DNA from: Candidatus Brocadia sapporoensis
GTDB taxonomy: Bacteria; Planctomycetota; Brocadiia; Brocadiales; Brocadiaceae
Reading direction: 5' to 3'
Length of the DNA stretch: 53,020 nt
Assembly (NCBI RefSeq): GCF_001753675.2
Contig: NZ_MJUW02000026.1
Span: 1,000-54,019, forward strand
The notes under the pieces were generated by a model. That model did no database searches, was not told the DNA's origin, and worked only from the letters and a program-made list of their open reading frames with translations. This document shows, piece after piece, positions 1 to 53,020 of the stretch. The position numbers were made by a program, and so were the translations under genes. How positions within the stretch are numbered: the stretch's first letter is position 1; each line of letters begins with the position of its first letter.

Positions 1-385
1 GGAAAATTATTTGCTGTTGACGCGGATAGAACAGGCATTTAAGGATTTGAAGGGATCACTTTCCATCCGCCCCATCTGGCACCAATGGGAACGGAGAATT
101 AATGCCCATATCTTTGTTTCCTTTTTGGCTTTTTGTCTTCACACGACACTGCGCAATCTTGCGCGGGGGAGGGCCGGCGGGCTGACGTCTGAAGCGATCT
201 TGGAAAAACTGTCGGGCATTCACATGATAGACGTTCATTTACCGACCACGGATGGCCGTCACATTGTCATGAGCCGTTATACCCAGCCGGAGAAGGACGT
301 TTTACTCCTTTTGGCGCAGTTGGGAATGACGCTTCCTGAACAACCGCCGCCTAAGGTTTACGCATCCGGACAGATCGGCCTGTAG
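1..385 (+). CDS. IS transposase, C-terminal part (gene starts before the window)
   Basis: The reading frame is open from base 2, so the gene enters from the left and only its last ~128 codons are present. The visible part begins with the segment RIEQAFKDLK, which looks like the conserved glutamate region (third acidic residue of the DDE catalytic triad) of IS4/IS1634-type transposases, followed by a hydrophobic helix and a conserved arginine-rich stretch. The enzyme would cut and rejoin DNA at the ends of its own element. A 23-base sequence 56 bases after the stop reappears inverted at 52963-52985 and may be the terminal repeat of this element. The family call is by motif resemblance only; whether the complete transposase is intact cannot be seen. 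Confidence 0.75.
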   Translation, partial: ENYLLLTRIEQAFKDLKGSLSIRPIWHQWERRINAHIFVSFLAFCLHTTLRNLARGRAGGLTSEAILEKLSGIHMIDVHLPTTDGRHIVMSRYTQPEKDVLLLLAQLGMTLPEQPPPKVYASGQIGL

Positions 386-440
386 TGCCGACCTTTTTGA
401 ACGACTCCTTGATTTTACTGGCTCAGCGGGTTGCATACCC

Positions 441-463
441 CTCGAATTGCGAAAGTCGGGTTA
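441..463. repeat. Putative right terminal inverted repeat of the IS
   Basis: A 23-base sequence beginning CTCGAATTGCGAAAG and ending in GGGTTA lies 56 bases after the transposase stop. Its exact reverse complement occurs at 52963-52985, at the other edge of the window. A perfect inverted 23-mer next to a transposase gene is what the two ends of an insertion sequence look like. The matching element at the right edge runs out of the window, so the pairing is inferred. Confidence 0.6.
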
Positions 464-674
464 AGATGTTTCCATTCCATGTTCTGATACAAACGTTCCA
501 TTGGTCCGCCTTTGCTCGCGCCCCAATGAGGGGAGTCAGGAACTGAACTGCATCATTTGTGTTGCTTCTATTTTAATCCTTGAAAGCCACAGAGAAAGAA
601 TTATAATGTTTTCCTCACAGAGCACGAACTTTCTTCCGTACCTATCACGTACACTTTTTAAGGAATAGAAACCG
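464..674. other. Intergenic region between IS end and proS
   Basis: About 210 bases without a convincing gene. The last part holds the proS ribosome binding site (AAGGAA, about 9 bases before the ATG). I see no clear consensus promoter and no long inverted repeat. Confidence 0.5.
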
Positions 675-2393
675 ATGAAATGGTCACAAACCCTGATTCC
701 CACTCTGAAAGAGAGCCCTTCAGAGGCGGAAATCGAGAGTCATAAACTAATGATCCGCGCCGGTTTGATCCGTCGGATCACGGCAGGCGCTTATGCATAT
801 TTACCCCTGGGAACCCTCGTGCTGAATAAAGTCATTGCCATTGTACGCGAAGAGATGAATCGGGCGGGTGCAGTTGAGGTATTCCTCCCGTCCCTTCAAC
901 CGCTGGATCTTCTCGAAGAAAGTGGCCGCTTACAGGTATTTGGAGACGACCTGATCACCTTTGAAGACCGGCATGGCAAAATTACGGCACTCGGCCCTAC
1001 CCACGAAGAAATTATTACGGATATCGTGAGAAATGAAATTAATTCCTACCGGCAACTTCCCATCACGCTGTACCAAATTCAAACCAAATTCCGGGATGAA
1101 ACGAGACCCCGTTTCGGCGTTCTGCGCAGCAAAGAATTTATCATGAAAGACGCCTATAGCTTCGACCTGGATTACGAGGGTCTTAACAAGAGCTACAAAT
1201 CCATGTATGACGCCTACTGCCGCATATTTGATCGGTGTGGCCTTGACTATCTCGTTGTTGAAGCAGACTCAGGCGCTATGGGCGGAGATGTTTCCCATGA
1301 GTTTATGGTTCCGAGTCCTGTGGGTGAGGATGTTCTCATCCGATGCCCGAAATGCGGTTACAGTGCCAACCGTGAGCGTGCAGAACCTGCCCCTCTTCTG
1401 CAAGAAAACCATGCAGCGCTCCGGACGCTTAAGGAAATCCCGACACCCAACAAGCATACTATCCAGGAGGTCAGTGACTTTTTACAGATAAAACCTCATC
1501 AGATGGTTAAAACTATGATTTATATCTCAAACGGTCAACCGGTTGCTGTCCTCCTGCGCGGTGATCATGAGGTCAATGAAACCAAATTAACCAAGGTACT
1601 TGGCCAGGGTGCGGTTGCACTGGCGGATCAAGCCACTATAGAGCAGGTTACGCATGCCCGGGTCGGGTTTGCTGGTCCTGTGGGGCTGAAGGTAGAAATC
1701 ATAGCGGACCAGGCCGTATCCGTACTTCGCAATTTTGTTACCGGTGCTAACAAATCAGACATGCACTTAGACAATGTCAATGCCGAACGTGATTTTAACA
1801 TCAGCCGTGTTGCAGATATTCGCTATGTAACCACGGGCGACCGGTGCAAAATATGCAATCACGAGATCAACATTTCACAGGGAATTGAAATCGGACATGT
1901 ATTTAAACTCGGCACAAAATACAGCGATACTCTAAAGGCAAAATTCCTGGACGCCAATGGCAAGGGGAAATCGATGATCATGGGCTGCTACGGAATAGGG
2001 ATTAACCGTATCATTGCCTCTGCCATTGAAAGATCACACGATGAAAACGGAATTATATGGCCACTTTCACTGGCGCCGTACAAGATCATCATCATCCCTG
2101 TCAACGTCAACGATCCTTCTGTCATGCAGGTGGCAGATCACCTTTATGATGATCTTACAAATGTTGCGGGCATGGAGGTGTTGCTGGACGACCGCGACCA
2201 GAGGCCCGGTGTTAAATTTAAAGATGCAGATCTGATTGGCATCCCACTAAAAATTATCATCGGCAAGAAATTTACTGAAACGAAAGAGATTGAAATAAAG
2301 TTGAGGAAAAACGGCGAAACATTCCAGACAACACCTGATGGGGTTCGACCAAAGATAGAACTGCTTTTTAAAGAACTTTCAAAATCTTCATGA
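675..2393 (+). CDS. proS: Prolyl-tRNA synthetase (bacterial type with editing insertion)
   Basis: Cytoplasmic class II aminoacyl-tRNA synthetase that charges tRNA-Pro with proline. At 572 aa it has the usual length of the bacterial ProRS type. The catalytic core is split: motif 2 (TKFRDETRPRFG, about residue 137) precedes, and motif 3 (GCYGIGINRII, about residue 436) follows, an insertion of about 180 residues resembling the YbaK-like INS domain that hydrolyses Ala-tRNA-Pro. Cys pairs CPKC (about 223) and CKIC (about 391) flank the insertion, as in relatives. The C-terminal anticodon-binding domain occupies roughly residues 470-570. ATG start with AAGGAA upstream. First gene of a same-strand series with the DUF4416 gene and ndk. 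Confidence 0.95.
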   Translation: MKWSQTLIPTLKESPSEAEIESHKLMIRAGLIRRITAGAYAYLPLGTLVLNKVIAIVREEMNRAGAVEVFLPSLQPLDLLEESGRLQVFGDDLITFEDRHGKITALGPTHEEIITDIVRNEINSYRQLPITLYQIQTKFRDETRPRFGVLRSKEFIMKDAYSFDLDYEGLNKSYKSMYDAYCRIFDRCGLDYLVVEADSGAMGGDVSHEFMVPSPVGEDVLIRCPKCGYSANRERAEPAPLLQENHAALRTLKEIPTPNKHTIQEVSDFLQIKPHQMVKTMIYISNGQPVAVLLRGDHEVNETKLTKVLGQGAVALADQATIEQVTHARVGFAGPVGLKVEIIADQAVSVLRNFVTGANKSDMHLDNVNAERDFNISRVADIRYVTTGDRCKICNHEINISQGIEIGHVFKLGTKYSDTLKAKFLDANGKGKSMIMGCYGIGINRIIASAIERSHDENGIIWPLSLAPYKIIIIPVNVNDPSVMQVADHLYDDLTNVAGMEVLLDDRDQRPGVKFKDADLIGIPLKIIIGKKFTETKEIEIKLRKNGETFQTTPDGVRPKIELLFKELSKSS

Positions 2394-2466
2394 TATAATT
2401 TTTCTATATTCATTTTCTGTGTATTCGTATCTGTAATTATTTTAACCTCTGTAAACAGCAATTACC

Positions 2467-3009
2467 TTGGGCCGCATTTTCAAGCCAAAACCGGTAAATT
2501 TAACAATTGGTATTTTGACAAAGATTCCCGAACTTCTCCCGGAAACGGGAAAAGCCTTGGAAGCATCTTTTGGCACCATTGATTTAAAAAGCGACGTACT
2601 GCCTTTTTATTTTACCGATTATTATCGTGAAGAAATGGGTGAAGGAATTCGGAGACAATTTTACAGTTTCGAAAAACTCATTTCACCCGATGAGATTGCC
2701 ATTATTAAAGTACAAACCAATACCCTTGAGGAAGTCATTGCTGCTTCAATGAAATATCCTGTGAAACGTCCGGTCAATATTGACCCTGGTTATCTGAATG
2801 AAAGCCGGCTCATCCTCGCTTCCACCAAGGATTTCTCCCACCGTATCTATTTACAACATGGCATCTATGCAGAAGTAACCTTGAATTATCGCAGAGGCGG
2901 ATATGAATCCTTCCCATGGACGTTTCCTGACTACAAGAGTTCCGAATATCAAAATTTCTTTTTGCAAACAAGGGCACTTTACGTCAAAAAACTCAAGGAA
3001 GGTATGTGA
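2467..3009 (+). CDS. DUF4416 family protein
   Basis: A 180-residue protein that I recognise as DUF4416, a family of unknown function. Visible features are the N-terminal beta-strand region with KPVNLTIGIL, a central FYFTDYYREEMG segment and a C-terminal YRRGGYESFPWTFPDY region rich in aromatic residues. No signal peptide or membrane segment is apparent, so it is probably cytoplasmic. The start chosen is TTG at 2467; no strong ribosome binding site precedes it and the true start is uncertain. It sits 73 bases after proS and 43 bases before ndk on the same strand, a context that says little about its job. Confidence 0.7.
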   Translation: MGRIFKPKPVNLTIGILTKIPELLPETGKALEASFGTIDLKSDVLPFYFTDYYREEMGEGIRRQFYSFEKLISPDEIAIIKVQTNTLEEVIAASMKYPVKRPVNIDPGYLNESRLILASTKDFSHRIYLQHGIYAEVTLNYRRGGYESFPWTFPDYKSSEYQNFFLQTRALYVKKLKEGM

Positions 3010-3052
3010 AAACAAACCATCATATAAGTTTACAAGGAAAGGAAAACAGGGT

Positions 3053-3523
3053 ATGGAAAAGACCTTAATCATTTTAAAGCCCGATGCCCTTCAACGCCGT
3101 CTCTTAGGCAAGATCATTTCTCGTTTTGAGGAAAAGGGATTTCAAATCATAGGGCTTAAGATGATCCAAATTTCTGAAACCATGGCGAGACAGCACTATG
3201 CCGAACATGAGAGTAAGGATTTTTTTGAACCACTGGTCAAATACACCACTTCTGCACCGGTAATCGTTATGGTTCTGAAAGGAAAAAATATTGTAGAAAT
3301 TGCACGCAAAATGATGGGAGCGACCTTCGGTTTCAGAGCAGAGCCTGGTACCATTCGCGGCGATTATGCCGTCAGCAATCGGTTTAACCTGATCCATGGT
3401 TCTGACTCTTCTGCCGCTGCCGAAAGGGAGATAGCCGCCTTTTTCCATAAAGGAGAACTTTTTGAATACCAACCCGCAGATTTCTCATGGATCTATGATC
3501 TCTCTACCGGAAACATTATCTGA
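3053..3523 (+). CDS. ndk: Nucleoside diphosphate kinase
   Basis: Transfers the gamma phosphate from NTPs to NDPs through a phosphohistidine intermediate, balancing nucleotide pools in the cytoplasm. The 156-aa product opens with EKTLIILKPDAL (nucleotide-binding strand with the KPD motif) and carries the active-site histidine in NLIHGSDS at about residue 116. The ATG at 3053 is preceded by an AAGGAAAGG-type ribosome binding site about 8 bases away. The frame is also open further upstream from 2903, but that part overlaps the previous gene and does not match the family, so the internal ATG is preferred. Confidence 0.95.
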   Translation: MEKTLIILKPDALQRRLLGKIISRFEEKGFQIIGLKMIQISETMARQHYAEHESKDFFEPLVKYTTSAPVIVMVLKGKNIVEIARKMMGATFGFRAEPGTIRGDYAVSNRFNLIHGSDSSAAAEREIAAFFHKGELFEYQPADFSWIYDLSTGNII

Positions 3524-3540
3524 AAATCTTTCGTATTTCC

Positions 3541-3569
3541 TTGACAATGCTCCTGGCTAAAAATATAAT
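3541..3569 (+). promoter_or_regulatory. Consensus sigma-70 promoter upstream of hisD
   Basis: TTGACA at 3541-3546 and TATAAT at 3564-3569 are separated by exactly 17 bases, a perfect match to the housekeeping consensus. It lies 18 bases after the ndk stop and would start a transcript around 3576, giving a leader of about 180 bases before the hisD ATG at 3757. Confidence 0.75.
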
Positions 3570-3575
3570 TTCCAA

Positions 3576-3756
3576 CTTATCTATTGATAATACCTTACTG
3601 ATAAATATCTTACGGACAACGAGGTTGGGTCCTCGATAATTTTTGAGACTGCCATAACGCAGCAAACTGCAACCAGGTCTTCCATGGAAAAGAGGTCACG
3701 GAGTAGTTGTGGGGAAATTTGGTGGAAGAAAGAAGTTTTTACACGGTAATTCAATA
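3576..3756 (+). other. Long 5' leader of the his genes
   Basis: About 180 bases between the predicted start of transcription and hisD. It contains one short hairpin, CGAGG-TTGGGT-CCTCG at 3620-3635, followed by a weak T run. I see no run of histidine codons that would indicate a classical leader peptide and no T-box consensus, so any attenuation mechanism is unproven. Confidence 0.35.
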
Positions 3757-5097
3757 ATGCGGATACTCAGGACATGGGAAGGTAACGTTGACAGAGAAAT
3801 TGATAAACTCAAGAAAACGCTCAGTCTTTTTAATGACTCATCTGTTCAGCGCGCAACGGTACTAAAAATTATCCATGATGTTAAAAAACGAAAGGACGCA
3901 GCCCTGGTTAAATATAGCAGGCGCTTTGATCATGCGATTCTTTCGCCAAAGGATTTTCTGGTAAAAGAGCAGGAACTTGTAGAGGCATACGGAAAAATAT
4001 CGTATCGTTTTGTAAAGTCCATACAGAAAGCCGTTAAAAACATACGGATATATCAGGAACATATCCGTATCCGCAAGGTTAGCCCGTTGAAGGCAGATGG
4101 TATTGTGCTTGATACTTTATATGCCCCTTTAGAAAGCGCAGGGGTCTACGTCCCAGGCGGCGCAGCATCTTATCCTTCTACGGTCTTGATGAATGCCATC
4201 CCGGCGTGTGTCGCAGGTGTAAAAAAAATTATTATGACCACACCGCCCTCTCAGGACGGAACCATTCCACCAGAAAGGCTTGTTGCTGCGAGGGAAGCCG
4301 GCGTCGGTGAGATATACAAGATAGGCGGCGCCCAGGCCATTGCCGCTCTTGCGTTTGGCACAGAGACGATTCCAAGGGTTGACAAGATCGTGGGACCGGG
4401 AAATATTTTTGTAACCCTTGCAAAAAAGGAAATCTTTGGATATGCCGGCATCGATATGTTGGCAGGGCCCAGTGAAGTGGTAATTATCGCAGATGACCGT
4501 GCCAATCCATCGTTTGTTGCTTCTGACTTGTTATCCCAAGCAGAACACACGCCAGGAATCTCAATCCTGGTCACGTGCTCAACGGTACTGGCAGAACAGG
4601 TAAATCGGGAATTAAAACAACAATTAACGAAACTCAAGCGGTATGCAGGAACAAAAGAGTGTCTTGAAAAATTTGGCATTATTCTTCTGACCAAAAACCT
4701 TGAAGAATGCGTTGAAATAGCCAATACCTTAGCTCCGGAGCATTTGCAGATTATGACACAAAACCCCAGATCCCTTATATCGCGAATAAAACATGCCGGG
4801 GCAATTTTTCTGGGACCGTACACCCCGGTTGCTGTGGGAGATTACATTGCAGGTCCTTCCCATGTACTTCCAACAGGGGGAACTGCGCGTTTTTCATCTG
4901 GATTATCGGTCAATGATTTCCTGAAGAGGTATAGTGCGATAACCTATTCTAAATCAGCGCTCAGAGAAGCATATCAAGATATTGCTGAAATTTCAGAAGC
5001 TGAGGGTTTGGATGCACATACATGGTCCGTTCAAATACGGCTAACTCCGAAGGAAAACGTCCGTCGTAACGGCACAAAATCTTTACCAAAATTTTAA
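3757..5097 (+). CDS. hisD: Histidinol dehydrogenase
   Basis: Catalyses the last two oxidations of histidine synthesis, L-histidinol to L-histidine with two NAD+, using a zinc ion. The product is 446 aa from the ATG at 3757, near the usual family length. Key segments are visible: AGPSEVVIIAD (about 237), SQAEHTPG with zinc-ligand Gln/His (about 258), LAPEHLQ with the catalytic Glu-His pair (about 324), GDYIAGPSHVLPTGG (about 357) and the C-terminal AHTWSVQIR histidine (about 420). The frame is open to a GTG at 3709, but family proteins begin close to the ATG. It is followed by hisC after 12 bases, so the genes are presumably co-transcribed from the promoter at 3541. Confidence 0.95.
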   Translation: MRILRTWEGNVDREIDKLKKTLSLFNDSSVQRATVLKIIHDVKKRKDAALVKYSRRFDHAILSPKDFLVKEQELVEAYGKISYRFVKSIQKAVKNIRIYQEHIRIRKVSPLKADGIVLDTLYAPLESAGVYVPGGAASYPSTVLMNAIPACVAGVKKIIMTTPPSQDGTIPPERLVAAREAGVGEIYKIGGAQAIAALAFGTETIPRVDKIVGPGNIFVTLAKKEIFGYAGIDMLAGPSEVVIIADDRANPSFVASDLLSQAEHTPGISILVTCSTVLAEQVNRELKQQLTKLKRYAGTKECLEKFGIILLTKNLEECVEIANTLAPEHLQIMTQNPRSLISRIKHAGAIFLGPYTPVAVGDYIAGPSHVLPTGGTARFSSGLSVNDFLKRYSAITYSKSALREAYQDIAEISEAEGLDAHTWSVQIRLTPKENVRRNGTKSLPKF

Positions 5098-5109
5098 AGG
5101 ATTACCTTA

Positions 5110-6192
5110 TTGAGCTATTTTCGACCCAATATTGAAAGGATGTCCGGATATATACCTGGCGAGCAGCCGAAAGACGGCATTTACATAAAGCTCAACACCA
5201 ATGAAAATCCTTATCCGCCTTCATCAAGGGTATTACATGCTATTAACGAGGCAGTGAATGAGAATCTGCGTCTTTATCCTGATCCAGTCGCAACGGCAGC
5301 CAGAATAAAAATTGCCAATGTCTTAGGTACAAAACCGGAATACGTTATGGCAGGAAACGGTTCCGATGACCTGTTATCGATAATTATACGGAGTTTTGCA
5401 GGGGAAGGGGATAAGGTGGTTTTCCCTTACCCTTCGTATATGCTTTATAAAACACTTGCAGAACTTCAAGATAGTACGGCATGCAACATAGACTTTACCG
5501 AAGACTACGCCCTTCCCAAAGATTTTCTGATAAAGGGGGCGAAAGTTACTTTTCTTGCAAATCCAAATTCACCTTCCGGCACGATGATTCCGTCTCAGGA
5601 AATATCCAGAATTGCCTCTCAGATTGATGGAGTGCTGGTCATTGACGAGGCATATGCTGATTTTGCAGAAGATAATTGCCTTTCCCTGGTCGAGCAACAC
5701 CGTAATGTCCTTATCCTGAGAACCCTGTCGAAATCTTACTCATTGGCCGGTATCAGACTGGGTTTTTGTATTGCTCAGGAGTCTCTCATTCAAGGAATGA
5801 TGAAGGTAAAGGATTCGTATAATGTTGATCGCCTTAGCATTGCAGCCGTAGTAGCAGCGCTGGATGATCAAAAAAGCATGAAGACACATGTCGAAAAGAT
5901 AAAGGAAACAAGACTCCATCTTATGAAATCCCTGCAGGAAATGGGATTTTTTGTATATCCTTCACAAACCAACTTTGTATTGGCGCGGTGTATGAGAGGA
6001 ATATCCGCCCACACGCTCTACCAGGAGCTCAAATCACGGAAGATATTGGTGCGATATTTTAATCTGCGACGACTGGACGATTGTCTGCGCATTACCATTG
6101 GGACAAGAGAAGAAATCGACATACTGATTCAACATCTGAAAGAACTTTTAACTACCAAACATTCAAAAATAAGTAATGTCTGCTGTCGGTAA
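5110..6192 (+). CDS. hisC: Histidinol-phosphate aminotransferase
   Basis: PLP-dependent fold-type I aminotransferase converting imidazole acetol phosphate to histidinol phosphate. The 360-aa product has the substrate-binding LNTNENPYPPS near residue 30, the GNGSDD segment, the NPNSPSG motif in the middle and the PLP lysine in LSKSYSLAGIRLGF at about residue 207. The start is TTG at 5110 with AAAGG about 10 bases upstream. Its 3' end overlaps the frame of the next gene, and together with hisD and hisB it forms a his gene cluster; the other his genes are outside the window. Confidence 0.95.
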   Translation: MSYFRPNIERMSGYIPGEQPKDGIYIKLNTNENPYPPSSRVLHAINEAVNENLRLYPDPVATAARIKIANVLGTKPEYVMAGNGSDDLLSIIIRSFAGEGDKVVFPYPSYMLYKTLAELQDSTACNIDFTEDYALPKDFLIKGAKVTFLANPNSPSGTMIPSQEISRIASQIDGVLVIDEAYADFAEDNCLSLVEQHRNVLILRTLSKSYSLAGIRLGFCIAQESLIQGMMKVKDSYNVDRLSIAAVVAALDDQKSMKTHVEKIKETRLHLMKSLQEMGFFVYPSQTNFVLARCMRGISAHTLYQELKSRKILVRYFNLRRLDDCLRITIGTREEIDILIQHLKELLTTKHSKISNVCCR

Positions 6193-6226
6193 GCCCGGAA
6201 GCAGCAGCCATATTGATACAATTATT

Positions 6227-6817
6227 ATGACAAAAAGAACAGCCTCCATTCAGCGAAAGACCAAAGAAACAGAGATTGCTTTAACCCTCAACATCGACGG
6301 AGAGGGCAATAGCCATATTACTACCGGCATCGGCTTCTTTGACCATATGCTTGATATCCTCACCAAACACAGCCTGCTCGACCTGGAACTCAAAGCTGTT
6401 GGCGACCGTATGGTAGACGATCATCACACGGTAGAGGACGTGGGAATATGCCTGGGACAGGGGCTGAAAGAAGCATTGGGAGACAAAAAGGGGATCCGAC
6501 GATTTTCAAATTCAAGCGTCCCGATGCAAGAAGCTCTTGCCTCAATCGCCCTGGACATCAGCGGCAGACCTGCATTGGTGTATAATGCCACCTTCCATAC
6601 CGGGAAGATTGGGAATTTTGATGCAGAACTCATTGAAGAATTTCTCAAGTCGTTCAGCACAAATGCCGGAATAAATTTGCACGTAAATGTGCCGTACGGC
6701 AGCAATACACACCACATAGCAGAGGCTATATTTAAGGGACTTGCGAAGGCATTGCAAGATGCTGTCCGGATAGACGAGCGTGTGAAAGACATTCCGTCAA
6801 CGAAGGGAATGCTCTGA
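6227..6817 (+). CDS. hisB: Imidazoleglycerol-phosphate dehydratase
   Basis: Dehydrates imidazoleglycerol phosphate to imidazole acetol phosphate, the step before HisC. The 196-aa monofunctional enzyme shows GIGFFDHMLD, the manganese-binding DDHHTVEDVG motif and a second His-His motif, HHIAEAIFKGLAKAL. The ATG at 6227 gives the normal N-terminus (TKRTASIQRKTKET); an upstream in-frame ATG at 6176 would overlap hisC and adds residues not typical of the family. It lacks the fused histidinol-phosphatase domain of the E. coli enzyme. Last gene of the hisDCB run. Confidence 0.95.
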   Translation: MTKRTASIQRKTKETEIALTLNIDGEGNSHITTGIGFFDHMLDILTKHSLLDLELKAVGDRMVDDHHTVEDVGICLGQGLKEALGDKKGIRRFSNSSVPMQEALASIALDISGRPALVYNATFHTGKIGNFDAELIEEFLKSFSTNAGINLHVNVPYGSNTHHIAEAIFKGLAKALQDAVRIDERVKDIPSTKGML

Positions 6818-6845
6818 TACTATCTATACACGTATTACCAATTTT

Positions 6846-6975
6846 GTAACAATTTAGTTTTTTTAAAAACCCCCTATAGGAATAATGTTGCCTTGTAGGG
6901 GCAGGTTTGAAACCTGCCCCTACTGCATTTAATATCCGGTTTTTATTGGAAATTTTCAAAAAACTAAATTGTTAC
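6846..6975. mobile_element. 130-bp MITE-like element, copy 1
   Basis: The element begins GTAACAATTTAGTTTTTT and ends with the inverse AAAAAACTAAATTGTTAC. In its middle is a second palindrome, GTAGGGGCAGG-TTTGAAA-CCTGCCCCTAC. A copy of identical length occurs in inverted orientation at 42833-42962 with about 90% identity. Terminal inverted repeats, short length and no coding capacity fit a miniature inverted-repeat transposable element. No clear target-site duplication is seen. Lying just after hisB, it may also fold in the mRNA and act as a 3' end. Confidence 0.7.
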
Positions 6976-7316
6976 CTAATTTTTTGTATAGCTGGTTAAC
7001 TGGGAAGAGCTGCATTGGCCATCAAACACCACGCATTTATTCACCGTTGCTTGTCTTTTTGTGAGCGATGCACACCTATGGCAAGGTATATTTCGTGCTG
7101 ATTTAATCGTAGACGGTTGGAGCGAAATATCTGGAATACTTCTCACGTCAAGCGCTAATTCCAACCTTGCTAATATGACGTAGTTCAGTTTTTACAAGTT
7201 TAAATCAGCGCCAGAAGCAGGGGCAAACGGCTGTCCTCCTCTACAAGAGATTTAGCCTTGCCTATCAGGTAGAGGATTCACTTGAAATTCAAATACTTTA
7301 ATATAAGGAACTATTC
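6976..7316 (+). other. Intergenic region upstream of the propeller gene
   Basis: About 340 bases without a convincing gene. A minus-strand frame at 6976-7164 gives no recognisable protein. The 3' part holds a possible H-type pseudoknot at 7222-7276, listed separately, and an AAGG ribosome binding site just before the ATG at 7317. Confidence 0.4.
7222..7276 (+). promoter_or_regulatory. Possible pseudoknot RNA in the leader of the propeller gene
   Basis: Stem 1 pairs GGCAA-ac-GGCT (7222-7232) with AGCC-TTGCC (7254-7262). Eight bases in its loop, TCCTCTAC (7237-7244), are exactly complementary to GTAGAGGA (7269-7276) downstream, so the two helices interlock as an H-type pseudoknot. It ends about 40 bases before the start codon. 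It matches no riboswitch consensus I know, and may be chance pairing. Confidence 0.35.
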
Positions 7317-8453
7317 ATGCTTAAAAAACATACTAGAACTTCTACACTGCCGCTATTATTTGTTTCGTTATTTCTTGTCGCACTGCCAACAACACTTTAT
7401 GCACAACTCGCCGACTCTCCTTGGCCCATGTTCAGGCACGACTTACAGCATACCGGAAGAAGCGCATCTGTGGGTATTCAAAAATCTGAACTCAAATGGA
7501 TATTTCAAACCGGAGGTCCTGTTACTTCCTCTCCGGCAATCGGGAAAGACGGTACTATTTACTTTGGTTCGAAAGACAAAAAACTCTATGCCATCTCCAG
7601 AAATGGCAAACTGAAATGGGCATTTGAAACACAAAATGAGGTTGATTCATCGCCTGCCATCCGAAAAGACGGCGTCATTGTTTTCGGCTCGTGGGACGGG
7701 CACCTCTATGCAGTAAATCCCGACGGTACTTTACGCTGGAAGTACAAGTCCGAAGGCGGTATCATTTCATCCCCTGCCATTGCGCCCGATGGTATGATTT
7801 ATGTAGGGTCATGGGATAACAAACTCCACGCCATTACCCACGATGGACAGCTTCGATGGACGCAAAAGACAGCAGACCATATTGTGTCGTCTCCTGCCAT
7901 GGCACCGGATGGCATGATCTATTTCGGCTCCGGAGACTATTACTTATTTGCCATGAAACCTGTAGGCAAAGCAGTGTGGAGTTTTGGTACCAGATATCTG
8001 CTCGACGCCTCACCTTTAATTGCACCGAATGGAAATATTTATGTCGGTTCTGAGGATGCCAGGTTTTACGCTTTTCGTCCGGATGGTCATGTAGAATGGA
8101 CTTTTGATACGCTCTACGATATTGATTCTTCTGCAGCCATCGATACTGAAGGAAACGTGTACTTTGGTTCCGGAAACAATAACTTCTATGCATTTACGCC
8201 CATGGGAAAACTGAAGTGGTGCTACGAGACAGGATCTTCGGTTCACTCGTCACCGGCTATTGCAAACGGCACAATCTATATCGGTTCAAGAGATAAAAAA
8301 TTGTATGCCTTAAATGCCGATGGAAGTTTGAAATGGTTTTTTGAAACAGGCGGTGCAATAGAATCATCACCGGCCATTGATGCCGATGGCACCATTTATA
8401 TTGGTTCCAATGATGGAAAACTTTATGCGATTGGGGATGCTTCCAATCGATAA
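7317..8453 (+). CDS. Exported PQQ-type beta-propeller protein (eight repeats)
   Basis: A 378-residue protein with a Sec signal peptide (basic LKKHTRT, hydrophobic core, cleavage probably after LYA near residue 30) and eight tandem repeats of about 38 residues. Each repeat carries an SSPAI...DG.IY.GS.D..LYA core and a following W, the signature of PQQ-like/BamB-like propeller blades. Eight blades predict a closed eight-bladed propeller exported across the inner membrane. In BamB such propellers are protein-binding scaffolds; in quinoprotein dehydrogenases they hold PQQ, but catalytic extensions are absent here. The ATG has AAGGAA upstream. The stop codon is immediately followed by an intergenic repeat. 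Confidence 0.8.
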   Translation: MLKKHTRTSTLPLLFVSLFLVALPTTLYAQLADSPWPMFRHDLQHTGRSASVGIQKSELKWIFQTGGPVTSSPAIGKDGTIYFGSKDKKLYAISRNGKLKWAFETQNEVDSSPAIRKDGVIVFGSWDGHLYAVNPDGTLRWKYKSEGGIISSPAIAPDGMIYVGSWDNKLHAITHDGQLRWTQKTADHIVSSPAMAPDGMIYFGSGDYYLFAMKPVGKAVWSFGTRYLLDASPLIAPNGNIYVGSEDARFYAFRPDGHVEWTFDTLYDIDSSAAIDTEGNVYFGSGNNNFYAFTPMGKLKWCYETGSSVHSSPAIANGTIYIGSRDKKLYALNADGSLKWFFETGGAIESSPAIDADGTIYIGSNDGKLYAIGDASNR

Positions 8454-8690
8454 CTCAAGTTATGTCTTCGGCTACAGAGGGGGTATGGACTTTGCTGTGA
8501 TGGCTCGACAGGCTCACCATGCACGGCGTCACCTCCTTAGCCTGCCGAAGGATCAGTCGAACGAGAAACTTATTTGTCCATGTTGTTTGAATATACACAC
8601 GGATTTAGAATATATCACACCGATAAACAAAGTTTGTCAGTGCTACCCTGTAACCCGCTTAAATAAAATGAAAATTCCTATACAATCAAG
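8454..8690. repeat. Folded intergenic repeat, copy A (carries a nested repeat)
   Basis: Starts with TCAAGTTATGTCTTCGGCTAC directly after the propeller gene stop and ends TCCTATACAATCAAG. It matches the 161-bp copy B at 19593-19753 over both flanks, but is about 75 bases longer because a different short repeat (8494-8565) is inserted in it. A third, shortened relative lies at 41471-41559. Frames running through it resemble each other between copies only because the DNA does, so I do not call a gene. Confidence 0.75.
8494..8565. repeat. Nested REP-like palindromic repeat, copy 1
   Basis: An imperfect palindrome with the segments CTCGACAGGCTCACCATGC and CCTGCCGAAGGATC...GTCGAAC. A close copy lies at 44685-44758. 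Here it interrupts the larger repeat A, since copy B at 19593 lacks it; this gives the order of insertion. Confidence 0.7.
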
Positions 8691-8781
8691 GCAAGCTCCG
8701 ATAGCTTGAAGATGTTGAAACTGCGACTACTGGCCTCTTTTTTTCATCCCATCCTGATCAAACAAGTTGTACTTCAAACAA
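8691..8781. other. Short intergenic spacer
   Basis: Between repeat A and the terminator of the FNT gene; nothing recognisable. Confidence 0.4.
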
Positions 8782-8816
8782 CTAAAAAGGGCCAGTATAA
8801 AACCGACCCTTTTTAG
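8782..8816 (-). terminator. Intrinsic terminator after the FNT channel gene
   Basis: CTAAAAAGGG and CCCTTTTTAG form a hairpin whose minus-strand reading ends in a T-rich tract. It lies about 70 bases past the stop of the minus-strand FNT gene. The A/T-rich arms would let it work in either direction. Confidence 0.6.
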
Positions 8817-8886
8817 TTAACAGTACTTGGAACTTTTTTAACAGATTTTCACATGTTATTATCTAGTCTTAAATATTATTGCGAAG

Positions 8887-9777
8887 TTATGACTTCATCT
8901 TTACTTTAACATCCTTAATCTCTTCGGGAGATCCACCTGCCCGAGGCAAACCGGTGCTTCCAGAACCTCCTTTTATAGACTCCAGCCTCTTTGCCCCTCT
9001 TTCATCCATATAGGTAGCAAACCAATAAAGGAATCCCACAAAGAAGCCACCACCCACAATATTACCAAGGGTAACAGGAAAGAGATTGCATCCAAACATT
9101 TTACCCCATGAAATCTCAGGGCCGTGTGGCAGCATATTTGCGATTGATAAAAGTGTCATATTTGCAACGCTGTGTTCCATTCCACACGTAACAAAAATAA
9201 ACAAACACCACCAGCACATCAATATCTTACCAGAATCACTTGTGCACCGAGCAGCTGACCATACACCAAGACAGACGAGCCAGTTACAAATGATACCTCT
9301 AAAGAAAAGTTCCAACCATGGAGCATTCATTTTATAGGTAGCCACCTTGTTCAAAAAGGCATGCCATGGATCGGGAGCAAAGACACCGGACATATAAATC
9401 AACCACGCAAAAAGTATGGATCCGCACAGATTGCCCAAGTATGTCCAAAACCAGGTAGTCAATGCATCAGACAATGGTACTGTGCCCCTTAAAGTTCCCC
9501 CAAGCATCACCATGTTATATCCAGTAAACAACTCTGCTCCAGCCATGACTACCAAAATCAAAGCTACAGGAAATACTGCACCTCCTATTATTTTACCTAT
9601 TCCGGGATTTATCGCTGCAACAGGCGCAGCAGCTATAATCATAAGAAGGACGCCAAACCCAACATAACAACCGGCCAATAAAGCAAGCGACAAGAAACCT
9701 AAAAGACTGTGCTTCATTGCAGTGGATTTCTTTACAGACACTGCTGCAATCGTATCTACACTTCCAGTATATAACAT
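8887..9777 (-). CDS. Formate/nitrite transporter family channel (NirC/FocA-like)
   Basis: Inner-membrane pentameric channel for small monovalent anions; in an anammox organism nitrite is the likely substrate, though formate cannot be excluded by reading. The 296-aa protein has about six hydrophobic segments and the family hallmarks AGAELFTGYN (first third), the RGIICNWLVCLGVW segment and GMEHSVANM with the conserved histidine in the pore. The ATG at 9777 has a strong AGAGGAG site about 8 bases upstream. It is the last gene of a minus-strand sensory cluster and ends at a terminator. The C-terminal tail of about 40 residues is hydrophilic and Gly/Lys-rich. Confidence 0.9.
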   Translation of the reverse strand: MLYTGSVDTIAAVSVKKSTAMKHSLLGFLSLALLAGCYVGFGVLLMIIAAAPVAAINPGIGKIIGGAVFPVALILVVMAGAELFTGYNMVMLGGTLRGTVPLSDALTTWFWTYLGNLCGSILFAWLIYMSGVFAPDPWHAFLNKVATYKMNAPWLELFFRGIICNWLVCLGVWSAARCTSDSGKILMCWWCLFIFVTCGMEHSVANMTLLSIANMLPHGPEISWGKMFGCNLFPVTLGNIVGGGFFVGFLYWFATYMDERGAKRLESIKGGSGSTGLPRAGGSPEEIKDVKVKMKS

Positions 9778-9986
9778 TAATTATTCTCCTCTAAAATGTT
9801 GTTGTGAACAGTACTTCTAGAACAACACCCCTTCTATTCATATCACATCTCTGATCTCAAATACATACTTCGACGATACAATATCTCAAATACTTTTTTA
9901 TACGTATTTAATCACACCCCCTTTCACCGGACTAAAGGTAGACAAAAGAATAACTCTTCGCCAAAAAACCCCATTCCATCTTTTCT
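9778..9986 (-). other. Upstream region of the FNT gene
   Basis: About 210 bases separating the FNT gene from the receiver-domain gene, long enough for its own promoter. I looked for a sigma-54 site (TGGCAC-N5-TTGC) because a sigma-54 activator is encoded nearby and did not find one. Only the ribosome binding site is clear. Confidence 0.35.
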
Positions 9987-10406
9987 CTATAGAGCAAATT
10001 TATCCACATCCATAATTTGCTCTAAATTGCGCACTTTATCAGTCAATTGTTTTTTCTCCAGCGCTTTTTTTACTATATCAATTACTTCTTTCTGTCGAAA
10101 AGGCTTCTGGAGGTAGTCGTAGACACCCCAACTGTTCATTCGGTTAGCATCATATCCGTCCTGTGAGACGATTGCTACAATTTCTGCATCAGAATTGACC
10201 TGTTTTATCTCTTTTAAAATCTCATAATTATTCTGAGATTCCGAATCTAAATCCATCAGGATAAGATCATAAACCTTTTTTTTGCAAGATCGCACCGCTC
10301 CATCCCACCCAACTCCTTCACATATTCCAAAACCATCTTGTTTTAAGATGTTTACCAACGACCTTCGAACCGTCTTCCGATCCCCGATAATCAAAATCCT
10401 TGACAT
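9987..10406 (-). CDS. Single-domain response regulator (receiver only)
   Basis: A 139-aa stand-alone REC domain. The phosphoacceptor aspartate is in DLILMDLD (about residue 52), the switch Ser is in VAIVSQ and the conserved lysine in YLQKPF. The acidic pair after the first strand is ILIIGDRK rather than the usual DD, so one Mg-binding acidic residue is replaced by glycine. No output domain follows; the last 25 residues form a charged helix. It lies 33 bases after the coiled-coil gene and upstream of the FNT gene, suggesting it is an intermediate in signalling by the cluster's receptors. The partner is not identified. Confidence 0.8.
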   Translation of the reverse strand: MSRILIIGDRKTVRRSLVNILKQDGFGICEGVGWDGAVRSCKKKVYDLILMDLDSESQNNYEILKEIKQVNSDAEIVAIVSQDGYDANRMNSWGVYDYLQKPFRQKEVIDIVKKALEKKQLTDKVRNLEQIMDVDKFAL

Positions 10407-10439
10407 AAAAATCTTTCGTATTTTCCACGAATATCATAT

Positions 10440-10973
10440 TTATTGCTTGGGAAGGCTCCACGCTCCTGGTGTTTTTGAATGTTCCTCAACCTGTTTTTCG
10501 AGTATTGCCTTTTCCTTTCTGAGTTTCTCCAAATTATTCTCTAGCTCCTGAATATTCAACTCTTTATCGCTCAGGGTCTTTTTTGTACGCGACAGCGAGT
10601 CTTCTAATTCCCATATCTGCTTTTGTAATCGGGCATGTTCCTCCTCCAGTTTTGCCTTCGCATCTATGAGGTCTTTGTTTGTACTCTGGAATTGCTCACT
10701 TTGTGATTTACAAGAAGCCGCAAGCTTTTCTGCATCCTCCTTTTGTCGGGTGATGTCATTTACCATCTTATTCAAATCTTCCATAGAACCAAAAGCTCTC
10801 ATTACCCTTTTTTCAAGCTGATCCCGAAAGGTCTTTTCCCTGACATAGCCAGCCTCCTTCATTTCATGGTATTTATTTATCATCTTGAATGCAAATCCAA
10901 CATTCACGAATAACAATATTATAATAAGGGTTTTCGCATTTACCGATATACCCTTTAAAACTTCGTTTCCCAT
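10440..10973 (-). CDS. Membrane-anchored coiled-coil protein of unknown function
   Basis: A 177-aa protein with one N-terminal hydrophobic segment (TLIIILLFVNVGFAF, about residues 14-29) and then about 130 residues of nearly uninterrupted heptad-like, Glu/Lys/Gln-rich sequence predicting a long coiled coil. The end (TPGAWSLPKQ) is not helical. I do not recognise a family. The ATG has an AGGAG site 9 bases upstream. It lies about 50 bases after the output-less PAS receptor and 33 bases before the receiver gene, all on the same strand, so it may be a structural partner of that receptor. Confidence 0.65.
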   Translation of the reverse strand: MGNEVLKGISVNAKTLIIILLFVNVGFAFKMINKYHEMKEAGYVREKTFRDQLEKRVMRAFGSMEDLNKMVNDITRQKEDAEKLAASCKSQSEQFQSTNKDLIDAKAKLEEEHARLQKQIWELEDSLSRTKKTLSDKELNIQELENNLEKLRKEKAILEKQVEEHSKTPGAWSLPKQ

Positions 10974-11026
10974 AATTTTCTACTCCTAAATTCAGTGTAT
11001 TTAAATTTTTTTAATAAATAATCACT

Positions 11027-13315
11027 TTATCTTTCCGTTATATCCCTAAATACACCTTCAATTCTTAGCGGTTTACCATTTTCATCACGCACGAGATTGC
11101 ATGTTCTTTCAGAAATAAATCTTTCTCCATCTTTTTTCTTGCAATACGATGTAAAATCTCTCCATACCCCTTCCCTATCCAACTTTTCAATCAATTCCTT
11201 CCGATCATCGGGATTAACATATACATCCTTTACCCGTGTACCAATCACTTCTTCCGGCGAACTGTAACCGAGCAGTTCAGCGCCTGACTTGTTGATCCAG
11301 GTAAATACTCCCTCTTCTGTTGGTTCACACTGATAAATCCCTTCTTTCAAAGAGTTCAGTAGAAGTCTATGATGCTTTTCTGATTCCTGCAGTTGCATCT
11401 CCAGCTCTTTCCGTTCGGTAACATCCCTAAATATTCCATCAATACGAACGGTCTTCCCCTTTTCATCAGTAATCAGATTGCATGTCCTTTCCATATAAAA
11501 GCGTTCGCCATTTTTCCTCTTACAAAATGATACAAAACCCTTCCAAACGCCTTCTTTGGTCAGTTTTTCAACAACTTTTACACGGTCATCTGACTTCACG
11601 TAGATATCTTTCACCTTAGTTCCGATTACTTCTTCTGGTGATTTATACCCCAGAATTTCAGCTCCGGCTTGATTAATCCACAAAAACGCCCCATCCACTT
11701 CCGGTTCAGATTGATACACGCCTTCTTTTAATGAATTAAACATCAACCGGTATTTCTTCTCCGATTCCGCAATTTCCTGTTCCACCTTTTTTCTCTCAGA
11801 GATATCCCTAAATACGCCGTTAATGGCGACAGGATTTCCTTTCTCGTCTCTCAGCAAACTGCTCGTACGTTCCGCATAAAAGCTCTCGCCATTTTTTCGC
11901 TTGCAGAGAGATATAAATTCCCTCCATATCCCATCTTTTTCAAGCTTCTCACAAAGACGTCTTCTATCTTCAGGGTCGACGTAAATATTTTTTACTTTTG
12001 TCCCTACCACTTCTTCCGGGCTGCCGTATCCTAATATCTCCGCTCCCGTTTTATTAATAACAGTAAAAACCCCCTCAGCACCTGGCTCAGACTGGTACAC
12101 ACCTTCTTTGACAGAATTAACCAGTTCCCGGTATCGCTTTTCTGACTCCACAACATCTTTCGTTTTCTGATCCAGAAATTTCGCCATCGCATTAAAGGAA
12201 TCAGCCAATTCACCAATCTCATCTTCCCGTTTTATATCCACTCTCTGAGTTAAATCTCCGGAAGCCATTTTTTTCGCCACTTCATCCAGTTTAATGATTG
12301 GCACCGAAGTTTTTCTACCAATTATGTACGCTACTATCACGATGGGAAACGCGATAATCAATAATACGGATGCTACAACGTACTTAAGGTTGTAGGCAGG
12401 GCCGTAACCTTCGTCCCTGTCAATTTCTGCAATAACACCCAAATTAAACTCCGGTAACCAATGCCATACTCCGAGAACTGTTAAACCGCTATAGTCTTTA
12501 TAACCTTTCGCATCAAAACCATTAATGCCCGCAACACACTGCTTAGCACCGGTGGTTAACTCACCTGTTTCTGAATTAACCAGCTTTAATTCCAATGCAC
12601 ACCTTCTTTTTACCAACCCCATCTCTTTCAAATGAGCAGCAAACCTTGATTCCGTGACCATATACCCATCTTTGTTTACAAGATAGGTTTCACCTGTTTG
12701 TCCCAAATGAAGACTTGTCATCAGGTCATTCAGTGCGTTTTCATCTACTCTTATAGCAACAACACCAACGACAACTCCATCACGATCTTTCAGTGGCGTT
12801 GAAACAAACATAGTAGGCATTCCCAACTCTTTCTCTCCCACTTCGTTGGTAAGCGGGATTTCAGACGGAAAAACATTCGACACAAATGTCTTTCCTTCGG
12901 CAGCCTGTTTGAAGTAATCCATTTGCGAAATGTCAATTCCTACACCTTCTTCCGATGTAGCAACTGTTACCAATCCTTGATCATTACTTATGAGAACGCC
13001 TTTATAACCATACTCATTCTTTACTACCTCCAGGTATTGAACGACATCCGGATAATCTTTATCGTCCTTTGTGATCTTGGCACATCTTACCATCAACGGG
13101 TTGTTTGCAACAACGCGGACATTCTTCATCCTCTCCCGCCCCCAGTTGGTTACCAATTCTGCCTGTTTGTGCCCAATGCCATCAAGGTTTCGGATAAGAA
13201 CTTCCTGAATGTCCGCACGAATCCTTGGATATGCTACGAACCTTAACAAAACAAACGGCAGTAGTGTAAATACAATAAGCAAAAAAATTAGTCGATTTTT
13301 AATCGAGATATACAT
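11027..13315 (-). CDS. Cache-HAMP-PAS-PAS-PAS membrane receptor without output domain
   Basis: A 762-aa inner-membrane sensor. First membrane helix about residues 8-25, a periplasmic double-Cache-like region to about 310, second helix (VLLIIAFPIVIVAYIIG), HAMP domain with GDLTQRV and EIGELADSFN, then three tandem PAS/PAC units of about 125 residues. The units are clearly internal duplicates: each has EGVYQ or EGIYQ, a GAE.LGY..PEEV.GT segment and ends in FRDITER or similar. The protein stops right after the third PAC; no histidine kinase, GGDEF, EAL or methyl-accepting domain follows. The ATG has GGAG upstream. Its N-terminal half resembles that of the kinase at 15837-19034, so they are paralogues. 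It may signal by interaction with neighbours. Confidence 0.85.
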   Translation of the reverse strand: MYISIKNRLIFLLIVFTLLPFVLLRFVAYPRIRADIQEVLIRNLDGIGHKQAELVTNWGRERMKNVRVVANNPLMVRCAKITKDDKDYPDVVQYLEVVKNEYGYKGVLISNDQGLVTVATSEEGVGIDISQMDYFKQAAEGKTFVSNVFPSEIPLTNEVGEKELGMPTMFVSTPLKDRDGVVVGVVAIRVDENALNDLMTSLHLGQTGETYLVNKDGYMVTESRFAAHLKEMGLVKRRCALELKLVNSETGELTTGAKQCVAGINGFDAKGYKDYSGLTVLGVWHWLPEFNLGVIAEIDRDEGYGPAYNLKYVVASVLLIIAFPIVIVAYIIGRKTSVPIIKLDEVAKKMASGDLTQRVDIKREDEIGELADSFNAMAKFLDQKTKDVVESEKRYRELVNSVKEGVYQSEPGAEGVFTVINKTGAEILGYGSPEEVVGTKVKNIYVDPEDRRRLCEKLEKDGIWREFISLCKRKNGESFYAERTSSLLRDEKGNPVAINGVFRDISERKKVEQEIAESEKKYRLMFNSLKEGVYQSEPEVDGAFLWINQAGAEILGYKSPEEVIGTKVKDIYVKSDDRVKVVEKLTKEGVWKGFVSFCKRKNGERFYMERTCNLITDEKGKTVRIDGIFRDVTERKELEMQLQESEKHHRLLLNSLKEGIYQCEPTEEGVFTWINKSGAELLGYSSPEEVIGTRVKDVYVNPDDRKELIEKLDREGVWRDFTSYCKKKDGERFISERTCNLVRDENGKPLRIEGVFRDITER

Positions 13316-13435
13316 TGTTTTCTCCGTAATTTTAACAAAATTGTGAGCCTATTAAGTATAAATATATAATCTCTTGAATGACCTTACCACTTCCGGCCAA
13401 CCCCCATTAATAAGCTTATTTAAAAATACCAGCGC

Positions 13436-14119
13436 TTACCACCAATGAAGTGGATACTCTCTCTTGCTCATCTTATTGAAGATTATCGCTATTGTTAACA
13501 TGATAAATATTCCCACCATGGTAGGATTCAGGATAAATAAATATCCGTTACCCAACCCCCCTGTTTGTATAGCCACATATGCCGTTGCACCTGCCGGAGG
13601 ATGTATTGAGTATGTCACAAACATCAGAAGAATAGCCAAGGCGACGGCAAGCGCAATTGACCACCACACCACACCAAAGAAATCATTGACAACAACACCG
13701 ATACTTGCGCCGAGGAAATGCCCCAGCACAACATTTCTTGGCTGCGCCAGAGGTGACTTATATGCACAATATATCAATGGTGCGGTAGAGCCAAAAGACC
13801 CCAACAGCATTGGACATTTCCATATAAAGGCCATCAACGCCGTTACCCCTATCCCCAACATCGCCCCACAGAAGGAAAGCACCACCTCTCTTGAAGTGAG
13901 CACTGGTTGTGGCGCTCTGGGCAATTTCATACAGTCGCTTATTGTTTTGCTTATTCCATCTAGCACCGGCATATTTTTTCTCTCCCCCCTTGAAGATTCT
14001 CCCAAAAAATCCGTAACACGCGTTACGCAACCCCTTTTTTTTTCTTCAATATTTTTTTCTATCCGAAATTTAACATCTATGACATTCCTGGTTTCAGAGG
14101 TCTTTTTCTTCATGAACAT
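13436..14119 (-). CDS. HPP family integral membrane protein
   Basis: A 227-aa protein with a hydrophilic N-terminal 70 residues followed by four or five membrane segments. The name-giving HPPAGATA motif and the conserved GSFGSTAPLIY and SPLAQPRN segments are present. HPP proteins of cyanobacteria and chloroplasts have been linked to nitrite transport, so nitrite movement is a reasonable guess here, supported by the FNT channel in the same cluster. The start is uncertain: the frame is open from a GTG at 14149, but the ATG at 14119 has an AAAGGA site 9 bases upstream and is preferred. A 260-codon frame on the opposite strand is a shadow. Confidence 0.8.
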   Translation of the reverse strand: MFMKKKTSETRNVIDVKFRIEKNIEEKKRGCVTRVTDFLGESSRGERKNMPVLDGISKTISDCMKLPRAPQPVLTSREVVLSFCGAMLGIGVTALMAFIWKCPMLLGSFGSTAPLIYCAYKSPLAQPRNVVLGHFLGASIGVVVNDFFGVVWWSIALAVALAILLMFVTYSIHPPAGATAYVAIQTGGLGNGYLFILNPTMVGIFIMLTIAIIFNKMSKREYPLHWW

Positions 14120-14275
14120 CTGCCAACATCCTTTTACCCGCAATAACACTAATATTGCGTACCAAGAAGCTAAGCCTATTGCGCAAAATTATAGACAACG
14201 GAAAGATTTGTTTTCTCAACGGCAAACATACATTGTTCTCTACTAATAACGAAAACTATACCAACTTTACACAGC

Positions 14276-14313
14276 AAAAAAAAATACCACCTATATTTTA
14301 ATATAAGTGGTAT
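14276..14313 (-). terminator. Intrinsic terminator after the sigma-54 regulator gene
   Basis: ATACCACCTATATT pairs with AATATAAGTGGTAT (one mismatch) and on the minus strand is followed by a run of eight or more T. It lies about 110 bases beyond the stop of the NtrC-type gene and separates it from the HPP gene, which therefore has its own transcription start. Confidence 0.8.
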
Positions 14314-14420
14314 CGAATCAATGTTTTATTAAAACACTACTATTTTTGGATCTTTACATGGATTATCGTTTAGCTATTAAGAAAAACATTCCAATATGCA
14401 ATAGCAATTTCAGTATGAAA

Positions 14421-15827
14421 TTATATATCTATGTCATCCGATATTTCATGTTGTGGTTTAATTCTATACTTTTTGATCTTCCTCCAAAGTGTCGTTGTTG
14501 ATATTCCAAGCAATTGCGAAACCTTAGTTTGATTACCACCATATTTATTCAGGGCTTCAACTATTGCATTTTTCTCCTGTTCCGCGAGAGTCGCAACAAT
14601 GAATGATTTCCTTTTCTTGTTCTCCAGGGGATCCAGATTAAGCCCCGTAAATTCCTCTACCGGAAGCGGAAGTTCGTCCACATTTATTATTTCATTCTTG
14701 GATAAAGTAACCACCCTTTCTATAATGTTCTGGAGTTCTCTGATATTGCCGGGCCAATCATAACTCATTAACGTCCGCATTGATTCTTTGGAAAATACCC
14801 TTTTCCCTTTTTTCAGTTTTTCCAGAATCTTCTCTAAAAAAAAGTCTACTAAAAGGGGAATATCTTCCCTTCGTTCTCTCAATGGAGGAAGATGGATACG
14901 GATCACATTGATCCGGTAAAAAAGATCCTTTCTGAATTTTCCCAGCTCAACGGCCTTTTCTAAATTTTCATTGGTAGCAGCAATGATTCTTGCATCCACG
15001 TATATGGCTTTGTTTCCACCAACAGGACGGATCTCGCCATCCTGCAAAAACCGCAGGAGTTTCACCTGTGTTGAAGGTGAAGTTTCACCAATCTCGTCCA
15101 GCAGAATCGTTCCTTTTTGCGCCTGCAGGAACAGTCCCACCTTGTCTTTAATGGCCCCGGTAAACGCCCCCCTCATGTGCCCAAACAGTTCGCTTTCCTG
15201 CAAATTCTCAGGCAACGCCCCACAGTTAATCACAATGAACGGGCACTCCTTTCTCAGGCTATTATAATGGATTGCCCTCGCAATCAATTCTTTTCCTGTT
15301 CCGCTTTCTCCCGTAACGAGGATAGTGCTTTCCGTGCGGCATACCTGTGAAGTTATTTTTAGCACCTCCAGCATCGCATTGGAATTTCCCACAATACCCT
15401 CAAATTTATACTTATCGCGAATTTCCCCTTCGAGATATCTGACCCTGTCTTTCAATCTCTTTTTTTCGAACGCCTTCGTTGCAACCTTCAGGATTTCCTG
15501 GTGCCGGAATGGTTTCGTTACGTAGTCATATGCTCCATCCCGGATCGCCTGAACCGCTGTGCTGATGGTGCCATAAGCCGTAATCAGCACCACTTCTGTA
15601 GATGGGTTCACAGCCTTCGCAGCCTTAAGCACTTCCAAACCGTCAATTTTCTTCATTTTTAAGTCCGTAACTACCAGGTCATATACATTGTGATTATTTA
15701 ATTTTTGAATGGCATCTTCCCCGCTTGCAACACCCTCAACCACATATCCCTCGTCTCTGAAAGCAATCATCAGGGATTCTCTCATGGCATCCTGATCTTC
15801 CACAACAAGAATTTTACCGTTTTCCAT
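14421..15827 (-). CDS. Sigma-54-dependent response regulator (NtrC family)
   Basis: A 468-aa activator in three parts. Receiver domain, residues 1-120, with the VEDQD acidic residues, phospho-Asp in DLVVTDLKM and Lys in VTKPF. AAA+ domain, about 140-375, with Walker A GESGTGKE, sigma-54-contacting loop GAFTGA, Walker B TILLDEIGE and an arginine-finger region. C-terminal Fis-type helix-turn-helix NQTKVSQLLGISTTTLWRKI. It would drive transcription by RNA polymerase-sigma-54 when phosphorylated. It starts 9 bases after the sensor kinase stop and the pair is evidently co-transcribed; a terminator follows. Targets are not shown by the sequence, but the adjacent transport genes are candidates. Confidence 0.93.
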   Translation of the reverse strand: MENGKILVVEDQDAMRESLMIAFRDEGYVVEGVASGEDAIQKLNNHNVYDLVVTDLKMKKIDGLEVLKAAKAVNPSTEVVLITAYGTISTAVQAIRDGAYDYVTKPFRHQEILKVATKAFEKKRLKDRVRYLEGEIRDKYKFEGIVGNSNAMLEVLKITSQVCRTESTILVTGESGTGKELIARAIHYNSLRKECPFIVINCGALPENLQESELFGHMRGAFTGAIKDKVGLFLQAQKGTILLDEIGETSPSTQVKLLRFLQDGEIRPVGGNKAIYVDARIIAATNENLEKAVELGKFRKDLFYRINVIRIHLPPLRERREDIPLLVDFFLEKILEKLKKGKRVFSKESMRTLMSYDWPGNIRELQNIIERVVTLSKNEIINVDELPLPVEEFTGLNLDPLENKKRKSFIVATLAEQEKNAIVEALNKYGGNQTKVSQLLGISTTTLWRKIKKYRIKPQHEISDDIDI

Positions 15828-15836
15828 AGTTCCACA

Positions 15837-18800
15837 TTATCCTACTAAAAGTTTATCCTGGACTGCCCATTTTTCATTTCCGACAGGCAACTTAATATAG
15901 AAAATCGTCCCCTTACCCTCCTTGCTCTTCGCATCAATGGTACCACCATGATCATCAATGATACGTTGAACCACTGCGAGTCCCAAGCCGGTTCCTTCGG
16001 ATTTCGTCGTGTAAAAAGGTTCAAATATCTTGTCCAGCTCATGAGACGGTATACCCTTCCCGGTATCTGATATCACAACCTCCACCGCATCCCGTAAAAA
16101 AACATTCGCTTTTCTGGCCATCACCTTAATTTGCCCGCCTTCCGGCATTGCTTCAAGAGCATTTATCAATAAATTCCATAATACCTGGTGAATGAGGTCT
16201 GGATCAATATAAACCTTCGGCAATACGCTCTCGTACACCTCTTTTATTTCAACCTGATCGGTAAACCGGCTATCCTGCGCTAAAAGGAAAAGGGTATTTT
16301 TAATCACGTCCCGTACATCCTGCAAGGAAAAGGAGGGCTCACTGGGATAGGCAAAATCCAGGAAATCACTGATTATTCGGTCTAATCTTTCGGATTGACC
16401 GACAATCATTTCCAGTAAATCTTTGTCCTGTCCCGTCAATTTTAAATGGGCATCTAAAATACCCACAGAATTACATATCGCTCCGAGTGGATTCCGGATC
16501 TCATGCGCAATCGCTGCGGCGAGTTCGCCCATCGAAGCTAATTTTTCTGATCGACGGACTTGTTCCTCCATTCTTTTCCTTTCCGTAACATCCCTCACAA
16601 ATGCCCTCACACAAATACATTCCCCTGTTTTAGTGTTATAAATACCTGTCCCGTTCATTTCGACGTTAATTTCCTTCCCTGATTTTGTCAGAAACATCGT
16701 TTCCAATTCACTACTTCCGGCCTCCTTAATCCGTTCAATAAACCTCTTTATTTCCCCGCGATATTCATTTGGAACAATGTCTTCCAGGGTCATCTGCCTC
16801 ATTTCTTGGAGAGAATACCCTAGTTTGTTTAATTCTGTTTTGTTGACATGAATAAAATTTCCTTTCAGGCTAACCTCATGAATCATTTCCGGCGCATTTT
16901 CCACAAGATCCCGGTATTTTTTTTCCGACTCCCTCGTGGAGAGAAAAAGCCTCGCATTTTCTATGGCAATGGCCAATTGCGGCGTAATTTGACTTAATAA
17001 TTCAAAATGCGCTTCGGTAAAAGCATCCTTCTGTTTACTCCCCAGGGTAACAGTTCCCGTGGTTATTCCCTTCGATTTTAACGGAAAACAAACATAAGAA
17101 TGTATCCCTTTTACAAATAACTCCCGGTCAAACTGATACGCACCCTCACCGGTATCCTTAACAAAAACGGGAATGCCCTTTTTGATCGAGATATCCTGCG
17201 CCGTTGCATGAGAAAGAGCCCGGTAGCAATGCAACCAATCCGTGGACAATACTATCCCATCAACAACATGAGAATCCTCAACAATTTTTGTCCCGTCGAT
17301 AAGACTCGCCACCCCCAACCAGACAAAATCAATTCTCCGCCTTAATTCACGATAAATATTTTTGTAAGCTTCTTTAATCTCCAAACCTGATGCAATAATC
17401 TTGTTGACGTTATTAACAATTTCCTTTTCGAGCGCCACGATCTTCTCTTCGGTAATATCTTTGGATATAACCACAAATCCGATAGGTTGCCCTTTTTCAT
17501 CACGCCTCAAGGTGAATGTAACATGAACGGAAAAGACTTCTCCATTTTTTCTCTTTCTCAAAACTTCTCCCTCATACCGACCCGTCTTGCGTGCTATCTC
17601 TAACATATGATCGACCTTCCCCGCTTTTAAATCTTCCTCGGTGTGAAGAATCCTCATATTCGCCACACCTATCATTTCTTCTGGTTTGTAACCATAGATC
17701 AGGCTTGCCCCTTTATTAAATGCGAGGATATTGCCGTTCAAATCTTCCGCGATAATCGAATATTCTGTAGAACCTGCTAAAATACTATTTAAAAAATTCG
17801 ATGTTTCCTGTAGTTCAAGGGTCCTTTCTTTTACTGTATTCTCGAGGTCCGTGGTGTAGTGTCTTAATTTGATTGTTTTTTCTTCCAGAGATTCTGCCAT
17901 AACGTTGAATGCCTGTGCCAGCTCGCTAATTTCGTCCTTCTTGCCATGGTCTTTTGCCCGCTGTCCCAGGTCGCCACTGGTAATTTTTTTCGTCACCTCG
18001 GTTATATTAAAAATAGGGGCGGAAATCCGTTTTCCAAAATAAAATGCAGCCAGGGTCATCGGAAAAGCCAATATCAGGAGCATTGAAAGAACAAACTTCT
18101 TCAAGCTAAGCGCCGCCCCATACCCCTCTCGAATATCAATCTGTGCAAGTAAACCGCAGTCGTGCTCAGGAATCCAACACCAAGCACCCAGCACCCTCCT
18201 GCCATCATAATTTTCATAACCATCTGCATCATAGCCACTATTACTACTCAGACATTTTTGTGCTCCGTACGTAAGTTTTCCCGTAAGCGGGTTTATTACC
18301 CTTAACTCTAACGCTGTCCTTTGCTGAATCAAACCAGCCATTCTCATTTCATCGGCAAATGGAGATTCGGTAAGCATAAAACCTTCACGGTTGATAAGAA
18401 AAGTCTCCCCTGTTTTCCCTAATTTTGCGCTTTTTGTGATCTCAGTAAGAGGCAATGTGTCTGCGGTGAGAACAACGGCTCCGGTCATACGATTGTTAGA
18501 ATCAATCAATGGGGCAGAGAGGAATATCGCCGGAACATTGTTATCGGCTTGCTCGTCTTTTTTTTCTTCCGGCGCAGGATATTGAACTTTTGATAGGAAA
18601 ACATTTCCATTTAATGCCTCCCTACAATAATCTTCATTCATAATATTGGAACCAATGCGTCCCGGTTCTGTTGCTACAAGCACCGTTCCATCAGTCGAAG
18701 TAATACGTATTGCTTTGTATCCATATTCTGACTTAACCATCTCGAGATAATCGTTTAGCTTTGGGAAACCTCTGGATTTATCATCCGTGTTCCGTTCCAT

Positions 18801-19034
18801 TACAGTAGACACATTTTTACTGACAACCTTTGCGTCACGTTTCCTTTCACTAAACCACATCTTTACAATCTCGACCTGTTTTTGCTTGACCCCCTCCAGG
18901 TTTCTGATTAAAGCCTCTTCCAAATCCTTTTGTGCCTTAGGAAACGCCACAAAACGCAGTAGTAACAAGGGCGTAAATGAGCAGAGTAAGAGTATCAGTA
19001 TTAATCTGTTTTTAATCGATCGGAAAAGAAACAT
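15837..19034 (-). CDS. Cache-HAMP-PAS-GAF-PAS sensor histidine kinase
   Basis: A 1065-aa inner-membrane kinase. Membrane helix about residues 8-28, periplasmic double-Cache-like region to about 320, second helix (LSMLLILAFPMTLAAF), HAMP with SGDLGQRA, PAS about 410-530, GAF about 550-700, second PAS about 715-835, dimerisation domain with the phospho-His in AIAHEIRNPLGA (about 860), and an ATPase domain with N-box LWNLLINALEAMP, G1 ISDTGKGIP, F-box FEPFYTTK and G2 GTGLGL. The last residues continue through the stop into a 9-base gap before the NtrC-type regulator, its obvious partner. The N-terminal half is paralogous to the output-less receptor at 11027. The ligand is unknown. Confidence 0.93.
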   Translation of the reverse strand: MFLFRSIKNRLILILLLCSFTPLLLLRFVAFPKAQKDLEEALIRNLEGVKQKQVEIVKMWFSERKRDAKVVSKNVSTVMERNTDDKSRGFPKLNDYLEMVKSEYGYKAIRITSTDGTVLVATEPGRIGSNIMNEDYCREALNGNVFLSKVQYPAPEEKKDEQADNNVPAIFLSAPLIDSNNRMTGAVVLTADTLPLTEITKSAKLGKTGETFLINREGFMLTESPFADEMRMAGLIQQRTALELRVINPLTGKLTYGAQKCLSSNSGYDADGYENYDGRRVLGAWCWIPEHDCGLLAQIDIREGYGAALSLKKFVLSMLLILAFPMTLAAFYFGKRISAPIFNITEVTKKITSGDLGQRAKDHGKKDEISELAQAFNVMAESLEEKTIKLRHYTTDLENTVKERTLELQETSNFLNSILAGSTEYSIIAEDLNGNILAFNKGASLIYGYKPEEMIGVANMRILHTEEDLKAGKVDHMLEIARKTGRYEGEVLRKRKNGEVFSVHVTFTLRRDEKGQPIGFVVISKDITEEKIVALEKEIVNNVNKIIASGLEIKEAYKNIYRELRRRIDFVWLGVASLIDGTKIVEDSHVVDGIVLSTDWLHCYRALSHATAQDISIKKGIPVFVKDTGEGAYQFDRELFVKGIHSYVCFPLKSKGITTGTVTLGSKQKDAFTEAHFELLSQITPQLAIAIENARLFLSTRESEKKYRDLVENAPEMIHEVSLKGNFIHVNKTELNKLGYSLQEMRQMTLEDIVPNEYRGEIKRFIERIKEAGSSELETMFLTKSGKEINVEMNGTGIYNTKTGECICVRAFVRDVTERKRMEEQVRRSEKLASMGELAAAIAHEIRNPLGAICNSVGILDAHLKLTGQDKDLLEMIVGQSERLDRIISDFLDFAYPSEPSFSLQDVRDVIKNTLFLLAQDSRFTDQVEIKEVYESVLPKVYIDPDLIHQVLWNLLINALEAMPEGGQIKVMARKANVFLRDAVEVVISDTGKGIPSHELDKIFEPFYTTKSEGTGLGLAVVQRIIDDHGGTIDAKSKEGKGTIFYIKLPVGNEKWAVQDKLLVG

Positions 19035-19592
19035 GATTTTAACGTTCCATCTCTTTCTTTATTACCAAGCTCGAACAAATCGGAAAAGATCAAGTCCGAA
19101 GCACGAAATTTATGAGCTAACCACACCAGGGTTTACTTTATTTATAATTTTTGCTGTAAATAACATAATTCTTTTTGGAAGACACCAAAAGACAACTCAC
19201 CGTTTTTATAAAAAATATAGCACAAAACGAGGAAAGAAAACAATCGAAAATCAAGGCGGAGATGAGGGGGAAGGGTTTAACGGTACACGCGTGGCTGTTG
19301 CCAGTCTGACCTCCATGAAGAAGTTATTGTTCAGACAGAGAGTCCAGAAGGCAGTACATAAGGAGCGAGGCGCAAATGCACGATATAGGATGTGTGATGT
19401 GTACACACGGTTGTCGTGAAATTGATAGCGGGAGCGACATCGATGGAACAGGTAGTAAAAGTATGGGCGGATGAGATACTGAATCATGGGAGAGGCGTTT
19501 TCATGGTAGCCGGCAAGACACTAAAATTAATTAAATAAATTGTCTAATTTATCAGATATTATGCCCTGTCTTGTTATTCATAGCATCAAACA
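19035..19592. other. Intergenic region with doubtful small frames
   Basis: About 560 bases upstream of the kinase gene. Two overlapping 31-32 codon frames on the plus strand, 19376-19474 (with CVMCTHGC near its start and AAGGAG about 10 bases upstream) and 19443-19538 (GGGAG upstream), have ribosome-binding-like sequences but no recognisable homology. They may be remnants of a lost gene. Promoters for the minus-strand kinase should also lie here but none is clear. Confidence 0.3.
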
Positions 19593-19753
19593 TTCAAGTT
19601 ATGTCTTCGGTTACAAGGCGGTATGGACACACTTGTTTGTCCATGTTGTTTGAATATACACACGGATTTAGAATACATCACACTGACAAACAAAGTTTGT
19701 CAGCACCACCTTGCAACCCGCTTAAATAAAATAAAATTTCCTATACAATCAAG
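19593..19753. repeat. Folded intergenic repeat, copy B (uninterrupted)
   Basis: A 161-bp relative of copy A. It can fold into a three-way structure: an outer stem GGTTACAAGGCGGT (19609-19622) with ACCACCTTGCAACC (19705-19718), an inner hairpin ATGGACA/TGTCCAT (19623-19644) and a second hairpin CTGACAAAC-aaa-GTTTGTCAG (19683-19703). Left flank TTCAAGTTATGTCTTC and right flank CTTAAATAAAAT are shared with the other copies. Confidence 0.75.
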
Positions 19754-19974
19754 TTATCTTCCAAAACAAAATAGCCGCCCTAAAATCCACAGGAATAAAA
19801 TATTTCTTGCTTTCTTAACTCAAAAATTTCCGAAGATTTGCATTTGTTTCTTCATAATAATTCACATTGACTTTATTTCTCATTTCTGTTAGTTTCAGCA
19901 AAAAGCTTATTTTATACGTTGTAATACGGCTGATTTGATAATCGTTTATAGTAAACCGACTTTACAGCACTCCC
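19754..19974. other. Intergenic spacer
   Basis: About 220 A/T-rich bases between repeat B and the Uma2 remnant; I see no gene or clear signal. Confidence 0.35.
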
Positions 19975-20168
19975 ATGACTAAAACACATGTACAGATAAA
20001 ATTTACCTATCAGGATTATTTCCATACATCAGAAGATACGCGATACGAGCTTATCAAGGGGAAGAATTTTTTGTGGTGACTTCGCGAAGTGAATATCTTC
20101 AGCGCATATCAAGAGAACTCGAAGTAGATTTGAACTTTGTATTTTCATTGCGGTATGGATATGGATAA
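19975..20168 (+). pseudogene. Broken Uma2 (DUF820) family nuclease gene
   Basis: From the ATG at 19975 the frame reads MTKTHVQIKFTYQDYFHTSE and then RYELIKGKNF, the typical start of Uma2/DUF820 restriction-endonuclease-like proteins, but stops at 20077. The sequence continues in the next frame as FFVVTSRSEYLQRISRELEV, again typical of the family, and then stops at 20166. So a frameshift lies near 20068, and the remaining ~120 residues of the usual ~190, including the catalytic acidic residues, are missing. The gene is not functional as written. Confidence 0.75.
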
Positions 20169-20237
20169 GAACGATTTAATTCATTTTTTCCAAACCGACT
20201 TTTTGTTTTGTTCTCGTTGCCTAAGAAGAGGGGGCGC

Positions 20238-21728
20238 GTGAATCAGATACTTATTGGGAAGGGTGAGCAGCCTGTTTACTTACCAGCTCAGTACGGCAAC
20301 CGCCATGGTCTGATCGCGGGAGCCACTGGGACGGGTAAAACTATTTCCCTTATGGTACTGGCAGAGGGATTCTCACGTCTGGGTGTACCGGTATTCATGG
20401 CTGACATAAAAGGCGATGTCGCCGGCCTGGCGCTGGCTGGCATCACCAACGAGAAGATCCGTCAGCGCGTTGCTCAAATCGGCATTGAGGGTTATGCTCA
20501 CGAGGCAAACCCGGTGTTGTTCTGGGACTTGTACGGCAAGGCTGGTCATCCGGTACGTACCACAATCAGTGAAATCGGACCAAACCTGCTTGGACGGATA
20601 CTCGAAATTAACGATACCCAGGTTGGGACGCTTGAGATTGTTTTCAAGCTAGCGGACGACGAGGGACTACTATTGCTTGACCTCGACGATCTGCGTGCAC
20701 TGCTCGGGTTTGTCACGGACAATTATAAGGAGATTTCGAAGCAGTATGGCCTGGTAAGCACACAGTCCGTGGCCGCTATCCGACGTGCACTGTTATCGCT
20801 TGAGCGGGAAGGCGGAAAGTCCATATTCGGGGAGCCAGCACTGGAGTTGAACGATCTGCTGCGTACCGACCTCAGCGGCCGCGGTATCATCAATATCCTT
20901 GCCGCAGACCAACTCATCTTGAAGCCACGATTATACTCGAGCTTTCTCCTATGGCTGCTGTCAGAGCTGTTTGAAAACCTGCCCGAGGTGGGGGATCTCG
21001 ACAAACCCAAACTAGTGTTCTTCTTCGATGAAACCCACCTGCTATTTAATGATGCCCCCCAGATATTGCGCCAGCGGATTGAGCAGGTCGTGCGAATCAT
21101 CCGCTCCAAAGGTGTTGGGGTGTACTTCTGCTCGCAATTTCCCGACGACATACCGAACGAGATACTAGGTCAGCTCGGGAACCGCATCCAGCATGCACTG
21201 CGTGCTTATACGCCGCGCGACCAAAAGGCAGTAAACACTGCAGCGGAAACCTTCGCTGCAAATCCGAAGCTTGATGTCGCCAAGGTCATATCCCAACTCG
21301 GAGTTGGCGAGGCCCTGGTTTCTATGCTCCAGGAAAAAGGCATCCCAATGCCGGTGGAACGAACAATAATCTGTCCACCACGCTGCCGGATGGGAGCAGT
21401 GACGTCCGAAGAACGTTCCATGGTGCGGTCGCGCAGTCCTATAGGCGGTAAATACGATTCACCAGTAAATCGCGAGTCGGCTTACGAGATCCTGAACCAG
21501 AGAACCGCTGAGAGGGAAGCAACCAGACCTGGGTCGAATCAGGCTGGGACAGAGAAACCGTCAGAACACGGGGGACTGGCTGGCGATCTGCTGTGGGGTA
21601 CCAGGCATCGGCAGGGAATGGTGGAAATGATAGCAAAGCAGGCTGCACGTACTATAGGTAACCAAATCGGCAGACAAATATTACGCGGTGTGCTGGGCGG
21701 TATATTAGGAGGATCGCGTCGCCGTTAA
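20238..21728 (+). CDS. HerA-like ATPase of the DUF853 (YjgR) family
   Basis: A 496-aa P-loop ATPase. Walker A GATGTGKT is at about residue 27, Walker B-like LVFFFDETHLLF at about 260, and the opening ILIGKGEQPVYLPAQYGNRH is typical of the DUF853/YjgR branch of the HerA/FtsK superfamily, whose cellular role is not established. The C-terminus is a Gly/Arg-rich tail (GGILGGSRRR). GTG at 20238 is preferred because GAGGGGG lies 3-5 bases upstream and the family starts there; the frame is open to a TTG at 20208. The gene is visibly richer in G and C than its surroundings, suggesting acquisition by transfer. It follows a broken Uma2 gene. Confidence 0.8.
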   Translation: MNQILIGKGEQPVYLPAQYGNRHGLIAGATGTGKTISLMVLAEGFSRLGVPVFMADIKGDVAGLALAGITNEKIRQRVAQIGIEGYAHEANPVLFWDLYGKAGHPVRTTISEIGPNLLGRILEINDTQVGTLEIVFKLADDEGLLLLDLDDLRALLGFVTDNYKEISKQYGLVSTQSVAAIRRALLSLEREGGKSIFGEPALELNDLLRTDLSGRGIINILAADQLILKPRLYSSFLLWLLSELFENLPEVGDLDKPKLVFFFDETHLLFNDAPQILRQRIEQVVRIIRSKGVGVYFCSQFPDDIPNEILGQLGNRIQHALRAYTPRDQKAVNTAAETFAANPKLDVAKVISQLGVGEALVSMLQEKGIPMPVERTIICPPRCRMGAVTSEERSMVRSRSPIGGKYDSPVNRESAYEILNQRTAEREATRPGSNQAGTEKPSEHGGLAGDLLWGTRHRQGMVEMIAKQAARTIGNQIGRQILRGVLGGILGGSRRR

Positions 21729-21852
21729 CGCTCTGGCTCTGCATCACCCTAATTGAAAGAATGACGAAGAATGGATGAAACGGGATGAGGATTACTATCA
21801 TCTTTTTTACTTTACTTTACTTTCCATACCAATAACAAATAAGGAATACCAT

Positions 21853-22341
21853 ATGATTTACGAAGTAGCTGGAGATATTCTCTTAACAAAGGCACAGGCT
21901 ATTGCCCACGGCGTTGCACCAAATGATGATTTTACCTCCGTTTTAGCTCTTAGCCTCCGCGAACACTGGCCAGCAATGTATAAGGAATTCCGCCACTATT
22001 GTCATACAATGCATCCAAAAGTAGGTGAAATCTGGATTTGGGCTGAACCAGAAGGAAGACGGATTGTTAATCTATTCACTCAGGAAGCTGCATATGGCCA
22101 CGGTGCAAAACCGGGACGCGCCCGGGTAGAATATGTCAATCATACCTTACGAGCCTTGCATAAAGCAGTCGAATCAGAAAAATTTACAAGCCTGGCGCTC
22201 CCAAGACTTGCCTCAGGTGTCGGGGGGTTGAATTGGGAGTCTGTTTTTCCACTCGTCACAAAACACTTAGGAGAATTAACTATTCCCATTTTTGTTTATA
22301 CGACATTCCACAAAGGAATGAAAGCAGATGAAAAGATTTAG
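21853..22341 (+). CDS. Macro-domain protein (TARG1/ALC1-like)
   Basis: A 162-aa single-domain protein. It begins with IYEVAGDILL, includes IVNLFTQ, and ends with the ligand-loop segment LPRLASGVGGLNWESVFPLV, a layout I associate with the ALC1/TARG1/DarG branch of macro domains, which bind ADP-ribose and often remove it from proteins or nucleic acids. The ATG at 21853 has AAGGAA about 7 bases upstream and fits the family start; the frame is open to 21775. It follows the HerA-like gene on the same strand by 124 bases. No ADP-ribosyltransferase gene is recognisable next to it, so a toxin-antitoxin role is not supported. Confidence 0.75.
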   Translation: MIYEVAGDILLTKAQAIAHGVAPNDDFTSVLALSLREHWPAMYKEFRHYCHTMHPKVGEIWIWAEPEGRRIVNLFTQEAAYGHGAKPGRARVEYVNHTLRALHKAVESEKFTSLALPRLASGVGGLNWESVFPLVTKHLGELTIPIFVYTTFHKGMKADEKI

Positions 22342-22520
22342 AGGTGGTAGGACTGTCGGGTCAGAAAAATTTAAAATATGTACTTCTTTCTAACCGCTTA
22401 TAACCTATATCCTCAGTTTGTACCTTTGAATCCGTTGTAGTAACTGCATTATGCAGCAGACTAACGATTTTACTTGACAGATTGGGCCTACTTTTTCCTT
22501 ACACGAAGGAGAAATTACGT

Positions 22521-22757
22521 ATGAAAAAACAGATGCCTCTTACTCTTGAGCTGGAACCAGGCACTTATCATTGGTGCACGTGTGGAAATACGAAAAATGA
22601 ACCTTTTTGTGATGGTTCACATAAAGGAACGGCCAAAGTGCCCCATATGTTTAAAATTATACTGAAAAGGAAATATGTACTCTGTAATTGCTATTTAACA
22701 AGAAACCCGCCATTTTGCGATGGCGTATGTCGCCGCATTAAAGAAGAAGGGGCATGA
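22521..22757 (+). CDS. Small protein with two CDGSH-type iron-sulfur motifs
   Basis: A 78-aa protein. Motif 1 is CTCGNTKNEPFCDGSH, a canonical three-Cys-one-His 2Fe-2S binding site. Motif 2 is CNCYLTRNPPFCDGVC, in which the position of the histidine ligand is a cysteine. Proteins with two CDGSH motifs in one chain bind two 2Fe-2S clusters and take part in redox or cluster transfer. The ATG at 22521 has GAAGGAG upstream; the frame is open to 22482. It converges with the WD40 gene on the other strand. Confidence 0.8.
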   Translation: MKKQMPLTLELEPGTYHWCTCGNTKNEPFCDGSHKGTAKVPHMFKIILKRKYVLCNCYLTRNPPFCDGVCRRIKEEGA

Positions 22758-22813
22758 AGTGATAATCTTCACGACAAGTTAATGAAATTTATCTTTTCTC
22801 CTGCTATTTTCCA

Positions 22814-23917
22814 TCAATCCCATTCGTTCAATTCCAGTGGTGGCGTGATTGGTTTCCGGCATGAAACATCCCATAAAATAATAGTACCATCCTCACAACC
22901 CGAGGCTAACAGTTTACCGTCCGGACTGAATGCAATGCATCCCACGGATTCCGTATGACCAGCCAAAGCTTCGCCAACAGGTCTTCTGTCTTGTACGTTC
23001 CACAAAATAATTGTCTTATCTGCACTGCAAGAGGCCAACATGGTACCATCCGGGCTAAATGCGACCATCTCAACTGCGCCTTTATGGCCCGTTAAGGGCT
23101 TATCAACCGGCTTCCTTCCTGTAACATCCCACAAGACAACCGTTCCGTCATCACTGCCTGAAGCTAGCAACTTGCCATCGGGGTTAAATGCGACACTCTC
23201 CACCCACATGTTATGACCTTTCAGCGGATCACCGATTGGCTTCATAAGCCCGATGTCCCATAGAATTATATTGCCATCTACCCCACACGATGCTAATACC
23301 TTACCATTCGGACTGAAGGCTATGCCCTCTACCGGTTCATCATGCCCAATCCAAGGTTCATTATGGGGTTTCATGTCTGCAACATCCCACAAAACGATGC
23401 GTCCATCTGCACCGCACGAGGCCAATGTTTTGCCGTCCGGACTGAACGAAACACATTCCACCCATCCCTCGTGTCCGGATATGGCTATATCTCTAGACTT
23501 CATATTCATCAATTCCCACAGGATAACAGCACCATCTGCACCTCCAGACACCAGCATTTTCCCATCAGGACTAAAAGCAACACTCCACACTACCCCATCA
23601 TGACCAAAAAGAGGTTCACCAAGCATTTTCATACTCGTTAGATCCCATAATATAATACCTCTATCCGTAGCCGAGGCCAATATTCCGGAATTTGGACTAA
23701 AAGCAACACCATTGACAGCCTTTTCGTGGTATGTCCACGATTTATCATCGAAATTTTTTTTGGATCGAGTAACTACATTTTGTAAAATTACCATGTCTTC
23801 GTTTGAGGCATGACAACTGCTGAGGACTATGCAAAGGCTGGTTGGGATAACTCCAACAACCACAAAAAATACACACACTACACGCGCATAATAATCAATC
23901 ATTTTTTTATGAATCAT
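22814..23917 (-). CDS. Exported WD40 beta-propeller protein (seven repeats)
   Basis: A 367-aa protein whose first 40 residues contain a hydrophobic segment (VVCVFFVVVGVIPTSLCIVL) followed by LSSC, which could be a lipoprotein signal. The remainder is seven tandem WD40 repeats of about 42 residues, each with a VAFSPDGK.LAS core and ILWD ending, predicting a complete seven-bladed propeller. Such domains bind partners and have no catalysis. Export or lipid anchoring is inferred from the N-terminus. The neighbours give no clear functional link. In-frame ATG at residue 6 is an alternative start. Confidence 0.8.
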   Translation of the reverse strand: MIHKKMIDYYARVVCVFFVVVGVIPTSLCIVLSSCHASNEDMVILQNVVTRSKKNFDDKSWTYHEKAVNGVAFSPNSGILASATDRGIILWDLTSMKMLGEPLFGHDGVVWSVAFSPDGKMLVSGGADGAVILWELMNMKSRDIAISGHEGWVECVSFSPDGKTLASCGADGRIVLWDVADMKPHNEPWIGHDEPVEGIAFSPNGKVLASCGVDGNIILWDIGLMKPIGDPLKGHNMWVESVAFNPDGKLLASGSDDGTVVLWDVTGRKPVDKPLTGHKGAVEMVAFSPDGTMLASCSADKTIILWNVQDRRPVGEALAGHTESVGCIAFSPDGKLLASGCEDGTIILWDVSCRKPITPPLELNEWD

Positions 23918-24052
23918 CTTCTCGCACGCTATTCTTTCACCTGCATGAATAAAAACAGAACCCTTTCGTCATGTGAAACAGGAATCTTATGGTATCTGGT
24001 GTTATCATACGATAATGGATCGCTGACGATGACACTATAAAACAATGAAGAC

Positions 24053-25486
24053 TTAGTCTATTTTTTTCTGCAAAAGCTCGTTGACCATTTTGGGATTTGC
24101 CTTGCCTTTGGTTTCCTTCATAACCTGTCCCACCAAAAAGACAAGTGCATTCTTTTTTCCTTTTTTATAATCTTCTATTGCAGATGGATTGCTTGATATA
24201 ATTTTAGCTATTACTGCTCCAATGAATCCTTCATCGTTAATTTGCGTCAATTTCTTTTCTTCCACGATCACCTGAGGGTCATTGCCGGTTAGGATCATTT
24301 CAGAAAATACTTCTTTTGCAATGGTAGAACTTATCGTGCCTTTTTCAATCATTTCAACTAAAGCCGCCAACTGTTTTGGCCTGACCGGCAACTGATGAAT
24401 GTCCAGTTTTTTTTCATTTACCTCCCTGAGTAAATCATTCGCAATCCAGTTACAAAAGACCTTTGGGCGATCTAAAATTTTTATACAGTCTTCAAAGAGA
24501 TCTGCAAGGACTTTTTCTTCGACGAGCAGACTTGTGTCATAATCAGACAATTTAAATACTTCCATAAATCGCTGTTTTTTGGCCAGAGGAAGTTCCGGTA
24601 TGGTTTCTTTTATTTCAGCAATCCATTTTCTATCAACCAACACTGGCAACAGATCGGGTTCTGGAAAATACCGATAGTCCTGAGCCTCTTCTTTGGAACG
24701 CATACGGGCACTTTTTTCGTTCACCTCATCCCATAACCTCGTTTCCCTATCAATCGTTTCCCCTCGGCCTAACGAATCAGTCTGCCTCTTTGTCTCATAT
24801 TCAAGAGCTCTGAGAACCGACTTCATAGAGTTAAGGTTTTTTATTTCTACTCTGTTACCCAATTTTTCAGAACCTTTCTTTCTGAGCGAAATACTTGCTT
24901 CAAAACGCAGGGACCCCTCTTGCATTTTGCAATCAGACACTTCCGTATATAAAAGTATTTTTTTCAAGGTTTGCATGTAACTTTCCACCTCATCCACGTT
25001 CCTCATATCCGGGTAAGACACAATCTCAAGCAAGGGAACACCAGCCCTGTTGAAATCGACAAGACTGTAATCTGCACCAACTTCTTCAGGATGAATAAGC
25101 TTGCCTGCCTCCTCCTCTAAATGAACGTTATGAATGCGGATCCTGCTTACGAGGCCATTTACATGAATATCCATATACCCGTCGGCACCTAAGTTATAAT
25201 AGTTTTGTGATATTTGGTAATTTTTTGGTAAGTCGGGATAATAATAACTTTTCCGGTCGAAATTTGTAAACTCATCAATCTTACAATTGAGAGCAATAGC
25301 AGCCTTCAAAGCATAATCAAAGGCCTTTTTATTCATTACCGGCAAAACTCCTGGCATACCGAGACATACCGGACACACTTGTGTGTTTGGCTCAATACCA
25401 AATTTCGTGCTACATCCACAAAACAATTTTGTTACTGTAGCTAACTCAGCATGAGTTTCCAAACCAACAACAACTTCATATTCCAT
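24053..25486 (-). CDS. gatB: Asp-tRNA(Asn)/Glu-tRNA(Gln) amidotransferase subunit B
   Basis: Kinase-like subunit of GatCAB, which activates the side chain of misacylated Glu-tRNA-Gln or Asp-tRNA-Asn and accepts ammonia from GatA. The 477-aa product opens with EYEVVVGLETHAEL, has the zinc-type Cys cluster CGCST...CPVC, the catalytic core with KSYYYPDLPKNYQISQ and RAGVPLLEIVS, and a C-terminal helical/tail (YqeY-like) domain ending GKANPKMVNELLQKKI. It follows gatA by 26 bases in the order gatC-gatA-gatB, as in many bacteria. Confidence 0.96.
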   Translation of the reverse strand: MEYEVVVGLETHAELATVTKLFCGCSTKFGIEPNTQVCPVCLGMPGVLPVMNKKAFDYALKAAIALNCKIDEFTNFDRKSYYYPDLPKNYQISQNYYNLGADGYMDIHVNGLVSRIRIHNVHLEEEAGKLIHPEEVGADYSLVDFNRAGVPLLEIVSYPDMRNVDEVESYMQTLKKILLYTEVSDCKMQEGSLRFEASISLRKKGSEKLGNRVEIKNLNSMKSVLRALEYETKRQTDSLGRGETIDRETRLWDEVNEKSARMRSKEEAQDYRYFPEPDLLPVLVDRKWIAEIKETIPELPLAKKQRFMEVFKLSDYDTSLLVEEKVLADLFEDCIKILDRPKVFCNWIANDLLREVNEKKLDIHQLPVRPKQLAALVEMIEKGTISSTIAKEVFSEMILTGNDPQVIVEEKKLTQINDEGFIGAVIAKIISSNPSAIEDYKKGKKNALVFLVGQVMKETKGKANPKMVNELLQKKID

Positions 25487-25512
25487 GCGGAAAAGCCTTT
25501 TAATTATTCATT

Positions 25513-26994
25513 TTAATCTGTAGACCATTTCAATACAGGTTTCTTCATGTGAAAATCTGTTTCTCGCTCAAAGGCATATGCGATTTGTAATAATTTTTTC
25601 TCTTCAAAATGTTTTCCAAGAATCTGCATACCAATGGGCAACCCTTCTTTTGAAAATCCACAGGGAACAGAAATACCAGGGATCCCCGTTAGATTTGCAG
25701 GGATGGTATAAATATCAGAAAGATACATTTCTAAGGGATTTTTTGCTCTCTCCCCTATTTTGAAACCCGGGACTGGTGATGTTGGACAAATAATACAATC
25801 AACGTTTTGAAAAGCAACGTCGAAATCATTCTTTATTAAATTTCTGACTTTTGATGCCTTCAGGTAGTAAGCATCATAGTACCCGGAACTTAATGCATAG
25901 TTTCCTAACATAATACGACGTTTCACTTCGTTGCCAAATCCTTCAGAGCGGGTATGACAGTACATATCAATAATCCCGTTTGGCTTTGATGTTCGATACC
26001 CATACCTAACACCATCATACCTTGCTAAATTTGAACTTGCTTCTGCATTTGCCACAATATAATAGACTGCAACGGCAAACTCGGTATGCGGCAAAGATAT
26101 CTCCACAACCTTTGCACCAAACTGCTCATACATTCTCAAAGCATTCTTTAATGCGTTATGGACATCCTCGTTTAAACCAGCATCAAAATATTCCTTTGGA
26201 ATACCAATTCGTAAACCATGAACGCCAGAATCAATTTCATTTAAATAATCTGGAACCGGCACCTGCATGGAAGTTGAATCACGTAAATCATGACCGGCAA
26301 TTACTTGAAGTAAAATAGCGGCATCTTTCACATCTCGCGTTAGAGTACCAATTTGATCCAGTGAAGAACCAAAGGCAATGAGACCAAACCGAGAAACTCT
26401 GCCATAGGTCGGTTTTACTCCAACAACACCGCAGAAAGCTGCTGGCTGTCTGACAGAACCACCGGTATCTGATCCCAAAGCCAAGATAGACAGGTCGGCA
26501 GCTATTGCAGCAGCAGAACCACCACTCGAACCACCCGGGACATAATCAGAATTCCATGGATTTCGAGTTATTTTAAAACTGGAGTTTTCTGTTGATGACC
26601 CCATTGCAAATTCGTCTAAATTTGTCTTTCCCAGTATTATAGCGTCTTCTTCTTTCAGACGTTTAACAACAAATGCGTCATAAGGCGGGATGAAATTTTC
26701 GAGGATTTTTGAGGCACACGTGGTATGCAAACCCTTTGTGCAAATATTATCTTTTATGCCTATAGGGATACCTGCGAGAATACCAACATTTTCGCCGTTC
26801 TCTATCTTTTTCTGTATTTGCGCAGCCTTTTTTATCGTTTCTTCTTCATTTATGGTGAGATATGCCTGAATATCATGATCAATATCTTTAATCCGTTTAA
26901 TGAAATGCTCGACTAAATCTATCGGACGTATTTCTCTGGATATGATTTTCTTTTTTATTTGGAGTGCAGTATATTCAGAAAGTCTCAAAGACAC
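25513..26994 (-). CDS. gatA: Asp-tRNA(Asn)/Glu-tRNA(Gln) amidotransferase subunit A
   Basis: Glutaminase/amidase subunit of GatCAB that frees ammonia from glutamine. The 493-aa amidase-signature protein shows the catalytic triad: Lys in GIPIGIKDNI (about residue 80), cis-Ser in PGGSSGGSAAA and nucleophile Ser in LGSDTGGSVRQPA. Length matches the family. Encoded 20 bases after gatC and 26 bases before gatB, so translation is coordinated. Confidence 0.96.
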   Translation of the reverse strand: MSLRLSEYTALQIKKKIISREIRPIDLVEHFIKRIKDIDHDIQAYLTINEEETIKKAAQIQKKIENGENVGILAGIPIGIKDNICTKGLHTTCASKILENFIPPYDAFVVKRLKEEDAIILGKTNLDEFAMGSSTENSSFKITRNPWNSDYVPGGSSGGSAAAIAADLSILALGSDTGGSVRQPAAFCGVVGVKPTYGRVSRFGLIAFGSSLDQIGTLTRDVKDAAILLQVIAGHDLRDSTSMQVPVPDYLNEIDSGVHGLRIGIPKEYFDAGLNEDVHNALKNALRMYEQFGAKVVEISLPHTEFAVAVYYIVANAEASSNLARYDGVRYGYRTSKPNGIIDMYCHTRSEGFGNEVKRRIMLGNYALSSGYYDAYYLKASKVRNLIKNDFDVAFQNVDCIICPTSPVPGFKIGERAKNPLEMYLSDIYTIPANLTGIPGISVPCGFSKEGLPIGMQILGKHFEEKKLLQIAYAFERETDFHMKKPVLKWSTD

Positions 26995-27014
26995 TTCTCT
27001 TAAATCAAATATTT

Positions 27015-27302
27015 TTATTCAATTACCTTTGGCACTTTAAAAAAAACACCTTTTATGGCAGGAGCATTTAACTGAGTATCTTCCAGAGAAATCGAGGGTT
27101 CTACTATATCCTCTCTAAATATATTTGTTACGTCTATAGCACAGGACATTGGTTTAACAGTTTCAGTATTTAATCTGTTAAGTTTTTCGATATAGGATAA
27201 TATATCGTTAAGCTGATGAACAAACGTTTCTTTTTCTATTTCAGAAAGTTCAATTCTGGAAAGATTGGCTACATACTCAATGTCCTTTTTTTTTATTTTC
27301 AT
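27015..27302 (-). CDS. gatC: Asp-tRNA(Asn)/Glu-tRNA(Gln) amidotransferase subunit C
   Basis: Small 95-aa subunit that wraps around and stabilises GatA-GatB. Recognised by VANLSRIELSEIEKETF near the N-terminus and the central LNDILSYIEKLNRLNT, followed by the REDIV segment typical of the family. First of the gat genes; rpmB precedes it by 25 bases on the same strand. Confidence 0.94.
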   Translation of the reverse strand: MKIKKKDIEYVANLSRIELSEIEKETFVHQLNDILSYIEKLNRLNTETVKPMSCAIDVTNIFREDIVEPSISLEDTQLNAPAIKGVFFKVPKVIE

Positions 27303-27327
27303 ACGCGCGTAACAAACAATTAATTTA

Positions 27328-27558
27328 TTACAAAGCCTTTATTATCTTACCGGCACTAATACATCGCGTACAAACTTTAATCTTTTTTACTGTACCTTTG
27401 ATGTTCGCTCTAACTCTTTGCAGATTTATTTTAAACTTTCTTTTTGTCTTTCCGGTAATTTTTCTTCCAACACCACCCTTCCATTTAGCTAAACCTCTGC
27501 GTTCTATCTGGTTTCCTACCTGAGTTTTTTTTCCACACATTACGCATACTTGAGACAT
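27328..27558 (-). CDS. rpmB: 50S ribosomal protein L28
   Basis: A 76-aa ribosomal protein of the large subunit. It is of the zinc-ribbon type: CVMCGKK at residues 5-8 pairs with CTRC near residue 63. The basic middle (GKTKRKFKINLQRVR) is typical. The frame is open for 14 further codons upstream, but the ATG at 27558 gives the family start MSQVCVMCG. It lies between fur and gatC on the same strand. Confidence 0.94.
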   Translation of the reverse strand: MSQVCVMCGKKTQVGNQIERRGLAKWKGGVGRKITGKTKRKFKINLQRVRANIKGTVKKIKVCTRCISAGKIIKAL

Positions 27559-27606
27559 AACGATACTCCCATATTTTTTTATTTTTACTATTGTTTTCAA
27601 TTCATG

Positions 27607-28038
27607 TCATTTTTTTCTGCAATCTTCGCAAAATCCCTGAATCTGCAAACGATGAGATTCTGGTTCAAAGTTATTCTTTTTGCAGACTTCATCCTGCAAT
27701 TTTTCAATCCTGTTTTCTACAAACTCGATTATTTTTCCACAGGTATTACAGACAAGATGATCATGGTGTTCGTACCCGTATACTTGCTCATAGTGTGCGT
27801 GCCTTTCACCAAAAATTACCTCCCTCAATAAACCACTTTTTACGAGTAAAGACAAGGTACGGTAAATAGTAGCCTTTGAAATTTTCAGCTTGTTTTGTCT
27901 GAGGTCAACTAGCAACTCATCTGCTTCAAAATGCTTGTGGTTTGCAAAGACACGGTCAAGTATTTTTTGCCTTTCTATGGTAAATTTTAATTTTTTCGAT
28001 TCAAGGTACTCTCTGAATATATCCTCTTTCGAAAGCAT
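27607..28038 (-). CDS. Fur-family metal- or peroxide-responsive repressor
   Basis: A 143-aa winged-helix regulator. DNA-binding domain with KATIYRTLSLLVKSGLL at about residues 55-70, the regulatory metal site region YEHHDHLVC, and two CXXC pairs (CNTC and CEDC) that hold the structural zinc. Reading alone does not separate Fur, Zur and PerR. It is the first gene of the minus-strand run fur-rpmB-gatCAB and is separated from rpmB by 48 bases. The 5S rRNA gene lies upstream on the same strand beyond a terminator. Confidence 0.88.
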   Translation of the reverse strand: MLSKEDIFREYLESKKLKFTIERQKILDRVFANHKHFEADELLVDLRQNKLKISKATIYRTLSLLVKSGLLREVIFGERHAHYEQVYGYEHHDHLVCNTCGKIIEFVENRIEKLQDEVCKKNNFEPESHRLQIQGFCEDCRKK

Positions 28039-28089
28039 AGCTCTTTTTAAATGTTATCCTTTCCGATAATATATTCCCTACTAAATAAA

Positions 28090-28124
28090 AAACCCATCCC
28101 GATAAATCGGGACGGGTTTTTTTT
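28090..28124 (-). terminator. Intrinsic terminator after the rRNA operon
   Basis: AACCCATCCCGAT and ATCGGGACGGGTT form a strong G/C-rich hairpin (one G-T or mismatch) flanked by A and T runs. It lies just downstream of the minus-strand 5S gene and upstream of fur, and is well placed to end the rRNA transcript. Confidence 0.8.
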
Positions 28125-28129
28125 AATAT

Positions 28130-28239
28130 TCCCGGCGGTAACCTACTCTCCCAGCTTTCGTCAGTACCATCAGCGTAAAAAGCTTAACTACCGTGTTCGG
28201 AATGGGAACGGGTGTTTCCTTCTTACTATGCCCACCGGA
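28130..28239 (-). rRNA. rrf: 5S ribosomal RNA
   Basis: On the minus strand the sequence runs from TCCGGTGGGCATAG to TACCGCCGGGA, whose ends pair, and includes the conserved CCCATTCCGAACACGG loop. Length is about 110 nt. It lies 72 bases after the 23S gene in the usual 16S-23S-5S order. Exact ends are estimated. Confidence 0.93.
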
Positions 28240-28310
28240 ATAAATAATTTGATGAATGACTTAACGGTAACAATTGATACCAAGAATTGTGCATGATTAA
28301 TCTAAAAAAG

Positions 28311-31305
<2,995 letters not shown>

Positions 31306-31426
31306 AATTTATGTAATCTTCTAATCACACACAATTGAGGATCTAATTGCTACCCGTTAAGTATTCACTTTTCAAAGAACAAAACAACAAAATTTTACAC
31401 CTTAAATTTTTTACAACAATTTAAAG

Positions 31427-31502
31427 TGGTGGAGATGAGCGGGGTCGAACCGCTAACCTCTGCCTTGCAAGGGCAGCGCTCTCCCAATTGAGCTACATCC
31501 CC
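31427..31502 (-). tRNA. tRNA-Ala (anticodon TGC)
   Basis: 76 nt including an encoded CCA end. Acceptor stem GGGGATG/CATCTCC, D-arm TAGCTCAATTGGGAGAGC, anticodon loop CTTGCAA with TGC, and T-loop GGTTCGACCCC are all readable. It lies in the 16S-23S spacer next to tRNA-Ile. Confidence 0.95.
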
Positions 31503-31529
31503 TCTTTCTAATCTTTTGCTACAAGATAG

Positions 31530-31604
31530 TGGGCCTAAGTGGACTCGAACCACTGACCTTTCCCTTATCAGGGGAATGCTCTAAACCAACTGAGCTATAG
31601 GCCC
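31530..31604 (-). tRNA. tRNA-Ile (anticodon GAT)
   Basis: 75 nt without an encoded CCA (CTA follows the discriminator A). Acceptor stem GGGCCTA/TAGGCCC, D-arm TAGCTCAGTTGG, anticodon GAT in CTGATAA, T-loop GGTTCGAGTCC. First tRNA of the spacer, after 16S. Confidence 0.95.
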
Positions 31605-31678
31605 AAGATTATCTCAATCCCTCTGGGCCCACGATCCCTAAAATTAGAAGTCCTGCGTGCGAAGCAGGCATATGATTA

Positions 31679-33276
<1,598 letters not shown>

Positions 33277-33632
33277 AAATATTATAAAGGTTTCAAGTAG
33301 AACTTGAACATCTTAACTTCTTATGAACTCAAATAGCTGATTTTACATCAGCAGCACTACTCGCACGCATTTGACTTCTATTTTTTAAAAGAGCAATAAA
33401 ACAACTACTCAACTAAGAAAGGTAATTATAACTTGATTTATAAATAAATCAAGAAAAAAAAGAAAATATTTAAAATTACTTTTCTTAACGCAAATAATTA
33501 TACTTTTAAAAACTTTAATTTCAAATATAAAATATTTTGATAAAGAACCTTCTGAAAATAAACAAAGATACCTAGTTTAGATATATGATGATTATTATTC
33601 ATCCTGCCGCCTGACAAGGATCTCTTCAGCAA
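33277..33632 (-). other. AT-rich rRNA operon upstream region
   Basis: About 355 bases, very A/T-rich, with no gene. It contains the promoter candidate listed next and long A tracts that could act as an UP-type element. Confidence 0.5.
33425..33453 (-). promoter_or_regulatory. rRNA operon promoter candidate overlapping a palindrome
   Basis: On the minus strand TTGATT and TATAAT are 16 bases apart, about 150 bases before the 16S gene. The -35 box lies in a palindrome, CTTGATTTA-TTTA-TAAATCAAG (33432-33453), which could be an operator or a coincidence of A/T-rich sequence. Confidence 0.5.
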
Positions 33633-35387
33633 TCATATCTCCGGATCGCTCCTCTTATTTCTGCCTCTTTTTTTCAGACAAAAAGCCTTCAATTTATCAA
33701 TGAAAAGCGTATTTATTACATTCTTTTTTTCCACCCAGCCTCTTCGAGCTATCCCCACACCTAGCTCCATCATCCACATTTGGTCCACATGGTGGGCATC
33801 CGTACTAATGGCAATCATGACCCCCGACTCCTTGGCCTTTCTACAGTTGATATCGTTGAGATCAAGCCGGTCATAATAACAATTAATCTCGAGCGCTGTT
33901 CCTGTCTCTGAACAAGCACCAATTACCTTATCCATATCTATTTCATATCCCTCGCGTTTGCTGATCAAACGACCTGTGGGATGGGCAATAATATTTACAT
34001 AATGATTATGAATAGCTGCAACCATTCGTTCAGTAATCTTTTCTCTCCCTTGTTTAAAACCGCTATGAATAGAAGCAACAACAACGTCTAATTTTTCCAA
34101 CAGTTTATCAGGGTAATCCAATGTTCCATCGGCTTTGATATCTACCTCACTTGCCTTGAGCAACGTAAACCCATTAAACTTCTTATTAAGCCTGTCAATC
34201 TCCTCAATCTCTTCAAGCAGTTCTTCTTCCTTCAAACCATTTGCCACATGAAGTGACCTTGAATGGTCTGAAACCGCCAGACATTGATAACCCATCTTCA
34301 TGGCATGCACGGCCATCTCTTCGAGGGTAGGGGTACCATCGCTCCAGTTAGAGTGATTGTGGAGATCTCCCTTAATATCTGAAAGTTTAATGAGGTTTGG
34401 CAACGTGCCCTTTTGGGCGGCCTCGATTTCCCCTCTATTCTCACGCAACTCGGGTGGTATCCAGTCCATCCCTAGTATCCTGTAAATTTCTTGTTCGAAC
34501 CGTCCTCCGACCTTCTTATCTCCCTTAAAAATGCCATATTCATTGATCTTAAATCCCTTCTTTTTAGCAATCTCACGCAGATGAATATTGTGTTCCTTTG
34601 AACCGGTAAAATACTGCAACGCTGAACCAAAGTCGTCTTCACAAACAACTCTCACGTCTACCTGCACACCCTCCTCAACCCTAACACTTCCTCTGGTATC
34701 TCCCGCTGCCAATACCTGCGTTACCCCCCGCATATTAGCGAAAGCCTTCACAATCTCTGCTCCTTTCGCACCAGATACGAGGATGTCGATATCACCAACC
34801 GTTTCTCTCATTCTCCGCAATGAGCCAGCAGCCTGGATATCTTTCATATGAGGATTACGCTGCAACTCTGCTATAATCCTTTTCACGATAGGATACGCCA
34901 ATCCAATAGATATGCGTTGCTGACTTATCTTGAACAATTCAATACCTTTGGCTATATTTTCAATTTTCTTCTCACCAATTCCAAATAATCCTTTTAATTT
35001 TCCCGCCTGCAAGGCGTTTTCAAGGTCACGCAACCCGACTATGCCTAATTCTCTTGATAGCAGGGACACGGTCTTTGGGCCTAAACCCGGTATTTGCATA
35101 AGGCCGACGGTTTCTTCAGAGACCCCTTTTTTCACCTCTTCGTATTTAGACATCTTCCCAGTATTAATATACTCAATGATTTTTTCTGCCGTACCTTTTC
35201 CTATACCAGGAATGTCCGTCAATTTTTGTGTTTTGGCAATCTCCTCAATATCCTCCGTTAAATCGCCTATTACCCGTGCAGCCTTTCGGTATGAATTGAT
35301 CCTGAAAGTATTTTCACCTTTGAGTTCCATGATGTCAGCAATTCGCTCAAACAATGATGCAATTTCGTGGTTTTTCAGGAGTAACAC
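33633..35387 (-). CDS. polX: DNA polymerase X family protein with PHP domain
   Basis: A 584-aa repair polymerase. Domains in order: helix-hairpin-helix N-terminal region (IPGIGKGTAEKI, IPGLGPKTVSLL) to about residue 130, polymerase beta-type palm with the metal-binding GDIDILVSG near 197, and a C-terminal PHP phosphoesterase domain beginning DLHNHSNWSDG (about 340) with further His/Asp motifs (VSDHSRS, STDAHHV). Bacterial PolX proteins have gap-filling polymerase and 3' exonuclease/AP-endonuclease activity. The start is GTG at 35387, which gives the family N-terminus; the GAGGA just before it is unusually close. Divergent from mtnP. Confidence 0.93.
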   Translation of the reverse strand: MLLLKNHEIASLFERIADIMELKGENTFRINSYRKAARVIGDLTEDIEEIAKTQKLTDIPGIGKGTAEKIIEYINTGKMSKYEEVKKGVSEETVGLMQIPGLGPKTVSLLSRELGIVGLRDLENALQAGKLKGLFGIGEKKIENIAKGIELFKISQQRISIGLAYPIVKRIIAELQRNPHMKDIQAAGSLRRMRETVGDIDILVSGAKGAEIVKAFANMRGVTQVLAAGDTRGSVRVEEGVQVDVRVVCEDDFGSALQYFTGSKEHNIHLREIAKKKGFKINEYGIFKGDKKVGGRFEQEIYRILGMDWIPPELRENRGEIEAAQKGTLPNLIKLSDIKGDLHNHSNWSDGTPTLEEMAVHAMKMGYQCLAVSDHSRSLHVANGLKEEELLEEIEEIDRLNKKFNGFTLLKASEVDIKADGTLDYPDKLLEKLDVVVASIHSGFKQGREKITERMVAAIHNHYVNIIAHPTGRLISKREGYEIDMDKVIGACSETGTALEINCYYDRLDLNDINCRKAKESGVMIAISTDAHHVDQMWMMELGVGIARRGWVEKKNVINTLFIDKLKAFCLKKRGRNKRSDPEI

Positions 35388-35710
35388 TCCTCGTCTTTAA
35401 AATTTCAGAAAACAGGATATTAAGATTTCAGTGAATTTCTCTTAAAATACCCTCATAAGCCATTTAACATTCAGCTTTCCTTCAGTTGCTGAAAACAAAA
35501 GGATGCTATGGGAATTTTAAAAGATTATTATATCCGTGCACTTAAAACACATCAATTTTTATTTATTGACATAAACAGGGGGATTTTAGCATAATTCACC
35601 AGTTCATATTTTTGACTATCTGTATAGTCCTTTAAAATCGCAGGCACTAAAGGTTAGAATCTTTTGTACCTCTGTGGCAAAAATGTTTTACAAAGAGGAG
35701 AGGTTGTAAA
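35388..35710 (+). other. Divergent intergenic region polX/mtnP
   Basis: About 320 bases. It contains the mtnP promoter candidate at 35566 and a strong AGAGGAGAGG ribosome binding site; nothing else recognised. Confidence 0.45.
35566..35595 (+). promoter_or_regulatory. Sigma-70 promoter candidate for mtnP
   Basis: TTGACA at 35566-35571, 18-base spacer, CATAAT at 35590-35595, about 115 bases before the mtnP ATG. Confidence 0.55.
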
Positions 35711-36574
35711 ATGAAAGAGCAGACAATCGGCATTATCGGTGGTAGCGGTCTTTATAATATAGAAGGAATCAAGGAGGTAAAATCGATATCGGTAGATACC
35801 CCTTTTGGAAAACCATCTGACAATTTTACTGTAGGTATCCTTGAAGGCCGTAAAGTCGCTTTTCTGCCAAGACACGGTAAAGGACACACAATTTTACCAT
35901 CAGAACTCAACTTCAGGGCCAATATTTATGGGATGAAGAAGTTGGGGGCAGAACACATCATTGCCGTCAGTGCTGTAGGAAGTATGAAGGAGGAGATCAA
36001 GCCTTTAGACATGGTGATTCCAGATCAATTTTTTGACAGGACACGGGGAAGGATTAGCACATTTTTTGGAGAAGGGATTGTAGGTCATGTAAGTTTTGCC
36101 GATCCCGTATGTAGCACACTAGCTAACAGCTTGTGGAATGCAGCGAAATCGATAGGCGTGCATGTTCATAAAGGTGGTACATATTTATGCATGGAAGGCC
36201 CCTTGTTTTCCACACGTGCGGAATCTCAGGTATATCGTCAGTGGGGCGTAAGTGTTATTGGCATGACGAACCTTCAGGAAGCAAAGTTAGCCCGGGAGGC
36301 AGAAATCTGTTACAGCACCCTTGCCATGGTCACGGATTATGACTGCTGGCATGTAAGCGAAGAGGCCGTAACCCTGGAAATGATTATTGGGAATTTGAAC
36401 AAAAACACTGAAACAGCAAAACGAATTCTCAAGGCGGTTATTCCAAAAATTGAGCAAAAAAGGACCTGCACATGTACAACGGCAGTTCAGGATGCCATTG
36501 TAACCCACAAAGACTTAATTCCAGAGAGTACCAAAAAGAAACTGGATATTATTTTTGGGAAATATCTGAGATAA
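35711..36574 (+). CDS. mtnP: S-methyl-5'-thioadenosine phosphorylase
   Basis: Phosphorolyses methylthioadenosine (by-product of polyamine synthesis) to adenine and methylthioribose-1-phosphate. The 287-aa product shows the family motifs GIIGGSGLYNIEGI at the N-terminus, DTPFGKPSDNF, LPRHGKGH, CMEGPLFSTRAES and GMTNLQEAKLARE. A related purine nucleoside phosphorylase role cannot be fully excluded, but GMTN and the length favour MTAP. ATG at 35711 with AGAGGAG upstream. The next gene, pgeF, is convergent. Confidence 0.92.
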   Translation: MKEQTIGIIGGSGLYNIEGIKEVKSISVDTPFGKPSDNFTVGILEGRKVAFLPRHGKGHTILPSELNFRANIYGMKKLGAEHIIAVSAVGSMKEEIKPLDMVIPDQFFDRTRGRISTFFGEGIVGHVSFADPVCSTLANSLWNAAKSIGVHVHKGGTYLCMEGPLFSTRAESQVYRQWGVSVIGMTNLQEAKLAREAEICYSTLAMVTDYDCWHVSEEAVTLEMIIGNLNKNTETAKRILKAVIPKIEQKRTCTCTTAVQDAIVTHKDLIPESTKKKLDIIFGKYLR

Positions 36575-36637
36575 ATTCTATTGCTACGGGATAAAAGCTT
36601 GCCCATACGTTTTATAAGATAATAACAGAGAATTGTG

Positions 36638-37456
36638 TTATACCTTTTTAAGCATGATTCCTGCCCCAAATCTTCCTGTTTTTGTATTTTGGTGGCGATA
36701 GGAATAGAATTGCGTATAATTGCATTTAGTACACATATGAGCAACTTCAATATTTTCTTCCGGAACACCCATTTGTATTATTTGAACCTTATTTGCTTCC
36801 CATAGATTGAAATATCCGCTACTCAAAAAATTATCACCTTGGATATAATCACCTTCTGTCCGCAAGGCTTTCCTGATCTCAGCAATAGTTTCTGTGCCTA
36901 TCTCATAACAACATGGCCCAATTGATGGTCCCACCCCTACAAAAATATCGCTTGGTGAGCAATAGAATTTTTCCTTAAATACCCTGATCATATTTTGTAC
37001 CACCATGCGAACAGTCCCTCGCCATCCTGCATGGGCCACACCTATTACCTTTTTCTTAGCATCAAAAAATAAAAAAGGAACACAATCAGCCTGAAGAACC
37101 ATAAGACAAATATCAGAAATATTTGTCACCATAGCATCAGTTGCCTTTATGGCTGTGCTTTCATGAAACACTCCACTACCTCGTAAATCGCCTGTAATAG
37201 TTTCTACCTTAGCCCCATGTACCTGCCCGGCAAAAGTAAAATTTTCCATTGGAATCCCAACGGACAAGGCAAGACGTTGTCGATTCTTAAGCACTGTTTC
37301 CGGATTATCGCCAACGTGAAATCCTAAATTAAGGGAATTATAGGGCTGGTCACTGTAACCACCGACTCTTGATGAAACAAAATGTTGTATTCCTTTATAT
37401 TCCAACAGATTTTGAAAAAACCATAATGGCAACGCATCTATTTCCTGCTTAATCAT
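36638..37456 (-). CDS. pgeF: Peptidoglycan editing factor / YfiH-type laccase-domain protein
   Basis: A 272-aa YfiH/DUF152 protein. The zinc/copper site is seen in QVHGAKV (His), LQADCVPFLF (Cys) and IGVAHAGWRGT (His), followed by GPSIGPCCYEIG. Family members have been described as polyphenol oxidases, purine nucleosidases and peptidoglycan editing factors; sequence does not decide. The ATG at 37456 is preferred over a GTG at 37471 that sits inside a long hairpin. The presumed ribosome binding site AGGTGA lies in the 3' arm of that hairpin, suggesting translation control. Confidence 0.88.
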   Translation of the reverse strand: MIKQEIDALPLWFFQNLLEYKGIQHFVSSRVGGYSDQPYNSLNLGFHVGDNPETVLKNRQRLALSVGIPMENFTFAGQVHGAKVETITGDLRGSGVFHESTAIKATDAMVTNISDICLMVLQADCVPFLFFDAKKKVIGVAHAGWRGTVRMVVQNMIRVFKEKFYCSPSDIFVGVGPSIGPCCYEIGTETIAEIRKALRTEGDYIQGDNFLSSGYFNLWEANKVQIIQMGVPEENIEVAHMCTKCNYTQFYSYRHQNTKTGRFGAGIMLKKV

Positions 37457-37465
37457 TGTATTAAA

Positions 37466-37520
37466 TATCACCTAAATCCTGCAAATAAGGCTTCGCCTTA
37501 TTTGCAGGATTTAGGTGATA
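37466..37520 (-). promoter_or_regulatory. Perfect 26-bp hairpin over the pgeF leader
   Basis: Arms of 26 bases are exactly complementary, with loop TTC (plus-strand arm begins TATCACCTAAATCC). In the pgeF transcript the 3' arm ends AGGTGATA, 9 bases before the ATG, so the likely Shine-Dalgarno would be paired. It could instead be a mobile palindromic repeat that landed there. Confidence 0.6.
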
Positions 37521-38198
37521 AACAAAAAATTTTGAAAAAATTAAATCAAAAGAATAGTAGTTGATATTATGCCCCTTGCCTTAAAAAACGTTTGCCGCGG
37601 CTCCGCCGTCAGTTTTCCACTTGCCCGTAAATGCAAATGCCCTTTATACCAGTTACCGGGGAATATGCAGGGATTTTTGGCCGTTCCAACTTCCTGTACG
37701 GCGTTGCTTTTCGACTCAACCGCATTGTGCTTCTGTCTTTTACAATTTCCGTTAACATCGTACTTTTACTACCCATTGCAACATAATCCATCATGGAAAA
37801 CATTGCAACATTTTTATTTTTTTATTTCAGTTTTTTACAAATGCCACAATACGAGGCCAAGCGACATATGCAACGAACAGAGACGACTTTAAACGAAATG
37901 AAAGGCATACGTAAATCACTCGTTAACTTTATGGCCGTTTTGTTCTAAACAACACTCTCACTCATGGTGAAAATTAACTCTCCACAACACAACTGCTATG
38001 ATTCATTGAATGAGAAGATATATCCATGGAATTTCCTGTATCCTTTTGAATTCGTTCACTTGAACAATTTGTCTGTTAAACAGGTATATAATACCAGGAA
38101 CGGCCTCCTGACAGCAGTGATAACGAAATAAAACGAATCCGTTGAAATGTATAACTATCGGATGGTTACTTTTGTAAGTAAAAAACATTTACGTTTCC
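37521..38198. other. Large intergenic region
   Basis: About 680 bases between pgeF and the antiporter gene. Short frames on both strands (for example 37569-37892 plus and 37609-37803 minus) show no recognisable protein and are not called. There may be a decayed gene here, but I cannot support one. Confidence 0.35.
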
Positions 38199-38226
38199 TT
38201 GACAAATAAGTAAACGAGATTATATT
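38199..38226 (+). promoter_or_regulatory. Sigma-70 promoter candidate for the antiporter gene
   Basis: TTGACA at 38199-38204, 16-base spacer, TATATT at 38221-38226, about 60 bases before the ATG at 38284. Confidence 0.55.
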
Positions 38227-38283
38227 AAACTGTAGCTTCTACTATTTGCCAACATCTCAAAATTCATTATATATTACGATACG

Positions 38284-40692
38284 ATGCGCACTATCAATTT
38301 TAATCTGGCTTACGCCATCATCTTTATTTCCTTTTGTTACTTTATTGCAATTGGATCTCCTTCATCAGAGGCAGAGGATATTTCATTTTCTAAAGATTCC
38401 AAACTATTTCCTGGCATTATTAAAGAGGAATCCTGGCATTCTGCTGTTAAGGAAATATTTTCTCTAAAGAACTATTTAACGAAATATCTAGAGACTACAA
38501 AGCGAGAATGCCTGACGGAGAAATTACCGGATAATGAGCATCTGCCAGTTGTCACGGAGAAGGAAACGCCCTTAGCCGTTACAGATGAAAAAATTCTCTC
38601 TGTTCCCATGATAACAAAGGAAAAAGGCATTCAGAAAGGACTTGTTGCGGACGAAGATTACCATTTCGTGGTCCCGGAGAACAAAGTCTCTGATGAAAAT
38701 CAAAAAGTGGATGCCCATTTATTATCAACGATACCGGGTTCTGAAACCACGCCTACTGCCGAACGACAACTTCCTGACGATAAAGAAGATGTAATCCGAG
38801 TACACCAAAAAACTAACGGACTTCCCCGGCCTCTTGCCGGAAAGGAAGAATATCTATCGGATAAATTACCTGATAACGGGCACCAGCCTATCGTCGCGGA
38901 GAAGGACGTTCCCTCAACTGCTACCGATGAAAAAACTCTCCCAGTTCCCACGATAACGAAGGAAAAAGATATTCAGAAAGGATTTGTTGCGGACGAAGAT
39001 TACCATTTCGTGGTCCCGGAGAACAAAGTCTCTGATGAAAATCAAAAAGTGGATGCCCATTTATTATCAACGATACCGGGTTCTGAAACCACATCTGCTG
39101 CTGAACGGCAACTTCCTGATATTGCGGAAGGCGCAATCCGGACATACAAAGAAGGTAACGAACCGCTCCCGTCTCTTACAGGAAAAGAACTTCCTTCCTC
39201 AGAGGCAAGAGAAGAAAATGGCCAACAAGAGGATTCTCTGACTACCAAAGAACTCCAGCAAATGCCTACCCGTTCAGAGATCGTTCAAGAAGCGGGAAAA
39301 AAAGAAAACGCACCCATTGTTACCACCACACCGGAATTTCATAATGAAATTATTGCCGGCGGGAAATCCCTGCCAGACGAGGCGAAAGATATAAAATCTC
39401 CGTGGGACATATGGCATAAAGACCCAACACATAATGTGATCCTTGCAGTTGCTATTACCCTTATTGCTGCAAAAATTGGCGGTTATCTGGCACGTATGGT
39501 GAAATTTTCTGAAGTGGTGGGAAATTTGATGATTGGAATAATTTTGGGTAACATTTTCACCTTTACAGGATGGGATTTTTTTCACTTTTTAAAGACAATG
39601 CCCTTCCTAAAGATGATTTCATATTTCGGAACGTTGATACTTCTTTTCACAGTCGGACTCCATGTTGATCTCAGGGCATTGTTGCAGGTGGGGACTTCTT
39701 CTCTCCTGGTATGTTTAGGCGGTATAATAGCCCCTGCGGGCCTGGGACTTATGGTTGGACATTTTTTTCTTCCGGATACTTCCGTTGGTACAAAACTTAT
39801 TTTGGCAATCATTCTTTGTAATACAGCCACTGGTTTAAAACTTGCAGTTTTGAAGGAATTAAAGGCTATAAATTCACTGGAAGGCAGGGTAATAACCGGA
39901 GCAACGGTTCTTACCGATATTATTGTGTTTTTAACTTTCGGTGTTGTCAGTGGATTTGCGGTTAGTGGCGGGGTTTCTCTGGTAGGCATGACAGCCAGTT
40001 TTGGTACAGCAATCGCTTTACTGATACTCAGCGGGATACTGATATTAAAATATGGTGAGAAATTTGGAAACTTCCTCACAAAAAGGATGACTGAGGGTGC
40101 GAACATACCTATTGTGGTGGTTTTATCCCTTTTATTAGCCTTTATGTTTGGATCTGTAGGACTTCACACAATAATGGGTGCGTTTGTTGCGGGTTTATTC
40201 CTGCGCAATGTGAAGTTGAGGAGTTCCGATGATGAGGAGCATCGTACCATTGAATCGTTTATAAGGCCATTTTATATGCTCCTTGTGCCAATTCTTTTTG
40301 TTCGGGTAGGTGCACAGGTAGATCTGACCAGTTTTTTGAACAGAGAAGCAATTCCGCTTATTTTTGCAATAACAGGCGCTGCCGTTATTGGAAAGATGTT
40401 TTGCAGTGTTTGCCCGATTGAGAACAATATTAATCGTCTGGCCGTAGGTTTAGCAATGGTAATGAAGATGGATGGGACATTAATTGTGTCTGGAATTGCC
40501 AGAGATATGGGAATACTGAATGATGCTGTATTTTCCTCAATTGTTGTAGTGATCGTGCTTACTTCTACAATATGTCCTTCTTTTTTAAGGGCATCACTGG
40601 TGAGACAAAAAAGGCGCCTTAGTAAAAATTTTCACGTCACTGTTGATGAAAAAACCAAAGAGACTTTTATACGATTCAAAAGCAAGGTTTGA
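38284..40692 (+). CDS. CPA2-type cation:proton antiporter with long repeat-bearing N-terminal extension
   Basis: An 802-aa protein. An N-terminal hydrophobic segment (LAYAIIFISFCYFIAIG) looks like a signal peptide or anchor. Residues about 40-375 are hydrophilic, Glu/Lys/Pro/Thr-rich, with a 114-residue unit present twice. From about 378 on there are 11-12 membrane helices of the Na+/H+ exchanger (Kef/NapA-like) fold, with KFSEVVGNLMIGIILG, ATGLKLAVLKEL and EGRVITGATVLTDIIVF. The last reads TD where electrogenic members have DD. No C-terminal TrkA-N domain is present. Probably a monovalent cation/proton exchanger of an inner or intracytoplasmic membrane. No clear ribosome binding site at the ATG. 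Confidence 0.8.
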   Translation: MRTINFNLAYAIIFISFCYFIAIGSPSSEAEDISFSKDSKLFPGIIKEESWHSAVKEIFSLKNYLTKYLETTKRECLTEKLPDNEHLPVVTEKETPLAVTDEKILSVPMITKEKGIQKGLVADEDYHFVVPENKVSDENQKVDAHLLSTIPGSETTPTAERQLPDDKEDVIRVHQKTNGLPRPLAGKEEYLSDKLPDNGHQPIVAEKDVPSTATDEKTLPVPTITKEKDIQKGFVADEDYHFVVPENKVSDENQKVDAHLLSTIPGSETTSAAERQLPDIAEGAIRTYKEGNEPLPSLTGKELPSSEAREENGQQEDSLTTKELQQMPTRSEIVQEAGKKENAPIVTTTPEFHNEIIAGGKSLPDEAKDIKSPWDIWHKDPTHNVILAVAITLIAAKIGGYLARMVKFSEVVGNLMIGIILGNIFTFTGWDFFHFLKTMPFLKMISYFGTLILLFTVGLHVDLRALLQVGTSSLLVCLGGIIAPAGLGLMVGHFFLPDTSVGTKLILAIILCNTATGLKLAVLKELKAINSLEGRVITGATVLTDIIVFLTFGVVSGFAVSGGVSLVGMTASFGTAIALLILSGILILKYGEKFGNFLTKRMTEGANIPIVVVLSLLLAFMFGSVGLHTIMGAFVAGLFLRNVKLRSSDDEEHRTIESFIRPFYMLLVPILFVRVGAQVDLTSFLNREAIPLIFAITGAAVIGKMFCSVCPIENNINRLAVGLAMVMKMDGTLIVSGIARDMGILNDAVFSSIVVVIVLTSTICPSFLRASLVRQKRRLSKNFHVTVDEKTKETFIRFKSKV
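38644..38750 (+). repeat. 107-bp direct repeat in the antiporter gene, unit 1
   Basis: Identical base for base to 38986-39092, in the same reading frame, at a spacing of 342 bases (114 codons). The surrounding sequence of the unit is similar but diverged. Confidence 0.9.
38986..39092 (+). repeat. 107-bp direct repeat in the antiporter gene, unit 2
   Basis: Second identical copy of 38644-38750. Encodes the segment beginning VADEDYHFVVPENKVS. Confidence 0.9.
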
Positions 40693-40917
40693 AGATAATT
40701 CGCCTTTAAAAAATTCTTTGGGCGGCACAAGAAAAAAGTCCGGATGCTTTGGATGACGAAGTCGTTTGGTAATCAGGAAAAACTGAACAAATTAATTCGC
40801 GATTTTATGTAACGCGAATACGCAATAGGTTTAGCCTTAAAGAATCTATCCAAAATTTATCAAAATTGGCCATTATCGATAACGCCCCCCTAAATTTTCT
40901 CCTTTCCCTGGTATGAA

Positions 40918-41460
40918 TCAGCGTATCTGTTTGCGCATCTGGAAGGCATAATAAATGAGGAAGCCACCGCCGACCAAGCCAAAGATACCTAACACGAACG
41001 GCAGCGATATGGCAGCAGCAAGCGGATTGAACCACAACCACAAGCCAATCAGGATGTTCATAACGCCAAGAACATATGCGCCCAGCCCATCGCCCTGAAA
41101 GCCGCGAACGACATCGAAAATACCAATCAGGATTCCTTGAATAGCAATCACAATTACCAACACTTCGGGCAGAAGCACAATGCTAACCAGAGGGTTTCTC
41201 AGCACAAAGATGCCAGCGAGAATACCAATTATGCCAATAAGCAGTGACCAGCCCCAGTGCGCCCGCCCCGCCGCAGTGAAAATGCGAATGATGGCAAAAA
41301 TCCCGCTAACGAGCCAGTATGCTCCGGTAAAAATGACGATGACTTCAACGGTGCTGACGGGTTGAGTCAGGAGCAGAAGCCCCAAAACTAAGGCAGAGAT
41401 GCCTTGCAGCAGAAGCAGCCACCAAAGATCCAAAAGCGGGTTACGAATGTGGGTTGACAT
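40918..41460 (-). CDS. HdeD-like (DUF308) membrane protein
   Basis: A 180-aa protein with six hydrophobic helices and the short glycine-rich segments (LVSGIFAIIRIF, GIIGILAGIFVL, GVMNILIGLWLW) seen in HdeD/DUF308 proteins, which in enterobacteria are associated with acid resistance. Function here is unknown. ATG at 41460 with GGAGG about 7 bases upstream. The gene is richer in G and C than its surroundings, as is its neighbour at 41786, suggesting a transferred segment. Confidence 0.75.
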   Translation of the reverse strand: MSTHIRNPLLDLWWLLLLQGISALVLGLLLLTQPVSTVEVIVIFTGAYWLVSGIFAIIRIFTAAGRAHWGWSLLIGIIGILAGIFVLRNPLVSIVLLPEVLVIVIAIQGILIGIFDVVRGFQGDGLGAYVLGVMNILIGLWLWFNPLAAAISLPFVLGIFGLVGGGFLIYYAFQMRKQIR

Positions 41461-41470
41461 ATTAATCCTC

Positions 41471-41559
41471 CTTATTAAATTTTATTTAAATGGGTTACAG
41501 AGTGGCATGGACAAACAAGGTTTGTCCATGCCACTCTGTAACCGAAGACATAACTTGAA
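41471..41559. repeat. Folded intergenic repeat, copy C (short, inverted)
   Basis: Read on the minus strand it starts TTCAAGTTATGTCTTCGG and ends near TTTAAATAAAATTTAA, the same flanks as copies A and B. The middle is reduced to one perfect hairpin with 24-bp arms (41493-41516 with 41520-41543) and loop AAG. It lies 10 bases upstream of the HdeD-like gene's start. Confidence 0.7.
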
Positions 41560-41785
41560 CTATCTCCTGCATCCACTAAGACACCGAATGCTAGCAAAGT
41601 AACCATCCGGTCAGAGCCGTGTTCATCACCCCACGATTTAGTTGGGCAATGCGCCTTCCAGACACGTCGCGAGGCGTTCCTGGCTGCCAGGTATCCCCGA
41701 TACTCAGGATGTTATGAATTCCTTTGGGGGACGCATCCAATGAGAGAGATCAGGCGCAACCGTCAGGGCCGATCACCCACAGCAA
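41560..41785. other. GC-richer intergenic region
   Basis: About 225 bases between the two small membrane protein genes. No gene is called. GCCCAAC/GTTRRRY-like heptamers occur but do not assemble into an integron attC site. Confidence 0.35.
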
Positions 41786-42259
41786 TTAGTTAGGTCGTCT
41801 GCCGATATTGACACTGCGTCCTCGCTCCATGGCATTAACCATGATGTAAACCACGACTGCATTAGCCAATAATGCCCCCAAGCTTGTCCAACCAGCATGC
41901 CTGATTAACGCCACTATTTCAAACGGGATATAGACTGCACCGCTTATTGCGGCAAACAGTTCCGCCCAAATCCTGCCACAGAACAAGCCATACGCTTCAA
42001 CTATTCGAATTGCCGAGTAAGCGGCAGCCCCTACTGCTAACAGTAACAACCGACCATTCTGCAAATGACCGGCCGCTACGATAAAGATGTTGGGAAATTT
42101 GGATGCAGGATTGAGATGCGCATGCTCAACCAGACGTATCGCCAGTGTATGCAAATCTTTGTGAATCAGCATCAGGACGCCAGATGCGGCGGACAAGGCC
42201 ACAAGACCTTTCAACGCCTCAAACACGGCAACAAGCTTGATTGTACGCGTTGTATCCAT
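41786..42259 (-). CDS. DUF2127 family membrane protein
   Basis: A 157-aa protein with about four hydrophobic segments, recognised as DUF2127 by the N-terminal LVAVFEALKGLVALSAASG and the central AYSAIRIVEAYGLFCGRIWAE. Family function is unknown. It ends in an Arg-rich tail (GRRPN). Base composition resembles the HdeD-like gene and differs from flanking DNA. No clear ribosome binding site. Confidence 0.7.
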   Translation of the reverse strand: MDTTRTIKLVAVFEALKGLVALSAASGVLMLIHKDLHTLAIRLVEHAHLNPASKFPNIFIVAAGHLQNGRLLLLAVGAAAYSAIRIVEAYGLFCGRIWAELFAAISGAVYIPFEIVALIRHAGWTSLGALLANAVVVYIMVNAMERGRSVNIGRRPN

Positions 42260-42832
42260 GTGCCGACACTATATGCAGCCCAACGTTTGCACCAACCGGC
42301 ACCCGCTGTTAAGTGACCGCGCCTACCACCAATGAAACAATTGTCACCGTTCACAACGATGACAATGTACGACATATCCGGTCGAAGGCCAGGGAGATAG
42401 CTTTCGCTTTACACAATCGCTCTGTCTCAACGCAGAGATTGTTTTTCTCTGTCCCTTCGGTTCGGGGTAAGACTTCACAGAAATCCCCATTCGCACATTG
42501 TTCCCGGGATTTCGAGCAATCGAATCAATTCCGGTGTGATATTACTTTATATCTTTGATATAGTCAAGTTTGTTTTGTTGTTAAAGTATTACCTCGCAGA
42601 AACCTCTTTTTTAGGAAGCAATGGGAACTCTTTCTTTTTGAGTTTGAGACAGACCATTAAAATCCAAATCCCTTTTTGAAAAAATGGCAAAATATGCCAT
42701 GAGAATATCATACGATCAAACGTTGAAAGCGCCCGGCGATTTTGTTATGATAATGTTCAAAAAAACTTCTCCATTACCGTCTTCCTCTGCCGAGTATAAA
42801 ATTCCGTGGTTAGAATTCCATTTTTTAAAAAC
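42260..42832. other. Intergenic region before MITE copy 2
   Basis: About 570 bases without a gene I can support. Composition changes from G/C-richer (next to DUF2127) to A/T-rich, which may mark one edge of the transferred segment. Confidence 0.35.
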
Positions 42833-42962
42833 GTAACAATTTGGTTTTTTGAAAATTTCCAATAAAAACCGGGTATTAAATGCAGTAGGGACAGGTTTCA
42901 AACCTACTCCTACAAGGCAACATTATTCCTATGGCGAGTTTTTAAAAAAACTAAATTGTTAC
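42833..42962. mobile_element. 130-bp MITE-like element, copy 2 (inverted)
   Basis: Begins GTAACAATTTGGTTTTTT and ends AAAAACTAAATTGTTAC, exactly 130 bp like copy 1 at 6846, and matches its reverse complement with scattered differences, including the internal palindrome (CAGGTTTCAAACCT core). Flanking bases extend the inverted repeat (AAAAAC before, GTTTTT after). It lies 172 bases before the acyl-CoA synthetase start. Confidence 0.7.
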
Positions 42963-43134
42963 GTTTTTTGAAAGGGTAGGTACCAAGCATTTGCCCAATT
43001 TGGAATGCGCGCTCATATAACCGGCTATTTCAAATGCTTTGCCTCCACTGGATTATTACGATTTTTGGTTATCTGCGTCATCTGAAAGATCTGTGGTTTT
43101 CATCGTTTTAGCAAAGATGGAAGGACAAACGTAT

Positions 43135-44556
43135 ATGGAAGTTTTTTTCAATCCCTCATCAGTTGCCATCGTAGGTGCTACGGAAAAACCGGGCAGCTTG
43201 CCTGGTATTATCCTGAAAAATCTCCTCGACATGGGTTTTCAAGGCAAGATATATCCGGTAAACCCAAAATATAAGACAATCTTTGGCTTACCTTGTTTTC
43301 CCTCGATCCCGGACATCCCGAATGAAGTAGCATTAACCGTTATAGCCATCCCCGCGTCTTTCGTGCTGGAGGTAGTGCGGCAACAGGCACAGAAACAAAT
43401 TCGTCACGCTATCATTATCAGCGCTGGTTTTCGGGAAATGGGTGTGGAAGGCATTGAAATGGAGGAATACATTAAACGCGTTGCATGTGAAAATGGCATA
43501 CGAATCCTTGGGCCTAACTGCTTGGGCGTTTTGGACAATTATGCGAATTTTACCACTTCATTTCTGTCATGGGAGCGGGTAAGCTACCCAAAAAAAGGAT
43601 CCCTGTCAATTCTCTCACAAAGCGGAGCCTTCGCTATTGCCTTGCTGGACCTGGCGTCGCAGGAAGGGTTGGGCATAGCAAAAATGGTAAACTATGGAAA
43701 CAGACTCGACGTCGGGGAATCTACCCTCTTGCCATTTTTACAGAATGATATCCATACCAGGGTAATTGCTATTTATATGGAATCGGTTGATCATGGGAGG
43801 AAGTTTATCGAGGCTGCCAAGTCGTGTTCGGAAAAAAAGCCTATTATTGCTCTCAAGGTTGGAAAGGGCGCAGCCGGTATCGCCGCCGCCAGATCACACA
43901 CGGGTGCTATTGCAGGTAACTACGCAATCTACAGGGCTGCATTCCTGAAATCCGGGATTATTGAGGCGAACGGTCTGGAGGAATTTATCGATGGTGTTAA
44001 GGCCCTGTCCATGCAGAACCCGCCCAAGGGGAACCGTATCCTCATTGTCACCAACGGCGGTGGCTTTGGTGTCATTGTGGCTGACCACTGCTCAGAGAGT
44101 GGACTCGAAGTCCCGATTCCGTCTACGCAGTTAAAGGAGAGACTCCGCAGCAATTTATCAGCATTCTATGTCGTTAACAATCCCGTTGATTTAACCGGAA
44201 GCGCATGCGACCGGGATTATCACATGGCATTAACCGCGTGCATGCTGGAGAGCGATGAATATGACGCGGCCATTATTATACCGCTTATGGCGCCACAAGG
44301 TATGACGACAAAGGTGGTGGATCTCGTCACTGATACGATGAAACGGTCAGGAAAGCCAGCCGTTATATGCACGGTGGGCGGAGCATTTACCCTCAGGATC
44401 AAACAGCTCTTTGAAGATCGCGAGTTTCCCGTCTATCCCTCTCCTGAACGAAGTGTAAAAGCCATGTCCATTCTCCTGAGAAGGAGGATATTACAGGAAG
44501 GTCTTAACAGAGGCAATTATACAAAGGCAAAGGTCACTAAGAGCGATTGGCAATAG
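43135..44556 (+). CDS. NDP-forming acyl-CoA synthetase, alpha-type subunit
   Basis: A 473-aa protein with a CoA-binding Rossmann domain (NPSSVAIVGATEKPGSLPG at the N-terminus), two succinyl-CoA-ligase-like domains, and the phosphohistidine segment RSHTGAIAG in the middle (about residue 253). This is the alpha part of ADP-forming acetyl-CoA synthetases, which interconvert acyl-CoA and acid with ATP synthesis. The ATP-grasp beta part is not fused and not adjacent. The ATG at 43135 has AAGGA 9 bases upstream; the frame is open to 43039 and another ATG is at 43117. In anammox such an enzyme could link acetyl-CoA pathway products with ATP; that is inference. Confidence 0.85.
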   Translation: MEVFFNPSSVAIVGATEKPGSLPGIILKNLLDMGFQGKIYPVNPKYKTIFGLPCFPSIPDIPNEVALTVIAIPASFVLEVVRQQAQKQIRHAIIISAGFREMGVEGIEMEEYIKRVACENGIRILGPNCLGVLDNYANFTTSFLSWERVSYPKKGSLSILSQSGAFAIALLDLASQEGLGIAKMVNYGNRLDVGESTLLPFLQNDIHTRVIAIYMESVDHGRKFIEAAKSCSEKKPIIALKVGKGAAGIAAARSHTGAIAGNYAIYRAAFLKSGIIEANGLEEFIDGVKALSMQNPPKGNRILIVTNGGGFGVIVADHCSESGLEVPIPSTQLKERLRSNLSAFYVVNNPVDLTGSACDRDYHMALTACMLESDEYDAAIIIPLMAPQGMTTKVVDLVTDTMKRSGKPAVICTVGGAFTLRIKQLFEDREFPVYPSPERSVKAMSILLRRRILQEGLNRGNYTKAKVTKSDWQ

Positions 44557-44785
44557 GCATGAGTAGCCCGGTGTCTTTGTGTGAAAAAAAACAAAAGACT
44601 TTCTTTACCGAGCCGTTCTATAGTATCACCGTGCAAAATCTTTTTTTTGCAAGTTTTTATACTCCCCCTGGCTACCCTTGACTTCGTTGTGATGGTTCGA
44701 CAGGCTCACCATGCACGGCGTAACATCCTGAGTCTGCCGAAGGATCCGTCGAACGATAGGGGGATCTGGTTGCGGCTTTGCTGCG
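44557..44785. other. Intergenic region between convergent genes
   Basis: About 230 bases between the synthetase stop and the BatA stop. It contains the second copy of the REP-like repeat, listed separately. Confidence 0.5.
44685..44758. repeat. REP-like palindromic repeat, copy 2
   Basis: Matches 8494-8565: GGTTCGACAGGCTCACC ... CTGCCGAAGGATCCGTCGAAC. The two halves are an imperfect inverted repeat. Its position between convergent gene ends is typical of REP elements. Confidence 0.7.
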
Positions 44786-45805
44786 TTACGGTATTCTCAT
44801 CCAGACATGTTCTATGAAAATAGCAGCAAAGAGGAGCATAATACTTGCAAAGGTGGGATACAGATAAAGATCTTTTCTCTTTGTCACAGTTTCTATGATA
44901 ATTTTGTCTTTTTCCATAGAGTCGATCTCGTTATAAAATTTTGCAACCTCCTCAAAATTTTCTGCATGGTAATACCTCCCCCCCGTTGACTCGACTGCCT
45001 CTTTTAATTCCTCAATATGTTGGGCTGCAACCTCCGGGTCAACACCTGTAACATCAGAAGCCTTAACTGCCACGACATATGCCTTTATTCCCATTCTTTT
45101 CAATAAACGCAGCGGTCGTGTGGGCGAAATGCCAATATTGTATATCCCGTCGGTAAAAAGAACAATGAGCTTGTTTTTGAGTGCCTGCCTCTTTTCCATC
45201 TCTTTGATAAAGGATATGGCATAATCGGAAAGGTATTCTTTATTAATGCTGTTTCTCAATTCTTTTATCGTAAATTGCTTTCCCATCTCTTTTTCAAATA
45301 GCGCTGCAAGAGAAGTAAAAAGACCTTCTCCAATAGACGTCTGATAACCTACCTGAGAAGCCTGTACACGCTCCAGAGATTTCTCCAGCAGTTGGGTTTC
45401 CATCGTGGGCATAACAATGAGGGCGGCATCTGTGCCGAAGATGGTAATACCGATGAGATCATTTGGCCGCTTTTTTATGAAATCCCCGACGATCTTTTTG
45501 ATCGTTTCAATAGCTGTTCCCGTCATACTGAAAGAGGTATCTACAGCAAGGACGATCTCCCGGCCCTGAAGGGTGGTTTCCTCCTGATAATACCTTGTCT
45601 GAGGGTGTGCGATGGCAACAACTGCAAAAAATACGGCACCCAAAAATACGGGCTTATTGAGACGGGCTACCGTTTTCCTGAACCCCGCGGGTTCTTTAAC
45701 GCAGAAAAGGCTGGAATATCCAAGAAACTTCTTTTCATGCCAAAAGAGACATAAAAAACCAAAAGGAACGAGGATGAGAAGAAGTAAGGGGTTTGCAAAG
45801 GTCAT
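44786..45805 (-). CDS. VWA-domain membrane protein (BatA-like)
   Basis: A 339-aa protein with two N-terminal membrane helices (LLLLILVPFGFLCLF, VFLGAVFFAVVAIA), a von Willebrand A domain with the MIDAS motif DTSFS (about residue 90) and a C-terminal membrane helix. This is the BatA layout from the Bacteroides aerotolerance operon. It follows the BatD-like gene by 156 bases. A BatB/BatC/BatE partner is not seen downstream. Confidence 0.85.
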   Translation of the reverse strand: MTFANPLLLLILVPFGFLCLFWHEKKFLGYSSLFCVKEPAGFRKTVARLNKPVFLGAVFFAVVAIAHPQTRYYQEETTLQGREIVLAVDTSFSMTGTAIETIKKIVGDFIKKRPNDLIGITIFGTDAALIVMPTMETQLLEKSLERVQASQVGYQTSIGEGLFTSLAALFEKEMGKQFTIKELRNSINKEYLSDYAISFIKEMEKRQALKNKLIVLFTDGIYNIGISPTRPLRLLKRMGIKAYVVAVKASDVTGVDPEVAAQHIEELKEAVESTGGRYYHAENFEEVAKFYNEIDSMEKDKIIIETVTKRKDLYLYPTFASIMLLFAAIFIEHVWMRIP

Positions 45806-45961
45806 ATATCAGCACCTACCATCAGGTTTGCTATATTTAACGCCCAGGAATTTCTAAGTTTTTATTACTGTCTTATATACACCCTCCCTCTGAACAAGGG
45901 ATCAGGGGTGGGTTTCATCGTATGTTAAAATAGTTAAAAGCGTAGTTAAACGTAAGAGAAT

Positions 45962-47359
45962 TTAAGAAATCTTGAGACCGGTCCTTTCGATAATTTCTTT
46001 TACGCCCTGCAGCACTTTATCTACAGACTCTTTTCCAAGATGTCTTCCAAAAATCAGCTCATCGAGCTGTTTTAACACGGCCTGAATGATCGTTGAAATT
46101 TGTTCCGGAAGTTGCCTTTGGGTGTCGTATTTCAGGAAATCCGATGTCGTGGCAGACTGTGCCCTTTCATTTGAAATGCCAATAAGCATGCCCACATACG
46201 TCCGCAGTGACTTGTTGATATTGTGAATCATATGCCGGTTGAGTGTATCATCGTCGGTAAATTGAAATGCTGTCAGGACGCTTTTCAGCTTCTCCATGGC
46301 GATCTGCGGAGTTTCGACTACAGGTTTTGGCAAAGCGGGCGACAGTTTTCCCGCGAGGGAACGCAATCCCGTTATCCCCAAAAAGACAAACAAAATAATG
46401 CCTATACTCATAGGTAAATATCCATGAAAAAAGGCGTGTTTTCCTGAATAGGACATCGGACCTTTGATTCCTTCTAAAGGCACGTCTACCGTCTTGAGCA
46501 GGCTATTTATAATAATGGGAATAGGGGCAGTCTTCACTTCATGTGTTTCGATAAGCGACCCATCGCCTTTCGACTTATCGGTTTGAGAAGACGACTCTCC
46601 GTAATACAAAGCCGTTAGCGCGGGGATTTCAGAAGTCATTTTTTTCCCGCCCAATTCATACACGGAAAGCGTATAGGTTATGAGTACCTTCTCTATAGCC
46701 TTTTCCGTACTTTCTTTTATATTCCTGTGTAAAACTTCAAACGGGGAAAAATTCAGTTTTTCAATGCTTTCCCACAAAAGTTTTATATTTTTTTCATGCC
46801 GTATGGTAAGGGTATAGGTAATATGATCGCCAATGGCAATGACATCTCTATCCACCTTGCCTTCCATAAGAATAGCCACCTTTTTAATGGCAATAGGTGC
46901 AGAGGTTGCGATGCCTTCGGTCTTATCAACCTCGTTCCGGTATGAAAGAGAAAAGGAGGGAATTGAATAAATCCCTGCCCTGATGTCTGAGGGCAAAGAC
47001 AGGGCATAGGTAATGACGGCATAATCATGTTCATTGTCGAAGATTTGGCGTTCTCCAAGGGTTACATCTTCTATCACGAATGGCGAAAGGTTGACCCTGT
47101 CTATCCCTTCCAGATCAACCGTTACCCCCAACTTCCACATAACCTGAACCGTTAAATACAACGTCTTTCCGGTAATGATCCGGTAATCATTAATGAAAGT
47201 CCATATCTCAAGTGGTTGATCTGCCAGGGCAAATTCAGCCTTCTCCTCTGATGGGACTTGTATTTGAGGTTGTTCCTGTGCATATGCAAAAAAGAAACTC
47301 TGTTCCAGAAAAACAGCGGTGATAATACCCACCCATACAACGATCCCGATATATTTCAT
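45962..47359 (-). CDS. Membrane-anchored BatD-like protein
   Basis: A 465-aa protein with a signal peptide (VVWVGIITAVFLEQSFFFAYA), an exported region of about 330 residues with beta-rich segments (ITYTLTIRHEKNIKLLW, YTLSVYELGGKK), one membrane helix (MSIGIILFVFLGITGL, about 355) and a cytoplasmic helical tail of about 95 residues. I assign it as BatD-like mainly from position and layout; sequence similarity by eye is weak. Its start codon overlaps the stop of the DUF58 gene by four bases, indicating translational coupling. Confidence 0.6.
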   Translation of the reverse strand: MKYIGIVVWVGIITAVFLEQSFFFAYAQEQPQIQVPSEEKAEFALADQPLEIWTFINDYRIITGKTLYLTVQVMWKLGVTVDLEGIDRVNLSPFVIEDVTLGERQIFDNEHDYAVITYALSLPSDIRAGIYSIPSFSLSYRNEVDKTEGIATSAPIAIKKVAILMEGKVDRDVIAIGDHITYTLTIRHEKNIKLLWESIEKLNFSPFEVLHRNIKESTEKAIEKVLITYTLSVYELGGKKMTSEIPALTALYYGESSSQTDKSKGDGSLIETHEVKTAPIPIIINSLLKTVDVPLEGIKGPMSYSGKHAFFHGYLPMSIGIILFVFLGITGLRSLAGKLSPALPKPVVETPQIAMEKLKSVLTAFQFTDDDTLNRHMIHNINKSLRTYVGMLIGISNERAQSATTSDFLKYDTQRQLPEQISTIIQAVLKQLDELIFGRHLGKESVDKVLQGVKEIIERTGLKIS

Positions 47360-48210
47360 CTTCTCCTCCTTCTCCCTCTCCGGATCCTTTTATCAAAAAG
47401 CTCAGAGATCTTTTTTGTCCATATTTCCTCATTTTCATCCGTAAGTAATGAGATATAGTCGATATTCAATTTTCTCAATAAATTTATGTAAGGCAAAGAT
47501 TCTGCTTGCGCTGTTGAAATGTCCAGCAGTTTTGTGCTGCCTGTCTCCATGTCTTGTGCCATGAAAAAGCCATTTGAGTGAGGTAAAGCAGTTTCCATTC
47601 TGTCTGAGACAATCACGGGTACCACCTCATGAAGCAGGGAAAGCGTCTTCAGCGATTGCTCGTAATTGTAGGGCGCCAAGAAATCTGACAAAATAAATAC
47701 GAGGGCTGGATGGAGAATCTTTTCATTCAAAAAAGTAAATGCTGCGTGGAGATCTGTGCAACTGCCCGAAGTCCGCTCTTGGGATATATTTTTTGCATTG
47801 ATCAGTGCCTCTTTCTCGCCAACTTTTGGTTGAATAAAGTTTTCTACCCTGTCGGCAAAGGTAAGGAAGCCCACTTCATTACCGGCTTCCGAAGCTGCGC
47901 GAACAAGAGTGAAAAGGATGGCTGATTGAACCTCCTCTTTTGTGAGGATAAAAGACCCGAAGTTCTCTGACCGGCTTTTGTCTACCACAAAGATGATAGT
48001 TGCCCGTTTATCCACAAATTTCATGCGTACATGAAGTTTTCCTGTCTTTACCGTCGACTTCCAGTCAATGGCTTTACAATCGTCTCCCGCTTGATATTGC
48101 CGGATCCCGTCAAATTCCAAACCATGGAGCGCATTCATATAACTGGAAAATGTTCCCGCAAAGAGGTTCCCTATCAACCGTTGCAAAGTAAGCCGTATCC
48201 TCTTCTTCAT
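47356..48210 (-). CDS. DUF58 family protein
   Basis: A 284-aa cytoplasmic protein with the DUF58 signature GLEFDGIRQYQAGDDCKAIDWKST (segment near residue 32) and a VWA-like fold with VVDKSRSE in place of a complete MIDAS. These proteins are partners of MoxR ATPases. It starts 5 bases after moxR ends and overlaps the BatD-like gene. The C-terminus is strikingly basic (RRGRRRRR). Confidence 0.88.
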   Translation of the reverse strand: MKKRIRLTLQRLIGNLFAGTFSSYMNALHGLEFDGIRQYQAGDDCKAIDWKSTVKTGKLHVRMKFVDKRATIIFVVDKSRSENFGSFILTKEEVQSAILFTLVRAASEAGNEVGFLTFADRVENFIQPKVGEKEALINAKNISQERTSGSCTDLHAAFTFLNEKILHPALVFILSDFLAPYNYEQSLKTLSLLHEVVPVIVSDRMETALPHSNGFFMAQDMETGSTKLLDISTAQAESLPYINLLRKLNIDYISLLTDENEEIWTKKISELFDKRIRRGRRRRR

Positions 48211-48215
48211 CCGGT

Positions 48216-49217
48216 TTATTCCAAAATGGGTACCTCATGCAGAATATTTTTAATAATCTCGTCAGAATCAATACCCTGAGATTCAGCCTCATGGGTAAGG
48301 ATGATTCTATGCCGCAAAACAGGATAAGCCATTACATGAATATGTTCTGGCAATACCATATCTTCCCCGTGAATGAAGGCATACACACGGGATGCTCGTG
48401 CTAAGGCAATGGATGCCCTGGGTGATGCACCATACATTACAAGATTTTTTAACGTTCCGCTGCCTTCTTCAGGCCTCGTTGCTCTGACTAAACGAGTAAT
48501 ATATTTTATAGTAACCGAGTTCTCATGCAAAGGCAGCCATTCGGAGATCGTATGCCTAAAGGAGAGTATCTCTTTCGGAGATAAAACAACCTCTAACTCT
48601 TTTTCTTCATCCCGAATTTGCCTTTCTGTGATTTCTCTTTCGTTTCCGTAGGGTGGATAATGAATTTTCAATTTGAACATAAACCGGTCTATTTCCGCCT
48701 CAGGCAACAGATATGTCCCCGAAATCTCAATCGGATTTTGTGTCGCCAGTACCAGAAATATTTTTTCCAGAGGATAGGTCTCTCTGCCAATAGTAACCTG
48801 CTTTTCCTGCATAGCCTCAAGTAAGGCGCTCTGCACCTTTGCTGGCGCACGATTAATTTCATCGGCAAGTAAGAGATTGGTAAAAACAGGACCTTTTTGT
48901 ACTTTGCTTTTTCTTGTTTCCATATCCCACATTTCAAATCCGGTGATATCACCGGGAATAAGATCGGGGGTAAACTGCACTCTTTGGAATTTTGCATCCA
49001 ATATCCGGGCAATGGTTTTTACCGTAACAGTCTTTCCAAGTCCGGGATACCCTTCCAGGAGGATATGACCGTCTGAAAGCAGAGCAATAATGATACCCTC
49101 TATCAGCTCTTCCTGGCCGACAATAACCTTTCTCACTTCCCTTTTAATTGTTTCGACCTTCTCTTTCACGAAATCCTTATTTTGATTATGTATCACAGCT
49201 TTTAACTTAGTCTTCAC
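48216..49217 (-). CDS. MoxR-type AAA+ ATPase
   Basis: A 333-aa chaperone-like ATPase. Walker A GYPGLGKT (about residue 56), Walker B LLLADEINRAP and the sensor/lid segments (ATQNPIE, EAEIDRFMFKL) are all clear. MoxR proteins are thought to help mature or insert cofactors into VWA-domain partner proteins, which fits the DUF58 and BatA genes downstream. The start is GTG at 49217 with AAGGGGGG 9 bases upstream. First gene of a four-gene minus-strand run. Confidence 0.92.
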   Translation of the reverse strand: MKTKLKAVIHNQNKDFVKEKVETIKREVRKVIVGQEELIEGIIIALLSDGHILLEGYPGLGKTVTVKTIARILDAKFQRVQFTPDLIPGDITGFEMWDMETRKSKVQKGPVFTNLLLADEINRAPAKVQSALLEAMQEKQVTIGRETYPLEKIFLVLATQNPIEISGTYLLPEAEIDRFMFKLKIHYPPYGNEREITERQIRDEEKELEVVLSPKEILSFRHTISEWLPLHENSVTIKYITRLVRATRPEEGSGTLKNLVMYGASPRASIALARASRVYAFIHGEDMVLPEHIHVMAYPVLRHRIILTHEAESQGIDSDEIIKNILHEVPILE

Positions 49218-49638
49218 ATTTCATTACCCCCCTTGTTATGATGCGGCGAACCGCAGCGAATATTCACTCCGAGTTTTTGTTTCAGAGGTTTTTTTCAGCC
49301 AACATGCTACTTTACATCCTCACTCTTTATCACAACATTATATATTTTCGTTTTTTTGTTTACAAATAAATTATAATTCTTTATTACCACAACTCAATGC
49401 AATTTAAGCAGGATACAACATTACGAAAGGAAATTTTCTACAAAAGAAGAACCTGTTTCATATATTGGCACTTAATATGCTTCACCATACATAACGTTCT
49501 CATTTCTCAAAGAGAATTGTATTGACAGTAAATTTGAAAAGTTGTATATATCCAAAGTTTACATTGCGGGTATAGGAGACTATGTTTCTGTATCAGTAAG
49601 TTTGATAAATTTCATTCATTTAAGAAAGAGGTTTGAAA
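49218..49638. other. Divergent intergenic region
   Basis: About 420 bases between moxR and the glutamate-synthase-domain gene. It contains the promoter candidate at 49522; otherwise A/T-rich with no gene. Confidence 0.45.
49522..49550 (+). promoter_or_regulatory. Sigma-70 promoter candidate for the GltB-like gene
   Basis: TTGACA at 49522-49527, 17-base spacer, TATATA at 49545-49550, about 90 bases before the ATG. Confidence 0.5.
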
Positions 49639-51306
49639 ATGTCTTTTTCAAAGCCAAACGCGTCAGCAGCAACACGTACAAAAAATAGAACACCGAATGA
49701 CCGAACTCCAGCCAGCGGTATGTGTTCGGTTTGTGTAGATGAGTGTCCGGGTTTATGCGAGATTGGAAAATCTGCCTTTAGAGCAACTGAAAATTTGTAT
49801 CCGCAACCCTTTGGAACAATTACTGCAGGAGCAGATAAAGAATATCCGCTGGATTTTTCACATTTAAATATCATGGGAACAACGGTTGGGGCTGTGGGAA
49901 TTGAAGCCGACAGCGACAAGGCAATTTTTGAAAATGTAAACACGGAAGCAAGATTGGGAAAGGATAAGGGGATTAAGTTAAGACTGCCAATCGTAATTCC
50001 GGGTTTGGGTTCGACGAATATTGCCAAAACACATTGGGATGGACTGGCTATTGGCTCTGCAATTTCCGGGACAGGACTAACGATTGGTGAAAATGTAGGT
50101 GGCATGGACGTCAATACCAAGCTAGAGAACAGAAAAATAACCCACTGCCCTGATATCGAATCCCGCGTAAAAACCTTTCAGGAATGGCAAAAAGACGGAT
50201 ACGGTGTTATTGTAATGCAGGAAAATGTTGAAGATAGCAGATTGGGTGTCCTTGAATACGGCATAAACAAATTAGGTGTGCAAGCCGTGGAAATGAAATG
50301 GGGGCAGGGTGCCAAGGATATTGGGGGGGAGGTTAAGATCAATACCCTTGAAAAAGCAAGATTGTTACGCGACCGTGGTTATATCGTGCTTCCTGACCCG
50401 TATGATAACAATGTGGCCTCCGTCTTCGGCAAGGCGTTTAAAGAATTTGAAAGACACTCCAGGGTAGGAATGGTCAACGAGGAAGGGTTTGTAAAGCGTG
50501 TTGAAAATTTAAGAAAGGCCGGTGCAAAATATGTCTTCCTGAAGACAGGTGCTTATCGACCGGCTGACCTTGCCAGGGCGGTACGTTACTGTTCAATCGC
50601 CGGAGTTGATGTTTTGACTGTCGATGGAGCTGGCGGTGGAACCGGGATGAGTCCATGGCACATGATGAACGAATGGGGTGTACCTACGCTATACCTGGCT
50701 TCCCTCACGTATAATTATATCCATACATTAGCGTCAAAGGGTCAGCATGTTCCGGATGTTATCCTTGCCGGAGGGTTTGCGTTTGAGGATGATATCTTTA
50801 AGGCCATGGCGCTTGGCGCTCCCTACGTCAAAGCAGTTGGAATGGCTCGTGCCCCGTTGTGTGCGGCACATGTTGGTAAATTGGTCGCCGATCAGGTCAA
50901 TAAGAATTCCATTGATAAAACAATAGAACCCTATGGCAGGACAATGGATGAAATTTTTGTTTTAGCATCCAAAGCCAAAAGATTGTTCTGTTCTAACGGC
51001 CGGGAAGTACCGCCAGGGGCATTGGGAGTTTATTCGTATTATCAGCGATTATCACAAGGGTTACAGCAGTTAATGTGCGGTTCAAGAAAATTTGGATTAA
51101 AACATTTAACTCGTGACGATGTCGTCACCCTGACCCGCGAAGCGGCAGAAGTAACCGGTTTAAAATACATCATGGATGCCGACAGCGAAATAGCAGAGCA
51201 GATCCTCATGGGAAAAGAAAGATCCACGGGCAAAACAGATGTAAAGACAAAAGCAAAGACATCTTCAAAACCCAGTGCAAAAGCAAAACAGAAGACAAAG
51301 AAATAA
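49639..51306 (+). CDS. FMN-binding glutamate-synthase-domain protein
   Basis: A 555-aa protein. An N-terminal Cys cluster C-X2-C-X3-C-X3-C (SVCVDECPGLCEIG, about residues 28-40) is followed by a TIM-barrel of the GltB FMN-binding type, with the phosphate-binding VDGAGGGTGMSP (about 335) and the late barrel segment ILAGGFAFEDDIFKAMALGA. It lacks the glutamine amidotransferase and GXGXG domains of full GltB, as in archaeal-type or stand-alone glutamate-synthase-related proteins. The last 25 residues are Lys/Thr/Ser-rich and repetitive. The ATG has AAAGAGG upstream. Role probably in glutamate synthesis or a related FMN oxidoreductase reaction; the substrate is not certain. Confidence 0.85.
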   Translation: MSFSKPNASAATRTKNRTPNDRTPASGMCSVCVDECPGLCEIGKSAFRATENLYPQPFGTITAGADKEYPLDFSHLNIMGTTVGAVGIEADSDKAIFENVNTEARLGKDKGIKLRLPIVIPGLGSTNIAKTHWDGLAIGSAISGTGLTIGENVGGMDVNTKLENRKITHCPDIESRVKTFQEWQKDGYGVIVMQENVEDSRLGVLEYGINKLGVQAVEMKWGQGAKDIGGEVKINTLEKARLLRDRGYIVLPDPYDNNVASVFGKAFKEFERHSRVGMVNEEGFVKRVENLRKAGAKYVFLKTGAYRPADLARAVRYCSIAGVDVLTVDGAGGGTGMSPWHMMNEWGVPTLYLASLTYNYIHTLASKGQHVPDVILAGGFAFEDDIFKAMALGAPYVKAVGMARAPLCAAHVGKLVADQVNKNSIDKTIEPYGRTMDEIFVLASKAKRLFCSNGREVPPGALGVYSYYQRLSQGLQQLMCGSRKFGLKHLTRDDVVTLTREAAEVTGLKYIMDADSEIAEQILMGKERSTGKTDVKTKAKTSSKPSAKAKQKTKK

Positions 51307-51488
51307 GCCCTTCGAAGTAAAAGATTTTGTAAAAAGATGTTTTTTCCTGTTATAAGCGCGGAGGCCGGTTGAAGACTTGTAATAATCAATGTCTTCAAAT
51401 GTGAGAAATGAGTCACAACGCATTACTTTGTCATATGTTATATAGAATTGTACGTATGGCTTAAAAATGTGTATTTGCAAAAGGAAGC

Positions 51489-52706
51489 ATGATAAAGATC
51501 GATAAGATAGGCAAACTGATTAAAGATGCCTGGTTGATAATCGGCAGCACAATACTTTTATTTTGTTTGTTAGAAGGTAGTCTTTCCCTGGTTTTTTTTA
51601 TCAGAGATCGGTTGAGAGCGCCTGCCGCGTCGGCCGCTGATTGCCGCATCACAGCGGATACCTATTCGGATGCAACTTGGGTGGCTAATTACTGGCAGGA
51701 GTTCCACCGCTCGGGAGTTGTCCGGTGGAGGTCATATGTTTATTGGCGACGGCCACCGTACCACGGGAACTATATAAACATCGATGACAACGGCATTAGA
51801 GCTACTGTCTATACGGAGACAATGCCACAAGGGTCGCCAACTCCAGTAAAGATCTTCATGTTTGGTGGTTCTACCATGTGGGGCGAGGGGGCGAGAGACG
51901 CTTTCACCATTCCTTCCGTCGTTGCAAAAGAACTTCGTCAAAAGGGCATTGCTGCCGAGGTTACGAATTTCGGTGAAACCGGATATGTGAGCACACAGGA
52001 GGTCATTACGCTCCTGCTACAATTGCAAAAAGGCAAACTCCCTGACCTTGTAATCTTCTATGATGGTGTCAACGATATGTACTCCGCTTATCAGCAACAC
52101 GTGGCCGGGCTTCCACAAAATGAACATCATCGTGAGGAGGAGTTCGACCTCTCACAGCCGGGCATGTTTACACGGCGGGAAAAAATGGATCTCCAGAACA
52201 TAGCGAAGAAACTCTCTACAGTTCGCTTTGCAAAGATACTTCTCGAAAGGTTAGGTTTTCGGTACCCAAAAGCAGTAACTGCCGAATCTTTATCCTTCGA
52301 CATTCCAACTCCAGAAAACGAAACTCTCGTTCAAGATTTACTCGCCATATATAGAAGCAATATAGACATTGTAAATGCTCTAAGCGAACGATGTCATTTT
52401 AAATGCCTCTTTTACTGGCAACCCACAATATTTCAGAAAACACAATTGACAGCAGCCTACGAGCTTGGAAAACGAGCGGAGATGCAAGCCATCGGGCAGT
52501 TTGTCGGCCAGACATATGAAGCCGTACATAAGAGCGAACTCGCTGAAAAATATAGGGGCTCATTTCACGATATCAGCCTTGTATTTGCAGATGTACGGCA
52601 ACCTATGTACATAGACTGGTGTCATCTTGGCGAATCGGGTAATGAAATCATCGCAAAGATAATGGCAAGTGATATTCTTGGACTATTGATCGCCAATAAA
52701 GAATAG
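51489..52706 (+). CDS. Membrane-anchored SGNH/GDSL-type hydrolase
   Basis: A 405-aa protein with an N-terminal membrane helix (AWLIIGSTILLFCLLEGSL). Catalytic blocks of the SGNH fold are visible: Ser in FGGSTMWG (about residue 122), Gly in NFGETGYVS, Asn in YDGVNDMYS and the C-terminal Asp-x-x-His in DWCHLGESG. These are esterases or acyltransferases acting on lipids, polysaccharides or peptidoglycan; membrane-anchored members often modify exopolysaccharides. AAGGA lies just before the ATG. No functional partner is seen nearby. Confidence 0.78.
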   Translation: MIKIDKIGKLIKDAWLIIGSTILLFCLLEGSLSLVFFIRDRLRAPAASAADCRITADTYSDATWVANYWQEFHRSGVVRWRSYVYWRRPPYHGNYINIDDNGIRATVYTETMPQGSPTPVKIFMFGGSTMWGEGARDAFTIPSVVAKELRQKGIAAEVTNFGETGYVSTQEVITLLLQLQKGKLPDLVIFYDGVNDMYSAYQQHVAGLPQNEHHREEEFDLSQPGMFTRREKMDLQNIAKKLSTVRFAKILLERLGFRYPKAVTAESLSFDIPTPENETLVQDLLAIYRSNIDIVNALSERCHFKCLFYWQPTIFQKTQLTAAYELGKRAEMQAIGQFVGQTYEAVHKSELAEKYRGSFHDISLVFADVRQPMYIDWCHLGESGNEIIAKIMASDILGLLIANKE

Positions 52707-52962
52707 CATTACAGGGCCTCCTCCCATGAGAAGGCTTTGTCAAACGAAAAACTACATCTAACAAAAATCGTAGATTTTTTCACACCTCATATTCCGGATA
52801 AACTCCTTGTCATTCCCGCATTCATTACACGAAAATGGCTTCCGGGAAATCCTCATCCTGCATTCTCTAAAATTCTACCAGCACCGTCTGGATAAAACTC
52901 CTCAATACCTCGGGCGGCTACTTGCGAAATATCCTGAAGGTTGTATCTCAACTGTTCTGCGC
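52707..52962. other. Right-edge intergenic region with doubtful small frames
   Basis: A minus-strand 32-codon frame (52856 to 52758) contains FSCNECGNDKEF, a CXXC-type zinc knuckle, but is too short to call. A plus-strand frame open from 52774 ends with the TAA that forms the first bases of the putative IS end at 52963, so a gene could have been cut by the insertion. Confidence 0.3.
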
Positions 52963-52985
52963 TAACCCGACTTTCGCAATTCGAG
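52963..52985. repeat. Putative left terminal inverted repeat of a second IS copy
   Basis: The exact reverse complement of 441-463, beginning TAACCCGACTTTCGC. In this orientation it would be the left end of an element entering the window from the right. Bases 52986-53020 would be the start of that element, before its transposase gene. Confidence 0.6.
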
Positions 52986-53020
52986 CTGAAAAAAGGTTAT
53001 TTTTAGGCATGAATCGCCCA

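Follow-up and report, generated by a model that had tools for sequence, protein, structure and literature searches.

A kinase-less Cache-HAMP-PAS receptor paired with a membrane coiled-coil gene at a nitrite-transporter locus of anammox bacteria

The window analyzed here is a stretch of 53,020 nucleotides from Candidatus Brocadia sapporoensis. Its genome carries hydrazine synthase alpha (PF18582) and its near relatives are Ca. Brocadia, Jettenia and others, which identifies the organism as an anammox bacterium. Anammox bacteria convert ammonium and nitrite to nitrogen gas, and nitrite is what they live on. Table 1 presents the genes of interest, where the receptor gene is followed downstream by COIL, REC and FNT and preceded upstream by HPP, an NtrC-type activator and a histidine kinase. 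Elsewhere the window holds a complete rRNA operon (16S, two tRNAs, 23S, 5S; 28130-33278, minus strand).

Table 1. Genes of the receptor locus and domains of the receptor, in window coordinates.
Feature	Coordinates	Strand	Basis
FNT formate/nitrite transporter	8887..9777	-	Pfam Form_Nir_trans E 2e-76
REC, receiver + NtrC-type linker without AAA+ domain, dispensable accessory	9987..10406	-	NtrC likeness
COIL, 177 aa, one TM helix + coiled coil, proposed output partner	10440..10973	-	Adjacency, family profile
Kinase-less receptor, 762 aa, dCache-HAMP-PAS1-PAS2-PAS3	11027..13315	-	Pfam; orthologues in 33/33 Brocadiaceae genomes
PAS3, residues 647-762, terminal, most conserved domain	11030..11377	-	92.5% mean pairwise identity
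PAS2, residues 520-636	11408..11758	-	PAS profile
PAS1, residues 393-509	11789..12139	-	PAS profile
HAMP, residues 332-378	12182..12322	-	Pfam, E 1e-13
dCache_1 sensor domain, residues 36-296	12428..13210	-	Pfam, E 4e-19
HPP family membrane protein, putative nitrite transporter	13436..14149	-	Pfam TM_HPP E 7e-45; PMC7438415
NtrC-type sigma54 activator, linked in Brocadiaceae only	14421..15827	-	Pfam, synteny
dCache-HAMP-PAS-GAF-PAS histidine kinase, receptor paralogue	15837..19034	-	Pfam

The receptor open reading frame begins with ATG. Inspection with Pfam reveals the extracytoplasmic sensor, HAMP and PAS domains expected of a sensor histidine kinase, with three PAS domains in all (PAS_9 E 9e-42), and the protein ends on VFRDITER, where a PAS/PAC unit usually closes. 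Pfam gave no match in the receptor to HisKA, HATPase, GGDEF, EAL/HD-GYP, MCP (including the MCPsignal signaling hairpin) or HTH; a phospho-acceptor His/DHp with HATPase_c was likewise found neither in the receptor, by Pfam and six-frame profile, nor in its clade. A sequence-only reading had described a receptor that stops after the third PAC with no transmitter, next to coiled-coil and receiver genes equally devoid of a kinase domain, and Pfam bears this out for all three proteins. An AlphaFold2 model built from 17 sequences was too poor to use (mean pLDDT 48, pTM 0.26) and was set aside.

Across the 203 PAS copies of the receptor clade, the start-to-start spacing of neighbors is 127 aa in 118 of 123 cases (window 11030-12139), and 191 copies share a cysteine (Cys725 of PAS3), making it a possible candidate for a redox, metal or NO site. 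PDB sequence matches appear to include LOV domains; a LOV photosensor was rejected, as the LOV flavin motif is missing by eye from PAS1-PAS3.

The receptor shares common ancestry with a kinase, and might be read as a truncated kinase or a decaying pseudogene. The comparison speaks against that reading. The receptor was found in all 33 Brocadiaceae genomes, where the 24 full-length main-locus orthologues are each exactly 762 aa long and 23 of them close on the same VFRDITER. Pairwise identity averages 79% in dCache, 85% in PAS1, 82% in PAS2 and 92.5% in PAS3, in which 72 of 120 columns are invariant; the C-terminus is thus the most conserved part, and dN/dS stands at about 0.05-0.08 (near 0.06). 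A DHp/HATPase profile run over six frames of 8400-19100 matched only the neighboring kinase, at 15840-19058 (E 7e-80), while every other match in that interval had E > 2, so that no kinase remnant is present, as the sequence-only reading had held. A tree of Cache-HAMP regions gathers 78 sequences, all devoid of a kinase domain, into one starred clade (SH-aLRT 99); the neighboring kinase and its orthologues form a separate clade. The receptor clade covers two families of the order, Brocadiaceae (f1) and f4, and the kinase-less state is therefore old. The sequence-only reading had named a C-terminal kinase or other output domain in close relatives as what would refute it; the orthologues carry no kinase. 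Fixed length, dN/dS, a clade lacking kinases and the absence of remnant DNA together rule out truncation, which we regard as having next to no chance of being correct; the comparison strongly supports a receptor that lacks a transmitter without being truncated.

The most constant companion of the receptor is COIL, whose gene begins 53 nt beyond it. COIL lies directly downstream of the receptor in 33/33 Brocadiaceae genomes, a count that accepts the PAS piece in place of the whole receptor at contig ends and in split genes. By family profile, all 33 Brocadiaceae genomes have COIL, as do 14 of the 17 f4 genomes. It occurs in none of the order's other families, among them several with hydrazine synthase. 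The best-conserved section is the membrane and juxtamembrane part, and relatives by sequence are just generic coiled coils. In 7 f4 genomes (L209, L216, L217, L222, L229, L230, L231) COIL runs on into a receptor-type PAS, a fusion that, as read from these genes, links COIL to the receptor PAS domains by Rosetta-stone logic. The PAS tree groups the COIL-fused copies with the f4 receptors' own PAS copies and not specifically with PAS3, so that the fusion ties COIL to this kind of PAS, not to PAS3 alone. With strict adjacency in two families and these fusions, the earlier proposal of an output through the coiled-coil protein gains support, and direct physical contact between receptor and COIL is predicted with good confidence. 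The pairing has exceptions in f4: COIL was not detected in two genomes with a receptor (G054, G055), and at three receptor loci (L211, L212, L219) no COIL, HPP or FNT adjoins. Orphan COIL genes lacking a receptor occur at L235:8078-8590 and L236:7627-8226 (genomes G015, G017), where a UspA-like gene and a Na+/H+ exchanger lie upstream and FNT is nearby; window 38284-40692 encodes an exchanger-like protein resembling this exchanger.

Two features absent from the earlier note are the nitrite-transporter context of the receptor and the dispensability of REC. The assignment of HPP proteins as putative nitrite transporters is taken from PMC7438415. REC is 37% identical to the NtrC receiver-linker and ends where AAA+ would begin. 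Of the acidic pair, phospho-Asp and Lys that mark a single-domain response regulator, D52 is kept in 22/25, K101 in 24/25 and E8 in 23/25 (G8 in the window), and the Ser/Thr position is not kept. REC is missing in G013, G018-G020, G024 and the f4 clusters, and is dispensable to the receptor cluster. The f4 unit reads FNT-HPP-receptor-COIL, and this core is kept without kinase, NtrC or REC; the f4 receptor has a single PAS and a length of about 520-533 aa. FNT is downstream in Brocadiaceae and upstream in f4; the linkage of receptor and COIL to FNT therefore survives rearrangement. Paralogue clusters L104 and L105 present HPP-receptor-COIL-FNT, again lacking kinase and REC. A simple consensus scan of the regions upstream of FNT and of HPP, in 25 loci each, found no conserved -24/-12 sigma54 site, which speaks weakly against local sigma54 promoter control of these genes. 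A PI3/PI4-kinase-like gene at L102:9105-9929 (G024) has FNT on one side and a second kinase-less receptor on the other.

The Kuenenia-like genomes G018-G020, and G024 as well, split the receptor into a Cache-HAMP gene and a PASx2 gene, which COIL follows. The published 'nitrite transporter gene cluster' of Kuenenia, kuste3050-3055 (PMC6423088), matches the window locus by gene order (HPP, Cache-HAMP, PASx2, COIL, FNT) and differs from it in the split receptor and the missing REC. From this order and the 300-aa FNT in L109 we infer that kuste3052, 3053 and 3054, labeled hypothetical or unknown proteins in that report, are Cache-HAMP, PASx2 and COIL. When NO replaced nitrite, kuste3055 fell 36-fold and kuste3052-3054 fell 3- to 5-fold; proteomics detected kuste3052, kuste3054 and kuste3055 (PMC6423088). 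Under nitrite limitation, the operon with focA_2 and the nearby HPP gene KSMBR1_1075 were up (PMC7438415).

Related receptors occur with other partners. At 14 loci, paralogues with two or four PAS domains are immediately followed by a Ser/Thr-kinase-like gene, and these paralogues probably act with it; the gene at L170:5035-5841 and the 13 similar loci carry HxDIKPGH and DLE motifs. An N-terminal PQ-loop (MtN3-like) membrane domain is fused to receptor-clade proteins at L111:7355-9541, L185:6364-8550, L194:6636-8840 and L198:6370-8562, and a second PQ-loop gene follows three of these four. A carbonic-anhydrase-like gene follows a two-PAS receptor and COIL at L213, L214, L220, L227, L233 and L238 and a three-PAS receptor and COIL at L103; its match to Pro_CA (beta carbonic anhydrase) is confined to the first half of that family. 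To judge from these gene arrangements, the sensor is constant across the receptor clade and its partner, fused or adjoining, varies. Other Cache proteins were also seen: a 407-aa Cache-HAMP-only protein adjoining a GAF-GGDEF gene (L172:11242-12465), a 591-aa double-Cache protein with no further domains (L172:5284-7059), and a further split set in which a Cache membrane protein, a single PAS and a small receiver each have their own gene (L105:1828-4883, L174:4311-6568, L218:10270-12664).

The main rival to a receptor-COIL unit casts the receptor as a co-receptor, pairing through its Cache, TM and HAMP regions with the neighboring histidine kinase and altering its activity, such that NtrC and perhaps REC would carry the signal to transcription. 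The two proteins are paralogues with 41% identity over the N-terminal Cache-HAMP-PAS part, they co-occur in 31 of 33 Brocadiaceae genomes, mostly in a single gene cluster, and REC resembles the NtrC receiver-linker. However, all 17 f4 genomes lack the kinase, and most still hold the receptor and COIL. Docking on the nearby kinase, as the sequence-only reading had considered, therefore cannot be the general mechanism, since the core is kept without it, although the kinase may be wired to the receptor as an added branch in Brocadiaceae. The kinase also lies about 80 kb away in G022, the paralogue clusters have no local kinase, Cache-HAMP and PAS are separate genes in the Kuenenia-like genomes and G024, and FNT and HPP lack a conserved upstream sigma54 site. 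We consider this co-receptor role unlikely, though it deserves to be kept in view.

Output could also pass through a kinase encoded elsewhere, with the receptor controlling a Ser/Thr-type (Hanks-like) or other distant kinase. The kinase-like genes beside the 14 paralogue loci make this conceivable, but the window cluster has no such gene and a search of the window's own genome gave no strong paralogue with two or four PAS domains, and we judge it improbable. Slimmer still is the chance that the receptor is a decoy or buffer that binds ligand or sequesters partners with no active output. The protein has no recognized output domain, as such a role would have it, yet conservation peaks in the terminal PAS3 rather than in the dCache that binds ligand, and its partner gene stays the same.

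Sequence comparison provides the architecture and its conservation, the kinase-free clade, the receptor-COIL pairing, the PAS-COIL fusion and the FNT/HPP linkage; as the genomes are related, the counts do not represent independent events, a number of the contigs are short, and neighborhood alone does not amount to interaction. The reading that we favor, at a little under even confidence, is that receptor and COIL form a split transmembrane signaling unit that delivers its output in trans, with the nitrite permeases as the most likely target. The dCache domain would sense a solute outside the cytoplasmic membrane, and HAMP would relay the change through the PAS stack to the free, highly conserved PAS3. 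This terminal PAS would pass the signal in trans to membrane-anchored COIL, which would act on FNT and HPP and adjust nitrite uptake after translation. The response of the Kuenenia cluster to nitrite supply (PMC6423088, PMC7438415) supports the split unit, whereas the joint presence of kinase and receptor in nearly all Brocadiaceae counts against it. Action on the FNT and HPP permeases is tentative; it is suggested by a linkage that outlasts rearrangement and by orphan COIL near FNT and the Na+/H+ exchanger. That the signal is nitrite or a related nitrogen anion is a conceivable assignment, on which we place slightly more weight.

Comparison with known systems helps to place this proposal. The dCache-HAMP-PAS sensor histidine kinases, such as the one at 15837-19034, have the same sensory and relay domains, in contrast to which the receptor and its 78-sequence clade lack HisKA/HATPase. 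In E. coli, the membrane sensor kinase DcuS is complexed with the transporter DctA via its TM2/PAS region (PMC8307970, PMC3892338). The likeness is one of working only: a membrane sensor with cytoplasmic PAS tied to a transporter. DcuS has a kinase and is itself acted on by its transporter, whereas the window receptor is kinase-less and its contact with a permease would be hypothetical. Its genetic linkage to FNT/HPP, seen in two families, would be linkage to a transporter of the sensed substrate if the ligand were a substrate of these permeases. The system of PMC7438415 likewise couples anammox sensing to a nitrogen-substrate transporter, but in that system it is the transporter fold that bears a fused kinase, while the window receptor is separate and kinase-less. 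In the open-access literature we found no kinase-less Cache-HAMP-PAS receptor of anammox bacteria.

A broader generalization, which we hold to be rather doubtful, would be a two-family class of anammox receptors whose terminal PAS signals to a separate membrane coiled-coil protein that gates or positions nitrite channels, with kin that use a Ser/Thr-like kinase or a PQ-loop protein, the output being swapped with the neighbor gene. If true, a bacterial transmembrane receptor would keep its full sensory relay and place its output on separate, exchangeable genes. For anammox bacteria, the locus offers specific conserved candidates for the sensing of nitrite and the control of its uptake.
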